From Actinomycetota bacterium (lineage in GTDB: Bacteria; Actinomycetota; Actinomycetes; Nanopelagicales; Nanopelagicaceae): a stretch of DNA of 60,646 nt. How positions within the stretch are numbered: the first letter of the stretch is position 1; every line of letters begins with the position of its first letter. The notes under the pieces are model-generated. The model saw nothing but the letters and a program-made list of their open reading frames with translations, had not been told where the DNA came from and did no database searches. Made by a program: the position numbers and the translations under genes. Where the stretch lies: the NCBI GenBank assembly GCA_947372965.1, contig CANBVR010000002.1, positions 1-60,646 on the forward strand, in the 5' to 3' direction. Positions 1 to 60,646 of this stretch are shown here, piece after piece.

Positions 1-666
1 CTTCATGATCAATATTTATATGGAATTAGCGAAGTTCCCTCTTCCTGGCCACAGGCTGCAATGGCTAGTCAAGTAATTGCTTCGCGGACATATGCCTTGA
101 GCCGGATGGGAAAGGTTCGTAAAGATTGTGATTGTCATGTTTACAACACAAAATATGATCAAAACTTTGCCGGCGCAACCAAAGAGTTAGAAGTTAAATA
201 TGGCGAACTTTGGAAAGCAGCCGTTGCATCAACGCTCCCAGATGAGAGTCATGGCCTTGCAATAACTTTCAATGGTGCGCCAATCAATGTCTATTTCTTC
301 TCATCCAGTGGCGGCCAAACGCAACGAGCAATCGATGTATGGGGCAGTGATATCCCGTATCTGACAAGCGTTAAGGATCCGTGGAGTCTGGATGCAAAGC
401 TAAATCCTAAGTATGCAAATTGGCAACGGGTGATTCCACAAGATGTAATGGCAAAAGCATTTGGCTTGCCTGATGTCATTCGCTATGTCGTCAAGGGCAG
501 AACTTCTACAGGTAGCGTTTTAAATGTGATTGCTTATTCGAGTAATGGCGCTAAAAAGAGTTTAGCCATAGGCGCATTTAAAACCGCGGTGAAATTGCCT
601 TCATCCTGGTTTGATCTGCCTGCGCAGATATCAATTCCAGATAGTTCAACAACTAATACAAATTAA
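1..666 (+). CDS. SpoIID/LytB-domain protein, C-terminal part (5' end outside window)
   Basis: The reading frame is open from the first base, so the gene begins upstream and the ATG at 61 is internal. The residues before it (YGISEVPSSWPQAA) and after it (MASQVIASRTYAL) match the core of SpoIID/LytB domains, where a conserved E-V-P-x-x-W-P stretch precedes an Ala/Arg-rich helix. Further on, FFSSSGGQT and a DPWS motif fit the same family. Related domains bind or cleave peptidoglycan glycan strands (SpoIID is a lytic transglycosylase) and act outside the membrane. The signal peptide and any wall-binding repeats would lie upstream. The 3' end overlaps the convergent dapD by 4 bases. A wall role is inferred; no sporulation genes are seen here. 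Confidence 0.82.
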   Translation, partial: LHDQYLYGISEVPSSWPQAAMASQVIASRTYALSRMGKVRKDCDCHVYNTKYDQNFAGATKELEVKYGELWKAAVASTLPDESHGLAITFNGAPINVYFFSSSGGQTQRAIDVWGSDIPYLTSVKDPWSLDAKLNPKYANWQRVIPQDVMAKAFGLPDVIRYVVKGRTSTGSVLNVIAYSSNGAKKSLAIGAFKTAVKLPSSWFDLPAQISIPDSSTTNTN

Positions 667-1580
667 TTTGCATGCAGGACGGAATTAAGTCCGCCCCAAT
701 CTCCAGTTTTGGCAAGCGCCTCAAGGGCGCCACTTTGTGAGTTCCTTCTGAAAAGTAAATTATTTGCGCCAGAAAGTTCCCGGCCCTTAACAACCTTTCC
801 ATCAGGAAGCAAAATCTTTGAGCCAGCAGTTATATAAGTTCCAGATTCAACAACGCAATCATTTCCAAGGCTAATTCCAAGACCAGCATTAGCTCCAAGT
901 AATGAGCGCTCACCAATCGAAATAACTTCTTTTCCGCCACCACTTAACGTGCCCATAATCGAAGCGCCACCACCGATATCACTGCCATCACCAACAACAA
1001 CTCCGGCACTTATGCGCCCTTCAACCATTGACTTACCCAGAGTTCCTGCGTTGAAGTTCACAAATCCTTCATGCATTACAGTTGTACCGGATGCAAGGTG
1101 CGCTCCAAGTCGTACGCGATCGGCATCTGCAATGCGGACGCCCTCTGGCACAACATAATCGACCATTCGTGGAAACTTATCTACCGAGAATACAGTTAGT
1201 GATCCATGCTTTGCGCGAAGCTTTGGACCAACTTGGTTAAATGTTGAGATCGAGCAAGGTCCAACTGAAGTCCAAACAACGTTATTTAGAATCCCGAAAA
1301 TCCCATCGAGGTTTTGACCATGAGGTTTGATGATTCGGTGTGAAAGTAAATGGAGTCTTAAATACGCATCACTTACTGAAGTTGGGGGCGCGTCAAGGTC
1401 AATCTCAATGGCAACCTTTGTGCGAGTTATATCTCTGATTGAATCCGAGCCCAAGAAATCTGAGAGATCGGGTTCCGTGGCACTTGAAAGCGCTCCAAGC
1501 CCAAGAGTATGAAACCAGGTATCTAAGACTTCGCCACTTGAGGTAGTGGTCGCGACGCCATATCCAAATGCACTTCTCAT
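663..1580 (-). CDS. dapD: 2,3,4,5-tetrahydropyridine-2,6-dicarboxylate N-succinyltransferase
   Basis: This 305-residue protein matches the actinobacterial DapD type (about 310-320 residues). An alpha/beta N-terminal half precedes a left-handed beta-helix of hexapeptide repeats (roughly residues 165-265, with runs such as GTLGKSMVEGRIS and GDGSDIGGGASIMG). The enzyme transfers succinyl from succinyl-CoA to tetrahydrodipicolinate in the succinylase branch of diaminopimelate and lysine synthesis, feeding peptidoglycan. The next transaminase of the same branch, dapC, is also in this window at about 17.9-19.0 kb. The gene starts 41 bases from the divergent LOG-family gene, so both promoters must be compact. 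It ends tail-to-tail with the SpoIID-like gene. Confidence 0.93.
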   Translation of the reverse strand: MRSAFGYGVATTTSSGEVLDTWFHTLGLGALSSATEPDLSDFLGSDSIRDITRTKVAIEIDLDAPPTSVSDAYLRLHLLSHRIIKPHGQNLDGIFGILNNVVWTSVGPCSISTFNQVGPKLRAKHGSLTVFSVDKFPRMVDYVVPEGVRIADADRVRLGAHLASGTTVMHEGFVNFNAGTLGKSMVEGRISAGVVVGDGSDIGGGASIMGTLSGGGKEVISIGERSLLGANAGLGISLGNDCVVESGTYITAGSKILLPDGKVVKGRELSGANNLLFRRNSQSGALEALAKTGDWGGLNSVLHAN

Positions 1581-1621
1581 GTGAGTACGTTATCAAATTA
1601 CAGGCAACTAGACTTCGAGCC

Positions 1622-2155
1622 ATGAGAATCTCCGTTTACTGCTCATCGGCGCCAAATATTGATCAGAAATTTCTGAATCTCGCCTTTGATGTTGGTGTTG
1701 CAATTGGGATGGCAAAGGCAGATTTGGTTTGGGGCGCTGGGCAAGTTTCAATGATGGGGCAGGTTGCAAAAGGCGCTAGAGCCGAAGGTGCAAAAACTTT
1801 TGGAGTGATTCCAGAAAAGTTAATCACAAAAGAATTTGCCGACCCTGAATGCACCGAGTTCTTTTTAGTTTCTGACATGAGAGCGCGCAAAGCGAAGTTG
1901 GAAGAGCTTGCTGATGCTTTCATTGTTTTGCCAGGTGGGATTGGAACGCTCGAAGAGTTTTTTGAAATCTGGGTAGGGCGCTATCTTGGCTTTCACAACA
2001 AACCAATTGTTGTTTGTGATCCCTATGGTGCTTTCAGTTCACTTCAAACCGCTTTGGATGACCTAACAGGAATTGCGATGATGAAGAGCGGACAGCATGA
2101 ATTAGTTAAGTGGTGCACTGATATCCCAAGCGCGATCACCGCCTGTTTGCTTTAA
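1622..2155 (+). CDS. LOG-family (TIGR00730) nucleoside monophosphate phosphoribohydrolase
   Basis: The Rossmann-like protein of 177 residues carries the family signature PGGIGTLEE and an upstream MRARK segment; both form the LOG active site. Characterised LOG proteins release the free base from cytokinin riboside 5'-monophosphates, and bacterial members often act on AMP-like substrates; the substrate here is unknown. I chose ATG 1622 because the protein then begins MRISVYCSSAP, the usual start of the family, whereas the earlier ATG at 1568 adds 18 unconserved residues and runs into divergent dapD. A LOG homologue (Rv1205) also lies near dapD in Mycobacterium tuberculosis, so the neighbourhood is conserved. 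Confidence 0.9.
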   Translation: MRISVYCSSAPNIDQKFLNLAFDVGVAIGMAKADLVWGAGQVSMMGQVAKGARAEGAKTFGVIPEKLITKEFADPECTEFFLVSDMRARKAKLEELADAFIVLPGGIGTLEEFFEIWVGRYLGFHNKPIVVCDPYGAFSSLQTALDDLTGIAMMKSGQHELVKWCTDIPSAITACLL

Positions 2156-2172
2156 ATCGGCTGAGAGTTTGT

Positions 2173-2186
2173 ACGTACATGTACGT
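2173..2186. promoter_or_regulatory. Perfect 14-base palindrome upstream of the sigma-4-like mini-gene
   Basis: The sequence ACGTACATGTACGT is its own reverse complement over all 14 bases and lies 51 bases before the ATG at 2238. Position and symmetry suggest a binding site for a dimeric regulator in an 82-base intergenic region. No matching site was noticed elsewhere in the window, and the regulator is not identified. Confidence 0.45.
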
Positions 2187-2237
2187 GAAAACCAACGAGG
2201 GCTTCTCGAGCGGGTTAGGTACAGGTAATCTCGCCCC

Positions 2238-2423
2238 ATGACCGCCATAACGCAGTTGCTGGAAAGCCTGCCGGAAGAAGAGCGGATCATTCTCACGATG
2301 CGTTACATCCGAGGCCTTAGTAATTTAGAGATTGCAGATCTTTTGGGAGTGCCAGAACGGGCAGTTGAAAGCGTTATCACTACCGGCAAATCTCGTCTAC
2401 TTTCCGCGTTAAATCAGGGTTGA
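2238..2423 (+). CDS. Stand-alone sigma-70 region 4-like helix-turn-helix mini-protein
   Basis: The 61-residue product is almost entirely a sigma region 4 fold. LPEEERIILTMRYIRGLS resembles the first helices, and EIADLLGVPERAVESVI the helix-turn-helix that contacts -35 elements. It ends TGKSRLLSAL, as ECF sigma factors end. There is no region 2, and the 82 bases upstream cannot encode one. An AGGTAA-like ribosome site lies about 9 bases before the ATG. In mycobacteria the sigE gene lies in this neighbourhood (O-methyltransferase, sigE, rseA, htrA, tatB), so this may be a reduced relative of an ECF sigma factor or an independent DNA-binding protein. It could not act as a complete sigma factor alone. 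Confidence 0.72.
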   Translation: MTAITQLLESLPEEERIILTMRYIRGLSNLEIADLLGVPERAVESVITTGKSRLLSALNQG

Positions 2424-2517
2424 TAAGGCAGCAGTTTTCGATTTCACAGAGTGCCCTGTTGTGCGAGATACTTATCTTCTTGATATCCCCGCGAAATATG
2501 CAATAAAGGAGTTAAAC

Positions 2518-2697
2518 ATGGCAGCCATGAAACCTCGTACTGGTGATGGACCCATGGAAGTAACCAAGGAGGCACGTAGCCTCGTAATGCGAATCCCACT
2601 TGAAGGTGGTGGCCGCCTCGTTGTTGAATTAAATGTTGAAGAAGCCACAAACCTCGGTAATGCTCTTCAAGCAGCGGTCTCACTAGTAAAGAAGTAA
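2518..2697 (+). CDS. DUF3117 family protein
   Basis: This is a 59-residue actinobacterial conserved protein of unknown function. The start MAAMKPRTGDGPMEVTKE and the segment GGGRLVVELNVEEA followed by LGNALQ match the highly conserved DUF3117 family (Rv1211-like). ATG 2518 is chosen because it is preceded by a good ribosome site (AAAGGAG, 2506-2512) and gives the family's usual length; a GTG at 2461 would add 19 unrelated residues. pepA follows 7 bases later, so the two are probably cotranscribed. The function is unknown; the protein is small, soluble and without cysteines. Confidence 0.88.
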   Translation: MAAMKPRTGDGPMEVTKEARSLVMRIPLEGGGRLVVELNVEEATNLGNALQAAVSLVKK

Positions 2698-2704
2698 TTT
2701 GTAA

Positions 2705-4213
2705 GTGAGCACTGCGACTCTTCTGCCAGCAGTCAGCCTTGTAGATCTTTCAAACGTCAAACTTTCAGAGTTTTCTGCAATTGCAATTCCGGTGATATCG
2801 CAACCGGAACCACATATTCTTGCAAGCAAAATAATCTCGCAAATTGAAAGACAATTTGAAATAAATTTAGCGCAGCTCTTAAAGCAATGGCCAGATGCAA
2901 CTGGGAAAGCTGGAGAATTAATCGAACTTCCGATTTCAGATAAAAAGGTTAATCGGATTTATTTAGTTGGAATTGGATCACAAACCCCCGAGGAAGTACG
3001 TAAGAGCGCGATTTCGTTAGCTCGCAAGGTAAAGAATTCTGGTGCGAAGGTTTTAGATTTACTAATTCCAGATGCCAAATCAACAACGCTTCATGTATCG
3101 GCACTTATTTTGGCAAGCTATTCCTGGAGCCAGAAAAATGAAATTAAATCGCCTAAAAGTTCAGGTCCTGTTACCTTTGGAGTTTCCGATAGGTATTCCA
3201 AAGAAACTGCCTTTGCAAAAGTAATTGCAACAGGAACTTGGCAAGCGCGAGATCTTGTTCATACGCCGGCAAATATTAAGAATCCCCTTTGGCTTGCGAA
3301 TCAAGCAAAGTCTCTAGTTGCCAAGGTGAAATCTCCTTCGCTTTCAATCAAAGTCTTAAGTGGTAGGGACTTGAAAGATTTTGGTGGGTTGCTTGCAGTT
3401 GGTAACTCGGCGCCAAAACCAGGTCCAAGGATGGTTCAAGTTTCATATTCACCAAGAGGATCGGCGAACTGGCCACATGTTGTAATTGTTGGAAAAGGAA
3501 TCACATTCGATACCGGTGGCGTCTCTTTAAAGCGCCCATATGACACGATGGTTGGAATGAAGAGTGATATGTCAGGCGCTGCAGTCGCACTGGCAACAGT
3601 TTTGAGCATCGCAAAACTTGGTAACACGGCACCAAAAGTTCGCGTAACCGCGCTTATGATGTGCGCGGAAAACTCACTTTCAGCAACAGCACAACGTCCT
3701 TCAGATGTTATTACTCATTTTGGTGGCACAACAGTCGAAGTTATAAATACTGATGCCGAAGGTCGCTTGGTTTTGGCTGATGGTTTGGCTTATGCCGATA
3801 AGAAATTAAATCCAGATTACTTAATCGATATTGCAACACTTACAGGTGCCGCGACCCTTGGCCTTGGCCGTCAATATGCGGCGATGTACACCAGGGATGA
3901 AAAAGTAGCTAAAAAACTATATGAGGTTGGCGAAGAGATTGGCGAACGAGTTTGGCATATGCCACTAATTGATGATTACAAAGTTTCACTGGAAAGTACT
4001 ATTGCTGATTTCAATCACACTGCCGAAAAGCCTGACTTCTCAGGTGGTTCTGTAACCGCTGCGCTTTTTCTAGAGCACTTCGCGGGTAAACGTAAGTGGA
4101 TTCATTTAGATATAGCTGGACCTGCCCGCTCAGAGAGTGATTCTGGAGAAAATCCAAAGGGCGGTACTGGTTTTGGAGTAAGAGTTCTTACAAAATGGTT
4201 AACTTCGCTATGA
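2705..4213 (+). CDS. pepA: Leucyl aminopeptidase (M17 family)
   Basis: A 502-residue M17 cytosol aminopeptidase. The C-terminal catalytic domain carries GKGITFDTGGVSLK with metal- and substrate-binding residues and the signature NTDAEGRLVLAD (around residue 348), which supplies ligands for the two metal ions. The variable N-terminal domain covers about residues 1-170. The enzyme removes N-terminal residues from peptides in the cytoplasm, for peptide recycling. It starts at GTG, close behind the DUF3117 gene, and its stop overlaps the next gene's ATG (ATGA, 4210-4213), which points to one transcription unit. Length and motifs are complete, with no sign of damage. Confidence 0.95.
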   Translation: MSTATLLPAVSLVDLSNVKLSEFSAIAIPVISQPEPHILASKIISQIERQFEINLAQLLKQWPDATGKAGELIELPISDKKVNRIYLVGIGSQTPEEVRKSAISLARKVKNSGAKVLDLLIPDAKSTTLHVSALILASYSWSQKNEIKSPKSSGPVTFGVSDRYSKETAFAKVIATGTWQARDLVHTPANIKNPLWLANQAKSLVAKVKSPSLSIKVLSGRDLKDFGGLLAVGNSAPKPGPRMVQVSYSPRGSANWPHVVIVGKGITFDTGGVSLKRPYDTMVGMKSDMSGAAVALATVLSIAKLGNTAPKVRVTALMMCAENSLSATAQRPSDVITHFGGTTVEVINTDAEGRLVLADGLAYADKKLNPDYLIDIATLTGAATLGLGRQYAAMYTRDEKVAKKLYEVGEEIGERVWHMPLIDDYKVSLESTIADFNHTAEKPDFSGGSVTAALFLEHFAGKRKWIHLDIAGPARSESDSGENPKGGTGFGVRVLTKWLTSL

Positions 4214-4842
4214 CCTTAAATAATCGCGGAGATATGTTCGCTTTTTCTGAAGGCTTTCCTCATGAAGATTTCTTTATGCAGCAAGCTCGTAAGAATGGGG
4301 CAGAAGTTGCCACATTGGATCCAACCATTGGCGTTGGAGGAATAATTTCATTTATATCAGGCCTCATTGGAGCTAAATCAATTGTTGAGATTGGTACTGG
4401 TTCAGGAGTAAGTGGCCTTTGGGCATTTCGAGGCGCGCCAGATGATGCCACGATTACTTCAATTGATTCAGAGCGAGAACATGGTGCGAGTGCTCGTACT
4501 ATTTTTGAAGAGGCAGGAATTTCAGCCCAAAGATTCCGCCTGATCACGGGAAATATTGTCGAAGTAGTCGGCAAATTGGCAGATTCGAACTATGACCTCA
4601 TGATCGTACGTTCACCCAAGGATATGGTCGATGTAGTTCAGGAAAGTTTCAGGCTTCTCAAAGGTAACGGTGTTTTACTTATTGATAACGCTTTAGATGG
4701 TGGAAAAGTTGCAGATCCAACCCAACGCGACTTCGAAACTATCGCTCGTAGAGATTCAATCAAAGCAATTAAAGAAGATGCTAGATGGCGATCAACTTTG
4801 CTACCGATCGGTGGCGGCGTTCTGATCGCAAATAAGATTTAA
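4210..4842 (+). CDS. SAM-dependent O-methyltransferase (Rv1220c-like)
   Basis: A class I methyltransferase with the SAM-binding motif IVEIGTGSGVSG and the following acidic turn TSIDSE, then a GNGVLLIDNAL strand typical of the family 3 (catechol-type) O-methyltransferases. The product is about 210 residues. ATG 4210 forms a 4-base ATGA overlap with pepA and is preferred; an upstream ATG at 4195 would add five residues. Rv1220c occupies the equivalent place next to sigE-htrA-tatB in mycobacteria. The substrate is unknown. htrA follows 12 bases downstream with its own ribosome site, so the group is likely one operon. Confidence 0.85.
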   Translation: MTLNNRGDMFAFSEGFPHEDFFMQQARKNGAEVATLDPTIGVGGIISFISGLIGAKSIVEIGTGSGVSGLWAFRGAPDDATITSIDSEREHGASARTIFEEAGISAQRFRLITGNIVEVVGKLADSNYDLMIVRSPKDMVDVVQESFRLLKGNGVLLIDNALDGGKVADPTQRDFETIARRDSIKAIKEDARWRSTLLPIGGGVLIANKI

Positions 4843-4854
4843 AAGGAGAAAAAA

Positions 4855-6012
4855 TTGAGTTCAGAAGTTGAGAAAGTACCACCTTCAGATACTCCCTGGT
4901 GGGCCTCGAATGACCTTGAATTAGATCGCGCGATTACCCAACCGAGGTCGGCCAAGAGCCTTTCATTAAATCTTGCAATAGTTATCGCACTGATAGCTGG
5001 ATTAGTGGGCGCAGTTGCTGGAAAGAGCTTTACTTCATTAAACCATCAAACAAATTTGGTAAATACAACAAGCACAATCGAACGCAAACCTGACTCAATC
5101 GCCGGAATTGCTGCCAGAGTCTCACCTTCAGTTGTATCGATAACGGTACGTACTTTAAATGGCGGGGATACCGGATCTGGATTTTTTATCGACACCAATG
5201 GATATATCGTCACAAATAATCACGTCATCGAGGCTGCCGCTACTTCTTCCGGAACAATTTCAGTTAATTTGATTAATGGAAAGCGCTTTCCTGCAACACT
5301 TATTGGAAGAGATGCAGCGTACGACCTAGCTGTGATAAAAATTGATGTAACGGATTCACCTGCGTTGCAATTTGGTGACAGCGATAAAGTCGCTGTAGGA
5401 GATGGAGTAATAGCGATTGGTTCACCACTTGGTCTAGCCGGAACAGTAACTTCCGGAATAATTTCGGCCAAAAATAGAGCAGTAACTTCAAGTGGAGGTA
5501 CAAGTGAAAGTGCATTTATAAATGCCCTCCAAACAGACGCTGCAATTAATCCAGGAAATTCGGGTGGACCACTAGTTGATCTATCAGGCGCAGTTATAGG
5601 AGTTAACTCAGCGATCGCTTCCCTTGGAGCTAGCTTTGGATCTCAATCAGGTTCTATTGGCCTGGGTTTTGCAATTCCAATAAATCAGGCGCGCAAAACA
5701 ATCGACCAGTTAATAAAAGGTGGTAAATCCACCCACCCAATTATGGGGATCTCATTAGATTCAAGATTCAATGGCGTGGGCGCAAAGATTGCAGATCAGG
5801 CTGGTTCAGTGCGACCTGGACTTCCTGCGGCAAAGGCTGGAATGTTGCCAGGGGATGTAATAATTTCAATTGATGGAAATTCTATAAATTCTTCAGATGA
5901 AGCAATTGTGGCTGTTCGTTCACACAATGTAGGCGATCGAATCAAGATTAAATTTGTGCGAAATGGAACCAATCATGAGGTGACACTCACATTAGTTGCC
6001 GCAACTAATTAA
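4855..6012 (+). CDS. htrA: HtrA/DegP-type membrane-anchored serine protease with one PDZ domain
   Basis: The 385-residue protein has a short cytoplasmic N-terminus, one transmembrane segment (about residues 38-58), a trypsin-like domain and a C-terminal PDZ domain (about 290-380). The catalytic triad is visible: His123 in NNHVIEAA, Asp157 in AAYDLAVIKI and Ser236 in NPGNSGGPL. It should degrade or chaperone misfolded proteins outside the membrane. The start is TTG 4855, supported by AAAAGGAG 7 bases upstream. It lies between an O-methyltransferase and tatB as in mycobacteria, but the sigE-rseA pair normally beside it is missing. Envelope-stress control would therefore have to differ. Confidence 0.94.
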   Translation: MSSEVEKVPPSDTPWWASNDLELDRAITQPRSAKSLSLNLAIVIALIAGLVGAVAGKSFTSLNHQTNLVNTTSTIERKPDSIAGIAARVSPSVVSITVRTLNGGDTGSGFFIDTNGYIVTNNHVIEAAATSSGTISVNLINGKRFPATLIGRDAAYDLAVIKIDVTDSPALQFGDSDKVAVGDGVIAIGSPLGLAGTVTSGIISAKNRAVTSSGGTSESAFINALQTDAAINPGNSGGPLVDLSGAVIGVNSAIASLGASFGSQSGSIGLGFAIPINQARKTIDQLIKGGKSTHPIMGISLDSRFNGVGAKIADQAGSVRPGLPAAKAGMLPGDVIISIDGNSINSSDEAIVAVRSHNVGDRIKIKFVRNGTNHEVTLTLVAATN

Positions 6013-6027
6013 CAGTAGGATAAATCC

Positions 6028-6333
6028 ATGTTTGGTATCGGCGGTGGCGAGTTCATTACTTTGATCTTTGTTGCCCTAATACTTGTTGGCCCGGATAAGT
6101 TACCGAAACTATCGGTAGATGCTGCTCGACTAATTAAACGGATTCGTTTGCTCGCCAATAATGCAACAACCGAGCTTCGAGAAAATCTAGGTCCTGGTTT
6201 TGAAGATCTCCAAGTAACAGATCTTCATCCAAAGAAATTGATAACAAAGCATTTAAATGAAGCCCTAGGCGAGACAACCCAGGAAGTTTCAGAGATAAGT
6301 AAAAGCGCAAAAATAGATCCGGATCTCCTATGA
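6028..6333 (+). CDS. tatB: Twin-arginine translocase subunit TatB
   Basis: The 101-residue protein begins with a hydrophobic helix (about residues 6-22) ending in the Tat signature VGPDKLPKL, followed by an amphipathic helix and a polar tail. TatB recognises twin-arginine precursors together with TatC and passes them to TatA pores. A ribosome site (AGTAGGA) precedes the ATG. The stop overlaps mrp by 4 bases (ATGA). TatA and TatC are not in this window. TatA is the alternative call, but the G-E-F membrane start, the length and the place after htrA favour TatB. Confidence 0.9.
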   Translation: MFGIGGGEFITLIFVALILVGPDKLPKLSVDAARLIKRIRLLANNATTELRENLGPGFEDLQVTDLHPKKLITKHLNEALGETTQEVSEISKSAKIDPDLL

Positions 6334-7454
6334 GCGATCAAATAATTGAAGCAATAAAGGTCGCGCTTGGTACGGTCATTGATCCTGAGCTTAGAAGGCC
6401 CCTTCCAGAACTTGGCATGGTCGAGTCTGTTGCATTTGATTCTGGTGTTGCAAAATTAACAATTCTCTTAACTATTTCTGGATGTCCTATGCGCGATCGA
6501 CTCCAACAGGATGTTAATACGGCTGTGACATCAGTTTCAGGAGTGGATTCAGTAGATCTCACTTTTGGTGTTATGAATGAAGAACAACGAAATAACGTTA
6601 AGAAATTATTAAATGGCGGTCGAGAGAAATTCATTCCTTTTGCCCAACCAGATTCACTAACTCGAGTAGTTGGAATTGCATCCGGTAAGGGTGGGGTCGG
6701 AAAGTCTTCGGTCACCGTGAATCTTGCTGTAGCTGCCGCCGCAAAAGGACTGCGTGTGGGAATCTTGGATGCTGATGTTTACGGACACTCGGTGCCAAGG
6801 TTGATGGGTATTTTGGGAAAACGTCCAACTGCCATTGATCAAACTTTTATTCCAGTCGAAGCCTTTGGCGTCAAAGTTGTTTCGATGGAGATGTTCAAAC
6901 CAGAACGATCCGATCCAGTTGCATATCGCGGTCCCTTGTTACACCGAGTTTTAGAGCAACTTTTAAGTGATGCCTATTGGGGCGATTTAGATTTGCTACT
7001 TCTAGATCTTCCACCAGGAACTGGTGATATCGCTATTTCACTTGGACAACTCTTGCCGGCATCAGAAATCATTGTGGTAACAACTCCGCAAGTAGCTGCA
7101 GCCGAAGTTGCCGAACGTGCTGGACGAATTGCCCATCAGTTGAAGCAACACATCATTGGAGTTGTGGAGAATATGGCAGATAGTTCATGCCCAAAGTGTG
7201 GTGAACCAATTTCAATCTTCGGCCAAGGTGGCGGAGTAGAAACTTCAAAGCGACTTTCAAGTTTGGTCGGAGCCGATGTGCCATTGATTGGATCAGTTCC
7301 GTTCACCCCAGAATTACGTGAAGGTGGCGATGAGGGGGTTCCGATCGTTATATCTGATCCTTCAAGTCCAGCAAGCGTGGCATTTAATGTGATCGCCGAG
7401 AAATTAATCCTCCGTTCAAAGTCTCTGGTGGGGGTAAGGCTCGGCCTCGCCTAA
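6330..7454 (+). CDS. mrp: Mrp/NBP35-family iron-sulfur cluster carrier ATPase
   Basis: An N-terminal MIP18/DUF59 domain (about residues 5-85, with the conserved SGCPM cysteine) is followed by a ParA-like P-loop NTPase with a deviant Walker A, GKGGVGKSS (119-127), and a later CPKC pair (287-290) that would hold an inter-subunit 4Fe-4S cluster. Relatives (ApbC, Nbp35) load Fe-S clusters onto apoproteins in the cytoplasm. It overlaps tatB by 4 bases. The same gene order occurs in mycobacteria (Rv1224, Rv1229c). All motifs are intact. Confidence 0.94.
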   Translation: MSDQIIEAIKVALGTVIDPELRRPLPELGMVESVAFDSGVAKLTILLTISGCPMRDRLQQDVNTAVTSVSGVDSVDLTFGVMNEEQRNNVKKLLNGGREKFIPFAQPDSLTRVVGIASGKGGVGKSSVTVNLAVAAAAKGLRVGILDADVYGHSVPRLMGILGKRPTAIDQTFIPVEAFGVKVVSMEMFKPERSDPVAYRGPLLHRVLEQLLSDAYWGDLDLLLLDLPPGTGDIAISLGQLLPASEIIVVTTPQVAAAEVAERAGRIAHQLKQHIIGVVENMADSSCPKCGEPISIFGQGGGVETSKRLSSLVGADVPLIGSVPFTPELREGGDEGVPIVISDPSSPASVAFNVIAEKLILRSKSLVGVRLGLA

Positions 7455-7463
7455 GATTTGGGT

Positions 7464-8801
7464 ATGAAAAAGCCGCCAGTAACAGGAATTAACACGGTGG
7501 CCAAGCGCTTAGTAGGTCGACGCGATTCTGTTCTCGAACGAAAGAATATTCGCGAATCTTTGGTATCACTTGCAGGGTTAATCAACCGACCTGTTAAAGA
7601 TAAAGATGGGAAATTAATCGGCAAGCTAATCGATGTAGTTGTCCGTCATGGTGAAGAGACATATCCACCAGTTTCAGGCCTGATTGTAAAAGTTGGCCAA
7701 CACAAATCTTTTATCGACGGCGCTCGTATTTCTCTTCTTACCCATAATGAAATCCGTCTCTCATCAGTGAGAATAAATTTAGAAGATTACAAGCGTCGCC
7801 CAGGTGAGTCACTTTTGGATGCCGATGTTTTAGACCATCAAATAGTTGATGTAAATGGGCTTCGAGTAGTTCGTTCCTCAGATCTGTATTTAGCCCCACT
7901 CGACCGTGAAATTCGGGTAGTAGGTGTAGATATATCTTTCCGCTCTTTTATTCGCCGAATTTTTCCTGGTGCAATTAGCCGTCGTCCAACTCCAGAACAT
8001 GTTGTTGACTGGGCATCGGTTGCCTCACTTGCAGATTCATCTGGTGTTGTACGTTCAACGGAATCTCGCGCAGTTCTTAGCCAACTTCGCCCAGCCGATC
8101 TGGCAGATTTAATTGAAGACCTGGCAGGTCGCGAACAAGGTGCCTTGATTGAACTGCTTGATCTGGAACTTGCAGCTGATGCCCTTGAAGAGATGGAAGA
8201 TGAAGAGTTACAAGGATTACTTCGTGGTCTTCCTTCTGACAGAGCCGCAGAACTTATATCGCGTATGGAGCCTGATGAATCTGCCGAAGTTCTCCGTGAT
8301 CTAGATGATGATCACCGAGAAAGTATTTTTGGTGAGATGGATGTAAAGGTTGCAAAGTCACTACGTAAATTGGTCTCTTTTGACGAAACCCTTGCGGGCG
8401 GAATTATGACCACCCACATTTTGATTACTCATGAAGGTGACACAGTCGCTGAAGCCTTAAAGCTTTTGGTCGATCACCGCGAGCGAGATGTTTCTGATGG
8501 CGTAGTAGTGGTGGATTCCAAAGGCAAATTATTAGATCACATTCAAGTAATTGAATTGGTGGCGGCGAAATCGACCTCGCTTTTATCTACGTTAATTGCA
8601 CAGCCCTTCCCAACTGCGATTCGCGAAGACACTCCGCTCAAAGAAGTAATTGAAGAGTTTGCCAATAACCGCGGATCTTCAATTGTTGTTGTAGACGAGA
8701 AGAACAAACCAGTTGGTCGCATTTTGGCCGATGACTTGGTTGATGCTCTCTCTGCAGATAAAGAGGCGCATGGCTTTTCTCAGGGAAGTGGTGCCTTCTA
8801 A
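7464..8801 (+). CDS. Soluble MgtE-N / CBS-pair / PRC-barrel protein (Mg2+ sensor-like)
   Basis: The 445-residue protein has PRC-barrel-like segments near residues 30-180, an MgtE N-terminal superhelical domain at about 200-310 (repeats LRPADLADLIEDL, LRGLPSDRAAELIS, LRDLDDDHRESIF) and a CBS pair at about 320-435. MgtE channels use N and CBS domains as a cytoplasmic Mg2+ sensor, but the transmembrane pore is absent here and no hydrophobic segment replaces it. Its stop overlaps the ATG of the NRAMP-like gene by one base (TAATG), so the two proteins are likely made together. I infer a regulatory partner of that transporter. ATG 7464 is used; TTG 7458 would add two residues. Confidence 0.87.
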   Translation: MKKPPVTGINTVAKRLVGRRDSVLERKNIRESLVSLAGLINRPVKDKDGKLIGKLIDVVVRHGEETYPPVSGLIVKVGQHKSFIDGARISLLTHNEIRLSSVRINLEDYKRRPGESLLDADVLDHQIVDVNGLRVVRSSDLYLAPLDREIRVVGVDISFRSFIRRIFPGAISRRPTPEHVVDWASVASLADSSGVVRSTESRAVLSQLRPADLADLIEDLAGREQGALIELLDLELAADALEEMEDEELQGLLRGLPSDRAAELISRMEPDESAEVLRDLDDDHRESIFGEMDVKVAKSLRKLVSFDETLAGGIMTTHILITHEGDTVAEALKLLVDHRERDVSDGVVVVDSKGKLLDHIQVIELVAAKSTSLLSTLIAQPFPTAIREDTPLKEVIEEFANNRGSSIVVVDEKNKPVGRILADDLVDALSADKEAHGFSQGSGAF

Positions 8802-10054
8802 TGGCTGATGTAAAGAAAAGTGTTATTTCTCCAAAGCGGATTCGAATTGCCGCCCTTTTGTCGGTAATGGGACCGGGAGTTATCGCTGGACTTTCCGATG
8901 ATGATCCAGCTGGTATCACGACATATTCTGTAGTTGGTTCAAAATATGGATACCAATTGCTCTGGGTGTTAGTGGCTTCAACATTTGCTTTAATCGTCTT
9001 TCAAGATCTAGGAGCTCGAATAGGTGTCGTAACTCGTCAGGGAATGATTGGGTTAGTTCGCCAGAAGTATGGCGCTAGATCAGGAACTTTGAGTGCAAGC
9101 GCTTTAATTCTTGCAAATATCGGAACAATGACAGCAGAGTTTGCTGGAATTGCTGCAGCAGGTGAACTTTTTGGACTTTCCCGTTATGTCTCGGTTCCAC
9201 TTGCAGCAATTCTTGTCTCCTTCTTAGTTCTTCGCGGCTCTTTTGCGCGCGTGGAAAAAGTTTTCTTCATAGTTTCGGCGGTCTTTCTCGCGTATGTAAT
9301 TGCCGGATTTATGTCGCATCCGGATTGGGGTCAAGCTCTTAAAGGAGTTGTAATCCCAACTATGCCGTTTAATCATGATGCTATTTATATTGCTACTGCA
9401 ACCTTGGGAACCACGCTTGCTCCCTGGGGTTTGGCATTTATCCAGTCATATGCAGTTGATAAGCGACTAACTCGAGATGACTTAAAGTTATTGCGCGTAG
9501 ATGTTTGGACTGGGTCTTTACTCACTGGAATCATCGGATTTTTCGTAGTTGTAACTTGCGCCGCAACTTTAAATAAAGAAGGAATTACGATTAATGAAGC
9601 TTCCGATGCCGCTCGCGCACTTCAACCACTTGCCGGAACACTTGCTAAAGATCTCTTTGCCTTTGGCTTAATTGGAGCGGCGCTTCTGGCTGCTTCTATC
9701 TTGCCGCTTTCAACGGCTTATTCTGTTAGTGATTTAACTGGTCGACCTGCTGCTCTTGATGATAGTCCTAAGGAAGCCCCACTTTTCTATGCAACGTTTG
9801 GCGTTATAACTGCGGTAAGTGCAATTTTGATTTTAATTCCCGGTGCGCCTTTGATAACAATTCTTGTATTGACTCAAATTTTAAATGCCGTGTTGTTGCT
9901 ACCACTCTTAATTTACATGTTTGGTATCGCCAAAGATGAACGTTTAATGGGAGAGTACGTTGCATCCAAGAAGATGCGAAATGTCTACCTAGTAATTATC
10001 TCCGTTGTTGCCTTTGCGATCGGATGCATGCTCTGGTTCACTATTTTTCCGTGA
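8801..10054 (+). CDS. NRAMP-family divalent metal transporter, atypical metal site
   Basis: This 417-residue protein has about 11 hydrophobic segments and an NRAMP layout, with GPGVIAGLSDDDPAG in helix 1 and GTTLAPWGLAF in helix 6. Classical Mn2+/Fe2+ NRAMPs have DPGN in helix 1 and MPH in helix 6. Here they read DPAG (35-38) and APW (207-209), so the usual Asn and Met metal ligands are replaced. Loss of the soft Met ligand is compatible with a harder ion such as Mg2+, and the preceding gene encodes an MgtE-type Mg2+-sensing module. The substrate is therefore inferred and should not be assumed to be manganese. Confidence 0.88.
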   Translation: MADVKKSVISPKRIRIAALLSVMGPGVIAGLSDDDPAGITTYSVVGSKYGYQLLWVLVASTFALIVFQDLGARIGVVTRQGMIGLVRQKYGARSGTLSASALILANIGTMTAEFAGIAAAGELFGLSRYVSVPLAAILVSFLVLRGSFARVEKVFFIVSAVFLAYVIAGFMSHPDWGQALKGVVIPTMPFNHDAIYIATATLGTTLAPWGLAFIQSYAVDKRLTRDDLKLLRVDVWTGSLLTGIIGFFVVVTCAATLNKEGITINEASDAARALQPLAGTLAKDLFAFGLIGAALLAASILPLSTAYSVSDLTGRPAALDDSPKEAPLFYATFGVITAVSAILILIPGAPLITILVLTQILNAVLLLPLLIYMFGIAKDERLMGEYVASKKMRNVYLVIISVVAFAIGCMLWFTIFP

Positions 10055-10058
10055 GTGC

Positions 10059-10952
10059 ATGAATAATTCTCACCACACTAAACTTCCTGAGGGGCGAGAT
10101 ATCGCGCTGCTTTCACTTGGAATAATTGGAATTGGAAGTTCTGGCCCAATAATTGCTGAGAGCACCATGCCAGTTCCTACTTTAATTTTCTGGCGAAATC
10201 TTGGTGGCGCTTTAACGATGTTGCCTTTCGCGCTTTTAAAGAGAGAATGGCAAACAAAAGCACAGCGAGAAGCAGTAAAGCTTTCAACTATTGCTGGGGT
10301 ATTTCTAGCCTTTCACTTTATTGGCTTCTTTATAGCCATGCGACTGACTTCAGTTGCAGCGGGGACCGCAATAACCTCCCTTCAACCGATATTTACCGCC
10401 TTATATTTGCGATTTAAGGGCCATGAGATACCAAGACAAGCTTGGACAGGAATGTTGATAGCTTTTCTCTCAGTTCTTTTGATTACTGGAGTGGATATTC
10501 AAATAAGTTTTAGAAGTTTTCTTGGAGATTTGGCAGCTCTAATATGTGCAGCGCTTGCCGCAGGTTATGTTTTGGTTGGTTCTAAAGCCCAACGAGTATT
10601 AGCAACTTCTACTTACACGACCTTTTGTTATGCGACTTGTGCGCTAACGACTTTTATAACTGCGTTGATATTTAAAGTTAAACTCTTTAATTTTCCAGCA
10701 AGGCAATGGTGGCTCTTGCTTGCACTTATTTTGGGGGCACAAGTACTGGGTCACACAATGTTTAATCTAACCTTAAAGCGAGTCTCACCAGCGGTCGTCT
10801 CTTTGATTGTCTTCTTTGAAGTTCCAGTTGCAGCAATCTTTGCTCTTATTTGGTTAGGACAGAACCCACCAGCAGGTATCGTTCCAGGAATCATTGGGCT
10901 ACTTATTGGCTGCGGATTATTTGTTTATAAATCCAATGTGAGCTCAAAGTGA
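10059..10952 (+). CDS. DMT-superfamily (EamA) membrane transporter
   Basis: A 297-residue integral membrane protein with about ten hydrophobic helices arranged as two EamA repeats; characteristic pieces are LRLTSVAAGTA-like MRLTSVAAGTAI and, near the end, RVSPAVVSLIVFFEVPVAA. EamA proteins export or exchange metabolites such as amino acids, but substrates cannot be read from sequence. ATG 10059 lies four bases after the NRAMP-like stop; a longer frame from 10005 would overlap that gene and begin with unhydrophobic residues. It ends with a GTGA overlap onto the PHP gene, so it belongs to the run of coupled genes from 7.4 to 12.4 kb. Confidence 0.85.
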   Translation: MNNSHHTKLPEGRDIALLSLGIIGIGSSGPIIAESTMPVPTLIFWRNLGGALTMLPFALLKREWQTKAQREAVKLSTIAGVFLAFHFIGFFIAMRLTSVAAGTAITSLQPIFTALYLRFKGHEIPRQAWTGMLIAFLSVLLITGVDIQISFRSFLGDLAALICAALAAGYVLVGSKAQRVLATSTYTTFCYATCALTTFITALIFKVKLFNFPARQWWLLLALILGAQVLGHTMFNLTLKRVSPAVVSLIVFFEVPVAAIFALIWLGQNPPAGIVPGIIGLLIGCGLFVYKSNVSSK

Positions 10953-11797
10953 AGATTGATTTACATACCCACTCCAATTCATCTGATGGAACAGATTCTC
11001 CGGGCGAGTTAGTAAATAAAGCACTCGCACATGGAATTGATGTCATCGCCTTAACCGATCATGACACGATAGCCGGTTGGGATGGCGCTATTAGCCACCT
11101 TCGTTCTGGAATATCTCTAGTTTTAGGTTCCGAAATTTCTTGCCAAACCATTGATGGAATAAGTGTCCACATGCTTGGCTTGCTCTTTGATGAAGCAGAT
11201 GAAAATCTTCAACAACTCATGGCGCAAACTCGCGAAAATCGAGTTGGTCGCATGGAAAGAATTATTTCGCGAATGAACGAAGCTGGAATTGAAATTTCTA
11301 TGGCCGAGGTTCTAGCCCAGCTCTCGCAAGGAGCAACCCTTGGAAGGCCCCACCTGGCTGATGCTTTAATTGCAAAGAAAGTGGTGAAGAGTCGCGAAGA
11401 AGCTTTTGAAGAATTACTTCACAACAATTCCAAGTACTACATCCCACATATGTCACCTACGCCAGAGCAGGTCATTAAGCAGATCAAGGCAGCAGGAGGA
11501 GTAGCCGTAATTGCCCACCCGCTCGCATCTCTTAGAGGGCGTACCGTTTCACTTGAGAGTTTTGCTTCAATGGCGGCGGCAGGACTTGATGGGGTTGAGG
11601 TTTCACACCGTGATCACACACCTGAACAGCGCGAACTATTGCAAAGTGTTATATCTGAGTTCGGATTGATTGCAACTGGTTCTAGTGATTACCACGGTAA
11701 CGGTAAACTAAATCAATTGGCAGAGTTCACTACTGAACCTGTGGCTTTTGAAGCTCTGGAAGCAAAAGCGAACGCTCGAAGGGTGGTCAAAGCATGA
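10949..11797 (+). CDS. PHP-domain phosphoesterase (YciV/TrpH-like)
   Basis: The protein begins DLHTHSNSSDGT, the first metal-binding motif of PHP phosphoesterases. LTDHDT, then IAHPLA and SSDYHGNGK supply the remaining His and Asp ligands of a trinuclear metal site. At 282 residues it matches the stand-alone family related to E. coli YciV (RNase AM), which hydrolyses 3',5'-nucleoside bisphosphates and RNA 5' ends. That activity is family knowledge and is not shown here. It starts with GTG overlapping the transporter stop by 4 bases and overlaps marC by 4 bases at its end. Confidence 0.9.
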   Translation: MKIDLHTHSNSSDGTDSPGELVNKALAHGIDVIALTDHDTIAGWDGAISHLRSGISLVLGSEISCQTIDGISVHMLGLLFDEADENLQQLMAQTRENRVGRMERIISRMNEAGIEISMAEVLAQLSQGATLGRPHLADALIAKKVVKSREEAFEELLHNNSKYYIPHMSPTPEQVIKQIKAAGGVAVIAHPLASLRGRTVSLESFASMAAAGLDGVEVSHRDHTPEQRELLQSVISEFGLIATGSSDYHGNGKLNQLAEFTTEPVAFEALEAKANARRVVKA

Positions 11798-12417
11798 AAG
11801 ATGTAGTCGCTATCTCGGCAGTAACTTTTGGAATTCAAGCCTTCATTACTTTATTTGTAATTTTAGATCCTCCAGGTGCAACCCCAATTTTCCTATCGTT
11901 GATCACCAATGCCTCGCCACGAAAGCGAATTCGTCTGGCTTGGCAAGGCGCTGCAGTTTCTTTGACGGTTATTGTTGTATTTGCACTTTTTGGCAAGGTA
12001 ATTTTGGATTACTTGCATGTCTCAGTTGATGCCTTACAAGGCGCAGGTGGACTCTTGATGCTATTGATCTCGCTAGAACTTCTAACAGGAAAAGAAGATC
12101 CTTCGGGAACTGAAAATAAGAATGTGAATGTTGCGCTAGTTCCTCTCGGAACACCGTTATTGGCTGGCCCTGGTGCCATTGTGACGACAATTGTTTATGT
12201 GCAACATGCTCACACGACAAATATGAAATTGGCTTTGGCCTTGGCGATCATCGCGGTTCACCTCGTAATCGGGCTTACCCTAATGTTCTCAACAAAGGTA
12301 CTTTCCTTAATTAAGGAATCAGGAGTAACGCTCGTTGCTCGAATTGCTGGTTTATTACTAGCAGCGATCGCTGTAGAGATGATCGTTCAATCTATTAAGG
12401 GCTTTTTTAACCTTTAA
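11794..12417 (+). CDS. MarC/UPF0056-family integral membrane protein
   Basis: This 207-residue protein has about six hydrophobic helices. FVILDPPGATPIFLSL in the first half and PLGTPLLAGPGAI in the second match the paired D/G-P repeats of the MarC family. MarC was once linked to multidrug resistance in E. coli, but that role has not held up and the function is unknown. It is the last gene of the coupled series and ends 5 bases before the convergent DUF3107 gene; no hairpin terminator fits in between. Confidence 0.88.
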   Translation: MKDVVAISAVTFGIQAFITLFVILDPPGATPIFLSLITNASPRKRIRLAWQGAAVSLTVIVVFALFGKVILDYLHVSVDALQGAGGLLMLLISLELLTGKEDPSGTENKNVNVALVPLGTPLLAGPGAIVTTIVYVQHAHTTNMKLALALAIIAVHLVIGLTLMFSTKVLSLIKESGVTLVARIAGLLLAAIAVEMIVQSIKGFFNL

Positions 12418-12422
12418 TTAAA

Positions 12423-12677
12423 TTAGGCGGTTGCGAAGCCCACTCGGCGCTCAGCAGACTCGCCAACCTCAACAAATGAAATCTTGTTATGAGGAATTAC
12501 AGTTTGGCGTCCCTTAATGTCAACAAGAGTTAATGCCTTGCTGGAATCAATCGCAGATGTAACGGCGGCTATGACTGCATCGGCACTTAGCTCACTCTCA
12601 ATGTTTAACTCTTGAGGTGAATCGCTGATGCCAATTCGAATATCAGTATGTGTGCCAGAAGATTTCTTAGTAGCCAT
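12423..12677 (-). CDS. DUF3107 family protein
   Basis: The 84-residue protein includes DIRIGISDSPQELNIES and KALTLVDIKGRQTVIPHNKI, which match the actinobacterial DUF3107 family (Rv3208A/TB9.4-like). The function is unknown. It lies directly downstream of a TetR regulator on the same strand (36-base gap), and moeZ lies divergent, matching the mycobacterial order Rv3208A, Rv3208, moeZ (Rv3206c). It is probably cotranscribed with the regulator. The first 10 residues are polar (MATKKSSGTH), with no signal peptide. Confidence 0.88.
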   Translation of the reverse strand: MATKKSSGTHTDIRIGISDSPQELNIESELSADAVIAAVTSAIDSSKALTLVDIKGRQTVIPHNKISFVEVGESAERRVGFATA

Positions 12678-12713
12678 GTTTAGATTCTATTCCTTTGCTA
12701 AATGTTTTGCGAC

Positions 12714-13334
12714 TTAAAGGGCTGACTTTGGGAAGCCTGAGATGCCACGCCAAATGAGATTTGAAACTAATTCACCAGCAGCATTTCTATCGATCTTGCC
12801 ATCGCGCTCTAACCAGTGACGGGCTGAAGTTTGAACAGTGCCAATAAGTCCAACAGCAAGCATCATGGAAGATTCCTTTGTCAGGCCGGTATCCAATGAA
12901 ATTACCGCTGAGAATGCTGCAGCACAGTCATACGTCATTCGATTTAACCGCTCACGAACTTGTGGCTCAACGCTCATATCGCTTTCAAAGAGCAGTCGAA
13001 ACGCTTCACCTTCGCGGTTAATGAAATCAAAATAGGCATCAGTTGTTGCGCGAACACGTTCAGAGTTATCGGTAGTTGAGGCAACAGCCTTTTGAATGTC
13101 GAAAATCAGGGAGTCGATATGGAGATCAAGAACGGCTAGGTAGAGATCCAACTTTGATGGAAAATGTTGGTAGAGAACTGGCTTACTAACCTTCGCCCGA
13201 TCTGCTATCTCATCCATTGCCGCCGCGTGATAACCAGCTGCTGTAAAAACTTCAAGAGCAGCGGAGAGGAGTTGGGCTCGCCGTTCATCGCGAGGTAAAC
13301 GTCCCTTATTTGCGGCTGTTGTATCTGTACTCAT
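12714..13334 (-). CDS. TetR-family transcriptional regulator
   Basis: The N-terminal TetR helix-turn-helix is clear: RRAQLLSAALEVFTAAGYH, then MDEIADRAKVSKPVLYQHFPSK (about residues 18-65). A helical ligand-binding domain follows, for 206 residues in total. It resembles Rv3208 of mycobacteria in sequence style and neighbourhood (DUF3107 downstream, moeZ divergent). A direct-plus-inverted repeat (TGCGAGT, TGCGAGT, ACTCGCA) lies 32-57 bases upstream of its ATG and is a good candidate autoregulatory operator. The ligand is unknown. Confidence 0.93.
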   Translation of the reverse strand: MSTDTTAANKGRLPRDERRAQLLSAALEVFTAAGYHAAAMDEIADRAKVSKPVLYQHFPSKLDLYLAVLDLHIDSLIFDIQKAVASTTDNSERVRATTDAYFDFINREGEAFRLLFESDMSVEPQVRERLNRMTYDCAAAFSAVISLDTGLTKESSMMLAVGLIGTVQTSARHWLERDGKIDRNAAGELVSNLIWRGISGFPKSAL

Positions 13335-13365
13335 TGACCATATCTTATGGAATTCCTCTGCTTGG

Positions 13366-13391
13366 TGCGAGTTTCTTGCGAGTGACTCGCA
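13366..13391. promoter_or_regulatory. Candidate TetR operator: three TGCGAGT half-sites
   Basis: TGCGAGT occurs at 13366-13372 and 13377-13383 as a direct repeat with 11-base spacing, about one helical turn. Its exact inverse ACTCGCA is at 13385-13391, so the second and third copies form an inverted repeat around one base. The array lies 32 bases upstream of the TetR start codon, where autorepressor sites are usual. Assignment to this regulator is inference. Confidence 0.55.
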
Positions 13392-13480
13392 TCTACGGCG
13401 ATTTTGGCACCTTTACTGAGTTCAGTGGTCGTTAATTTTGAATTGCACGGAATATCCACGAAAATTAGCGGGTTACCTTC

Positions 13481-13501
13481 TTGCAGGTTAAATTGCAGGT
13501 T
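13481..13501 (+). repeat. Tandem 9-base direct repeat in the moeZ leader
   Basis: TTGCAGGTT appears twice at 13481-13489 and 13493-13501, separated by three A-rich bases, a 12-base period. The pair lies 30 bases upstream of the moeZ GTG and may be a second regulatory site or chance. A purine-rich ribosome site (AGAGAAGAGA) separates it from the gene. Confidence 0.4.
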
Positions 13502-13530
13502 TCAAGTTTTATTACAAGAGAAGAGAAATT

Positions 13531-14718
13531 GTGTCGGCCACGTTAAAACCGTTAGTTGAACCCGGTCCAGAGTTAACTGTTGACGAGGTTCGTCGGTACA
13601 GCCGACATTTAATTATTCCTGACGTTGGCATGATGGGTCAGCGCCGTTTAATGAATGCAAAAGTACTCTGCGTTGGCGCTGGTGGACTGGGCTCTCCAGC
13701 ACTCATGTACCTTGCAGCAGCTGGAGTTGGAACTCTTGGAATTGTTGAATTCGATACCGTGGATGAATCAAACTTACAGCGCCAAATTATTCATGGCCAA
13801 TCAGATATTGGAAAAAGTAAGGCCGAGAGCGCTAAAGAATCTATTTCGGAAATTAATCCATATGTGAAGGTGAATATTCATAACGTGCGACTTGACGTTG
13901 ACAATGTTATGGAGATATTTGCGCAATATGACTTGATTGTCGACGGTACTGATAATTTTGCAACGCGCTACTTGGTTAATGATGCAGCAGTACTTCTTAA
14001 GAAACCTTATGTGTGGGGCTCGATCTATCGTTTTGATGGTCAAGCAAGCGTCTTCTGGGCCGAGCACGGTCCGTGCTATCGCTGCCTATATCCCGAGCCA
14101 CCACCACCGGGAATGGTTCCAAGTTGCGCCGAAGGCGGAGTCCTTGGTGTGCTTTGTGCATCTATTGGTTCGATTCAAACCACCGAAGCAATTAAGTTAA
14201 TAGCTGGAATTGGTGAATCACTCATTGGAGAATTGATTGTTTACGATGCCTTAGAACTTAGCTATCGCAAGGTAAAGATCCGCAAGGATCCCAAGTGTCC
14301 AATTTGTTCAGAGCACCCTACCCAGACTGAACTATTGCCAGATTATGAGTCATTCTGCGGCATGATCTCAGATGGCGCAGCAGAAGCGTCTGCAGGTTCA
14401 ACTATCTCGGTAACCGAGTTAAAAGAGAAGATGGATCGCAAAGATAAGTTTATGTTGATTGATGTTCGAGAACCTGGTGAATTTGAAATCGTTCGTATTC
14501 CTGGCTCAACTTTAATTCCCAAGCAGGAATTCCTAAATGGCTCAGCTTTGGAAAAGTTGCCACAGGATGTCCCAATAATTTTGCACTGTAAATCTGGTGT
14601 GAGATCGGCTGAATGTTTGGCGGTCTTGAAGCAGGCAGGTTTTGCTGATGCGACACATGTGGCCGGTGGCGTAATAGCCTGGGCTAAGCAAATAGATAAA
14701 TCACTACCCATCTATTAA
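13531..14718 (+). CDS. moeZ: MoeZ-type adenylyltransferase/sulfurtransferase (ThiF/E1 + rhodanese)
   Basis: The 395-residue protein has an E1-like ThiF/MoeB domain with the ATP-binding VGAGGLGSPA (about residues 48-57), RYSRHLIIPDVG at the start, and a zinc site whose later pair is CPIC. It is followed by a rhodanese domain (about 285-390) with the persulfide cysteine in HCKSGVRSA (Cys353). MoeZ adenylates the C-terminal Gly-Gly of small sulfur carriers (MoaD2, CysO, ThiS) and then transfers sulfur to them for molybdopterin, cysteine and thiamine synthesis. The start is GTG 13531 after a purine-rich site. It lies divergent from the TetR/DUF3107 pair, as in mycobacteria. Confidence 0.93.
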   Translation: MSATLKPLVEPGPELTVDEVRRYSRHLIIPDVGMMGQRRLMNAKVLCVGAGGLGSPALMYLAAAGVGTLGIVEFDTVDESNLQRQIIHGQSDIGKSKAESAKESISEINPYVKVNIHNVRLDVDNVMEIFAQYDLIVDGTDNFATRYLVNDAAVLLKKPYVWGSIYRFDGQASVFWAEHGPCYRCLYPEPPPPGMVPSCAEGGVLGVLCASIGSIQTTEAIKLIAGIGESLIGELIVYDALELSYRKVKIRKDPKCPICSEHPTQTELLPDYESFCGMISDGAAEASAGSTISVTELKEKMDRKDKFMLIDVREPGEFEIVRIPGSTLIPKQEFLNGSALEKLPQDVPIILHCKSGVRSAECLAVLKQAGFADATHVAGGVIAWAKQIDKSLPIY

Positions 14719-14749
14719 TAAGATATGTCAAAAGATAATTAGGAGCGCC

Positions 14750-15628
14750 ATGGCCAACCAATCTGATCGACACATTTTGTTAGTACACGCTCATCCAGAT
14801 GATGAGACGATTAATAATGGGTCGACTATGGCGAAATATGTTCACGAAGGTGTTGGAGTGACCCTTGTGACCTGCACCCGAGGTGAAGAGGGTGAAGTTT
14901 TAGTCCCAGATTTAGCTCATCTAGCAGCTCACAAAGAAGATGGACTAGGTACTCACCGCGAAACCGAATTATCAAATGCGATGGCAGAACTTGGCGTCAC
15001 CGACTTTAGGTTTTTGGGCAACCCGGAAAAGAAGTGGCGCGATAGCGGAATGATGGGAACCGAGCCAAATAATCGCAGCGATGTCTTTTGGCAGGCAGAT
15101 TTAGATAATGCGGCTTCATATTTGGTAAAGATTATTCGCGAAGTAAAACCGCAAGTTCTAATTACTTATGATGAAGTTGGAGGTTACGGCCATCCAGATC
15201 ACATTCAAGCTCATCGCGTTGCAATGCGAGCGGCGCAATTGGCGGCCGATCCACAATATGGTCAGGGCCAACCCTGGGATATTGCAAAGATTTATTGGAA
15301 CACAATGCCGCGCTCGGTAGTTGCCGAGGGAATTGCAAAGATGAAGGAGATTGGTTCAGACTTCTTCGGCGCAGAAAGCGTAGATGATCTTCCTTTTGTT
15401 AAACCAGACGATGTCGTGACAACTCAGATCGATGGAACTAAATTCATTGAAAAGAAACTTGCCGCTATGCGAGCTCATCCCACTCAAATCGAACTAGATG
15501 GTCCATTTTTCGCGCTCTCAAACAATTTAGGAAATGAAGTCTGGGGCAATGAGTATTACACATTAGTGAAGGGCGAAAAAAGTACTAAATTAAATGAAAA
15601 AGGTTGGGAGACCGATCTCTTTGCTTAA
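14750..15628 (+). CDS. mshB: N-acetyl-GlcN-inositol deacetylase (mycothiol step 2) or close paralogue
   Basis: The 292-residue LmbE/PIG-L zinc deacetylase carries the metal motif HAHPDDE (13-19; zinc ligands His15 and Asp18, base Asp17) and GGYGHPDHIQAH with the third ligand. RDSGMMGTEPN and FWQADLD are typical of MshB and less so of the related conjugate amidase Mca. MshB removes acetyl from GlcNAc-inositol to give GlcN-Ins, the substrate for cysteine ligation by MshC. A good ribosome site (TAGGAG) precedes the ATG. The following DUF6113 gene is the usual partner of mshB in actinomycetes, which supports the call. Confidence 0.87.
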   Translation: MANQSDRHILLVHAHPDDETINNGSTMAKYVHEGVGVTLVTCTRGEEGEVLVPDLAHLAAHKEDGLGTHRETELSNAMAELGVTDFRFLGNPEKKWRDSGMMGTEPNNRSDVFWQADLDNAASYLVKIIREVKPQVLITYDEVGGYGHPDHIQAHRVAMRAAQLAADPQYGQGQPWDIAKIYWNTMPRSVVAEGIAKMKEIGSDFFGAESVDDLPFVKPDDVVTTQIDGTKFIEKKLAAMRAHPTQIELDGPFFALSNNLGNEVWGNEYYTLVKGEKSTKLNEKGWETDLFA

Positions 15629-15935
15629 GTATTTCTGGTCGGCCATCTGGGGCATTGCTCTTGGGCTCGCCGCTGTGTTGCTCCATAACACTCTGATTCC
15701 CATCGGGCTTATTCTCACCCTTGCTTCCGAGGCGATTGTTATTTGGTACGTCGGAAGACTTTATGGTGCAAGGCGTTTTAAATTAATAACGGCTATATCA
15801 TGGTTAGCTGTAGTAATAAAAGGTGGAACCCCTGGTGCTGGAAACGAAGTGCTAGTAATGGGCGATTCAATTGGAATAATTTTTCTTCTTGCCGGAATGG
15901 CAATTGCCGTAGTTGCCGTTATGAGAAAGATTTAA
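15621..15935 (+). CDS. DUF6113-like small membrane protein
   Basis: The protein of about 104 residues has three to four hydrophobic segments, ending with GGTPGAGNEVLVMGDSIG and a final membrane helix. Small membrane proteins of this kind follow mshB in many actinobacteria and are grouped as DUF6113; their function is unknown. TTG 15621 is preferred: it gives an 8-base overlap with mshB and has GGGAG about 10 bases upstream. ATG 15594 would add nine polar residues and a 35-base overlap. The 3' end overlaps convergent cysS by 4 bases. Confidence 0.7.
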   Translation: MLKYFWSAIWGIALGLAAVLLHNTLIPIGLILTLASEAIVIWYVGRLYGARRFKLITAISWLAVVIKGGTPGAGNEVLVMGDSIGIIFLLAGMAIAVVAVMRKI

Positions 15936-17320
15936 AGCCAGTCCCATTCTTGTCCGCTTGGAGTATCACGAACTGCAATTCCAATTTTGTGAAGTTCATC
16001 GCGAAGTTCGTCACTAGCTTTAAAGTCTTTTGACTTTCTTGCCGAATCACGTATCGCTAATAGTTCAAGCGCACTTTCACTCGGCTCCCTCTTGACTACT
16101 TTTCTTGAAAGTTCAAGCCCAAAGATCTCATCAATCTTAAGCGCAATTGCGCGCTTGCTAGCAGGGGAGATATTTTGGTTGCGCTCCATTGCTCTAAATT
16201 TTTGAAGTGCGCGTGGAGAATCTAGATCCAAGTTCATATCCATCGCCATCTGAGCCACTTCAAGTGCAACTACCTCTAAGTCAATTTCGCCAGATATGTC
16301 AGCAAATTTTTCACGCCACTTTTTAAGAGTTAAATCAGCAGTTTTTAGCGCATCCCATGTCAGGTCCATCTGACTTCGATAGCGGTTTTCAAGTAAACAT
16401 AATCTAAGAGAAAGTGGATCAAGGTCTATTGCGATCAAATCTGAGAGTAGTACGACATTTCCAGAGCTCTTTGACATTTTTCTACCTTCAAAAAGTAGAT
16501 GTTCGCCATGTAACCAAAGATCAACCACTTCTTTATCCTCAGAAGCATTTGATTGCGCCCGCTCATTTTCATGGTGCGGAAAGCGTAGATCGATGCCACC
16601 TATATGAAGATCAACGTGCCCATTTAAAAGATCAAGTGACATGGCAGAGCATTCAATGTGCCAACCAGGAAAGCCAAGGCCCCATGGTGAATCCCAAATC
16701 ATTTCTTTTCGGTTTCCGGCCGATTTCCAAAGAGCCCAGTCGGCATGAAAATTCTTTGCACCGTCCTCCGTGTATTCATACCTATGACCGGGTTTAAGCG
16801 AATCAAGTCGATTACCCGAAAGCTCGCCATAGCCCGGGAAACTTTGCGCCGCAAAATAAACCGAACCATCACTTCCAACATAAGCGTGCTTCTTTTCAAT
16901 CAATTTTGATATTAGTGAAAGCATCAAGTCGATGGTCTCACTCGCACGCGGATACTTATCAGCGGGATCGATGCCAAGATTATGTAAATCATTATGAAAC
17001 TTGGCTTCATAATCGCGGGCAATTTCAAAAGGATCTCGGGACTGAGCTTTGGCTTCACTAAGCATCTTATCTTCTGCAACTATATCTTCGCTCATGTGGC
17101 CAACATCAGTAATATTTTGAATTAATATCGTTTTATGCCCACTGAATTTTAAAGTTCTAGTTACTAGATCTGAAAGCAAAAATGTTCGGAGATTTCCTAC
17201 ATGTGCATCGCGATATACCGTTGGTCCGCAGCAATAAATTCGAATTGATTTATCATCGCTGGCCATAACTTCCTGAATACTCTTTGACTTAGTGTCATAA
17301 AGTTTTAGTCCGGTTTTCAT
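15932..17320 (-). CDS. cysS: Cysteinyl-tRNA synthetase
   Basis: A 462-residue class Ia synthetase. The zinc-site cysteine is in YCCGPTVYRDAH, and the HIGH signature is present as HVGN (40-43). GWHIECSAMS and DLHIGGIDLRFPHHENE carry further zinc ligands, and KMSKSSGN closes the active site. The C-terminal domain ends DTPSGQEWDW as cysteine-tRNA ligases do. It charges tRNA-Cys in the cytoplasm. MshC, the mycothiol ligase related to CysS, is about 50 residues shorter and lacks this tail, so CysS fits better despite mshB nearby. The gene sits on the opposite strand inside an otherwise conserved mshB-DUF6113-fdxA-dapC order, so it looks inserted there. Confidence 0.92.
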   Translation of the reverse strand: MKTGLKLYDTKSKSIQEVMASDDKSIRIYCCGPTVYRDAHVGNLRTFLLSDLVTRTLKFSGHKTILIQNITDVGHMSEDIVAEDKMLSEAKAQSRDPFEIARDYEAKFHNDLHNLGIDPADKYPRASETIDLMLSLISKLIEKKHAYVGSDGSVYFAAQSFPGYGELSGNRLDSLKPGHRYEYTEDGAKNFHADWALWKSAGNRKEMIWDSPWGLGFPGWHIECSAMSLDLLNGHVDLHIGGIDLRFPHHENERAQSNASEDKEVVDLWLHGEHLLFEGRKMSKSSGNVVLLSDLIAIDLDPLSLRLCLLENRYRSQMDLTWDALKTADLTLKKWREKFADISGEIDLEVVALEVAQMAMDMNLDLDSPRALQKFRAMERNQNISPASKRAIALKIDEIFGLELSRKVVKREPSESALELLAIRDSARKSKDFKASDELRDELHKIGIAVRDTPSGQEWDWL

Positions 17321-17539
17321 TTAGTTCGGCAAATTTCTGCGCATGGTGGTTTCATTTGGAACCACTTTCCAGATAGCAATCTGTGACGGATCGAACTCTT
17401 GGCGAGATCCATCCTTCTTTTCAACGGTAGTTAGCCCAACCAAAAAACCCAGTAAGTCTCGAAATCCACCCGCTGGCTCGTTCATCCGGATTGAAACCCG
17501 TTTTCCAATATCGCCTTCTTGTGGGCACGGGCTACTCAT
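17321..17539 (-). CDS. Small SH3-like domain protein (N-terminal domain of Rv0428c-type acetyltransferases)
   Basis: The 72-residue protein contains GDIGKRVSIRM, GGFRDLLGFLVGL, a DGS turn and IAIWKVVPN. This resembles the SH3-like N-terminal domain of actinobacterial GNAT proteins of the Rv0428c kind, where xVGRRVVVR...DVLG...V.G.VVP is typical. The acetyltransferase part is absent: the frame ends at 17321, one base from the cysS start codon. In many actinomycetes a GNAT gene with this domain lies between mshB and fdxA, so this may be its remnant or a genuine single-domain form. It is translated just ahead of cysS on the same strand. The function is unknown. Confidence 0.6.
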   Translation of the reverse strand: MSSPCPQEGDIGKRVSIRMNEPAGGFRDLLGFLVGLTTVEKKDGSRQEFDPSQIAIWKVVPNETTMRRNLPN

Positions 17540-17598
17540 AGGCCCTATTATTCAGGTATTGCCACTAGATGCTGGCCAATATCCTGGAGGGAAATGTC

Positions 17599-17913
17599 GT
17601 GACCTACGTAATTGCTGATCCTTGCGTCGATATAAAAGATAAGTCATGTATTGAAGAATGCCCAGTCGATTGCATCTACGAGGGAAATCGCATGCTTTAC
17701 ATTCAACCTGATGAATGTGTTGACTGTGGTGCCTGCGAACCAGTCTGCCCAGTTGAAGCAATTTACTATGAAGACGACATTCCAGCTGCGTCAAAAGAGT
17801 TTGGCAAGATTAACGCGGAATTCTTCCTCGAAATCGGTTCACCTGGTGGCGCGAGCAAGGTTGGTGCAACCGGTACTGATCATGCCTCAGTAAAAGCTAT
17901 TCCAGCAAAATAA
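17599..17913 (+). CDS. fdxA: Seven-iron ferredoxin (FdxA type)
   Basis: The 104-residue ferredoxin begins TYVIADPCVDIKDKSC and holds two cluster motifs: C-x7-C-x3-C-P (residues about 9-21, a 3Fe-4S site) and CVDCGACEPVCPVEAI (a 4Fe-4S site). FdxA proteins carry electrons to cytochromes P450 and other oxidoreductases. GTG 17599 is chosen because TGGAGGG (17585-17591) lies 7 bases upstream and the protein then starts as in other actinobacteria; an ATG at 17569 adds ten residues. dapC follows without any ordinary start codon, so its translation may depend on ribosomes finishing fdxA. Confidence 0.94.
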   Translation: MTYVIADPCVDIKDKSCIEECPVDCIYEGNRMLYIQPDECVDCGACEPVCPVEAIYYEDDIPAASKEFGKINAEFFLEIGSPGGASKVGATGTDHASVKAIPAK

Positions 17914-17929
17914 TTTTAAGAAGCCAGAA

Positions 17930-18997
17930 CTGAAGCTGCCAGATTTCCCGTGGGATGCGTTAGCACCCTATGGAAAGCGGGCGCGCGAGCACCCACAAGG
18001 CGCGATCGATCTCTCTGTTGGTACTCCGGTTGATGAGACACCAAAATTTATCCAGAGCGAACTTATTGCATCAAGCAACGCACCTGGCTATCCGGTGACA
18101 ACAGGTACCCCAGAACTTCGCGAAGCGATGCGAACTTGGGCGGAGAAAGTATTGGGCGCTTCTGGAGATTTTGATGTGCTCCCAACAATCGGCTCAAAAG
18201 AACTTGTGGCTTTTTTGCCAACAATTCTTGAGGCAAAAACTCTCCTTTTCCCAAAGATTGCCTATCCAACGTACCTAGTTGGTTCAATAATTTCTCAAGC
18301 TAAATCAACTGCGGTTGATATTGACCCAAGTTCATGGCCGGCGGCTGATATTGCCTGGATAAATTCACCTTCAAATCCAACTGGTCGGGTGCATTCCATA
18401 GAAGAACTCGAAGCAACAATAAGTTATTCAAAAAAGCATGGCACAGTAATTGTTAGTGATGAATGTTATTTAAATTTTCCGGCCACGGATAAAGTGCCTA
18501 CTTCTATTCTCAAAGTTGCCAAGGGTGAAAATAAGAATTTAATCGCAGTTCATTCGATGTCCAAGCGCTCAAATCTCGCTGGGTATCGCGCAGGGTTGAT
18601 CGTTGGAGACTCCCAATTAATTAAGAAAATTTTAGAGATTCGAAAGCACGCTGGAATGATGGTTCCGCTTCCAGTCCAACGGGCTATGACTGCCGCCTTG
18701 GGTGATGAAGTACATGTGCAGGAGCAAGCGGCTCGTTATCGTAAGCGCCGAGAAGTACTTCGCCCAGCGCTAGAGGCTGCTGGATTCAATATCGATTTCA
18801 CCGAAGCTGGTTTATATATTTGGTGCACGAGAAATGAAAGTGATTGGGATTCTGTCGCGTGGCTGGCCGAGCGTGGAATTCTGGCAACGCCTGGCAATTT
18901 CTATGGAGACGCTGGAAATCGTCACATTCGCGTTGCACTTACGGCAACTGATGAGCAAATCGCAATGGCAGCTAGCCGCATTACGAATTCACTCTAG
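17930..18997 (+). CDS. dapC: Succinyldiaminopimelate transaminase (DapC type); start codon non-canonical
   Basis: A PLP fold-type I aminotransferase. The conserved N-terminal piece LPDFPWDALAPYG and IDLSVGTPVD match actinobacterial DapC, NSPSNPTG is the substrate loop, and HSMSKRSNLAGYRAG holds the PLP lysine. It converts N-succinyl-2-amino-6-ketopimelate to succinyl-diaminopimelate, the step after DapD. The frame is open from 17894, after an in-frame TAA at 17891-17893. No ATG, GTG or TTG occurs in it until GTG 18095, which would delete about 55 conserved residues. CTG at 17930 or 17936 fits the expected start. I use 17930 (355 residues), but initiation is uncertain. fdxA ends 16 bases upstream in another frame. 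Confidence 0.85.
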   Translation: MKLPDFPWDALAPYGKRAREHPQGAIDLSVGTPVDETPKFIQSELIASSNAPGYPVTTGTPELREAMRTWAEKVLGASGDFDVLPTIGSKELVAFLPTILEAKTLLFPKIAYPTYLVGSIISQAKSTAVDIDPSSWPAADIAWINSPSNPTGRVHSIEELEATISYSKKHGTVIVSDECYLNFPATDKVPTSILKVAKGENKNLIAVHSMSKRSNLAGYRAGLIVGDSQLIKKILEIRKHAGMMVPLPVQRAMTAALGDEVHVQEQAARYRKRREVLRPALEAAGFNIDFTEAGLYIWCTRNESDWDSVAWLAERGILATPGNFYGDAGNRHIRVALTATDEQIAMAASRITNSL

Positions 18998-18999
18998 AA

Positions 19000-20190
19000 A
19001 TGGCTACCTCCCTGGAGTCAGCTTTTGCTGAAGCAATTGAGATATTTAACAATAAGAATTCATTAGTGAGAGTCGTACTCTCGGGTCGTCGTCGAAATAT
19101 GCAGACTTCTTGCGAGCGAATTGATATTCGTCCAGTTTTGATCAAAAATGAAATTGTAATTCAGGTGATGGAGAATGACGGCCGAGTAACAACAACTAAG
19201 AATTATGGTGCCGGAGAGTTAGATTTCAAGGCCTTAATTGAGAGTGGTTTTGCAAATATATTGATCGAACACACAACTGGAGCTCTTTCGATAAGAATCA
19301 CTAAGAAGGGCGAGGCCCTGATCCATAAAGAGAAGGGTGCTCGTGAGCAAAAACTTGAACACGATCGCAAGAAGGAGCGATTGCTTGACCCAGCAGATCC
19401 CTTTCTAATTGAAGTTGGAATCTCTGATTCAAGCGGAAAAGTTAAACCTTCACGCCAAGACAAATATCTCCAAGTAGAAGAATTCCTACGTATTTTGGTG
19501 CCGACGCTAAATTCTGCGATAGATGCCGGGCATATAAAGAAGCCAACCCCAGAGAGCCCGCTTGTCATTGCAGACCTTGGTTGTGGAAATGCCTATTTAA
19601 CTTTTGCGACCCATCAATTTCTTAAGAGTATCGGTATCCCAGTCCAAGTTATTGGCATTGATATTCGTCCACAATCTTTCAAGCGCAACAGTGAAATCGC
19701 TTCTAAGTTGGGGATTGAAAAGACTTTAATTTTTAAAGCTGAAGCGATTGATAAGACTTCAATCCAAAGTTCCGATATTGCAATTGCACTTCATGCCTGT
19801 GATACGGCAACCGATGATGCGATTGCGTGGGGAGTTAATGGGGGGTCTAAAATTCTTTTAGTTGCACCATGCTGCCAACATGACTTACAGACTCAGATGA
19901 TTAACGTTCCCCAGCCATGGAATTTATTGACCCGTCATGGCTTGATGAAAGAACGTCTCGGCGACTTGATGACTGATGGGTTACGAGCCCAAATACTTAA
20001 GCTTCTTGGTTACCGAACGGATGTAATTGAGTTTGTGGGCGGTGAGCACACGCCACGAAATATTTTGATTCGCGCAGTAAGGACTGGCGCGAAAGCCGAT
20101 GAGAAGGATCAAGTGGTTTTTGAGCAGATGTTAAATGAGTGGAAGATCGTTCCGGCCTTGCTAGAACGGGTTAATCTCCCGCATAACTAG
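19000..20190 (+). CDS. SAM-dependent methyltransferase (Methyltransf_32-like)
   Basis: This 396-residue protein has an N-terminal domain of about 170 residues rich in charged residues (MQTSCERIDIRPV, then a Lys/Arg-rich helix). The class I methyltransferase domain has motif I IADLGCGNAYLTF, an acidic turn GIDIRPQ, ALHACDTATDDA and APCCQHDL. The last two are typical of a family sometimes linked to RNA or small-molecule methylation (PF13679-like). The substrate is unknown. It starts three bases after dapC and is followed by a 119-base gap before the permease, so it closes the transcription unit. Confidence 0.82.
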   Translation: MATSLESAFAEAIEIFNNKNSLVRVVLSGRRRNMQTSCERIDIRPVLIKNEIVIQVMENDGRVTTTKNYGAGELDFKALIESGFANILIEHTTGALSIRITKKGEALIHKEKGAREQKLEHDRKKERLLDPADPFLIEVGISDSSGKVKPSRQDKYLQVEEFLRILVPTLNSAIDAGHIKKPTPESPLVIADLGCGNAYLTFATHQFLKSIGIPVQVIGIDIRPQSFKRNSEIASKLGIEKTLIFKAEAIDKTSIQSSDIAIALHACDTATDDAIAWGVNGGSKILLVAPCCQHDLQTQMINVPQPWNLLTRHGLMKERLGDLMTDGLRAQILKLLGYRTDVIEFVGGEHTPRNILIRAVRTGAKADEKDQVVFEQMLNEWKIVPALLERVNLPHN

Positions 20191-20309
20191 GCGCTAACCC
20201 ACTTAATTGCCCCCAAAACACACTACTCATCTGCACACCTACGCATTAGTAAGCCCTTACCATTTTTTTTAAGCTTCCCCGCCCTCTACAGCAATTGGGA
20301 AGGAAATCA

Positions 20310-21566
20310 ATGTCGCTTCTTTCTTGGAAACTACATGGAAACGGTAAGTCAGTAGCAGCAGGTGAAGTCGTTTCAACTGATGAACGTCTTGCTTGGCCAT
20401 TAACTATTGGTGTGGGAATTCAACACATCTGCGCAATGTTCGGTGCAACATTCTTAGTTCCGATCATTACACATTTCCCACCATCAACAACTCTATTCTT
20501 CTCGGGAATTGGAACTATCCTCTTCTTGATCATCACCCAGAACAAAGTTCCTAGTTATCTAGGTTCCTCCTTTGCATTCCTTGCACCAATCGGTGCAGCA
20601 ATGACTAATGGTGGAATGGCTGTTGCTCTAGGTGGAATTCTTGTTACCGGAGTACTCTTGGCACTTGTAGGCTTGATTGTTAAGCAAGCAGGTATTGGTT
20701 GGGTTAATTGGCTACTGCCTCCAGTTGTAACAGGCTCAATCGTAATGATTATCGGTTTTAACTTAGCCGGAGCAGCAAAGAACAATTTCGTAACTGCGCC
20801 ACTAACCGCGATTGTTACTCTCGCCGCTGTCGCCCTAGTTGGAGCGTTAACAAAGGGATTCCTAAATCGAATCAGCATATTTGCAGGTTTGGTTGTGGGG
20901 TATGTCTTTGCTTGGCTACACGGAGATATCAAGTTTGATGGCGTTAAAGCAGCCAAGTGGATTGCGATGCCTGATTTCACAACTCCTACCTTCAAGATGA
21001 GCGCAATTGTTCTCTTCATCCCAGTTGTGCTTGTTCTAATCGCTGAAAACGTTGGACACGTTAAAGCGGTATCGTCAATGACTGGCAAAGATCTTGATGA
21101 TCAAATGGGTAACGCACTTCTCGCTGATGGCCTAGCAACAACTTTGGCCGGAGCTGGAGGTGGTTCTGGTACAACTACTTATGCTGAAAATATCGGCGTA
21201 ATGGCTGCAACCAGAATTTACTCGACTGCGGCATATTGGATCGCAGCTCTAGGCGCGATCATCCTTTCACTTTCACCAAAGTTTGGCGCCGTCTTAAGCG
21301 CTACTCCAGCGGGAGTGCTTGGTGGAATCGGTGTCGTTCTCTATGGAATGATCGGAATTCTTGGTGCCAAAATTTGGATTGAGAACAAGGTTAATTTTGG
21401 AGACTCAACCAACCTATTTATCGCAGCCACAACTGTGATTATTGGTATCGCTGATATGTCCTGGACCCGTGGAAACTATTCCTTTAATGGAATAGTAAAC
21501 GGCACCCTTGTGGCAGTCATTGGATATCAACTCCTACGTGCCTTGAATAAGGCCGTCGGCAAGTAA
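20310..21566 (+). CDS. Uracil/xanthine permease, NCS2 family (UraA-like)
   Basis: The 418-residue protein has about 12-14 hydrophobic segments. It begins with a polar N-terminus and WPLTIGVGIQHICAMFGATFLVP, the first helices of NCS2 permeases, and carries IAENVGHVKA and GAGGGSGTTTYAENIG, whose Glu residues bind the nucleobase in UraA. It should import uracil (or another base) with protons, a scavenging role that suits a small planktonic genome. ATG 20310 is preferred with GGAAGGA 8 bases upstream; TTG 20295 is an alternative. The gene stands alone, with a strong hairpin terminator just downstream. Confidence 0.91.
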   Translation: MSLLSWKLHGNGKSVAAGEVVSTDERLAWPLTIGVGIQHICAMFGATFLVPIITHFPPSTTLFFSGIGTILFLIITQNKVPSYLGSSFAFLAPIGAAMTNGGMAVALGGILVTGVLLALVGLIVKQAGIGWVNWLLPPVVTGSIVMIIGFNLAGAAKNNFVTAPLTAIVTLAAVALVGALTKGFLNRISIFAGLVVGYVFAWLHGDIKFDGVKAAKWIAMPDFTTPTFKMSAIVLFIPVVLVLIAENVGHVKAVSSMTGKDLDDQMGNALLADGLATTLAGAGGGSGTTTYAENIGVMAATRIYSTAAYWIAALGAIILSLSPKFGAVLSATPAGVLGGIGVVLYGMIGILGAKIWIENKVNFGDSTNLFIAATTVIIGIADMSWTRGNYSFNGIVNGTLVAVIGYQLLRALNKAVGK

Positions 21567-21587
21567 ATAATAAGTAAGTAATTAGAT

Positions 21588-21619
21588 AAAAAAGCCTCGG
21601 TCAACACCGAGGCTTTTTT
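21588..21619. terminator. Strong intrinsic terminator after the uracil permease
   Basis: A perfect 13-base-pair stem (AAAAAAGCCTCGG / CCGAGGCTTTTTT) closes a six-base loop TCAACA, with GC-rich pairs in the middle and a T-run on the 3' side. The A-run on the other side means it could also work in the reverse direction. It isolates the permease from the oxidoreductase gene starting at 21661. Confidence 0.92.
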
Positions 21620-21660
21620 ATTTTTGGAGGTAATCTTGGGATCTAATCAAGGGGGAGATC

Positions 21661-22656
21661 ATGGCTGTAACACCATTTCGCTGGGGAATTCTTGGAGCAG
21701 GTGGAATTGCAAGCCAATTCACCCGTGATGTAATTCGAATGGAAGACCACAGGGTTATTGCAGTTGGTTCTAGAACTCAAGAGAAAGCCGATGCCTTCGC
21801 TGATCGCTTTGGAATTGCCCATCGCCATGACTCATATCAGAAGCTTGTAAATGATCCTGATGTCGATGGAATTTACGTTGCTACCCATCACCCAATGCAT
21901 ATGCGCGACACCTTGATGGCGCTAAATGCTGGCAAACCTGTACTTTGCGAAAAACCTTTCGCCATGTCTTATGAAGAGACTAAGACTATGATCGATACTG
22001 CAAAAGAGAAGAATCTTCTATTAATGGAAGCAATGTGGGCTCGGTATTTGCCACATATGATCAAAATTCGTGAAGTAATTAAGAGTGGCATCCTCGGTGA
22101 AATTATCTCAGTACGAGCAGATCATGGACAGTGGTTTCCACGTGACCCTGATTTCCGGTTATACGATCCAAAATTCGGGGGTGGGGCGCTCTTTGATTTA
22201 GGTATCTATCCGATTTCATTTGCTTCCATGGTTTTGGGTGAGCCGGATCAAATTACGGCTCGAAGTACAAAGGCATTCACTGGCGTAGATGGACAGACTT
22301 CAATCATCTTGCAATATAAGTCTGGGGCTCATGCACTTTTGAATACAACAAATCTGGCAGCAACTCCGAATCGGGCGCTCATCATTGGAACAGATGCTCG
22401 AATTGAAATTGATCGGACCTTCTACAACCCAACTAAGTGGCGCATGATCAATAATAAGGATGAGATCATCGGCGGCTGGGATCGCCAGTATTTTGGTCAC
22501 GGTCTTCGTGAAGAAGCGAAGGAGTTTGCACGTGCGTTTCGCGCTGGCGAGAAGGAGTCACCAATGCTGCCGCATTCAGAGATTCTCTCCATTATGAAAA
22601 CAGTAAGTGAAATTCAAAAGCAAATCGGACTGACCTTTGGGGAATTTGCAAAGTAG
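21661..22656 (+). CDS. Gfo/Idh/MocA-family oxidoreductase
   Basis: The 331-residue protein starts with the NAD(P)-binding WGILGAGGIASQFTRD, has the family signature CEKPFAMS (about residues 99-106), and a C-terminal alpha/beta domain with GGGALFDLGIYPI. Relatives oxidise or reduce sugars, inositols and trans-dihydrodiols with NAD(P). The substrate is not predictable. GGGGGAG lies 5 bases before the ATG. The stop overlaps the start of the sugar-nucleotidyltransferase by one base (TAGTG), so the two enzymes are coupled and may serve a sugar pathway together. Confidence 0.88.
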   Translation: MAVTPFRWGILGAGGIASQFTRDVIRMEDHRVIAVGSRTQEKADAFADRFGIAHRHDSYQKLVNDPDVDGIYVATHHPMHMRDTLMALNAGKPVLCEKPFAMSYEETKTMIDTAKEKNLLLMEAMWARYLPHMIKIREVIKSGILGEIISVRADHGQWFPRDPDFRLYDPKFGGGALFDLGIYPISFASMVLGEPDQITARSTKAFTGVDGQTSIILQYKSGAHALLNTTNLAATPNRALIIGTDARIEIDRTFYNPTKWRMINNKDEIIGGWDRQYFGHGLREEAKEFARAFRAGEKESPMLPHSEILSIMKTVSEIQKQIGLTFGEFAK

Positions 22657-23639
22657 TGACAAGTTCAAATAAGAGAGGCGCCATTCTCCTAGTTGGGGGA
22701 ATGGGAACTCGGCTGGCGCCACTTACCCTGCACACTCCAAAACCAATGCTTCCAGTGGCTGGGGTTCCATTTACTGAGCACCAGATTGTTAAAGCCAGAG
22801 AAGCTGGTATTACTGAAATAGTGCTTGCCACATCATTCAAAGCTGAACTCTTTGAACCTTATTTTGGCAATGGAAGTAAGTTAGGAATTGAAATCAAGTA
22901 CGCAATTGAAAAGCAAGCCCTAGGTACAGGTGGTGCAATTAGGAATGCAGCGCAAAGCCTTGGCGATGTTGATCAAGTCGCAATTTTCAACGGCGATGTT
23001 TTGAGTGGTCATGATTTGCTAGCCCAATTTGATTTTCATCAAAGCAAGAGCGCAGATGTAACGCTATTTCTTACTAAAGTTCCTGATGCCAGAGCTTTTG
23101 GAGCAGTTGAGATGACCTCAGATTTTGCGGTTACAGCCTTTAATGAAAAGATGGAAAATCCACCTACAAATACCATTAATGCTGGTTGCTATATTTTCAA
23201 TCGGGACGTTATAAATTCAATCCCACGCGACCTTGTAGTAAGTGTCGAGCGGGAAACTTTTCCAGAGCTCCTTTCTTCAGGTGCACGCGTATTTGGCTTC
23301 GTTGACACTTCTTATTGGTTAGACATTGGAACTCCTGCTGCCTTATTGAAAGCCTCACAAGATTTAATTGCGGGAAAAATTACTTCCGCCGCAACTCCAA
23401 GACATCAGGGTTCGTACTTGGCGCTTGCTGGAGCAGAGATTGCGCCAGATGCCGTAGTGGCTGGCTATACGGTTATTGGCGCAGGGGCGGTTATTGGCGC
23501 CGGAGCTGAGGTCACTGGATCTGTCGTAAATGATGGCGCCCGAGTTGGGGCCAGAGCAAAGTTGACCAATTGTTTTGTGTCGCCAGGTATGGAAATTCCA
23601 GATGCAACAATTGCAGAAGGTGCTTTCTTTGGTTACTAA
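22656..23639 (+). CDS. Sugar-1-phosphate nucleotidyltransferase with left-handed beta-helix (GMPP-like)
   Basis: The 327-residue protein has an N-terminal nucleotidyltransferase domain with LVGGMGTRLAPLT, KPMLPVAG and a metal-binding FNGDVL, then hexapeptide repeats at about 255-320 (GAVIGAGAEVTGSV, NDGARVGARAKL). This matches mannose-1-phosphate guanylyltransferase-like proteins such as Rv3264c, which activates mannose as GDP-mannose. Phosphomannomutase at 28.97 kb would supply mannose-1-phosphate, and the same grouping around whiB2 is seen in mycobacteria. Specificity for GTP over other nucleotides is inferred. It starts at GTG, overlapping the previous stop. Confidence 0.85.
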   Translation: MTSSNKRGAILLVGGMGTRLAPLTLHTPKPMLPVAGVPFTEHQIVKAREAGITEIVLATSFKAELFEPYFGNGSKLGIEIKYAIEKQALGTGGAIRNAAQSLGDVDQVAIFNGDVLSGHDLLAQFDFHQSKSADVTLFLTKVPDARAFGAVEMTSDFAVTAFNEKMENPPTNTINAGCYIFNRDVINSIPRDLVVSVERETFPELLSSGARVFGFVDTSYWLDIGTPAALLKASQDLIAGKITSAATPRHQGSYLALAGAEIAPDAVVAGYTVIGAGAVIGAGAEVTGSVVNDGARVGARAKLTNCFVSPGMEIPDATIAEGAFFGY

Positions 23640-23714
23640 TGTCCGTTTTACAGCTAAATCCAGATAAAAAAGTTAGAAATAACTAGATTTACGCTCAAAT
23701 ATGGCCCGCCAGGA

Positions 23715-23744
23715 CTTGACGTGAAGGGATTACAAGCGTGTAAT
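23715..23744 (+). promoter_or_regulatory. Sigma-70-type promoter of whiB2
   Basis: TTGACG (23715-23720) and TGTAAT (23739-23744) are separated by 18 bases, a close match to housekeeping -35 and -10 elements. The -10 also forms an inverted repeat with ATTACA at 23729-23734, so a regulator could cover it. Transcription from about 23751 would give a 45-base leader before the ATG at 23795. Confidence 0.6.
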
Positions 23745-23794
23745 TCTCCCAACGCCCACTGATCGCAGCGGGCAAATCTTTGAGGAGTACCCGT

Positions 23795-24067
23795 ATGAGC
23801 GATGCACGCCCAATAGGAATCGAAGGCGTAATCAATAGCGACGGCATTGAACTTTCTTGGCAGGAGCGCGCACTCTGCGCCCAGACTGACCCAGAAGCTT
23901 TCTTCCCAGAGAAGGGTGGCTCAACCCGCGAAGCAAAGCGCGTCTGTCTCTCCTGCGATGTTCGTGGGGAGTGCCTGGAATACGCACTAGCTCATGACGA
24001 GCGCTTCGGTATTTGGGGCGGCCTTTCAGAGCGGGAACGCCGCCGCCTTAAGCGCCGTTCTGCCTAA
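23795..24067 (+). CDS. whiB2: WhiB-family iron-sulfur regulator, WhiB2/WhmD type
   Basis: The 90-residue protein has the four cluster cysteines of WhiB proteins (CAQTDPEAFFP, then VCLSCDVRGEC), the turn FGIWGGLSE, and a basic C-terminus RERRRLKRRS. The 4Fe-4S cluster lets WhiB proteins bind the primary sigma factor and control specific promoters; WhiB2/WhmD governs septation and division genes. The neighbours (GDP-mannose genes upstream, DUF3499 and phosphomannomutase downstream) match the whiB2 locus of mycobacteria, which favours this subtype. ATG 23795 with GAGGAG about 8 bases upstream is preferred to one at 23780. Confidence 0.93.
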   Translation: MSDARPIGIEGVINSDGIELSWQERALCAQTDPEAFFPEKGGSTREAKRVCLSCDVRGECLEYALAHDERFGIWGGLSERERRRLKRRSA

Positions 24068-24147
24068 TTGCCGATATTTTTCTAAATTTCTTAGAAATTC
24101 TTTAGAAGAATTAACGCATTTTAAGAATCTTAGTTAAGAATTATTAA

Positions 24148-27100
24148 GTGAGCGATAACTTCTTTGTTACCGCCATTGTGGTTTCTCACGATGGCGCCAG
24201 ATGGCTTGGTAAATCAATCTCGGCGATCATGAGCCAATCCCGTCCAGTTAATAGAATAATTGCGGTTGATAATGGTTCCCTAGATGGATCTGGAAAAATA
24301 ATTTCGCAACAAGGGATCACTGTCTTAAAAGGTGACCGCGATGCTGGATTCGGGGATGCCATAAACCTTGCCCTGGCACATTTGAATGAATCAAAAAATA
24401 ATGAAGAATTACTTTGGTTGCTTCACGATGATGTTGCTCCAACTAAAACAGCCCTTAAATACCTAATCGAGGGAATTGATGATAAACCTCAAGTCGCAAT
24501 AGTTGGCCCAAAACTTCGTGGCTGGTATGACCGGAACCATTTACTTGAATTAGGAATTAGCATTGCAGTTAATGGTGCACGTTGGACAGGCTTAGAAGAT
24601 GGCGAACAGGATCAGGGGCAATACGAGGAGCAACAAGAGGTGCTTGCCGTAAGTACTGCTGCGATGTTGGTGCGACGAAAAGTTTTTGAAGACCTTGGTG
24701 GTCTTGATCCAAATTTGGCTCTTTTTAGAGATGATGTTGACCTTGGGTGGCGGGCTCGCGTTGCGGGTTACTCAGTACTTACAGCGCCCAAGGCATTAGC
24801 TTTCCATGCCCAGGCTTCTGGAACAGAACGTAGAAATGTTGATGTAGAAGAAGCTTTTCTCCATCGCCCGAGATTATTAGATCGCCGTAACGCTGCCTAT
24901 GTGTTGTTGGTAAATGTTTCTTGGTGGTTAATTCCATGGGTATCCCTTCAACTAGTAGGTACGGCAGCAATCCGGGCAATCGGATATTTAATAGCTAAAT
25001 TGCCGGGCTATGCTGCAGATGAAGTAGCTGCGGTTGGAATTTTAATTATTAAACCAAGGGAAATACTTTCTGCCAGACAAAAACGTAAAACAAAGCGATT
25101 GCTTTCTTCAAGAATTGTTCGCGAATATATACCACCAAGAGGGAGTCAAATTCGACAAGCCTGGGAGCGCACAAGTCAAAGTATTTCTAAATGGCTTAAA
25201 CCAAATAATATAGACGAAGATATAAATGAACCGATGGGCTATGCCGATATTGGTATCATTGACGAAAGTTTTGATGATCAAGAATTAGCAACTGTTCCAC
25301 GAATCTCAAAATGGCAAACACTACGAAACCGTCCATTACTTGCTGGCTTGGGTTTAACGACTCTAGTTACCCTCATAGCTTCACGCAATCGTTTTGGGGC
25401 ACTTGCCGGTGGCGCACTTCCGATTGCGCATGCTGGCGCCTCTGATCTATTTACAAAATATGGTGAATCTTGGCATGTAGTTGGCATGGGCTCTGCCGCC
25501 CCAACGCCGCCCTGGTTAGCTTTAGTTGGATTGGCTTCTGGAGTAACACTCGGAAATGTCGGCGCTTTTATTTCGCTTCTATTTCTAATAACTCTTCCGC
25601 TTACATTCTTTGCAATGTATCGAGCCCTTAAGCGCCTTGATTTGTCAGTTTCCTTATCAGTCATCGGTGGACTTATTTACTCAATGTCACCAACAATTTG
25701 GGCCAGCATCAACGAAGGAAGACTCGGCACGATAGTCATATCCCTTGTCGCCCCAGCCTTTTTAGGAATTAGCAAGCCAACTTCAGATTTAGCTTCTAGA
25801 TCATGGCGCAAGGTATATCAAACCGCCCTATTTGCAGGTTTCATCGCCGCCTTCTCCAGCGCCTTTCTAACAATTTGGACCATAATTTCGATCTCCTTAA
25901 TTTCCATTGAATTAATTCAACGTCGTGATGAAATACGCCGACTAAATCCAATTACCTTCCTTATGACGACCGATCGTGAAAGATTAAAGAGGCTATTAGC
26001 TTTTGCAGTATTACCAGGACTTTTAAATTCGCCTTGGTCTCTATCTCTGATATTTCACCCAACGCAAATACTCCAAGATCCAGGCTTGCCATTAGCGGGC
26101 GTGGCGTTAAATAGAATTTTATTACTAAACCCAGGTGGGGCAACTGGAGTTCCACTATGGATTCTAAGCCCGGCAATACTCCTCTTAATTGCGGTTTTAT
26201 TAAGTGGAAGATTTAAATTAGAAAGTCTTACTGCGGTTGGAATTTTTGTAATTATTATAATTATCTCTAATCTCGGCACTTATGGCCACGGAAGTTCTGG
26301 CAACGTATGGGTCGGGACTCTTATAATTTTTCTAGAAATAATCCTGATAGGGCCGGCGCTAAAAATCTTTAGAGAATTAATCCCTAACTTAGCCAATTCC
26401 GATTTGGGGCTTGGCCACGTATTGACTGGGTTAATCACGGCAATTTCGATTTTTTCCGTAGGCGCCACAACTTTCTGGGCAATAACCACCGGAGCCAATT
26501 CACTAGTAAGGCAAGGTCAGGCCGAAGTTGTTCCTGCTTTTATTCAATCCTTAAGTGATACTTCAGGAAAACCGAAGACACTTGTAATCGGCAAGTCAGG
26601 CAGCCAGCTAATTTATTTTGTCTCTCGAGGTTCAGATCTGGAACTTGGTGATCCTGATGTAGCAGTTGCAACCCCACCAGAATTAGAAAGTGCAGTTGAG
26701 GATTTGATCAGTGGAGTTGGCATAAACTCAAGCAAAGTTATCGGTGCCTATGGAATTGCGTATCTATTTATAAAGAACCCAGCAGACCAAGCAGTTGTGA
26801 GAACGATTGATGGGATTGGTGGATTTACTCGAAGTTCTGCCACAACAGCTGGAGTTGTTTGGCGAGTTGTTGGTAGTAAATCTCGAGTTTCAATTACCGA
26901 CGCTACTGGCAAAGTATCCGCCGTGAATGCCAACAGCATAGGCGCGCAGGATAATATTTCAACCCCTGGAAATGTTGTTCTTGCGGAGAAATACGACAGT
27001 GGCTGGAAGGCCTTATTAAATGGCAAGAAGTTAGATTTAAAGAAATCTCCAATCGGACTTCCCTTTTTTCAGGCTCCGCAAGCCGGTACGTTAAATATTG

Positions 27101-27225
27101 TTCATGATGGAACTAAGCGCCGCGCGTTATTATCAATTGAGTTTATAACTTTGTTAACTGTAATAGTTCTCTCATTGCCTGCTGGTCGGCGCCGACGAGA
27201 AGTTCCAATTGAGGAGCTTGCGTGA
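24148..27225 (+). CDS. Large membrane glycosyltransferase, GT2 family
   Basis: The 1025-residue protein starts with a GT-A domain (about 1-260): VTAIVVSHDGARWL, a D-N-G nucleotide-binding turn (IAVDNGSLDGS), LLHDDVAP as the metal motif, and LFRDDVDLGWRARVAGY as the acceptor loop. A long membrane part follows with 12 or more hydrophobic segments (about 380-780), then an extracellular-looking beta-rich region and a final membrane helix before RRRREVP. Proteins of this build next to whiB2 and DUF5719 are conserved in actinobacteria and probably make an envelope glycan. Donor and acceptor are unknown. The start is GTG 24148, and the end overlaps the DUF5719 gene by 4 bases. Confidence 0.88.
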   Translation: MSDNFFVTAIVVSHDGARWLGKSISAIMSQSRPVNRIIAVDNGSLDGSGKIISQQGITVLKGDRDAGFGDAINLALAHLNESKNNEELLWLLHDDVAPTKTALKYLIEGIDDKPQVAIVGPKLRGWYDRNHLLELGISIAVNGARWTGLEDGEQDQGQYEEQQEVLAVSTAAMLVRRKVFEDLGGLDPNLALFRDDVDLGWRARVAGYSVLTAPKALAFHAQASGTERRNVDVEEAFLHRPRLLDRRNAAYVLLVNVSWWLIPWVSLQLVGTAAIRAIGYLIAKLPGYAADEVAAVGILIIKPREILSARQKRKTKRLLSSRIVREYIPPRGSQIRQAWERTSQSISKWLKPNNIDEDINEPMGYADIGIIDESFDDQELATVPRISKWQTLRNRPLLAGLGLTTLVTLIASRNRFGALAGGALPIAHAGASDLFTKYGESWHVVGMGSAAPTPPWLALVGLASGVTLGNVGAFISLLFLITLPLTFFAMYRALKRLDLSVSLSVIGGLIYSMSPTIWASINEGRLGTIVISLVAPAFLGISKPTSDLASRSWRKVYQTALFAGFIAAFSSAFLTIWTIISISLISIELIQRRDEIRRLNPITFLMTTDRERLKRLLAFAVLPGLLNSPWSLSLIFHPTQILQDPGLPLAGVALNRILLLNPGGATGVPLWILSPAILLLIAVLLSGRFKLESLTAVGIFVIIIIISNLGTYGHGSSGNVWVGTLIIFLEIILIGPALKIFRELIPNLANSDLGLGHVLTGLITAISIFSVGATTFWAITTGANSLVRQGQAEVVPAFIQSLSDTSGKPKTLVIGKSGSQLIYFVSRGSDLELGDPDVAVATPPELESAVEDLISGVGINSSKVIGAYGIAYLFIKNPADQAVVRTIDGIGGFTRSSATTAGVVWRVVGSKSRVSITDATGKVSAVNANSIGAQDNISTPGNVVLAEKYDSGWKALLNGKKLDLKKSPIGLPFFQAPQAGTLNIVHDGTKRRALLSIEFITLLTVIVLSLPAGRRRREVPIEELA

Positions 27226-28517
27226 GAACTCTAAGTAGATCAACTCTTCTAGCAATTGTGTTAGTTATAGCTGTAATTCTTGGAGTTGGTGCCACTCAAA
27301 AAGCGGAGACTGGCATTCAAACTGTCGCAAAGTTTCCAGCCACAGTTTGCCCTTCAAATCTAGGAGATGGCACCTCAACTGCTGTGCTGCCTAACTCAAA
27401 AGTGCTTATCAGAAGTATTCCAACTAAAAATAATAAATTAGTAGTAGCCGGTAGAACAAATTTCCAAGTAGGTAATAAGGCGTTGTTTGTCGATGGAAAT
27501 CAAACCACTTCAATCTCAGTTACTCGCGGAAGCTCTGGCTGGCTTGCTACGGCAACTTGCGTAGTTAGTGAAAGTGATCAATGGTTTGTTGGAGGTTCCG
27601 GATCTCTAACAAGTAGAGCCGAACTAGATATCGTAAATAGCGGTCTGAGTAGTTCAGTTGTGGATTTATTTGTGTTTACCTCAAAAGGGCCGCTGCCTTT
27701 AATCTCTAAAGTAATCCCGGCAAATTCAGAGAAGAGTATTTTGATCGATTCCCTGGCTCCGGGGGAAGATTTAGTTGCCATACATGCCGTTACAAGGTCT
27801 GGCCGCGTCTCCACCTTCTTTTTAGATCAACGTAAAAAGGGACTTCGATCCCTTGGTGCAGATTTTGTTTTTGATAGCGGCGCCCCAGCAAATCACCTTG
27901 AGATACCAGCCATTTTAAATATTGGAAAGAGCAAGAACGCTGGAGTGCAAACTTTAAGAGTCTTGGCGCCGGGGGCTGTTGATGCAACGATTAAATCTAC
28001 GATCATTTCTACAGATGGGGCATTCGCACCAATTGAATTGGATAACAAAGTTATCAAGCATGGAAATGTCACTGATCTAACTTTTAGCCCAGTTCTTTCT
28101 GGATCTGCTTATGCCCTTGTCATTGATTCAGATGTGCCTGTGGTGGCATCAGTGCACACCGTTATTAATGGCGAGTTTTCATGGGCCAACTCAGTAAAGC
28201 CATTTACAAATGTCACAATGAATCTAGGTGGATTAACGCCAAGAGTTCTTTTCCAAGGAAAGTCAGTATCAGTAGGAATTTCATGGATTGATATAAATGG
28301 CAAAGTTGGTAGCGCTTTGGTGTCAGGATCTGACTTTGCCGGATGGACCCCCAAAACTGGAGTGCGGCGCGTTACCTTCGTTAATAACAGTGCCAGCTAT
28401 GGCGCTATCCTCTTTACTGGAGCGGGGCAGATTTCTAATTTGCCAGTAGCGCCAGGTGCGGTTTTGGAGAGTGCGGCAATTCCTCAGGCAGACGCGCGCG
28501 TTATTTCAAGACGCTAA
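27222..28517 (+). CDS. DUF5719-family membrane-anchored exported protein
   Basis: The 431-residue protein has one N-terminal hydrophobic segment (residues 7-24) and then a beta-rich extracellular region with a pair of cysteines (PATVCPSN and TATCVVSES) that could form a disulfide. The C-terminus ends with RVISRR. This matches the actinobacterial DUF5719 family, always beside a large GT2 glycosyltransferase; function unknown. The GTG start overlaps the glycosyltransferase stop (GTGA), so the two are made together and likely act as one envelope module. Confidence 0.83.
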   Translation: MRTLSRSTLLAIVLVIAVILGVGATQKAETGIQTVAKFPATVCPSNLGDGTSTAVLPNSKVLIRSIPTKNNKLVVAGRTNFQVGNKALFVDGNQTTSISVTRGSSGWLATATCVVSESDQWFVGGSGSLTSRAELDIVNSGLSSSVVDLFVFTSKGPLPLISKVIPANSEKSILIDSLAPGEDLVAIHAVTRSGRVSTFFLDQRKKGLRSLGADFVFDSGAPANHLEIPAILNIGKSKNAGVQTLRVLAPGAVDATIKSTIISTDGAFAPIELDNKVIKHGNVTDLTFSPVLSGSAYALVIDSDVPVVASVHTVINGEFSWANSVKPFTNVTMNLGGLTPRVLFQGKSVSVGISWIDINGKVGSALVSGSDFAGWTPKTGVRRVTFVNNSASYGAILFTGAGQISNLPVAPGAVLESAAIPQADARVISRR

Positions 28518-28557
28518 ATCCCAAACTTTTAACTAGTAACGCACTAACCTCTTTTTC

Positions 28558-28950
28558 ATGAGTAAAGTGCAAACAGGTGCCACCCGGATGGGTCGCTTCT
28601 GTTCCCGCGCGGGTTGCCGCCAACTAGCAACAAAAACTCTTACCTATATATATTCGGATTCCACTGCGGTGCTTGGGCCTCTTGCTACATTCGCCGAACC
28701 ACATGCGTACGATCTTTGCATTCAACACAGCGAACGTATGAGTGCGCCAGTTGGTTGGACTGTTTTGAAACAAGAACCTCTTGAAGAAAATAGTGGGCCA
28801 AGTAGTGATGACTTGATGGCTATAGCTGACGCAGTTCGAGAAGTCGGGAGTCGAAATTTGCCGACCGAAGAAAAAGATTCACAGCTTTCAAATATTGTTC
28901 CGCAGGAAATTGGTCGCCGCGGCCATCTGCGCGCTATTCCTAATAGCTAA
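28558..28950 (+). CDS. DUF3499 family putative zinc-binding protein
   Basis: The 130-residue protein has the conserved start RFCSRAGCRQLATKTLTY and AEPHAYDLCIQHSERM, with Cys and His pairs arranged as in a small zinc finger, followed by WTVLKQEP and a less conserved acidic tail. The DUF3499 family is actinobacterial, of unknown function, and lies next to whiB2 and phosphomannomutase in mycobacteria and Streptomyces, as here. The next gene starts 21 bases downstream. Confidence 0.9.
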   Translation: MSKVQTGATRMGRFCSRAGCRQLATKTLTYIYSDSTAVLGPLATFAEPHAYDLCIQHSERMSAPVGWTVLKQEPLEENSGPSSDDLMAIADAVREVGSRNLPTEEKDSQLSNIVPQEIGRRGHLRAIPNS

Positions 28951-28971
28951 TTCGCAAGATAGATTAAACCT

Positions 28972-30345
28972 ATGTTTAAGCCAGAGTTCTTAAATTCTAT
29001 TATTAAGGCCTATGACGTTCGTGGCTTGGTGGATTCCCAAGTAACTCCAGATTTCACCTTTGCCCTTGGTGGCGCCTTTGCTAAATTTCTTCAGGAAGAG
29101 CGGGAACCAGGTTGCGTTGTTATTGGTGAAGATATGCGTCCTTCATCCCCAGCACTTGCCTCCGCCTTCGCCGATGGCGTAACTTCGCAAGGGCTTGATG
29201 TAATCAGAATTGGTTTAGCTTCCACCGATATGTTGTATTTTGCCTCGGGCAAATTGAATATGCCAGGTGCGATGTTTACTGCAAGCCATAATCCGGCGGC
29301 CTATAACGGAATCAAACTCTGCAAGAGTGCGGCGCAGCCGATTGGTCAAGAGTCTGGATTATTGCGAATAAAAGATTTACTCACCACTGGTATTCCCATC
29401 TCCAACTTTTCAGTTGGAAAGAGTACTGATCAGAATTTACTTGATGATTATGTTGAATTTCTTCTCTCGCTTTTTCCCGAAATCGAGCTCGCTAAAAGAA
29501 GGCTAAAAGTTGTAATCGATGCCGGAAATGGAATGGCTGGGTACACCGCTCCCGCCGTAATGAAGAGGCTCAATGTAGAAGTAATTCCTATGTACTTTGA
29601 ATTAGATGGAAATTTCCCAAACCACGAAGCCAATCCGATTGAGCCAAAAAATTTGGTAGATCTGCAAAAACGCGTTAAAAATGAGGGGGCTGATTTAGGT
29701 CTTGCCTTTGATGGTGATGCTGATCGCTGTTTCTTGGTAGATGAAAATTCAGATCTCGTAAATCCATCAGCGCTAACATCTTTAATTGCAGTACGTGAGT
29801 TAAAGCGCAAGCCGGGTTCAACTATTATCTACAATCTGATTTCTTCGAAGGCAGTACCTGAAGTTGTGGCCGAAAATGGTGGAAAGTCTCTCCGTTCCCG
29901 AGTTGGCCATTCATATATAAAGAAGATGATGGCGCAATCCGGTGCAATCTTTGGTGGCGAACATTCTGGCCATTTTTATTTTGCTGATTTTTGGCGTGCT
30001 GATTCAGGAATGTTGGCGGCCTTATTTGCACTAACGAGTTTGGCTTCGACTAAGAAATCACTCTCTTCACTACTGAAAGAATTTAATCGTTATAGCGCCT
30101 CTGGAGAAATTAACTCGGTCGTAACTGATATCCCCGCAACACTTAAGGCAATCATTGATAAATATGGGGTAGACCATGAGATCGATGAACTCGATGGAAT
30201 CACAGTTACAGGCCTTAAGTACTGGTTTAACGTTCGCGCCTCAAATACCGAACCGCTTCTACGGCTAAATGTTGAGGGCAACACCACAGCAATCATGGAA
30301 GCAACGCGGGACGCTGTATTAGCAATCATTACGGCAAAGCGATAA
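28972..30345 (+). CDS. manB: Phosphomannomutase/phosphoglucomutase
   Basis: The 457-residue alpha-D-phosphohexomutase has all four functional loops: the phosphoserine loop TASHNPAAYNG, the metal loop DGDADRC, the sugar-binding GGEHSGH and the phosphate-binding RASNTEPLLRLN. It interconverts mannose-6-phosphate and mannose-1-phosphate (or the glucose pair). The GDP-mannose-forming enzyme at 22.66 kb is close by, so mannosylated envelope products are a likely end point. The position beside DUF3499 and upstream of ahcY is the conserved actinobacterial order. Confidence 0.92.
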   Translation: MFKPEFLNSIIKAYDVRGLVDSQVTPDFTFALGGAFAKFLQEEREPGCVVIGEDMRPSSPALASAFADGVTSQGLDVIRIGLASTDMLYFASGKLNMPGAMFTASHNPAAYNGIKLCKSAAQPIGQESGLLRIKDLLTTGIPISNFSVGKSTDQNLLDDYVEFLLSLFPEIELAKRRLKVVIDAGNGMAGYTAPAVMKRLNVEVIPMYFELDGNFPNHEANPIEPKNLVDLQKRVKNEGADLGLAFDGDADRCFLVDENSDLVNPSALTSLIAVRELKRKPGSTIIYNLISSKAVPEVVAENGGKSLRSRVGHSYIKKMMAQSGAIFGGEHSGHFYFADFWRADSGMLAALFALTSLASTKKSLSSLLKEFNRYSASGEINSVVTDIPATLKAIIDKYGVDHEIDELDGITVTGLKYWFNVRASNTEPLLRLNVEGNTTAIMEATRDAVLAIITAKR

Positions 30346-30405
30346 CCTAAGGGCTCTTATATTCTTACGAGAAGCCTCTCAGACTTATTGCTTTAGGAGT
30401 CATTT

Positions 30406-31689
30406 ATGACCACAGATCTAAAAGTAGATATCAAGCACGATATTGCTGATGCATCTCTTGCTGAACAAGGAAAAAAGCGTATTGAATGGGCAGAGCGCAA
30501 TATGCCTGTGCTTGCACAAATTCGTGCTCGCTTTGAAAAGGAGCAACCTTTCAAAGGCGTAAGAATTGCAGCATGTATGCACGTGACAACTGAGACTGCA
30601 AACTTGATGCGCGCACTCAAGGCTGGTGGCGCTGAGTTAGCGCTTTGTGCTTCAAATCCACTTTCAACACAAGATGACACCGCTGCAGCTTTGGTTCACG
30701 AATACGGCATTAGCGTATTTGCCCGCAATGCAGTTGCGCGTGAAGGCTATTACTCACACATAAATGCTTCTTTAGATGTAAAGCCACACTTGGTATTTGA
30801 TGATGGTTGCGACTTGGTTAATACCTTGCACACCACTCGTACCGAACTAATTGGCGACATCATTGGTGGTTGCGAAGAGACAACAACGGGCGTTATTCGT
30901 TTGAGCCAAATGGCAAAAGATGGCGCGCTTAAATTCCCAATGATTGCCGTAAATGACACCGATACAAAGCACATGTTCGACAACCGCTTTGGAACCGGCC
31001 AATCAACTATGGATGCGATTTTCCGCTCAACTAATACTCTAGTTGCGGGCAAAACTCTTGTCGTGGCTGGTTTTGGTTACTGCGGTAAAGGTGTTGCAGA
31101 ACGTGCCAAGGGCATGGGCGCAGATGTAATTGTTACGGAAATTGATCCAACCAAGGCGCTAGATGCTTTGATGCAGGGTTACCGAGTTATGCCAATGACC
31201 GAAGCTGCTAAGTACGGAGATATTTACGTAACCGTCACAGGTAACCGCGATGTTCTTCGCGAAGAACATTTCAAGGTGATGAAAGATGGGGCAATTCTTT
31301 CAAATGCCGGCCACTTTGATATTGAAATTGATGTTGCATGGCTCGAGCAAAATGCCAAGACAAAGAATGCAAAGATGCGTCACCAAACTGACGAGTATGT
31401 CCTTGCTGATGGTCGTCGAATTCTTCTTCTCGCTGAAGGTCGCTTAGTTAACCTTGGAGCGGCAGAAGGACACCCAGCATCTGTAATGGACATGTCTTTC
31501 TCCGACCAAGCACTTACTGCTGAGTACCTTCTTAAGGCTGCAGCCTCACTAGGTGCTGGACTACACAATGTTCCAACCGAAATTGATAAAGAAGTTGCTC
31601 GTCTTAAGTTGGAGAGCATGGGCTCAACAATTGACAAGCTAACTCCAGCACAAGAGCTTTACCTTAACTCTTGGGAGCACGGCAGCTAA
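30406..31689 (+). CDS. ahcY: S-adenosylhomocysteine hydrolase
   Basis: The 427-residue protein has [14 protein letters not shown], the catalytic/substrate segments [16 protein letters not shown] and [11 protein letters not shown], and the NAD-binding [18 protein letters not shown]. It splits S-adenosylhomocysteine into adenosine and homocysteine, clearing the inhibitor left by methylation and feeding the methionine cycle. At 427 residues it is the short form, without the roughly 40-residue insertion of plant-type and mycobacterial enzymes. AGGAG lies before the ATG, and its stop overlaps the mtrA start by one base (TAATG). Confidence 0.96.
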
Positions 31690-32375
31690 TGACTCTGATC
31701 ATGGTTGTCGATGATGACCAAGATCTCGGTGAGATGTTGGGAATTGTTCTCAACGGCGCTGGGTATGAAGTTGATTTAGTAAGTCGCGGTGATCAAGTCA
31801 TGGAGTTGTTCACCGCGCAAAATCCCGATCTGGTTTTACTTGACGTTATGTTGCCAGGAATCGACGGGGTTGAAGTATGTAAGTTGATCCGCGAAAAATC
31901 TATGGTTCCAATCGTTATGTTGACAGCTAAGGGTGATACCCAAGATGTGGTTGCTGGCCTGGAAGCTGGGGCGGATGACTATATGGTCAAACCATTCAAC
32001 CCATCTGAGTTAGTTGCCCGAATTAAAGTGCGGTTGCGTCGAAATAGCGCCGACGTCACCTCTGCACTTCGAATTGGAAATATTGAAATTGATCAGATCG
32101 CTCACTCAATTGTCCGAGAAGGGCAGAGCGTTCCTCTTACAAGACTTGAATTTGATTTACTTGTGGCGCTAGCTAAAGAGCCTGGACGCGTATTTACCCG
32201 CGAAGCCTTACTTAGCGAAGTCTGGGGATATCGCCCAGCAACCGATACCCGCCTTGTGAATGTGCATATTCAACGGTTACGTTCAAAGGTTGAAGCCGAT
32301 CCAGAGAACCCAAAGATTATTCTCACCGTACGAGGTGTCGGATATAAGGCTGGAGTTCCCGGAAGCGCAGAGTGA
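31689..32375 (+). CDS. mtrA: MtrA response regulator (OmpR/PhoB family)
   Basis: The 228-residue regulator has a receiver domain with acidic residues in VVDDD, the phosphoacceptor Asp52 in LLDVMLPGIDG, and conserved TAK and KPF motifs. A winged-helix DNA-binding domain (about 130-225) carries SEVWGYRPATDTRLVNVHIQRLR. MtrA works with MtrB to control cell-division and peptidoglycan genes in actinobacteria. ATG 31689 overlaps the ahcY stop and gives the usual start [10 protein letters not shown]. mtrB follows 5 bases later. No GTCACA-type MtrA repeats were noticed upstream. Confidence 0.95.
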   Translation: MTLIMVVDDDQDLGEMLGIVLNGAGYEVDLVSRGDQVMELFTAQNPDLVLLDVMLPGIDGVEVCKLIREKSMVPIVMLTAKGDTQDVVAGLEAGADDYMVKPFNPSELVARIKVRLRRNSADVTSALRIGNIEIDQIAHSIVREGQSVPLTRLEFDLLVALAKEPGRVFTREALLSEVWGYRPATDTRLVNVHIQRLRSKVEADPENPKIILTVRGVGYKAGVPGSAE

Positions 32376-32380
32376 GCTAG

Positions 32381-33907
32381 ATGTTTCAACGTTGGCGCCG
32401 CTCGCTAGTTTTACGTGTAACTTTCACAATCGTTGCACTTTCGATGATAATTATTTGGCTAATTGGATCCGCACTTTTTAATCAAATCTCAGCTGGTATT
32501 TTTAAAGAAAAGCTCAACATTTCGGTTGCTGATGCAACCTCTACCGCCAGATCCACTCAATTACAGCTTTCAATCGCGCAATACCAAGATCGCGCAACGG
32601 TAAAGATGATTATTAATGAAATATTGGCGGTACCTTCGGTAAGTGGAAGCACTGCCGGCCGCGAAATTGCCTTGTTTCCATTTCCAGGAAACTCAAGCTC
32701 AGTAAATTATCGTGGCACATCTAATTTAATGTCAGCGACTTCCGTAACGGAAGAATTTCGAGCCAAAACTCGAGTTTCGAAAGGAGCAATCTGGGAACGG
32801 ACCGACCTAAAGTACTTGGGTGGAAAAGTTGAAAAGGCGATTGTCGTTGGAAATGTTTTACAGATTCCTAACGCTGGAAAATATGAGTTGTACGTCCTAT
32901 TTAGTTTGACTCAACAAAACGCTACCTTGACATTGATCGGTCAGGCACTTTGGCTAACCGGATTGATTCTCTCGCTCTTACTTGGTCTTATTTCTTGGCT
33001 AGTTCTGCGCCAATTGATTGCGCCAATCCGAGATGCTGCTCGAATTGCTGAAGAAGTTACAGCTGGCGATCTGGACCAGCGGATGGATATTCGCGGAGAG
33101 GATGAAATAGCTCGCCTTGGATATGCATTCAACGAAATGGCAGTGACGCTAAAGCAGCAGATTTCTCGCCTTGAAAATCTCTCCAGACTCCAACAACGTT
33201 TCGTATCAGATGTCACGCACGAGCTTCGAACGCCACTAACCACTATGCGTATGGCATCCCAGGTTTTGTATTCCGCAAAGGAAAATTTCGAACCAGCCGT
33301 GGCGAGAAGTGCTGAATTACTGGCTTCTCAGATAGATCGCTTTGAAGCTCTCTTAAATGACCTTCTCGAGGTTAGCCGCTTTGATGCCGAAGCAGCTGTT
33401 ATGGAGATTAAAGCAGTTGATATCGTCGCATTGGTTAGGGAAGCGATTGATTATGTTCACCCAAGCCAAGAGCGAATTATTAACTTAAATGTTCCAAGTG
33501 GAGAAATACTTATAGATGTTGACCCCCGTAGAATTCAAAGAATTCTTCGTAATTTATTGACCAATGCGATTGATCACCGGGAAGAAAAATCAATTGACAT
33601 CACAATTGCCCAGACCGAATCAGATTTAGCAATCGGAGTTCGAGACTATGGAATTGGCTTCAATAATAAGGATCGCTCTTCACTCTTTGAGAGATTTTGG
33701 CGCGCAGATCCATCAAGAGCTCGAGTACGAGGTGGCACTGGGTTAGGCCTCTCGATTGCACTTGAAGATACCAAATTGCACCAAGGCAAGTTAGAAGCGT
33801 GGGGTCTGCCAGGAAAGGGAGCACACTTTGTGCTGACTTTGCCAAAATTTGCCGGCGGAACTATTAGTTCTACACCAATTCAAGTTATCCCAAGAGGCGA
33901 ATTTTAA
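32381..33907 (+). CDS. mtrB: MtrB sensor histidine kinase
   Basis: The 508-residue kinase has a transmembrane helix near residues 15-38, an extracellular sensor region to about 185, a second helix (about 187-210), a HAMP domain, HisKA with DVTHELRTPLTTMR (His280) and HATPase motifs NLLTNAIDH, RDYGIGF and GGTGLGLSI. It should phosphorylate MtrA. In most actinobacteria lpqB, encoding an MtrB-associated lipoprotein, follows directly; here comF does. The length and domains are complete. Confidence 0.95.
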   Translation: MFQRWRRSLVLRVTFTIVALSMIIIWLIGSALFNQISAGIFKEKLNISVADATSTARSTQLQLSIAQYQDRATVKMIINEILAVPSVSGSTAGREIALFPFPGNSSSVNYRGTSNLMSATSVTEEFRAKTRVSKGAIWERTDLKYLGGKVEKAIVVGNVLQIPNAGKYELYVLFSLTQQNATLTLIGQALWLTGLILSLLLGLISWLVLRQLIAPIRDAARIAEEVTAGDLDQRMDIRGEDEIARLGYAFNEMAVTLKQQISRLENLSRLQQRFVSDVTHELRTPLTTMRMASQVLYSAKENFEPAVARSAELLASQIDRFEALLNDLLEVSRFDAEAAVMEIKAVDIVALVREAIDYVHPSQERIINLNVPSGEILIDVDPRRIQRILRNLLTNAIDHREEKSIDITIAQTESDLAIGVRDYGIGFNNKDRSSLFERFWRADPSRARVRGGTGLGLSIALEDTKLHQGKLEAWGLPGKGAHFVLTLPKFAGGTISSTPIQVIPRGEF

Positions 33908-33943
33908 AAACTTTCATTACTTCCTTTGCTAGAGAATTTGCCT

Positions 33944-34609
33944 ATGTGGAATTCTCTGCGCACGTTACCTAACCTACTTTTTCCACAAAGTTGTCTTGGA
34001 TGTGGAAGATTGGGAAATGATATTTGCTTGGATTGCAATGCCCAGATAAGAACACCGGCCCTTTCAATTAATAAAATGGGCGTAGATATATTTGCTGGTT
34101 TTCGATTTTCCCCACTTGCCTCCAGGATCGTACTTGCCGCTAAAGAGGACAACAATGTGGCTGCTAGGGAAATCTTGGCGCAGGCACTTGGAAGATCCTT
34201 GGAGTTTGCAATTAGAAGGTTAGATATTTCCAGAGAAAGAAATGATCTCTATTTGATCCCAATCCCATCTCGAAATAGCGCTAATAGAAGTCGGGGCTAT
34301 TTACATACACTTCTACTTGCCAGGGCGGTAATTCGAGAATCAGAAAGAGGCAATTTCTCTATTTTAAATTGCTTAGAACACTCGAGAAGGGTAAAAGATC
34401 AATCTAAATTAAATATTGATCAGCGAGTTCGGAATATGGCGCATTCCATAATTGTTAAAGAGAATGTGAATCTAGAGAAATTAACTTGCGCCCAGGTGCT
34501 TCTTCTTGATGACTTGGTCACCACTGGGTCGACTGTAAGGGCCGCCCAAAGCGCCTTAGCGGAGCGAGGAATCGGCATCCTGGGGGCGGTTGCCTCGTGT
34601 GCGAGCTAA
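33944..34609 (+). CDS. ComF-family phosphoribosyltransferase-like protein
   Basis: The protein of about 221 residues has an N-terminal zinc-type segment CLGCGRLGNDICLDC and a C-terminal PRTase domain with the PRPP-binding motif LLLDDLVTTGSTVRAA. ComF proteins help single-stranded DNA uptake or processing during transformation, though many members have no tested function. The C-terminal sequence SRGYLHTLLLARAV also fits. ATG 33944 has a weak AGAG upstream; TTG 33926 would add six residues. The order mtrB-comF-secA follows the mycobacterial locus with lpqB and hpf missing. Confidence 0.86.
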   Translation: MWNSLRTLPNLLFPQSCLGCGRLGNDICLDCNAQIRTPALSINKMGVDIFAGFRFSPLASRIVLAAKEDNNVAAREILAQALGRSLEFAIRRLDISRERNDLYLIPIPSRNSANRSRGYLHTLLLARAVIRESERGNFSILNCLEHSRRVKDQSKLNIDQRVRNMAHSIIVKENVNLEKLTCAQVLLLDDLVTTGSTVRAAQSALAERGIGILGAVASCAS

Positions 34610-34693
34610 GGCTAATTGCGCATTAAGATAAGACCATAGTGAAAGAAGCTGGCCCCAAGGTGGCCGCATAATTTTTAGGATGAAAGAGGGCAA

Positions 34694-37366
34694 GTGTCAG
34701 TTTTAGACAAGATCTTGCGTGCCGGAGAAGGCCGACAGGTTCGCCAACTAGAAAAACTTGCTGAAGTTGTAAATACCTTTGAAGGAAAAATCTCTGCGTT
34801 AAGCGATGAAGATTTACGCGACCAGACTCGAAAGTTTCGTGAGCGCCTTTCAAATGGCGAAACACTAGATGATTTACTGCCAGAAGCATTTGCAACTGTA
34901 CGTGAAGCAGCAAAGCGCACCTTAGGTCAACGACATTACGATGTTCAGATCATGGGTGGCGCTGCGCTTCACAATGGCAATGTTGCAGAAATGCGTACTG
35001 GTGAAGGAAAGACCTTGGTCTCTACATTGCCAGCTTATTTGAATGCGCTCTCTGGAAAAGGTGTGCACGTTGTAACTGTTAACGATTACCTTGCTGAACG
35101 AGATAGCGAGTGGATGGGACGTATCCACCGCTTCCTTGGACTCAAGGTTGGGGTAATTCTTTCAAGTATGACTCCATCTGATCGTCGTGAGGCGTATGCA
35201 GCTGATATTACTTACGGTACAAATAATGAATTTGGTTTTGATTATCTCCGAGACAACATGGCTTGGTCCTTAGAGGATTGCGTTCAACGTGAACATAATT
35301 TTGCAGTAATCGATGAAGCGGACTCGATCTTGATCGACGAAGCCAGAACTCCACTAATCATCAGTGGTCCAGCCGACAAAGCAACCAAGTGGTACTTAGA
35401 GTTTTCAAATATCGTGTTGAAAATGGAGCGAGACGTTCACTACGAAGTTGATGAAAAGAAGCGCACTGTTGGCGTCATAGAGGCCGGCGTAACTCGCGTT
35501 GAGGAATTGCTTGGCATCGAAAATCTTTACGAGTCTGTGAATACTCCAATGATTGGTTATTTGAATAATGCTTTGAAGGCAAAAGAACTCTTCAAGCGCG
35601 ATAAAGATTATGTTGTAATGAATGGCGAACTGCTTATTGTTGATGAGCACACCGGAAGAATGCTCTCTGGCCGTCGCTATAACGAAGGTTTGCACCAAGC
35701 GCTAGAGGCGAAAGAGCGCGTTGAAATTCAGGATGAAAACCAGACGCTAGCAACAATCACACTGCAGAACTACTTCCGCCTTTATGAAAAGCTCTCGGGA
35801 ATGACTGGAACAGCTATGACTGAAGCTGCAGAATTGATGCAGATCTATGGCCTTGGCGTAATTCCAATTCCAACAAATCGTCCGATGCAACGTATAGATG
35901 CACCAGATTTAATTTATAAGACCGAGATGGCTAAATTCTTGGCTCTAACTCAAGATATTGTCGAACGACATAAAAAAGGGCAACCAGTTCTTGTTGGAAC
36001 TGTAAGTGTTGAGAAATCTGAAGAACTTTCACATCTTTTAAAGAAAAATGGTATTCCGCACGAAGTTCTAAATGCCAAGCAACATGAACGTGAGGCTGCA
36101 ATTGTCGCTCGCGCGGGCGCGGTTGGCGCGGTAACTGTTGCAACAAATATGGCCGGTCGCGGTACTGACATCATGCTTGGTGGCAATCCAGAATTTATGG
36201 CGGACTTTGAATTGCAACGTCGTGGTCTTTCACCGGTTGAAACCCCAACAGAGTACGAAGCCGCTTGGGCGCAGGAGCTCGCAAAACAGAAGGAAGCAGT
36301 ATCTAAAGAACATGAAGCCGTAGTAGCACTCGGTGGCCTATACGTTCTTGGTACCGAACGCCATGAATCGCGACGGATTGATAATCAGCTTCGTGGTCGT
36401 TCTGGCCGTCAAGGCGATCCAGGCGAATCCCGTTTTTATCTCTCCCTCCAAGATGAATTGATGCGCCGATTTAATTCTGGTCTAGTCGAACGCTTCTTGG
36501 GCGCAGCTGGAATTGCTGATGATGTTCCAATTGAATCAAAGATGGTTTCGAACGCAATTCGTTCGGCGCAAACTCAAGTTGAATCTCTCAATTTTGAAAT
36601 GCGTAAAAATGTATTGAAGTACGACGATGTAATGAATCGCCAGCGTGAAGTTATTTATAGCGAGCGTCGCGAGGTTCTTGAAGGTGCAGACATTCACGAG
36701 CAAGTTCAAACCTTTATTGGAGATACCGTCTCGGCCTACATTGAAGTCGCAACAAGTGAAGGTTATGGCGAAGATTGGGATCTCGATACTCTCTTTACAG
36801 CCCTTCGCGCCCTTTATCCAATCTCCTTTACCAAAGATGATTTAATTTCATCTGTCGGCGGTCAAGCCGGACTTGATCAAGATTTACTTCTCGATCGAGT
36901 GCTAACAGATGTTGAAAAGGCATATGCATCTCGCGAAGAGGCACTTACACCAACTGTGATGCGTGAATTAGAGCGTAAAGTCTTGCTTTCAGTTCTTGAT
37001 CGCAAGTGGCGCGAGCATCTCTATGAGATGGATTATTTGCAAGAGGGAATCGGACTTCGCGCGATGGCACAGCGTGATCCGTTGGTCGAGTACCAAAAAG
37101 AGGGCTATGACCTATTCGCCGCAATGATGGATGCGATCAAGGAAGAGCTGGTTGGATATATCTTTAATGTGGAAGTACAGATTGAAGATGAATCTGGCAA
37201 CGTGGGCGCAAAGGGACTGACTCCAGAGGTTGCACCACAAACGCAACTTCGCTATTCAGCAGCAGACGTTGATGGGGAAGTTAAGACCACTGGTGATACT
37301 TCACGTAACGCTCCTTGCCCATGTGGTTCTGGTAAAAAATATAAGCGTTGTCACGGCGCTGCTTAA
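34694..37366 (+). CDS. secA: Preprotein translocase ATPase SecA
   Basis: The 890-residue motor carries Walker [11 protein letters not shown] (100-109), the DEAD-like [17 protein letters not shown] (about residue 205), the second-half motif [15 protein letters not shown] and the C-terminal zinc site [17 protein letters not shown] that binds SecB or phospholipid. It drives Sec export by cycles of ATP hydrolysis at SecYEG. The start is GTG 34694 with AGAGGGC close upstream. This is SecA1-like by length and place after comF. The stop overlaps the convergent Rv3235-like gene by 4 bases. Confidence 0.97.
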
Positions 37367-37902
37367 AGCAGCACAAACTCCGTACACAGCCACCTTTTAT
37401 CGACTCCTTCAAAGCGCAATATCAATGAGCGAACGCGCTCACCAATTTTCAAGGTAACCGTTGTTTCAGCAACCCCTTCAATTGGTTGTGAAATGTAAAG
37501 CTTGCGGATTTTTGGTTGCCCTGTAATTGTTGAGGATTTATTGCTCAACTGTTGGAAGACGTTGCGATGGCACCAACTCGCTAATTGCATTGGAGAGCGT
37601 CGACCACCCCAAATTTCCACAGTTGTTAATACGAATTTACTGACCCAGCTTTCAAGATCTGGTAGCTCTGTGAGCGCGCTTGGTTGTGGCGAAAATTCTG
37701 CATCAGCTTCATCGCTAAATCCTCTTCCAAGGTATTCGGGAGTCGGAACCAAATAAAGTTTGCTTGGGATAATTGGTTTTTCTTCGGGAATTTCTGCTCG
37801 ATATAGATCAAGCATTGGGTGGTTCCACATCGATTCTTCGATTGGGACCTTTGATGCAGGCGATGGATAGGAAAGCGTGCGGACAGTTAGTTCTGGACTC
37901 AT
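37363..37902 (-). CDS. Rv3235-family (DUF6459-like) protein
   Basis: The 179-residue protein has a variable, Pro-rich N-terminal half and a conserved C-terminal half: [25 protein letters not shown], then the segment ending [12 protein letters not shown]. This matches actinobacterial proteins of the Rv3235 kind, found near secA; the function is unknown. No signal peptide or membrane segment is present. It is convergent with secA, and its upstream gap (132 bases) is shared with the divergent SAF-domain gene. Family assignment rests on the C-terminal half. Confidence 0.75.
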
Positions 37903-37909
37903 GTGGCAA

Positions 37910-37952
37910 GGTTGGTCTTAACAACCAGGGCAAACCTCATCCGAAAGGATGA
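37910..37952 (+). promoter_or_regulatory. Two hairpins with partial similarity to a c-di-GMP-I (GEMM) riboswitch, leader of the SAF-domain gene
   Basis: A GGTTG/CAACC hairpin (37910-37926) is followed by GGGCAAACC (37928-37936) and a six-pair hairpin TCATCC-GAAA-GGATGA (37937-37952). The order GGCAAACC, GNRA-capped hairpin resembles the 5' half of GEMM-I riboswitches. The required GGACGCAAAGCC segment is absent afterwards, so this is not a complete known riboswitch. It lies about 80 bases before the ATG at 38035. Confidence 0.3.
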
Positions 37953-38034
37953 AATTTATGAAATTAATAAACCCTCTAAGTACATTTGTGGAAAATTAGA
38001 GAGCTTCAAATTTCTTAAACGGTAGTAATTAGCC

Positions 38035-38658
38035 ATGAAATTACCTACCTCTTTTGAACTCCCACATATGAAAGTCAGAAACCCAAGAGTTATCTTTGCC
38101 GGGTCATTATTAGCGCTCTCACTTATAGCTGCGATGGCAATTACGAGCCAAGCTAATCGAAGTGTTGTTGTCTGGTCGGCTAAAGGTGAATTAGCAGCCG
38201 GAGATGTAATAGCTAAGGCAGATTTGGTGCCAACCAAAGTGTTCTTGCCCGAGAATTCCCTTAAATACCTCTCAGGTAGCGCGAAATTGGTGGGATCGGT
38301 TGTAATAAGAAGAATTGGAAGTGGTGAGTTGATTCCCAGCGCCGCACTAAGTCGCGGGGCACATGCACTTGATCTTCGAAGTGTTCCACTTAAAGTTGGA
38401 AGAAGCGACCTGCCTGTTGATTTAGCCATTGGCCAAAATATTGATCTCTATGTGCTTGCCACCAAGGATGTCTCGAGTTCAAAACCAATTGAGACTCGAA
38501 TGGTCGCGCATAACGTTATTGTCGAAAATATAGATTTGAAGGCTAGAGATATCGGCGGCGATATCGGACTAGTTCTCAAAATTCCTGATGGATCGGTACT
38601 TGAAATTCTAACTGCCATCGCCGCAGGACGGGTAGTGGTGGTTCGAAATGCAATCTGA
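38035..38658 (+). CDS. SAF-domain membrane protein, CpaB/RcpC-like
   Basis: The 207-residue protein has one membrane segment (about residues 20-38) and then a SAF domain (about 48-115: GELAAGDVIAKADLVPTKV, RIGSGELIPSAALS), followed by a beta-rich region with VDLAIGQNIDLYVLATKD. CpaB/RcpC proteins with this layout belong to Tad/Flp pilus machines. No other pilus gene is visible, and the following ParA-like gene (11-base overlap) would correspond to CpaE. A minimal cpaB-cpaE-like pair or an envelope function unrelated to pili are both possible. The function is open. Confidence 0.7.
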   Translation: MKLPTSFELPHMKVRNPRVIFAGSLLALSLIAAMAITSQANRSVVVWSAKGELAAGDVIAKADLVPTKVFLPENSLKYLSGSAKLVGSVVIRRIGSGELIPSAALSRGAHALDLRSVPLKVGRSDLPVDLAIGQNIDLYVLATKDVSSSKPIETRMVAHNVIVENIDLKARDIGGDIGLVLKIPDGSVLEILTAIAAGRVVVVRNAI

Positions 38659-39661
38659 GATTCCACAACTTCAAGTTATTACGGCAATATCTGAAGCTGA
38701 TACAGAGGATTACGTTTCACAACTTCTCTTCTCGCAAGGGTGGAGCATAATATTTCGAGCCTTTGACTTTTCAGCTCTTGAAAACTTTCTATTACAGCGG
38801 TCAGTTACCTTGCGAACGGTGATCATTTATAAAAGCGACCTCCCTGGATTTAACGCTGAGTCCTTCGCAGAACTAGCCACAGCTACCACAACACTAATTT
38901 CGATTGATTCGATTCCAATAAATGCGCACCTATTGATGACGCATATTCGAAGTCAACTTCGATTGCCGTTAATCGTTAACCCTTCCAGAAGCCTCACTCC
39001 TGGAGATCCAGTTCAACAACTCACCGTAAAGCCAACTCACCTAACGATTACCGGTACAAATGGCGCTCCAGGTAGAAGTAACTTCGCAATTAACTTAGGA
39101 AATTATTTGTCGGTGCAAACCCAAGTCCGATTAATCGATGCTGACTTGCGCGCCCCTGCTATTGAATATCTTTATGGCCGAAGTGAAAATCCAAGTACTG
39201 GGCTAGAGATCGTAAATCTTGATTCTGGCACTAAACCAATTTCACTTCCAAAAGAAGATAGCTCAAGAATTACGATTACAGATCTCGGAGCACTTCCACC
39301 TATTGATGAAGTGGTAACGGATCGAAGATGGCAAGCTAATCTGATAAATCAAATTCTTGAGCAAACAACTACCTTGATTTACATATGTAAATCTTCAGGA
39401 TTAAGTTTGATTAGACTTGAAACATTTATCTCACAATTGGCTACCTTCTCACAAGAAATTCCAATTATTTATCTCCTAAATCAATCTGGAAATAGCCGTG
39501 AGGATCGGGCGCTAGAGCGCCACTTTCGATCCATGGTCTCAGGGGAGGAGCACTTTATTCTCCCCATCGAAAATCGGATCACAACAAACTTCAGCACCCC
39601 TACCAAGCGGGGATCTGCCTTCACTAAAGAGATTGGTAAGATCGCTTCAGTAATTAGGTAG
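38648..39661 (+). CDS. ParA/CpaE-like NTPase-fold protein with degenerate P-loop
   Basis: The 337-residue protein has a receiver-like N-terminal region (about 1-110) and a ParA/MinD-type C-terminal domain with TITGTNGAPGRSN (134-145), RLIDADLRAPAIEYL and TITDLGALPP. In the ParA deviant Walker motif KGGVGKT, both lysines are normally essential; here the aligned residues are NGAPGRS, so the signature Lys is Asn138 and the P-loop Lys is Arg143. ATPase activity may be lost or altered. It overlaps the SAF-domain gene by 11 bases and precedes pdtaS by 22 bases, so all three may form one operon. CpaE-like localisation is the best guess. Confidence 0.7.
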   Translation: MQSEIPQLQVITAISEADTEDYVSQLLFSQGWSIIFRAFDFSALENFLLQRSVTLRTVIIYKSDLPGFNAESFAELATATTTLISIDSIPINAHLLMTHIRSQLRLPLIVNPSRSLTPGDPVQQLTVKPTHLTITGTNGAPGRSNFAINLGNYLSVQTQVRLIDADLRAPAIEYLYGRSENPSTGLEIVNLDSGTKPISLPKEDSSRITITDLGALPPIDEVVTDRRWQANLINQILEQTTTLIYICKSSGLSLIRLETFISQLATFSQEIPIIYLLNQSGNSREDRALERHFRSMVSGEEHFILPIENRITTNFSTPTKRGSAFTKEIGKIASVIR

Positions 39662-39683
39662 CAAATTAATTGAAAGGTAGCGG

Positions 39684-41147
39684 ATGCCAACTCTGGAAGA
39701 GCGGATCGCAGATCAAACCGCCTTGACTCCAGCGCACAGCGCTCGAATCCGCGAACTACTAGCCGAGTGGCAACTTCTCTCTGATCTATCTTTTGCTGAT
39801 TTGATTCTCTGGATTCCAAAGCGCAAGGATTATCAGAGTTGGCCTGAGGGTCATATTGCTCTAGCGCACATCCGCCCAACAACCGCGGCGACAGTTTTTG
39901 CCAATGATGTGATTGGCAATGAATTAACTTGGGGATCAAATTCGCGAATAGACCAGGCGCTATCTAAAGGTGAAATAGATCGAGATACTGACCCAGAGTT
40001 AGTTGGCGATATTTGGATAAAGGAAGAGATCATTCCTGTCTCCTTTGAAGGTCGAGTAATCGCCGTGATATCGCGTCATCGAAATGCTGAATTGATGCGT
40101 TCACCATCACGATTAGAACTCAACTATCGCGAAATCGCCCACAAGATTTACCGAATGGTTTCCGAAGGTACTTTCCCAATTCAAAATAGTATTTATCGTT
40201 CCGAGTCAGCTCCTCGCGTAGGTGATGGTCTAATCCGGCTAGACCAAAATGGAAAGATCATTTATGCCAGCCCAAATGCTAGGTCTGCGATTAATCGTGC
40301 TGGCTGGCGTGGGGAAGTAGAGGGATTTAATCTCGGGGAAATTATCGAAAGTGTAAAACCGAGAATTGGTACGCCAACTGATGAAACCTGGCGGATTATC
40401 GTTAGTGGTAAATCAACAAGGCGCGAAGAGTTTGAAAACGAAGGAGGAATATTTGACCTTCTTGTCATGCCATTAATCGAGGGCAGTGATCATATTGGCG
40501 CAATAGTTTTGATCCACAATGTAACTGAGCTTCGCCGTCGCGATCGCGCCCTGATCACAAAAGATGCAACTATTCGCGAGATTCATCACCGCGTTAAAAA
40601 TAATTTGCAGACAGTTTCGGCCTTGCTTCGCCTGCAATCCCGAAGAGTTGAGGACCCAACTGCCAAGGCAGCACTAGGTGAAGCAGTCCGCCGAGTTGCC
40701 TCAATCGCAATCGTTCACGAAACTCTCTCTACAAGTTCTGCCGAGAGCGTGGCATTCGATGATGTTTACGAACGGATTGTTCACAATGCAATCGAATTAA
40801 GTAACCGCCCAATTAAGGTGAGCAAGAGCGGAACTTTTGGCATATTTGATTCGCAACAAGCGACCCCACTCGCTCTTGTTATTACAGAGCTAATTCATAA
40901 TGCACTAGAACATGGCTTAGAAGAATCTGGCGATGAACTTCGAGTTGAGGTGGCACAAGAGCTAGATAAATGTGTGGTCCGAATTATTGATGATGGCGTT
41001 GGCTTGCCAGCCGATTTTAACTGGGACCAATCATCCAATTTAGGCCTTCAAATTGTTAAAACGTTGACTGAAAATGAATTAAAAGGGAGCATCAACTTAT
41101 CCCGAGTAAATAATGAAACAGTGGCAACTCTAGAATTTAAAATCTAG
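39684..41147 (+). CDS. pdtaS: PdtaS-type sensor histidine kinase
   Basis: The 487-residue soluble kinase has a GAF-like N-terminal domain (about 1-150), a PAS domain (about 170-285: IRLDQNGKIIYASPNA), a HisKA_2 helix with the phosphohistidine motif REIHHRVKNNLQTVSALLRLQ (about 295-315) and an HATPase domain with ELIHNALEHG and IDDGVGLP. PdtaS phosphorylates the ANTAR-domain antiterminator PdtaR and senses copper/NO in mycobacteria; pdtaR is not in the window. As in Mycobacterium (Rv3220c-Rv3219) the gene converges on whiB1, with a 4-base overlap. Confidence 0.91.
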   Translation: MPTLEERIADQTALTPAHSARIRELLAEWQLLSDLSFADLILWIPKRKDYQSWPEGHIALAHIRPTTAATVFANDVIGNELTWGSNSRIDQALSKGEIDRDTDPELVGDIWIKEEIIPVSFEGRVIAVISRHRNAELMRSPSRLELNYREIAHKIYRMVSEGTFPIQNSIYRSESAPRVGDGLIRLDQNGKIIYASPNARSAINRAGWRGEVEGFNLGEIIESVKPRIGTPTDETWRIIVSGKSTRREEFENEGGIFDLLVMPLIEGSDHIGAIVLIHNVTELRRRDRALITKDATIREIHHRVKNNLQTVSALLRLQSRRVEDPTAKAALGEAVRRVASIAIVHETLSTSSAESVAFDDVYERIVHNAIELSNRPIKVSKSGTFGIFDSQQATPLALVITELIHNALEHGLEESGDELRVEVAQELDKCVVRIIDDGVGLPADFNWDQSSNLGLQIVKTLTENELKGSINLSRVNNETVATLEFKI

Positions 41148-41413
41148 AACTGGTTCTGGCTCTCCATCATCCTTGCACGGTTACGGGCGGCGCGGCGCTT
41201 CAAAGCACGGCGCTCATCTTCAGAAAGTCCACCCCAGACACCTGCATCTTGACCACTCTCAAGAGCCCAGGCAAGGCAAGCTTCCTTTACAACGCAACGC
41301 TCACAAACTTTCTTAGCTTCTTCGATTTGTGCCAAGGCAGGACCAGTGTTGCCGACAGGAAAGAAGAGTTCTGGATCTTCTTCGCGGCAAGCAGATTGAT
41401 GGCGCCAGTCCAT
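41144..41413 (-). CDS. whiB1: WhiB-family iron-sulfur regulator, WhiB1 type
   Basis: The 89-residue protein has the four cysteines (SACREEDPELFFP and VCERCVVKEAC), the turn GVWGGLSEDERR and a basic tail RALKRRAARNRAR. The start MDWRHQSACREEDPELFFP is that of WhiB1, a 4Fe-4S, NO-sensitive regulator that binds the primary sigma factor and is essential in mycobacteria. A longer frame from 41512 adds 33 hydrophobic residues that do not belong to the family; ATG 41413 has GGAG upstream. A promoter candidate lies at 41484-41512. Confidence 0.95.
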   Translation of the reverse strand: MDWRHQSACREEDPELFFPVGNTGPALAQIEEAKKVCERCVVKEACLAWALESGQDAGVWGGLSEDERRALKRRAARNRARMMESQNQF

Positions 41414-41483
41414 AGTCTCTTGGTGCTCCTTAAATAGATGCGAGTGCAAATTAATTGACAATATAAAAGAATTTCGAAGCGCA

Positions 41484-41512
41484 ATTATCGCTTGCTTATT
41501 GATAGATAACAA
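41484..41512 (-). promoter_or_regulatory. Candidate promoter of whiB1
   Basis: On the reverse strand TTGTTA (41512-41507) and GATAAT (41489-41484) are 17 bases apart, a reasonable housekeeping match. Transcription would start near 41477 and give a leader of about 64 bases before the ATG at 41413. The region also holds no other gene. Confidence 0.45.
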
Positions 41513-41559
41513 GAGTATCCATCAATTGATTCCCAAGAATTAAGGTGATTGTGATTACG

Positions 41560-41631
41560 TGCCCTCGGCAGGAATCGAACCTGCGCACCCGCCTCCGGAG
41601 GGCGGTGCTCTATCCCCTGAGCTACGAGGGC
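41560..41631 (-). tRNA. tRNA-Arg (anticodon CCG)
   Basis: The reverse strand folds into a full cloverleaf. The acceptor stem is GCCCTCG/CGAGGGC with discriminator A. The D-arm is AGCTCAGGGGATAGAGC, the anticodon stem CCGCC/GGCGG encloses the loop CTCCGGA (anticodon CCG, reading CGG), and the T-arm contains GGTTCGAATCC. No CCA is encoded, so it must be added after transcription. It sits between whiB1 and msrA, antisense to a frame that could extend msrA upstream. Confidence 0.97.
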
Positions 41632-41681
41632 GGGATAAGCGAGTTGTGAGAGAACTCTACCGTTACTGCCAAGATAGGGCA

Positions 41682-42206
41682 GTGGCCAATTCAAGTGAGA
41701 TCGCATATTTCGCAACCGGATGCTTCTGGGGCGCAGAACGACGTTTTTGGAATTTACCTGGAGTCTTAGATACCAACGTTGGATATATGGGCGGAACTGT
41801 TGAGAATCCAACATATGAAATGGTCTGTACCGGTAAAACTGGTCATGCCGAAACGGTTCGGGTCACTTTTAATCCAACAGAAATTTCCTATCAGAGATTG
41901 CTTGTCGAATTTTGGACAATGCATGATCCAACATCATTAAACAGGCAAGGTGGGGATATTGGCTCCCAGTATCGAAGCGCAATATTTACCTCAAGCATGA
42001 ATCAGTTTGAAGTTGCATTCATAAGTGAATTGAAATACCAAGGCGCGCTAAGTGCATCAGGGTTAGATGAGATCGTCACTGAAATTGAATCTGCGGATGG
42101 ATACACGTACTGGCCTTCAGAGGAGTATCACCAGCGTTATCTTGAAAAGAACCCAAATGGTTATGACTGCCACTCAAGCACAGGAATTGCCTTCCCCAAC
42201 TCTTAG
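41682..42206 (+). CDS. msrA: Peptide methionine-(S)-S-oxide reductase
   Basis: The core begins FATGCFWGAERRF with the catalytic cysteine in GCFWG, followed by GYMGG, YEMVCTGKTGHAE, FWTMHDPTSLNRQGGDIGSQYRSAIF and the usual YHQRYL tail, all MsrA hallmarks. The enzyme repairs methionine-S-sulfoxide in proteins with thiols. The open frame continues upstream through the antisense tRNA, which cannot be coding. GTG 41682 gives 174 residues and places the catalytic motif at the N-terminus; GTG 41646 (12 residues longer) is an alternative. The resolving Cys is likely the one in GYDCHS near the C-terminus. Confidence 0.92.
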   Translation: MANSSEIAYFATGCFWGAERRFWNLPGVLDTNVGYMGGTVENPTYEMVCTGKTGHAETVRVTFNPTEISYQRLLVEFWTMHDPTSLNRQGGDIGSQYRSAIFTSSMNQFEVAFISELKYQGALSASGLDEIVTEIESADGYTYWPSEEYHQRYLEKNPNGYDCHSSTGIAFPNS

Positions 42207-42247
42207 TATTTCGGATATTTAATCCAAACTGAGGTATTTTACGGCTC

Positions 42248-43141
42248 ATGAGTACAACGGTGTGGGCAGTAACAATACTTGGTGCTCTTCTTGTCTTGGG
42301 TTTCGATTTTGCCCTTGCTTTTTACAACCGAAATAGGACAACTTCACTTCGAAGCGCAATTCTTTGGACTCTATTTTACGTAAGCCTTGCCATCGCATTT
42401 GGGATCTCACTCAACACTTGGGCGACTGCACAAGCTCGAAGTGAATTCTTTGCCGGTTGGGTTACGGAGTACTCGCTCTCCTTTGATAACCTCTTTGTTT
42501 TCATTTTGATTTTAGCCAGGCTTAAAGTCGAGAAAGAAAAGGAAGAGCTAGTTCTCCTAATCGGTATTGTCTCATCACTTTTCTTACGAGGAATTTTTAT
42601 TGCTGCTGGTTCAGCGGTAGTAAATCGCTGGTCGTGGATCTTCTTCTTCTTCGGTGGGTTTCTTATCTACACCGCAATCTCTCTTATTCGTGAGAGCGAG
42701 GAAGAGGAGTGGCAGGAAGGAAAGTTGATTTCATTTGTGCGAAATAAAGGCGCATCAACTTTTGTTGTTGCACTTGTCGCGATTGCCACAACAAATGTCC
42801 TTTTTGCCTTTGATTCTATTCCTGCAATTTTTGGTCTTACAAAAGACCCTTACATAATCGTTACTGCAAATATTTTTGCGCTAATGGGGCTGCGTCAGCT
42901 TTATTTCCTAATCGGTGGGCTCATGTCGAAATTGATCTACTTAACCGAGGGGCTATCGCTCATTCTTGGATTCATTGGCTTGAAATTGATCTTTGAAGCG
43001 GCAGAATCACAAGGCTGGCACGCGGTTCTGGGAATTCATATCCCAAAGATCTCGCTTCAGGCGAGTTTGGCATTTATATTGGGGGTCTTAGCAACTACAA
43101 CAGTTGTTAGCCTATTTAAGTCTCGGAAAGAAGTTAAGTAA
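42248..43141 (+). CDS. TerC-family membrane protein
   Basis: The 297-residue protein has eight to nine hydrophobic helices. TEYSLSFDNLFVFILI and LFAFDSIPAIFGLT carry the paired Asp residues of TerC proteins. TerC/Alx relatives export manganese during insertion or folding of membrane proteins, or give tellurite resistance in some plasmids; the family link is firm but the substrate is not. It ends exactly before the ATG of the aminotransferase (43142), so translation is likely coupled to the sulfur-amino-acid genes downstream. Confidence 0.9.
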   Translation: MSTTVWAVTILGALLVLGFDFALAFYNRNRTTSLRSAILWTLFYVSLAIAFGISLNTWATAQARSEFFAGWVTEYSLSFDNLFVFILILARLKVEKEKEELVLLIGIVSSLFLRGIFIAAGSAVVNRWSWIFFFFGGFLIYTAISLIRESEEEEWQEGKLISFVRNKGASTFVVALVAIATTNVLFAFDSIPAIFGLTKDPYIIVTANIFALMGLRQLYFLIGGLMSKLIYLTEGLSLILGFIGLKLIFEAAESQGWHAVLGIHIPKISLQASLAFILGVLATTTVVSLFKSRKEVK

Positions 43142-44284
43142 ATGATTATCGATGGCCTACCACTTGCCGAACTAAGAAAGCGCAAGAGTTTTAAATGGCG
43201 TGGCTATCCAGAAGATGTTCTTCCTCTCCCAGTTGCCGAAATGGATTTCGAAATCGATCCCTCTATAAGAACACTCTTGATTGAGATGCTTGAGGTGTCA
43301 GATACCGGATACTTAGGGCCGGTTCCAGAATTAGGTACGAATTTCGTAAAATTTGCTAAAGAACGCTGGGGATGGGAAGTAGATCCAGAGCAAATCTTCA
43401 CTGCAACAGATGTCGGTGTTGGAATGGTTGAATTTGGAAGAACTATTGTAAAACCGGGAGATAAAATAGTATTTAATACCCCCGTCTATCACAATATTCT
43501 AAATTGGATTAATGAACTTAAATGTATCTCAGTGGATGCCCCACTTCATAAAGATGGCCTTACCTACACGTTAGATTTTACGGCGATCGAAGCAGCTTAT
43601 AAAACAGGGGCCAAAGCCCATTTCTTATGTAATCCGCAAAATCCAGTTGGAACTGTTTTCACAAAAGAGGAACTTTCTAAGCTTGCTGATCTAGCTAAAA
43701 AATATGGTGTGACAGTATTTAGCGATGAAATCCATGCGCCACTTGTCTATAAAGAGCATGAGTTTGTTCCATTTCTATCAGTAAGTGAAACCGCACGCGA
43801 AGTTGGTGTCTGTGTAACGGCTGCAAGTAAGAGTTGGAACCTAGCCGGACTTAAGTGTGCAATGATCATTACACAGCACCAAATCCAAAGAGAAAAGGCG
43901 CTCTCTATGCCCGAGGCCGTTCACTACCGCGCCTCGTTATTCGGAGCACTTGCCGCAGCACAAGCTTTCACCTCGACGCAGTGGTTGGATTCAACTCTTG
44001 AAACGCTAGATCGTAATCGTAAATACCTAGCTGAAGAGTTGTCAAAGAAGTTGCCGACTGTTGGTTATCGAATTCCAGATTGCTCTTATCTTGCCTGGCT
44101 AGATGTCTCCTCGCTAAATCTTGGCGAAGACCCAGCTCAAACTCTCTTGGAAAAAGGCAAAGTCGCATTTAATCCTGGAATCGCTTTTGGTCCAGATTCG
44201 AAGCAATTTATCCGATTAAATTTTGGCACTAGTCGTGAGTTAATTTCTGAAGGGATTGACCGTATTGTCAACGCAATCAAATAG
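43142..44284 (+). CDS. MalY/PatB-type PLP aminotransferase or C-S lyase
   Basis: This 380-residue fold-type I PLP enzyme opens with the MalY/PatB signature KWRGYPEDVLPLPVAEMDFE. NPQNPVGTVFT forms the cofactor loop, VFSDEIHAPLVY precedes the PLP site, and TAASKSWNLAGLKCA holds the lysine. Members are cystathionine beta-lyases (methionine synthesis) or cysteine-sulfur lyases. With the cystathionine-type PLP enzyme at 45803 in the same operon, a transsulfuration or sulfur-recycling role is likely. The next gene overlaps it. Confidence 0.9.
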   Translation: MIIDGLPLAELRKRKSFKWRGYPEDVLPLPVAEMDFEIDPSIRTLLIEMLEVSDTGYLGPVPELGTNFVKFAKERWGWEVDPEQIFTATDVGVGMVEFGRTIVKPGDKIVFNTPVYHNILNWINELKCISVDAPLHKDGLTYTLDFTAIEAAYKTGAKAHFLCNPQNPVGTVFTKEELSKLADLAKKYGVTVFSDEIHAPLVYKEHEFVPFLSVSETAREVGVCVTAASKSWNLAGLKCAMIITQHQIQREKALSMPEAVHYRASLFGALAAAQAFTSTQWLDSTLETLDRNRKYLAEELSKKLPTVGYRIPDCSYLAWLDVSSLNLGEDPAQTLLEKGKVAFNPGIAFGPDSKQFIRLNFGTSRELISEGIDRIVNAIK

Positions 44285-45806
44285 TTATCAGGCGATAATT
44301 ATTGGTGGTGGGCATAACGGCCTAGTAGCTGCTTGCTACCTTGCAAAAGCGGGCGTTAAGACTTTGATTCTTGAGGCAAATTCTCAAGTAGGTGGTGCAA
44401 CAGTTAGCCAAAAGGTATTCCCAGATTACGAGGCAAAACTTTCTAGATATTCATATTTGGTATCCCTGCTGCCCGATCAAATTGTTAATGAACTCGGCCT
44501 TAACTTTGAGACTCTCCGTAGGGATGTTGCCTCGTTTACCCCAACAAAAATCGATGGCAAAGATATTGGTCTATTGGTAACAACAGGGTTGATTGGGCAG
44601 ACAGAAGCAGATTTCAAAGCACTTACGGGCGCAACCAGTGAATTTAAGGCTTGGAAGGATTTTTACGAAGACGTTCAAAAACTAGCAGATGCGATAGCTC
44701 CAACAATGCTTGCAAAACTACCGACTCGCTCTGAACTTAAAAATCAAGTTAACCATCGCATTTGGGATGAAATTATGGAGCGGCCGATAGGTCAGGTTAT
44801 CGAAGCAAGGTTTAAGAATGACCTTGTACGTGGAATTGTTCTAACAGATGGGTTAATCGGCACGCATAGCGATGCCCACGATATGCAAGCCAATATCTGT
44901 TTTCTCTATCATTTAATTGGAAATGGTGAGGGTTATTGGAAGGTCCCTCGTGGTGGAATGGGTGCATTGGTTAGCGAACTAACCAGACTTGCGACCTCAC
45001 TCGGCGTTGATATTAAAACTGATTCAAGAGTTAAAGAAGTTGTAAGAGATGGCTCTGGTTATAACCTCACCACAACTGGCGGAGCTGAGTATTTAGCTCA
45101 ATATGTTCTGGCAAATTGCGCTCCACAAGCTTTGGCAAAAATAATGGGTCAACCTGCGCCAGCGAGTTTAGATGGCAGTCAGGTAAAGATAAATATGTTG
45201 TTAAAGAAATTGCCACGGCTTAAATCTGGTCAGGATCCAAAGATGGCATTTGCCGGTACTTTTCACTTTGATGAAAATTACTCAGATCTACAAAAGGCAT
45301 TTACCGAAAGCTCTGCGGGAAAGATTCCAACAAAGGTTCCAGCCGAGATGTATTGCCATACTCTTTCTGACACCACGATCCTTGGAGATGACTTAGTAAG
45401 TCAGGGATATCAAACTCTAACCCTATTTGGTATTCACACACCTGCCGCACTTTTTGAGGCAGATAATGAAGGAACTAAGAAAGAGATTCAACGTCGCCTT
45501 CTTTCACAATTAAATGAATATCTCGTAGATCCAATTGAGGAATGTTTGGCGACCGCTTTCGATGGCTCACTTTGTATTGAGATTAAAAGTCCACTGGATC
45601 TTGAAAGAGATGTAGACCTACCCCGGGGAAATATTTTTCACAAGGACCTCTCAATGCCATTTCGCGAAGATGCAAGTGCGCCAAGTTGGGGCGTTGAAAC
45701 TCAATTTCCAAATATTTTCATTTGCGGCGCGGGTGCAATACGTGGCGGCGGCGTAAGTGGAATTCCTGGTCACAATGCCGCAATGGCAGTCTTGGAGCAA
45801 ATATGA
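44265..45806 (+). CDS. FAD-dependent oxidoreductase, phytoene desaturase/PYROXD2-like
   Basis: The protein of about 513 residues starts with a dinucleotide-binding YQAIIIGGGHNGLVAACYLAKAG and VKTLILEANSQVGGATVSQ; the C-terminus has FICGAGAIRGGGVSGIPGHNAA, which closes the FAD site. It resembles the phytoene desaturase superfamily, of the NAD(P)/FAD amine-oxidase-like type (PYROXD2), and no carotenoid genes are nearby, so carotenoid desaturation is not implied. TTG 44265 is preferred because GAAGGGA lies 9 bases before it; TTG 44256 is also possible. It overlaps the PLP enzymes on both sides (20 bases upstream, 4 downstream). Confidence 0.83.
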   Translation: MSTQSNSYQAIIIGGGHNGLVAACYLAKAGVKTLILEANSQVGGATVSQKVFPDYEAKLSRYSYLVSLLPDQIVNELGLNFETLRRDVASFTPTKIDGKDIGLLVTTGLIGQTEADFKALTGATSEFKAWKDFYEDVQKLADAIAPTMLAKLPTRSELKNQVNHRIWDEIMERPIGQVIEARFKNDLVRGIVLTDGLIGTHSDAHDMQANICFLYHLIGNGEGYWKVPRGGMGALVSELTRLATSLGVDIKTDSRVKEVVRDGSGYNLTTTGGAEYLAQYVLANCAPQALAKIMGQPAPASLDGSQVKINMLLKKLPRLKSGQDPKMAFAGTFHFDENYSDLQKAFTESSAGKIPTKVPAEMYCHTLSDTTILGDDLVSQGYQTLTLFGIHTPAALFEADNEGTKKEIQRRLLSQLNEYLVDPIEECLATAFDGSLCIEIKSPLDLERDVDLPRGNIFHKDLSMPFREDASAPSWGVETQFPNIFICGAGAIRGGGVSGIPGHNAAMAVLEQI

Positions 45807-46930
45807 GTTCAGAGCGCGATTACATTTCCAAACTCTCAACGGAGTCACAAGTTGTAGCTTCCGGTAGACCCGAGCGCACTGGTGACGCTTCGCTCAATCC
45901 CAATATTGAATTGAGTGCAACTTTTCATGCCGGTGGCGATATTGGCTATGGCCGTTTTGGAAATGCCTCATGGAACGCCTTGGAATCAGCCATTGAAGTA
46001 ATTGAAGAGGGTAAGACAATATTATTTTCATCAGGATTGGCGGCAATTAGCGCGATCTTTAAGACGCTACCAAACGGCTCGATTATTGTGACTTCAAAGA
46101 ATGGTTACACCGGAACAATGAATTTGCTCCGCCAAATAACCGAAGTAAATTCGATGCAAGTTCGGTATGTCGATGTCTCAAATACTGAAGAATTCTTAAC
46201 AGCCCTAAATGGAGCGAATTTTGCTTGGATTGAATCTCCAACGAATCCAGCTCTTGAGGTTGCGGATTTACCTCGGATTATTAAGGCCGCAAAAGATCAA
46301 TCTGTTCTTGTGGGAGTAGATAATACTTTCGCAACCGGACTAAATCAGAAGCCGCTTTGCATGGGCGCAGATTATTCAATGAATTCAGTGACTAAATATT
46401 TATCTGGCCATAGCGATGTTCTTATGGGTAGCGTCTCTACTAAAAATGAAGATTTGTTTAATAATATTTCAGCAGTTAGAAAATTCCATGGAGCGATACC
46501 TGGGCCATTTGAAGCTTGGCTTGCCCTTCGAGGAATTCGGACACTTTCACTTCGACTAAATAAAGCCCAAGAAAATGCGATGGAACTTGCCAATAGATTG
46601 AGTTCACATCCAAATGTGGATCGAGTTAGATATCCCGGGTTACCAACAGATCCTCATCATCATATGGCGAAGAGTTTCATGAAGGGTTTTGGGGCCATCC
46701 TCTGTATTGAAGTTAAAGGTGGCGCAGCGGCCGCCGATAAGGCATGTGAATCTTCTAGGTTGGTTACTTATGCAACCTCCCTCGGCGGGGTGGAATCCCT
46801 TTGGGAGCGGCGCCAAAGGTGGGGAAGTGAGGCGCCATCAATCCCCGATAACTTGGTTCGCATCTCAGTAGGAATCGAAAACATCGAAGATCTTTGGGCG
46901 GATATCGACCAAGCCCTGCGCGCCATTTAA
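45803..46930 (+). CDS. Cys/Met-metabolism PLP enzyme (cystathionine gamma-synthase/lyase family)
   Basis: The 375-residue enzyme has the family layout: TLFSSGLAAISAIF-like ILFSSGLAAISAIF, IESPTNPALEVADL, and VGVDNTFATG leading to YSMNSVTKYLSGHSDVLMG with the PLP lysine. ESLWERRQRWG replaces the usual LESL-R motif. It could make or split cystathionine; the exact reaction is not fixed by sequence. ATG 45803 overlaps the FAD gene's stop by 4 bases (ATGA); a longer frame from 45722 would have an unrelated N-terminus. It works in the same operon as the MalY-type enzyme. Confidence 0.88.
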   Translation: MSSERDYISKLSTESQVVASGRPERTGDASLNPNIELSATFHAGGDIGYGRFGNASWNALESAIEVIEEGKTILFSSGLAAISAIFKTLPNGSIIVTSKNGYTGTMNLLRQITEVNSMQVRYVDVSNTEEFLTALNGANFAWIESPTNPALEVADLPRIIKAAKDQSVLVGVDNTFATGLNQKPLCMGADYSMNSVTKYLSGHSDVLMGSVSTKNEDLFNNISAVRKFHGAIPGPFEAWLALRGIRTLSLRLNKAQENAMELANRLSSHPNVDRVRYPGLPTDPHHHMAKSFMKGFGAILCIEVKGGAAAADKACESSRLVTYATSLGGVESLWERRQRWGSEAPSIPDNLVRISVGIENIEDLWADIDQALRAI

Positions 46931-46972
46931 TATCAGCAAGATTTTCTTAACTTCCAATAGTAGATTTATCCC

Positions 46973-47119
46973 ATGATGAAGATTATGCGACGCCTTATAG
47001 CAGTACTGGCGTTCTTCGCTGTTTTAGTTGGCGCCCTCAAGTCATTACTCAATTGGGTTTCTCGTTCTGGTGATGATGACCATGAGGTCTTTGCTGACGA
47101 CGATCTAGAACAGGTCTGA
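46973..47119 (+). CDS. Small single-pass membrane protein, 48 residues
   Basis: This short frame has two in-frame ATGs at its start, a hydrophobic helix (RLIAVLAFFAVLVGALKSLL) and an acidic tail ending DDDLEQV. The stop overlaps the next gene's ATG (TGATG, 47117-47121), which supports real translation. The preceding sequence offers only a weak ribosome site. No relative is recognised. It could be an accessory peptide for the downstream membrane protein. Confidence 0.6.
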   Translation: MMKIMRRLIAVLAFFAVLVGALKSLLNWVSRSGDDDHEVFADDDLEQV

Positions 47120-47499
47120 TGTCAGATTATGTAGCCGGATCCTGCAATATAGGACCGCAGGAGATCCGCCGCCGCAAGGGCGTTGCCTACCTTGGCCTAT
47201 TTTTAACTATCGTTTCTTTAATTGGATTTATCAAGACTGGCGCATCGGCTTCTGCTCGTATCGGTATATTTTTTCCAGCGCTTGTTTTCTCTATTGGATT
47301 CGTTCAAGCAAGAAAGAAATTCTGTTTAGCATATGGATTTCTTGGAACTTTTAATTTAGGAAAACTGGGCGATATTTCAAAGGTAAGTTCAAAAGAAGAT
47401 AAGGCTGCCGATCGAGCTACCGCTGCTGGAATCTTGCTTCAAAGCATTGGACTTGCAGCGATAATTACTTTGGTCGTTTTCTTACTTCCAATTTCTTAA
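47119..47499 (+). CDS. Small membrane protein of unknown function
   Basis: The 126-residue protein has about four hydrophobic segments (around 25-45, 50-70, 72-80 and 105-125) and conserved-looking cysteines near the start (GSCNIGPQEIRRRKG) and in KFCLAYGF. GPQEIRRR with following membrane helices is seen in some actinobacterial small membrane proteins, but I do not recognise the family. It is translationally coupled to the 48-residue protein and ends tail-to-tail with the SulP gene (35-base overlap). Confidence 0.7.
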   Translation: MSDYVAGSCNIGPQEIRRRKGVAYLGLFLTIVSLIGFIKTGASASARIGIFFPALVFSIGFVQARKKFCLAYGFLGTFNLGKLGDISKVSSKEDKAADRATAAGILLQSIGLAAIITLVVFLLPIS

Positions 47500-48742
47500 A
47501 GATAAAGTAAATCGCAGTTCCTACTGCAATTCCCCAAATTAAATCAACAAATAAGACGATGGCCGCGGTTAGAATCAAAATTCCAGCATCCAACTTTGTA
47601 GTGCGAAGCGCCTCTCTTAGGTTTGCCGGACTGGCAATTCGATATGAAGTGCCTAGTAGGACTCCAGCCAGAGCCGCCGTAGGAATCCTTGAAATAACTG
47701 GGCCCAAAACAAGCACAACTGAAAGTAGGAAAAGAGCATGAACTATTGCTGCAAATCTTGTTTTGGCGCCAGATCTAATATTTACACCCGTACGTGCAAT
47801 AGCTCCGGTTGCAGGCATTCCACCAAAAATTGAAGCCAAGATTGAGGCTAAACCCTGTCCCACTAATTCGCGATTAGGTTTATATCTCAATTCTTCCTCA
47901 TGAATGTGTGCCATTTGGTCTGCAACTCTAGCTGAAAGTAAAGACTCTATCGCCGCTAGAAGTGCGATCTCAATTGCTGCGATGAGTAAGTCATTTACGC
48001 CAATACCACCGAATGAGGGGCCTTTTATATTAAAAATATTCTTCGGTAAATCACCAACTAAAGGAGTCTCTAAATTAAATAAGAGAACGAGCAAAGTACT
48101 GATCAAAATTGCTAGGAAGCTCGCAGGAATGTGAACTTTTACTCGAAATTTTAAAGCTAATTTTGGATATGTGAATTTGATTAAAAGAGTTACTGCAACA
48201 ATTAAGAGCGCTTTCCAATTCAATCCTAGATCTATCGCAGATAAAATTGTGTGCCATGCCGTGCCGACAGTTCCTCGTCCTTTCACAGCTTGAACCGCTA
48301 AAGCAGTTGGCAATTGTTGTAGGGCAATTACCAAAGCAATGCCAAGGGTAAATCCCTCCATCACCGGCCAGGGAACGCGATTTATAACAGCTCCAGCCTT
48401 AAGAATCCCCATCAATAAAACTATGGTTCCAGCAATAGCGCCGAGCGGAGCAAGTGAAGCAACGCCATATTTAGAAACAATTGGTACTAAGACAACGGTC
48501 ATGGCACCTGTAGGGCCGCTTACTTGATAATTTGAGCCGCCAAAGATCGCGGCAATTAATCCTGCGAATATTGCAGTTACTAACCCGGCGCCCGCCCCTG
48601 CTCCGGTAGTAATTCCAAATGCAAGTGCAAGTGGAAGTGCGACGATTCCAACAGTTATTCCAGCAATCAGATCATGGCGCCAATTACTTCTAAAACCTAC
48701 ATAATCTTTGCGACTTGGTAATAGTTGGGTTAAGCGATTCAT
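47465..48742 (-). CDS. SulP-family anion transporter without STAS domain
   Basis: The 425-residue protein has about 12-14 hydrophobic segments. The start YVGFRSNWRHDLIAGITVGIVALPLALAFG is the SulP opening, and IFGGSNYQVSGPTGAM the second signature. Typical SulP proteins carry a 100-130-residue cytoplasmic STAS domain; here the sequence ends in a basic tail (LEVRKRPK) soon after the last helix. Substrates in the family include sulfate and bicarbonate. The gene is intact but short. Its promoter must lie in the 38 bases shared with the divergent glycosyltransferase. Confidence 0.88.
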   Translation of the reverse strand: MNRLTQLLPSRKDYVGFRSNWRHDLIAGITVGIVALPLALAFGITTGAGAGAGLVTAIFAGLIAAIFGGSNYQVSGPTGAMTVVLVPIVSKYGVASLAPLGAIAGTIVLLMGILKAGAVINRVPWPVMEGFTLGIALVIALQQLPTALAVQAVKGRGTVGTAWHTILSAIDLGLNWKALLIVAVTLLIKFTYPKLALKFRVKVHIPASFLAILISTLLVLLFNLETPLVGDLPKNIFNIKGPSFGGIGVNDLLIAAIEIALLAAIESLLSARVADQMAHIHEEELRYKPNRELVGQGLASILASIFGGMPATGAIARTGVNIRSGAKTRFAAIVHALFLLSVVLVLGPVISRIPTAALAGVLLGTSYRIASPANLREALRTTKLDAGILILTAAIVLFVDLIWGIAVGTAIYFIFKKLEVRKRPK

Positions 48743-48780
48743 TTCATGTAAGAGTACTCGTTCTTTAGTAGATTAGCCCC

Positions 48781-50064
48781 GTGAGCAGCAAAATAACTTC
48801 ACCAAAAACCCTCCATATAGTTCTAAATGGGGTTAGTGAAGATTCTCGCGTGCTGAAGTGTGCTTGGTCACTTGGCAATGCAGGTTGGGATGTGATTGTT
48901 GTAGGTGCAACTCCTTTCAAACATAACGATTCCTTGACTATTGGCTATGCCAAAATTCTGCGCCTACCTTTAAAAGTTGTTGTATCACAGGACTTGGTCG
49001 CCAAAATTCTGCGCCGACTTCGCTATTACAAACGTCGCCTCGAAGCTAGAACTATTGGAAAGCGCGATCCAGGAATTCCAAATTACAAACGCGCGCTAAA
49101 TGCGATTAAAGGCCTTGCTCTTTTGGAAAAACCAGATGTAATTCATGCTCACGACTACACGGCGCTACCAATTGCAGGTGCGCTGGTTGAACTTCTTATG
49201 CAAGCCGGACACGAATGTAAATTGGTCTATGACGCCCATGAATATGTTCCTGGCGTATCGCACCTAACTAAGCCGCTCATGAATCTCTACATTGGCCAGG
49301 AGCGTAAATATGTAAAGCTTTCTTCCGCTGTACTTTCAGTGAGTGAAGGTATGTCAGATTTATTGATTCCACATCTGGAAATTTCAACTCGTCCAGCGAT
49401 AGTCGCGAACGACCCATTAGTTGAAGGACAGCAAAGGTCAGAAAGAGATTTAAGGAGTGATATCGGTATTGGTCCAGATATACCGTTAATGGTCTATTCG
49501 GGCGCCGTTGCACCACAGCGTGGAATTCAAACAGCCGCGCAAGCACTCCGTGATTTGCCAGGCGTACATCTAGTCGTCATCGCCAATCCAAAGAATCAAA
49601 CAGTCATAGATTTGCAGGCAAAATTTTCTGATGTCTCCGACAGGTTTCATATCCAGCCATATGTTCCAAATGAGCAACTTGTGTCTTATCTATCAGGTGC
49701 CACAGTAGGTTTAATTCCAATCGTTCACAAGCAAAATCACGAGATAAGTTTGATTACTAAATTTGGGGAATACATGCAGGCCCGATTGCCGATGATCGTT
49801 AGCGATGTTCGCACCATGTCGGCCGAAGTGCGCCGACTTAAAAACGGGGAGGTTTTTATTGCCGAAGATGTCTCAGATTTTGTTCGCGCGGCTAAATTAG
49901 TACTTGCCGATCCAAGTAAGTATTCAAATGTATACACACCAGAGATTCTTCAAGAGCGCTCCTGGGAGCGACAGGCGCAAAACCTGCTGCGAATTTATAA
50001 CGATATTGCTAACGCTGCGCCACAAAGCCGGGAGCACAAAGCTTTTAAACTTATTGCAGATTAA
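48781..50064 (+). CDS. GT4-type glycosyltransferase
   Basis: The 427-residue GT-B protein has an N-terminal domain with DSRVLKCAWSLGNAGWDV and HAHDYTALP, and a C-terminal nucleotide-sugar domain with MVYSGAVAPQRGIQTA and the donor-binding GEYMQARLPMIVSD. The extended pattern suits family GT4. The start is GTG 48781. It faces the polysaccharide operon and overlaps the sugar-dehydrogenase gene end by 4 bases, so it probably works with that locus. Its acceptor and donor sugar are unknown. It shares the DxHEY/DxHED element (VYDAHEYVPG) with the glycosyltransferase at 54 kb. Confidence 0.88.
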   Translation: MSSKITSPKTLHIVLNGVSEDSRVLKCAWSLGNAGWDVIVVGATPFKHNDSLTIGYAKILRLPLKVVVSQDLVAKILRRLRYYKRRLEARTIGKRDPGIPNYKRALNAIKGLALLEKPDVIHAHDYTALPIAGALVELLMQAGHECKLVYDAHEYVPGVSHLTKPLMNLYIGQERKYVKLSSAVLSVSEGMSDLLIPHLEISTRPAIVANDPLVEGQQRSERDLRSDIGIGPDIPLMVYSGAVAPQRGIQTAAQALRDLPGVHLVVIANPKNQTVIDLQAKFSDVSDRFHIQPYVPNEQLVSYLSGATVGLIPIVHKQNHEISLITKFGEYMQARLPMIVSDVRTMSAEVRRLKNGEVFIAEDVSDFVRAAKLVLADPSKYSNVYTPEILQERSWERQAQNLLRIYNDIANAAPQSREHKAFKLIAD

Positions 50065-51356
50065 TTAGCGGGCGCGCCAATAACGCGAAAAGCTACGCCT
50101 TTGAAATTATCTGATGAAAGGCTCCGGCGTCCATCTACAAGAGCTTTCACTCCTGGGAAATCGGAACTAGATAGTTTCTTGTATTCCGAATGATCTGCCT
50201 GAAGGATCACGCCATCAACGTTCTGGCCTATCTTGTACGGCGTAAAACCAAGTGAAGTTATTTCTTCATCTGTATACATCGGATCATGTACCAAAACTTT
50301 AGCGCCAGATTTTTCCAGAGCCGAAACTGTAGGGAAAACACCAGAGAAAGCTGACTCCTTTACGCCACCGCGATATGAAATCCCGAGAACGGCAACGTTT
50401 TTACCTTGCAACGATCCTAATTCCGAGTTCAAAATTGAAACTGCATGTTCTGGCATCCCGGCATTCGCCTCGCGAGCGGCGCGAACAACAGTTGCTGAAG
50501 GATCATTCCAAAGGTAAAAGCGTGGATAAATTGGGATGCAATGCCCACCCACAGCAATGCCTGGTTGGTGAATATGAGAATATGGTTGTGAGTTTGAGGC
50601 GGCAATCACCTTGGCGATATCAATATTCGCACCCTCGGCAAATTTAGCGAATTGATTAGCAAGGGCGATATTCACATCGCGATAAGTGGTTTCGGCTAAT
50701 TTCGCCATCTCACTTGCTTCGCAGGTAACTAAATCCCATACGCCGTTTTTCTGATTTAAGTCAGGACGATCATCAAAATCCAGGACTGCGTTATAGAAAT
50801 CAACACCAGCCTTGGTTGAGCTTTCATTGATTCCACCGACAAGCTTTGGGTATTTGCGAAGATCGGCAAAGACTCGACCGGTAAGTACGCGTTCTGGTGA
50901 GAAAATTAAGTGGAAATCGCTTCCGGCCTTTAAGCCGGAACCTTTTTCAAGAGCTGGAGCAAAGCGAGTGCGAGTTGTTCCAACTGGGAGAGTAGTTTCA
51001 TAAGAAACAAGTGTGCCTGGCTTTAGCCCCGCAGCAATCTTCTCCGTTGCAGCATCCATCCAACCAAAATCAGGAACACCTTCGTTATCAACAAAGAGTG
51101 GGACAACTACAACCACTGCATCTACTTGTGCGACTGCTGCAGTTGTATCTGTGGTGGCCGTTAGGTGACCAGAAGCCACAACCTTCTTTAAATATTCATC
51201 AAGGTGCGCCTCGCCTGGGAATGGCTCGGTACCTGAATTCACTAAATCAACAGTTCTTTGATTTACATCGCAACCAATGACTTGGTGGCCTTTCATTGCA
51301 AATTGGACTGCAAGTGGCAGGCCGATTTTTCCAAGGGCAACTAGGGCGATCTTCAT
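50061..51356 (-). CDS. UDP-N-acetylhexosamine 6-dehydrogenase, WbpA/WecC-like
   Basis: The 431-residue nucleotide-sugar dehydrogenase has LVALGKIGLPLAVQFA (Rossmann motif with Ala in the first Gly position), ETTLPVGTT, FSPERVLTGRV, the helix ETTYRDVNIALANQFA and catalytic GGHCIPIYP. It oxidises C6 of a UDP-HexNAc to the uronic acid, as in WbpA of Pseudomonas. The order behind the WbpD-, WbpE- and WbpB-like genes indicates the UDP-GlcNAc(3NAc)A path. It is the last gene of the seven-gene operon and overlaps the oxidoreductase by 4 bases. Confidence 0.88.
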   Translation of the reverse strand: MKIALVALGKIGLPLAVQFAMKGHQVIGCDVNQRTVDLVNSGTEPFPGEAHLDEYLKKVVASGHLTATTDTTAAVAQVDAVVVVVPLFVDNEGVPDFGWMDAATEKIAAGLKPGTLVSYETTLPVGTTRTRFAPALEKGSGLKAGSDFHLIFSPERVLTGRVFADLRKYPKLVGGINESSTKAGVDFYNAVLDFDDRPDLNQKNGVWDLVTCEASEMAKLAETTYRDVNIALANQFAKFAEGANIDIAKVIAASNSQPYSHIHQPGIAVGGHCIPIYPRFYLWNDPSATVVRAAREANAGMPEHAVSILNSELGSLQGKNVAVLGISYRGGVKESAFSGVFPTVSALEKSGAKVLVHDPMYTDEEITSLGFTPYKIGQNVDGVILQADHSEYKKLSSSDFPGVKALVDGRRSLSSDNFKGVAFRVIGAPAN

Positions 51357-52351
51357 AGCTTTATGGTTTCCTTACGGTTAGCACTCTCGAGCATGGCACT
51401 TGCAACAGCAACTGTGGCTAGGCCTTGTTCCATAGTGACAATTCGTTCATTTGCTCCAGCAACACCAAGTACAGCATCGCGGAATGCTTCATGTTCCACA
51501 CGAAGTGGCTCTGGCTTTGGGAAGGCATAACGAATTACATCGCCCTCACTTACGCCACGGAATGCAGCAACTGAATCCCACTCGGTAGCAACTGATGCAT
51601 TTGCATAGAAAGTTAAATCAGCGGTCAAAGTATCGGCAACAAAAGCACCTCGCTCGCCGGTAACAATTGTTAAGCGCTCTTTGAATGGCGTTAACCAATT
51701 AACAAGGTGATTTGTGATTATGCCATTTTCTAGATCGCAAACTGCAGCAACCATATCTTCATGTACTCGGCCTGATTTGTGAGCGGTGCGAGCGGAGACT
51801 GAAATGAATTTCGAGCGAGCAACCCAGGCCGTTGAATCGATATCGTGAGTTGCAAGATCTTTGATTACGCCAACATCTGCAATTCGTGCTGGGAATGGAC
51901 CTTGGCGGCGAGTTGTAATTTGATAAACGTCACCGAGTTCACCCGCATCAAGGCGCTTACGAAGTTGCTGAAGTGCAGGGTTGTAACGTTCGATATGGCC
52001 TACTGCGCCAACAAGCCCCTTGGCCTTAAATGCAGCGGTAATTTTTTCAGCAGCTGGAGTATCAACAGCTAATGGCTTTTCGATCAGGGCATGAACTCCG
52101 GCATCGGCAAGCTTTAGGGCAAGTTCTTCGTGGAAGGCGGTTGGCGCTGCAACCATTGCGTAATTAATTCCGATTTTGATTAGTTCATCTACGCTCTTAA
52201 GTACTTCCCGCCCACCGGCAACGCCATGTGGATCTCCCATCGGGTCAGAGACCGCAACAAGTTCTACGCCATCTAAAGAGCCGAGAACGCGAGCATGGTG
52301 GCGCCCCATCATGCCTAAGCCAACTAAGCCAGCGCGAAGATTCTTACTCAT
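51353..52351 (-). CDS. Gfo/Idh/MocA oxidoreductase, WbpB/WlbA-like
   Basis: The 332-residue protein has the NAD-binding GLVGLGMMGRHHARVL, the EKPLAVD signature and GHIERYNPALQQ, then VGVIKDLATHDID. This fits the WlbA/WbpB group that oxidises the 3-hydroxyl of UDP-GlcNAc uronate to the 3-keto intermediate used by the aminotransferase. It follows that aminotransferase with a one-base overlap at 52351. The substrate is inferred from the operon; the family is broad. It is not closely similar to the other Gfo/Idh protein at 21.7 kb. Confidence 0.84.
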   Translation of the reverse strand: MSKNLRAGLVGLGMMGRHHARVLGSLDGVELVAVSDPMGDPHGVAGGREVLKSVDELIKIGINYAMVAAPTAFHEELALKLADAGVHALIEKPLAVDTPAAEKITAAFKAKGLVGAVGHIERYNPALQQLRKRLDAGELGDVYQITTRRQGPFPARIADVGVIKDLATHDIDSTAWVARSKFISVSARTAHKSGRVHEDMVAAVCDLENGIITNHLVNWLTPFKERLTIVTGERGAFVADTLTADLTFYANASVATEWDSVAAFRGVSEGDVIRYAFPKPEPLRVEHEAFRDAVLGVAGANERIVTMEQGLATVAVASAMLESANRKETIKL

Positions 52352-53433
52352 TAAAGGCTTGCTGCCACTTCGTTTACAACTTCAACAATAGTTTTTAGCT
52401 CATCTTTTGTGAGTGAAGGGTGCACTGGGAGAGAGACACATTCCTTAATTACTAATTCAGTTTCGGGTAAATTTAAATCCAATTTAAATGATGGGAGTCG
52501 ATGGATTGGAGTTGGGTAATAAACACCAGAGCCAACACCCTTCTCACCAATTTTGGCCATGAAAGCATCTCGCTTTGCGCTATCGCCACCAGGAATTCGA
52601 ACTGTGTACTGGTGATATGAATGTGTAGTTCCTGGCGCCAAAAATGGAGTGATTACGCCCTTTAGATTCGCATCAAGGAAGGCCGCATTCTCTTGACGTT
52701 GCTTGGTCCAACCAGGAAGCTTTGCAAGTTGCACGCGACCAATTGCAGCATGAATATCAGTCATACGTGTATTAAATCCGATTACTTCATTCTGGTAGCG
52801 AATCTCTTGGCCTTGGTTACGAAGCAAGCGAAGCATGCGCGCAACCTCTGCGTTATCGGTAACAACCATGCCACCTTCACCGGCGGTCATATTTTTAGTC
52901 GGATAGAACGAGAATGAAGCAACAATTCCAAATTCACCAGAATTGCGACCATTTAGAGAAGCTAGGTGACCTTGCGCGGCATCTTCAATAAGTAGCAGCC
53001 CATGCTTGGCTGATATCTCTTCAAAACGATCCATCGCAGCAATATGGCCATAGAGGTGGACTGGCATGATCGCCTTGGTTTTTTGGGTTATTAAAGTTTC
53101 GACATGATCTGGATCCATATTGAAAGTCTTTGGATCGATATCAGCAAATATTGGAACGCCTCCAGCAAGAACTACTGAGTTTGCAGTAGCAGCAAAAGAG
53201 AATGAGGGAACAATTACTTCATCACCTGGCTTGATTCCAGCAGCAATAAATCCAAGATGGAGCGCTGAGGTTCCAGAGTTCATTGCAACGCAGTGGCGGC
53301 CACCGACATGCGCGGAAAATTCTTCTTCAAATGCTTTTACTTCTGGTCCTTGAGCCAACATTCCCGAACGTAGAACTCGATCAACTGCCTCGCGCTCTTC
53401 ATCACCAATAATTGGCTTTGCTGCTGGGATCAT
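52351..53433 (-). CDS. DegT/DnrJ/EryC1-family sugar aminotransferase, WbpE-like
   Basis: The 360-residue PLP enzyme starts IPAAKPIIGDEEREAV and has MNSGTSALHLGF, the family's IEDAAQGHLAS, and the PLP lysine in SFSFYPTKNMTAGEGG (Lys180). These enzymes aminate keto sugars of UDP-activated sugars with glutamate; WbpE makes the 3-amino uronate. The gene is separated by no bases from the acetyltransferase and overlaps the oxidoreductase by one base, consistent with consecutive steps. Confidence 0.9.
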   Translation of the reverse strand: MIPAAKPIIGDEEREAVDRVLRSGMLAQGPEVKAFEEEFSAHVGGRHCVAMNSGTSALHLGFIAAGIKPGDEVIVPSFSFAATANSVVLAGGVPIFADIDPKTFNMDPDHVETLITQKTKAIMPVHLYGHIAAMDRFEEISAKHGLLLIEDAAQGHLASLNGRNSGEFGIVASFSFYPTKNMTAGEGGMVVTDNAEVARMLRLLRNQGQEIRYQNEVIGFNTRMTDIHAAIGRVQLAKLPGWTKQRQENAAFLDANLKGVITPFLAPGTTHSYHQYTVRIPGGDSAKRDAFMAKIGEKGVGSGVYYPTPIHRLPSFKLDLNLPETELVIKECVSLPVHPSLTKDELKTIVEVVNEVAASL

Positions 53434-54042
53434 TTATTCGCTCTCTTCAACTAGTTCGCTTGGACTTAATTCTTTGTAGGTTGCACTTGTTACAGGGCAA
53501 CGGAAGCGATTATCTCCAATATCGACCAAAGGTTGCCCGGCGCGACCCACCCAACGGATGCGTTTTGCTGGAACTCCCGCTACTAAGGCGAAATTTGGAA
53601 CATCTTTAGTGACGATTGCGCCAGCTGCGACAAGTGCCCAGGCACCAATTCTTACCGGAGCGATGCAGACAGCCCGAGCGCCAATCGATGCGCCATCGCC
53701 GATAGTTACTCCAACCGCATCCCAGTCAGAGCCACTCTTTAAAGTTCCATCTGGATTTACGGCTCTTGGAAATTCATCATTTGTTAAAACAGCGGCAGGT
53801 CCGATGAAGACTCCATCACCTAGGACTGCAGGTTCGTAGACCAAAGCATAATTTTGAATCTTGCAATTATTTCCAGCTTTTACACCAGATCCAATATAAG
53901 CACCGCGACCAACGATGCAATTTTCACCAAGCGTTACACCATCTCGAACTTGCGCTAGATGCCAGATAGATGAGCCGGCGCCGACTTGTGCAGAGGAGTC
54001 AACATCTGCGCTATCTAGAATCTTTACGGGTGTTTTCGACAC
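53434..54042 (-). CDS. Hexapeptide N-acetyltransferase, WbpD/WlbB-like
   Basis: The 202-residue protein is a left-handed beta-helix with hexapeptide repeats (VGAGSSIWHLAQVRDG, IVGRGAYIGSGV, GDGVFIGPAAVLTNDEFPR, GDGASIGARAVC). The NDEFPRA loop and VAGVPAKRIRWVG tail match WbpD/WlbB, which acetylate the 3-amino group of UDP-GlcNAc(3N)A. The start is GTG 54042. It sits directly upstream of the WbpE-like gene in the operon and 9 bases after the glycosyltransferase, in transcriptional order. Confidence 0.9.
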   Translation of the reverse strand: MSKTPVKILDSADVDSSAQVGAGSSIWHLAQVRDGVTLGENCIVGRGAYIGSGVKAGNNCKIQNYALVYEPAVLGDGVFIGPAAVLTNDEFPRAVNPDGTLKSGSDWDAVGVTIGDGASIGARAVCIAPVRIGAWALVAAGAIVTKDVPNFALVAGVPAKRIRWVGRAGQPLVDIGDNRFRCPVTSATYKELSPSELVEESE

Positions 54043-54051
54043 CCCTGTAGC

Positions 54052-55158
54052 CTACCTTGAAGGATTGGCGAGGCTCGTAAGGCTGCGAATTGCGCTCGCA
54101 AATTGAACGTATTGTGCCTCACTATTTAAAACGCTCTGTGACCAATTAAGGGCGTTCTGGCGACGGGCGAGCAGATTTTCGGGCGCCAAGATCCATCCAT
54201 TTAAAACATCTGAAACTTCTTGCGCGCTTGCCGCGATTGTTCCGCCACCACTTTGCTTAAGTAATTCAATGCATCTTGGAAGTGGCGTTGAAATTGTCGC
54301 AAGACCTGCAGCAGCATATTCATATAACTTTGATGGGACTGCTTCAACGAACGCAGGAGTGCTCTCAAGAAGCGTCAACCCAACCCAAGCTCCTTTAGCG
54401 AACTTCCAAGAATCTTTTGGTGCTAAGCGACCATGAAATTCAACCCGAGATGATGCGGGGGATGTCGCCTGCCAGTTGGTTAGGAAGTCTTGGTCAGCGC
54501 TTGAAACATTTCCAATGATGTCAAAGTTCCACTTGGGAGAAAGTTCGGCAACTTCTAACATCATCTGCAAGCCACGAGTTTTTCGAACATCACCAATATA
54601 AATCGCTCTAGGTTGCGCTTCAATTTCGCCGCTTGGCGTAATCATCGAAGAGTCAGGTAAATTTCTTATGACCATTCTATTTTTAGCGCCAAAAGGTGGT
54701 ACCTGTACATCCGCGACGGTGGTCAGATCTGCTTTTGCCGCAAAATAAGTTGCGCTCCGAGCTATTAATCTGGCTAAGAATCCAACAAGACCTTTAGCCC
54801 AAGTACGGTCTCTAAGTAGTTGCAAATAATCCTCATGAACATCGGCAACTAACTTTTGGCGACGAATTCTAGTTACAAGGTAGGTAAGTGGGATTAAATC
54901 TGGTGCAACAACAATTACAACTTCACCTGTTGCTTTAAAGGGTAGTGAAAGGTCACGGATGACGCGAGCTAACATTCCCTTTCCGCCGGGGGCTCTGTGG
55001 AAAGTAGAACCACTTGGTGCATCAAGACTATTTCCCAAAGCCCAGATATCAACCGTCAAGCCAGATTTAATTAAGGAATTTGTCAGGCGATGAAGTCTGG
55101 CATCAGCAACGTTATCGGCTGATGTTAGGAGCGTAGTGTGCCCCTTCAATAACTTCAT
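54052..55158 (-). CDS. Glycosyltransferase (GT4-like)
   Basis: The 368-residue protein has an N-terminal domain with KLVADVHEDYLQLL and a C-terminal half with RAIYIGDVRKTRGLQMMLE and VPSKLYEYAAAGLATISTPL, the donor-binding helix of GT4 enzymes. It would add a sugar to a lipid-linked or polysaccharide acceptor at the membrane; the specificity is unknown. It overlaps the ABC ATPase stop by one base, so it is coupled to the export genes. Confidence 0.83.
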   Translation of the reverse strand: MKLLKGHTTLLTSADNVADARLHRLTNSLIKSGLTVDIWALGNSLDAPSGSTFHRAPGGKGMLARVIRDLSLPFKATGEVVIVVAPDLIPLTYLVTRIRRQKLVADVHEDYLQLLRDRTWAKGLVGFLARLIARSATYFAAKADLTTVADVQVPPFGAKNRMVIRNLPDSSMITPSGEIEAQPRAIYIGDVRKTRGLQMMLEVAELSPKWNFDIIGNVSSADQDFLTNWQATSPASSRVEFHGRLAPKDSWKFAKGAWVGLTLLESTPAFVEAVPSKLYEYAAAGLATISTPLPRCIELLKQSGGGTIAASAQEVSDVLNGWILAPENLLARRQNALNWSQSVLNSEAQYVQFASAIRSLTSLANPSR

Positions 55159-55967
55159 TACATATCCTCAAAGTTGGAAGGAAGTGTGCCAACATCCAAG
55201 AACTTTAGATATTGATCAACAATTGCTTCTGGTTTATCTTTCGCCAGCATCGATCCTTTATGAAGCCAGATTGCGCTATCGCAGAGCTCATTAATCGTTG
55301 CTAGTGCGTGCGAAACGATAATAATTGTTCGAGCTTCCGAGCAAAGCTCGCGCATTCTCTGGAAAGACTTCTCCTTAAATGAGGCATCGCCAGCTGAAAG
55401 GGCTTCATCTAGTAACAAAATATCGGGAGTCATATTTACTGCAACACTAAAAGCCACTCGGCCATACATTCCACTTGAGTATGTACGAACTGGCATATCA
55501 ATGAAGCCATCTGGAAGCGCCGCAAATTCAGCAATTGCTTCGGTCTTGGCTTCGATTTCATCTTTACTCAAACCAGATGCCAAGCCACCTAAAATAATGT
55601 TATCTCGACCAGATAAGGCCGGATTAAATCCAACTCCGAGCGCCAATAGAGTCGAAATCTTTCCATTAACAATGATTCGACCTTCCGTTGGCGGCAAAAT
55701 TCCAGCGATCGAACGCATCAACGTAGATTTACCAGCACCATTTGCTCCAACAATTCCAAGGACCGATCCGTGTGGCACATCAAGAGTTAAATGCTTTATC
55801 GCTTCAACCGTGCGCATGCGAACTTTCTCGCCTTTGCTCGCGCGCATTACGGCATTCTTTAACGTGCGTTTAGTATCGACATTAATCTTGTATTTAATTG
55901 AAAGATCTTCAATGCGCACGGCCAGCTCTTCTGGCATCACGACTGGAGCTTTAGATTCTGACCGCAA
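55158..55967 (-). CDS. ABC transporter ATP-binding protein, polysaccharide exporter (TagH/Wzt/KpsT type)
   Basis: The protein of about 269 residues has Walker A IVGANGAGKSTLM, the signature YSSGMYGRVAFS and Walker B DILLLDEALSAGD. IKYKINVDTKRTLKNAV and HVALKRTLKNA-type starts are typical of polysaccharide or teichoic-acid export ATPases. It lacks the C-terminal sugar-binding domain found in longer Wzt proteins. The start is uncertain: TTG 55967 has AGGGAG 7 bases upstream, GTG 55973 and GTG 56000 lie within the permease gene, and ATG 55937 follows its stop. It pairs with the permease at 55951. Confidence 0.9.
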   Translation of the reverse strand: MRSESKAPVVMPEELAVRIEDLSIKYKINVDTKRTLKNAVMRASKGEKVRMRTVEAIKHLTLDVPHGSVLGIVGANGAGKSTLMRSIAGILPPTEGRIIVNGKISTLLALGVGFNPALSGRDNIILGGLASGLSKDEIEAKTEAIAEFAALPDGFIDMPVRTYSSGMYGRVAFSVAVNMTPDILLLDEALSAGDASFKEKSFQRMRELCSEARTIIIVSHALATINELCDSAIWLHKGSMLAKDKPEAIVDQYLKFLDVGTLPSNFEDM

Positions 55968-56832
55968 AGTCACGCTCCCTTGATACAAAGAAATAACCAC
56001 CGATTAAAAGTGAGCCAGCTGCCCACGCAAATGCGCCAATAAACTCTGAAAGCGTCGGAGTTTTGCCTTCAATCCAGATATTTGAAGTAGCAGATAGAAC
56101 TGGTCCGAGTGGGTTGGCATAGAGGGCGATTCGGTGCCAACCGTGAAGCATGCTTGGGAGCCAAAGGATTGGTGAGAGATACAGCCAAATTCGCATTACA
56201 TAAGAAAGCAATTTATTAGTATCTCGGAAATAAACATTCATGGTGGCAAATAAAAGAGCCAAGCCAAAACCGGTAATTCCAACTAGTGCAACAATTAATG
56301 GCACCCACAAGAAACTTATCGCTAGACGTGGAACTTGGGTGGCGGGAAAGAATATTTTTCCAATAATTATCACGAAGATATAGACCGGAATTGTTGGTAA
56401 GAAAGTTTGGAAAGCAGAAATAGAACTTGAAAAAGGCAGTAAGGCCCTAGGGAAGGCTTGATTCAATATCAAGCGCCCACCAGTTGTAATTGATTGGGCT
56501 CCGGCTGTAATGCAATTTGAGGCGAAGTAAAAGGTGAAGAGACCAATCAAAATATGGGCCAAAGTAGTCAGGCCATTGGTCTTAGTATTGCCACCTCGAA
56601 TTACGGTTACTAGCAGGAAGTAGACCATCGCTAGAAGTAAGGGATTTAGTACCAGCCAAACTTTGCCGAGTTTTGATTCAAGGTATTCGGCTTTGTCGGC
56701 AAATCGGGAAAGTTCAATTGCAAACGATCTGCGATTCCAAAACTCCTTTAAGTATGGAATAACTGGTGGCAACGAAGCGCGGTGTGGTTCGAAGACTTGA
56801 ATCTTCGGTTGGAAATCTGCGCTCGGGCTCAT
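55951..56832 (-). CDS. ABC-2 permease, polysaccharide exporter (TagG/Wzm/KpsM type)
   Basis: The 293-residue protein has a cytoplasmic N-terminus of about 65 residues (with YLKEFWNRRSFAIELSR) and six hydrophobic segments, and it ends FFVSRERDFAVRI, the conserved ERDFA-type tail of TagG/Wzm permeases. Together with the ATPase it would flip or export an undecaprenyl-linked glycan across the membrane. It is the first gene of the operon; its ATG is 131 bases from the divergent histone-like gene, so that gap holds the operon promoter. Confidence 0.9.
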   Translation of the reverse strand: MSPSADFQPKIQVFEPHRASLPPVIPYLKEFWNRRSFAIELSRFADKAEYLESKLGKVWLVLNPLLLAMVYFLLVTVIRGGNTKTNGLTTLAHILIGLFTFYFASNCITAGAQSITTGGRLILNQAFPRALLPFSSSISAFQTFLPTIPVYIFVIIIGKIFFPATQVPRLAISFLWVPLIVALVGITGFGLALLFATMNVYFRDTNKLLSYVMRIWLYLSPILWLPSMLHGWHRIALYANPLGPVLSATSNIWIEGKTPTLSEFIGAFAWAAGSLLIGGYFFVSRERDFAVRI

Positions 56833-56963
56833 AGAGCCAATCTTGCCATTACTTGCCTGTGTATTTCACAGATTTGGCTTTGCGCCAAGCGAGGAGTGGG
56901 TCATTAAGGCGAATATTCACCTCGAAAGACCCCATATAAATAATAAAAGAAAAGGAAATCTCA

Positions 56964-57236
56964 ATGAAGAAAGTATTAACTTCTGCAGTCATCGCTACCG
57001 CGCTTATCGCCCCAGCAGAGTTCGCATCTGCCGCCGATGTAACTCCAGTTTCACCAGTAAACGCGGCGGCATCACAATCGCAAGCTCTACCGACAACAAA
57101 GGTAAAAGTTGTAAAGGTCAGTGCTACTAAGAAGAAGGCTGCCGCCAAGAAAGCAGGTGCCAAGAAAGCAGTTGCCAAAAAAGCGACAAAAGCGAAGAAG
57201 ACAACAGCAAAGAAGCGTTTACGTAAACTTAAGTAA
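56964..57236 (+). CDS. Exported lysine/alanine-rich (histone H1-like) protein
   Basis: The 90-residue protein starts with a Sec signal peptide (MKKVLTSAVIATALIAPAEFASA, cleavage after ASA at about residue 23). An Ala/Ser/Pro linker and a tail of KKAAAKKAGAKKAVAKK-type repeats follow, about one third Lys and one third Ala. Such tails resemble bacterial histone H1-like proteins that bind DNA, but a signal peptide points outside the cytoplasm, where it may bind anionic wall polymers or extracellular DNA. AAAAGGAAA lies before the ATG. The function is unknown. Confidence 0.8.
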   Translation: MKKVLTSAVIATALIAPAEFASAADVTPVSPVNAAASQSQALPTTKVKVVKVSATKKKAAAKKAGAKKAVAKKATKAKKTTAKKRLRKLK

Positions 57237-57319
57237 AAGAATGTAAGACGATTTAGTCCTTGTGCCGCCTGCCTTGTGGGTGTAACTTCTCTATAAGCCC
57301 TTTTTGAAAGGAAGACACT

Positions 57320-57652
57320 GTGGAGATTGTAATTCACGCAAGGCAAGCAACACTGGCCGAGGACTTCCGAGAGATTGTATTAGAAAAGCTAAAGTCGCTC
57401 GAGCGATTTAGCGTTCTTATTGAAAGCGTTAAAGTAGAGATAAAGCATGAAGAAAATCCGCATCATGGCAAGAAATCCCACGAAGTAATTCTGACGACAC
57501 ATGGAGCTGGTCCATTTATGCGAGCCGAAGGTACCTCATTTAATGATTTGGCAGCATTTGATGGCGCAGTTAAAAGTTTGCAGCTTCAGATTCGAAAAAT
57601 TCATGAAAAATCCAAAGATTTCGATCATGACTCATTAAGGAAGCGCGCTTAA
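57320..57652 (+). CDS. hpf: Ribosome hibernation-promoting factor, short form
   Basis: This 110-residue protein has the HPF/RaiA fold pattern MEIVIHARQATLAEDFREIVLEKL, followed by VEIKHEENPHHGKKSHEVILTTHGAG and KSLQLQIRKIHEKSK. It binds the 30S decoding centre and stalls ribosomes in starved cells. Most actinobacteria carry a long HPF of about 180-260 residues with a C-terminal dimerisation domain; that domain is absent here and the frame ends in ...SLRKRA. The gene usually lies between comF and secA but is found 20 kb away. GTG 57320 has AAAGGAAG upstream. Confidence 0.9.
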   Translation: MEIVIHARQATLAEDFREIVLEKLKSLERFSVLIESVKVEIKHEENPHHGKKSHEVILTTHGAGPFMRAEGTSFNDLAAFDGAVKSLQLQIRKIHEKSKDFDHDSLRKRA

Positions 57653-58422
57653 GCTTTTAAAGCTAGAGGTAGTGCTTCAAGTACATCTGTTGCAGTTACA
57701 GAACCGCTCTTTCTAGTCGCAAGTTTTCCAGCGACGCCATGAGTCTTCACAGCTAGAGCCACAACTTTTAAAGTCTCAGCCATATTTGTTGGTTGATTGC
57801 TAGCTAGCGCCGATCCAATCAATCCTGCCAAAATATCTCCAGTGCCTGCAGTTGCTAATTCCGCACCGCCAGATTTATCGAGGATAAATTTCCCATCGGG
57901 CGCAGCAATTACGGTGTTCGATCCCTTAAGGACCACGATCACATGAAATTTCTTAGCCATTGCAAGGGCGGTTGTTGTTCGCTCTGATGAAGATTTGATG
58001 GGGAATCCTAATTTTGCTGCTTCACCCTCATGAGGAGTAATCAACGTAAATGCGGTATCTGAATTCTTAGCAAGTGCCATCGCCTCACCATCGAGCACTA
58101 AATAACGAGACTCTGGAAAGATAAAGCGAGCAGGCAATTTTGGAGCGCCAGAACCAATGACCCAAGCATCGCCAGCAAACTCGGAGGCTTTTGCAATTGG
58201 AACAACATCGGGGTAGGCGCTTAAAACTAAATTTGAGGGGAGCTCTTCGCGCAATAAATAATTTACATAACCGCTGCCACCTCGCCTTGCTCCGCCAACG
58301 CAAAGCACTGCCGCACCAGGGTATTTTGCACTACCGGCCATCACGGCAACTGTGCCATGTGAATATTTGTTGGCGTTTTTCACTCGTTTAGGAATAAGTC
58401 CCATAGGTAAAGAGTGCCACAT
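57649..58422 (-). CDS. nnrD: ADP-dependent NAD(P)H-hydrate dehydratase
   Basis: The protein of about 257 residues matches the C-terminal dehydratase of NnrDE: YSHGTVAVMAGSAKYPGAAVL, VLDGEAMAL, LITPHEGEAAKLG and the nucleotide-binding ATAGTGDILAGLIG. It repairs hydrated NAD(P)H with ADP as phosphate donor. The NnrE epimerase domain often fused to it is missing and is not next to it. ATG 58422 is chosen; a longer frame to 58530 would cross the divergent permease start, and ATG 58404 is possible. The 3' end overlaps hpf by 4 bases. Confidence 0.87.
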   Translation of the reverse strand: MWHSLPMGLIPKRVKNANKYSHGTVAVMAGSAKYPGAAVLCVGGARRGGSGYVNYLLREELPSNLVLSAYPDVVPIAKASEFAGDAWVIGSGAPKLPARFIFPESRYLVLDGEAMALAKNSDTAFTLITPHEGEAAKLGFPIKSSSERTTTALAMAKKFHVIVVLKGSNTVIAAPDGKFILDKSGGAELATAGTGDILAGLIGSALASNQPTNMAETLKVVALAVKTHGVAGKLATRKSGSVTATDVLEALPLALKA

Positions 58423-58438
58423 TTCGTTAAGATCAAGT

Positions 58439-59650
58439 ATGAGCACTTTCACACATAACTTACTAACTGGTCTGCAAATGAGTTGGTGGATGTTCTTCGA
58501 TACATTCTGGGCGCTCGTACTTGGTTTCACACTTTCTGGCGCCGTTCAAGCTTTTGTCTCACGAAAAGCTATGCGCAAAGCCCTAGGGGACCATAAAGTT
58601 AAAACAGTTGCAAAAGCATCTTTCTTTGGTGCAGTTAGTTCATCTTGCTCATATGCTGCAAGCGCGTTGGCTAAGTCGCTCTTCACTAAAGGGGCAGATT
58701 TCACCTCCTCGATGATTTTTATGTTCGCCTCTACTAATTTAGTTTTTGAATTAGGGCTAGTGCTTTGGGTTTTGATTGGTTGGCAATTTGCCGTTGCAGA
58801 ATTTGTCGGTGGCTTTGTAATGATCCTTCTTTTAGCAATATTGATACCTCGTTTAATTCCGCAGAATCTGATTGCAGGAGCCAGAGATTCTTTTGAAATG
58901 GATCAAGATTCCACAAGCACCCGCAAAGCCAATTGGCATGATGCTGCCGGATACACCATCGGTGATTTCACCATGCTACGTACCGAGTTAGTTGTTGGAT
59001 TTTTAGTATCCGGTTTAGCAACCACCTTTGTGCCAGATACATTTTGGCGAAGCCTATTTTTGACTGGCCATGGATTCCTTGGAACGTTGGAGAATGTAAT
59101 TATTGGCCCCTTTATAGCAATTATTAGTTTTGTTTGTTCAGTAGGAAATGTTCCTCTGGCAGCAACCCTTTGGAATAGCGGAATTAGCTTTGGTGGAACT
59201 ATCGCCTTTATCTTCGCCGATCTAATCACCTTGCCTTTGCTTATTATTTATGGGAAGTACTATGGAAAAGCGCTTACTCTCCGCCTAGTTGGGGTCTTCT
59301 GGTTAGTTATGAGCCTTAGCGGATTAATAACAGAGTACATATTTAAGGGCCTGGGAATTTCACCGACGATGAAAATGGCGGTTATGTCCCAGCGACATAT
59401 CGGCTGGAATCGAACTACGATTCTTAATTTAATTGCAATTGCGACATTGGCTTGGGTCTATTACATGTATCGCACGCAAAGTAGTGGCTCTGAGATTGAA
59501 GAATTTGCTAAGGACTATGTCTGCGGAATGCAGGTTCGGATAGCCGATGCGCCAGCAGAATTTGAGTTAGCTGGAAAAAAGTATTACTTCTGCATGGATG
59601 GCTGCCGCGATAATTTCGCAGCTAACCCAGCGAAATTCTTACCTAATTAA
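58439..59650 (+). CDS. PF03773-type permease fused to a C-terminal YHS metal-binding domain
   Basis: The 403-residue protein has two groups of membrane helices separated by a loop, with the family repeats ALGDHKVKTVAKASFFGAVSSSCSYAAS and GPFIAIISFVCSVGNVPLAA. These mark the DUF318/ArsP-like permease family, which includes exporters of organoarsenicals. After a final helix the C-terminus reads KDYVCGMQV, YYFCMDGCRDNF and AANPAKFL, a YHS domain with three cysteines (one in CGM, two in CMDGC) able to bind a metal such as copper. The fusion suggests metal-linked transport; the substrate is unknown. ATG 58439 is 16 bases from the nnrD start. Its end overlaps the lipoprotein gene by 4 bases. Confidence 0.87.
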   Translation: MSTFTHNLLTGLQMSWWMFFDTFWALVLGFTLSGAVQAFVSRKAMRKALGDHKVKTVAKASFFGAVSSSCSYAASALAKSLFTKGADFTSSMIFMFASTNLVFELGLVLWVLIGWQFAVAEFVGGFVMILLLAILIPRLIPQNLIAGARDSFEMDQDSTSTRKANWHDAAGYTIGDFTMLRTELVVGFLVSGLATTFVPDTFWRSLFLTGHGFLGTLENVIIGPFIAIISFVCSVGNVPLAATLWNSGISFGGTIAFIFADLITLPLLIIYGKYYGKALTLRLVGVFWLVMSLSGLITEYIFKGLGISPTMKMAVMSQRHIGWNRTTILNLIAIATLAWVYYMYRTQSSGSEIEEFAKDYVCGMQVRIADAPAEFELAGKKYYFCMDGCRDNFAANPAKFLPN

Positions 59651-60282
59651 GGGCAGCTAAGTCCAAATTCGGTTTGCACTTCAGTTGGGACGATTCCACA
59701 ACCAACGGTTGCTGTTCCAAAGTCTTTAATCTTCCAAGTATTTCCGCTCTTTTGCGCAAATCCATACCCTGGATCTGTGACTGGAAGATATGGAATAGCA
59801 GAGAAGATGATCCATCTGGGATCTTTTATTGAAATTCGTTGATTTACAACTGCTGAGAAGAATTCATCTTGAGGTTCTTGCTGCTTTGCAATCTCCTGTG
59901 CGATTGCTTGCGGAACTGGGTGTCCACCAGAATAAGCATCGTATTCAGTCTTAAAAGTTTGCGGATATTGGCCAAGGATTACCCAAGGAATAACAACAGA
60001 AGGCAATTCACCCGTAATGTAATTACTCCACCTGATACTCCACCCAGCTTGCGTTGCCTCACCAGCCGGAAGTTTCTTGCTGATTTGTGCCTTCACCTTT
60101 GTCTTATCAAAATTGATTACCTCAGAGTGATAACGCTCGTAAGAGGTCATCAAGAGCAAAATACCCTCGCGCAATTTTTTATCATCTGGTCGTTCATTTC
60201 CGGTTGGTAACCCACAACCAGTGAGAAGAACAACAACAGCGAGCGTGATTACTATCAGCTTGCTCGTTTTTGATAGGCGCAT
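59647..60282 (-). CDS. Exported lipoprotein of unknown function
   Basis: The 211-residue protein has a lipoprotein signal (LIVITLAVVVLLTGCG) with the lipobox LTGC, cleaved before Cys23. The mature part has a mixed alpha/beta composition with GWSIRWSNY and PSVVIPWVILGQYP, and a Cys pair near the C-terminus (VGCGIVPT, LSCP) that may form a disulfide. No family is recognised. Its upstream gap is shared with pirin, which is divergent. Confidence 0.75.
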   Translation of the reverse strand: MRLSKTSKLIVITLAVVVLLTGCGLPTGNERPDDKKLREGILLLMTSYERYHSEVINFDKTKVKAQISKKLPAGEATQAGWSIRWSNYITGELPSVVIPWVILGQYPQTFKTEYDAYSGGHPVPQAIAQEIAKQQEPQDEFFSAVVNQRISIKDPRWIIFSAIPYLPVTDPGYGFAQKSGNTWKIKDFGTATVGCGIVPTEVQTEFGLSCP

Positions 60283-60349
60283 AGGTCAATCCTATGGTTA
60301 ATCTGCCTAGGAATAGATTCTTTGTGGAAATGGTTCTAATATTCGAGAA

Positions 60350-60377
60350 GTTGAAGGTTCAACTACCTAAAGTTGAC
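60350..60377. promoter_or_regulatory. Candidate operator array upstream of the pirin gene
   Basis: GTTGAA and TTCAAC form an inverted repeat around GG at 60350-60363, and GTTGAC at 60371-60376 repeats the half-site. A second, imperfect symmetry (GGTTCAACT ... AGTTGACC) covers 60356-60377. The cluster lies 20-46 bases before the pirin ATG, where repressors or activators of such genes commonly bind. Confidence 0.45.
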
Positions 60378-60395
60378 CACAAGAGGAGTCGCTAA

Positions 60396-60646
60396 ATGCC
60401 AGCAGTAACCGTTCCTGATATCACCGTACTACCTAAAGTTGTTGCTGATGCAACAGCTAAAGCTAGACGAGTCAAGAGCGTTACTACCGCGCCTCAAGGT
60501 TTTGAGGGCGAAGGCTTTCCAGTTCGGCGAGCATTTGCTGGAGTTGATCTGGCAGATTTAGATCCGTTTATTCATTTAGATCAGATGGGTGAAGTCGAAT
60601 ACGCACCTGGTGAACCAAAGGGAACGCCATGGCACCCGCACCGCGG
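60396..60646 (+). CDS. Pirin-family protein, N-terminal part (3' end outside window)
   Basis: The 83 residues visible before the window ends contain FPVRRAFAGVDLADLDPFIHLDQMG and the metal-binding PWHPHR of pirins, just after YAPGEPKGT. Pirins are cupin-fold proteins with Fe(II); some are quercetinases, and others act as redox or transcription cofactors. AGAGGAG lies before the ATG. The remaining cupin barrels and the second metal motif lie outside the window. Confidence 0.9.
   Translation, partial: MPAVTVPDITVLPKVVADATAKARRVKSVTTAPQGFEGEGFPVRRAFAGVDLADLDPFIHLDQMGEVEYAPGEPKGTPWHPHR

Follow-up and report, generated by a model that had tools for sequence, protein, structure and literature searches.

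Very few bacterial genes with a start codon other than ATG, GTG, or TTG have been characterized experimentally, according to the cited sections of PMC5472188. The closest described systems are infC, the IF3-autoregulated gene for initiation factor IF3, which starts with ATT in Escherichia coli and ATC in Streptomyces (PMC5472188), and sigR of Streptomyces, with an IF3-repressed GTC start that, in those sections, is reported for Streptomyces only (PMC5472188). Gene pairs with a stop/start overlap (spacing of -4 nt), written generally as NTGA in PMC12548453, are described as coupled by termination–reinitiation (PMC12548453; PMC6728339); CTGA and CTG are absent from the main text of PMC6728339, and CUG from PMC12548453. 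Overexpression of IF3 markedly lowers re-initiation in E. coli, IF3 works against non-canonical codons, and re-initiation that lacks a Shine–Dalgarno (SD) site is named IF3-sensitive by the same authors (all in the cited part of PMC2268962). CUG complexes are less stable than those on AUG, GUG, and UUG, and CUG is uncommon as a bacterial start (PMC11497404); in E. coli, ATT is approximately 0.3% as efficient as ATG (Hecht et al., 2017, as cited in PMC10666635). A counter-example is the CUG of the Caulobacter dnaA leader, which gave a toeprint and is unused in vivo (PMC8443254). Among the matches listed from open-licence PMC papers, there was no report of a CTG start for dapC.

The window, i.e., the whole stretch of 60,646 nt analyzed here, is contig C2 of a 1.27-Mb genome split in 73 contigs. 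It encodes an actinobacterial ferredoxin gene, fdxA (17599–17913, plus strand), with a probable GTG start at 17599 as read from the sequence and the stop TAA at 17911–17913; in a profile search (query 17602–17910) its product scored 173.1 bits against NF045480 (FdxA_Actino; cut-off 125). A spacer of 16 nt (17914–17929) separates fdxA from dapC (17930–18997, plus strand; 355 codons plus TAG at 18995–18997), for which a succinyldiaminopimelate transaminase activity is predicted: when read from CTG 17930, the product matches TIGR03539 (DapC_actino) at 468.6 bits (cut-off 355.65) over profile positions 1–357, the whole profile, and so falls within this family. DapD_actino, of the same pathway, is encoded at 666–1577 on the minus strand (477.6 bits). 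The gene after dapC (19000–20190, plus strand; 396 aa) has no NCBIfam match, and from a motif its product resembles a methyltransferase.

The dapC frame has a TAA at 17891–17893, is open from 17894 to 18997, and has its first ATG, GTG, or TTG at GTG 18095–18097, 55 codons past CTG 17930; the sequence-only reading, by which dapC has no canonical start before its conserved core, is thereby borne out. The codons between the in-frame stop and CTG 17930 (AAG CTA TTC CAG CAA AAT AAT TTT AAG AAG CCA GAA) include no NTG or ATN, and CTG 17930 and CTG 17936 are the sole codons of these types in the right place. The stop of fdxA lies 16 nt ahead of CTG 17930, in a different frame from dapC. In a comparison of window ORFs in which 110 codons or more follow the first canonical start, 67 codons precede that start in dapC, against 27 and 26 in the plausible genes that come next; an ORF that runs antisense to the gene at 55158–56003 reaches 79 but was not taken as a gene. 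The start-less stretch of dapC is more than chance. The genes with 27 and 26 codons encode an ArsP_1/YHS permease-like protein (58271–59650, plus strand) and a TetR-like protein (12714–13412, minus strand), respectively, and because their Pfam domains begin past the first canonical start, neither needs an odd start. A genome-wide habit of odd starts was rejected as an explanation, dapC standing alone among the window ORFs scanned.

Comparison across Nanopelagicaceae, a family of very small freshwater bacteria, places the start, almost certainly, at CTG 17930–17932. In the window's own genus (27 genomes, dapC located in 24), all 24 junctions read, the window included, have CTG at the homologous codon. 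The family sample comprises 102 junctions plus that of genome G008, making 103; of 110 loci, L016, L101, and L108 lacked the anchor, and their genomes (G008, G073, and G095) were read separately. In 80 of these junctions, from 12 genera, the start falls in this column, which is start-like in 80/80; the genera were admitted by start position, so that this total is partly by construction, although the codon make-up and the leucine usage given below are not. The codon is non-canonical in 66/80 (CTG 44, ATC 15, ATT 4, ACG 2, ATA 1). Ordinary starts at the same place in relatives, which would have counted against the sequence-only reading, do occur, but only in a minority of 14/80 (GTG 7, TTG 5, ATG 2). 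No other column between -8 and +20 is more than 40% start-like. Leucine codons in the start column are CTG or TTG in 48/48 cases, whereas the invariant leucine two codons further on is mostly CTT or CTC (CTT 57, CTC 27, CTG 9, CTA 6, TTG 2, TTA 1; n = 102) and mostly CTT in the own genus as well; the column is thus not a mere conserved leucine. Taken at face value, the contrast with leucine usage in the neighboring column has a probability of 4e-47, a figure that ignores relatedness. That invariant leucine is encoded by the second CTG (17936–17938), which had been offered as a candidate alongside CTG 17930: a CTG start stands, and 17936 gives way to 17930, since it encodes the leucine of LPDFPWD (leucine in 102/102 family junctions, in six different codons) and not a start.

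The upstream sequence also confines the choice. Of 65 non-canonical rows, 62 have an open frame whose entire upstream part is free of canonical codons, and the remaining three have one only within fdxA: in G016, G043, and G027 the nearest lie 133, 29, and 29 nt, respectively, from the end of the fdxA stop. Those of the single-contig genomes G027 and G043 are TTG, a possible overlapping start; near the junction of G008 a canonical codon is absent. An in-frame stop within six codons upstream of the start pins its position in 52/80 junctions. The G195 (L041) junction reads TAA GCC ACG AAC CTT, and since ACG is its only near-cognate, an ACG start is implied; G190 (L043) has ACG in the start column plus ATC one codon earlier. 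AAA or AAG is the second codon in 70/80, and such a second codon may help initiation. The other 23 of the 103 family junctions (genera g6, g9, g14, and g16) start elsewhere. Raw junction counts overstate independence, as the genomes are related, and the assignment, comparative as it is, is about as firm as comparison allows.

Conservation of the translated N-terminus bears on whether a shorter DapC is instead made from GTG 18095, the first canonical start in frame. Such a protein would lack the invariant LPDFPWD region, and its match to PF00155, which starts at profile position 42 rather than 4, is short of the first 38 positions matched by the full product. LPDFPWD is nearly invariant across the family junctions and is encoded by many synonymous codons. 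For the 53 codons at 17936–18094, the window compared with 23 genus genomes gives dN of 0.20–0.30 in all 23 comparisons and dS of 1.7–3.3 in five, being beyond calculation in 18; as judged from these substitutions, the codons are under purifying selection. GTG 18095 is therefore too late for a real start, and we regard the shorter product as highly improbable.

The window is a metagenome-assembled contig, for which the sequence-only reading had allowed that a sequencing or assembly error conceals an ordinary start. This is scarcely credible given that the same CTG recurs in 24/24 genus genomes with dapC, the window included, and that a single-contig genome from another genus (G054) reads stop, two codons, CTG. 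An FdxA–DapC fusion through a +1 shift had also been suggested. Such a fusion, whether it arises by frameshifting or by reading through the end of fdxA, draws on the AAA-TAA at 17908–17913 and on a dapC frame that is open upstream of the fdxA stop. However, the phase of dapC relative to fdxA is spread over all three frames (36, 28, and 13 of 77 junctions) instead of being constant, and in 52/80 the in-frame stops described above close the dapC frame within six codons upstream. Thus, no single shift or read-through serves every junction, and the proposed fusion falls away with a probability close to nil.

Termination at fdxA followed by re-initiation at CTG 17930 is the reading that we favor, and the geometry of the junctions is consistent with it. 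Over 77 junctions, dapC starts between -4 and +30 nt from the fdxA stop, with 2 or 3 nt the commonest distance; the genes are co-directed and the start lies in or very near the upstream stop, as in a coupled pair. The spacer in the window is almost without SD complementarity (duplex energy of -0.7 kcal/mol); the median over 64 non-canonical dapC rows is -3.0 kcal/mol, and over the 15 ATC-start rows -6.8 kcal/mol. The other genes of the window have a similar median (-2.85 kcal/mol for 48 mechanical ORFs, dapC's GTG ORF among them), so that a weak SD is nothing unusual in the window and does not prove coupling. From the spacing together with the weak SD we infer that dapC translation is likely coupled to fdxA, which the sequence-only reading had merely thought conceivable. 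Ribosomes finishing fdxA would re-initiate at CTG 17930, read by initiator fMet-tRNA, without needing a strong SD site. No unusual RNA fold was found at the fdxA–dapC junction (z = -0.20). Two other routes to an odd start were rejected: a leaderless dapC transcribed from a separate promoter, as a consensus scan gave no plus-strand sigma-70-like match between fdxA and dapC; and an odd initiator tRNA as a general cause, as a pattern match recovered the ordinary anticodon stem-loop GGGCTCATAACCC in 38 of 41 genomes (own genus plus class outgroups), the window's own included.

Set against the known systems, dapC shares with genes of the infC and sigR type a non-canonical start and its conservation in relatives, and departs from them in the strong SD. 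In this sample, infC has ATC at the expected start place in 36/37 loci (L115–L144 and L225–L231, own genome included; L136 lacks the search motif), preceding the RIND motif by five codons in 34 and by six in two, with a median SD energy of -9.05 kcal/mol. In infC, a strong SD thus compensates for a conserved start outside ATG, GTG, and TTG, and the product is the regulator itself. By contrast, dapC has a biosynthetic role, follows another ORF closely, and joins a weak SD to a start codon that differs among relatives. Like dapC, sigR is an actinobacterial gene with a conserved non-canonical start, and its start sets a protein ratio; it is, however, the upstream gene of a coupled pair and has an extended RBS (cited sections of PMC5472188), whereas dapC is downstream and SD-poor in its own genus, and the trait extends across the family and beyond. 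With NTGA pairs dapC has in common the short or negative spacing of co-directed genes, C-TGA in outgroups having the same geometry, and differs in that its start codon is CTG. By analogy, fdxA–dapC would operate as a coupled pair whose second gene has a start of the infC/sigR type, yet in its own genus without the strong SD of those genes.

The analogy also makes it plausible that dapC is under IF3 control and that its start has a dosage role relative to ferredoxin. A weak start may leave DapC open to restraint by IF3, and the weak codon may be retained by selection, most likely because it holds DapC well below ferredoxin. ATG is scarce (2/80, although it is the first canonical codon in 26/48 window ORFs of at least 200 aa) and CTG is fixed in the genus, which suggests selection on weakness rather than drift. 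The combined reading, in which termination–reinitiation behind fdxA uses a selected weak CTG start that most likely limits DapC relative to ferredoxin and is restrained by IF3, is one that we consider probable.

The main rival accepts the starts at CTG, ATC, or ATT and takes the odd codon as neutral: coupling to fdxA would do the work, and the codon would drift among near-cognates with its weakness unselected. Several codon types do coexist within one genus, g8 (ATC 11, CTG 7, ATT 4, GTG 3, ACG 2; n = 27), but CTG is fixed in 24/24 junctions of the own genus despite saturated synonymous sites, and ATG is as rare as stated; we deem neutral drift unlikely, if less so than the alternatives above. 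A quick tree of 79 of 81 sequences (48 non-canonical and 31 canonical; L171 and L219 left out) implies at least five switches between canonical and non-canonical starts and seven changes among non-canonical states, the seven including one for L218, whose only near-cognate sits elsewhere. Start codons are ordinary in some genera (ATG in g13, GTG in g10, and TTG or ATG in the Planktophila-like g16), and a weak start is therefore not required everywhere. In g16 (e.g., L058, L062, and L070), dapC starts at TTG or ATG inside fdxA in 12/16 rows, with an overlap of about 20 or 32 nt.

Beyond the family, the class set comprised 39 genomes, of which 37 junctions were read (not those of G084 and G088) and 36 had fdxA upstream, representing 27 families. 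Thirteen of the 36, each from a different family, lack a canonical start throughout the stretch between the LPDF anchor and a point five codons ahead of the fdxA stop; in 12 of them, dapC overlaps the end of fdxA by the four bases C-TGA (stop/start). Of the class genomes that do have a canonical start, 7/23 are in the same 4-nt overlap phase, close to the one third that chance would give; against one third, 12/13 gives P = 1.7e-5. In an enlarged, partly selected set of 77, C-TGA is present in 15 of the 17 that lack a canonical start, and within Nanopelagicaceae in 3/3 junctions of g9. In the GC-rich outgroups, the C of C-TGA doubles as the third base of the last sense codon of fdxA, a position at which C is common, and this is a point in favor of neutral drift; codon identity alone thus proves little there, and it is the overlap phase that is informative. 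It is possible, and we propose it tentatively as somewhat short of an even chance, that in much of class Actinomycetia dapC has been released from the ATG/GTG/TTG rule by re-initiation behind fdxA (C-TGA in many families; CTG, ATC, ATT, ATA, or ACG in Nanopelagicaceae). Selection would then favor a weak start, sensitive to IF3, through which the making of lysine and cell-wall precursors is linked to ferredoxin translation. In that case, C-TGA would be an overlooked class of stop/start overlap, missed by gene finders limited to ATG, GTG, and TTG.

A core biosynthetic gene, for lysine and the cell wall, thus appears with non-canonical starts in most sampled genera of the family, and many related families have it in C-TGA overlaps. 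With gene callers that accept only ATG, GTG, and TTG, dapC would be truncated or given a wrong start. At this one site the relatives offer a natural set of variants (CTG, ATC, ATT, ATA, ACG, GTG, TTG, and ATG) for testing how re-initiation and IF3 read start codons. On the quick tree, the dapC loci of two MAG records titled Bifidobacterium breve and Streptomycetaceae bacterium (L148 and L216) group inside this freshwater family, and their titles look wrong.
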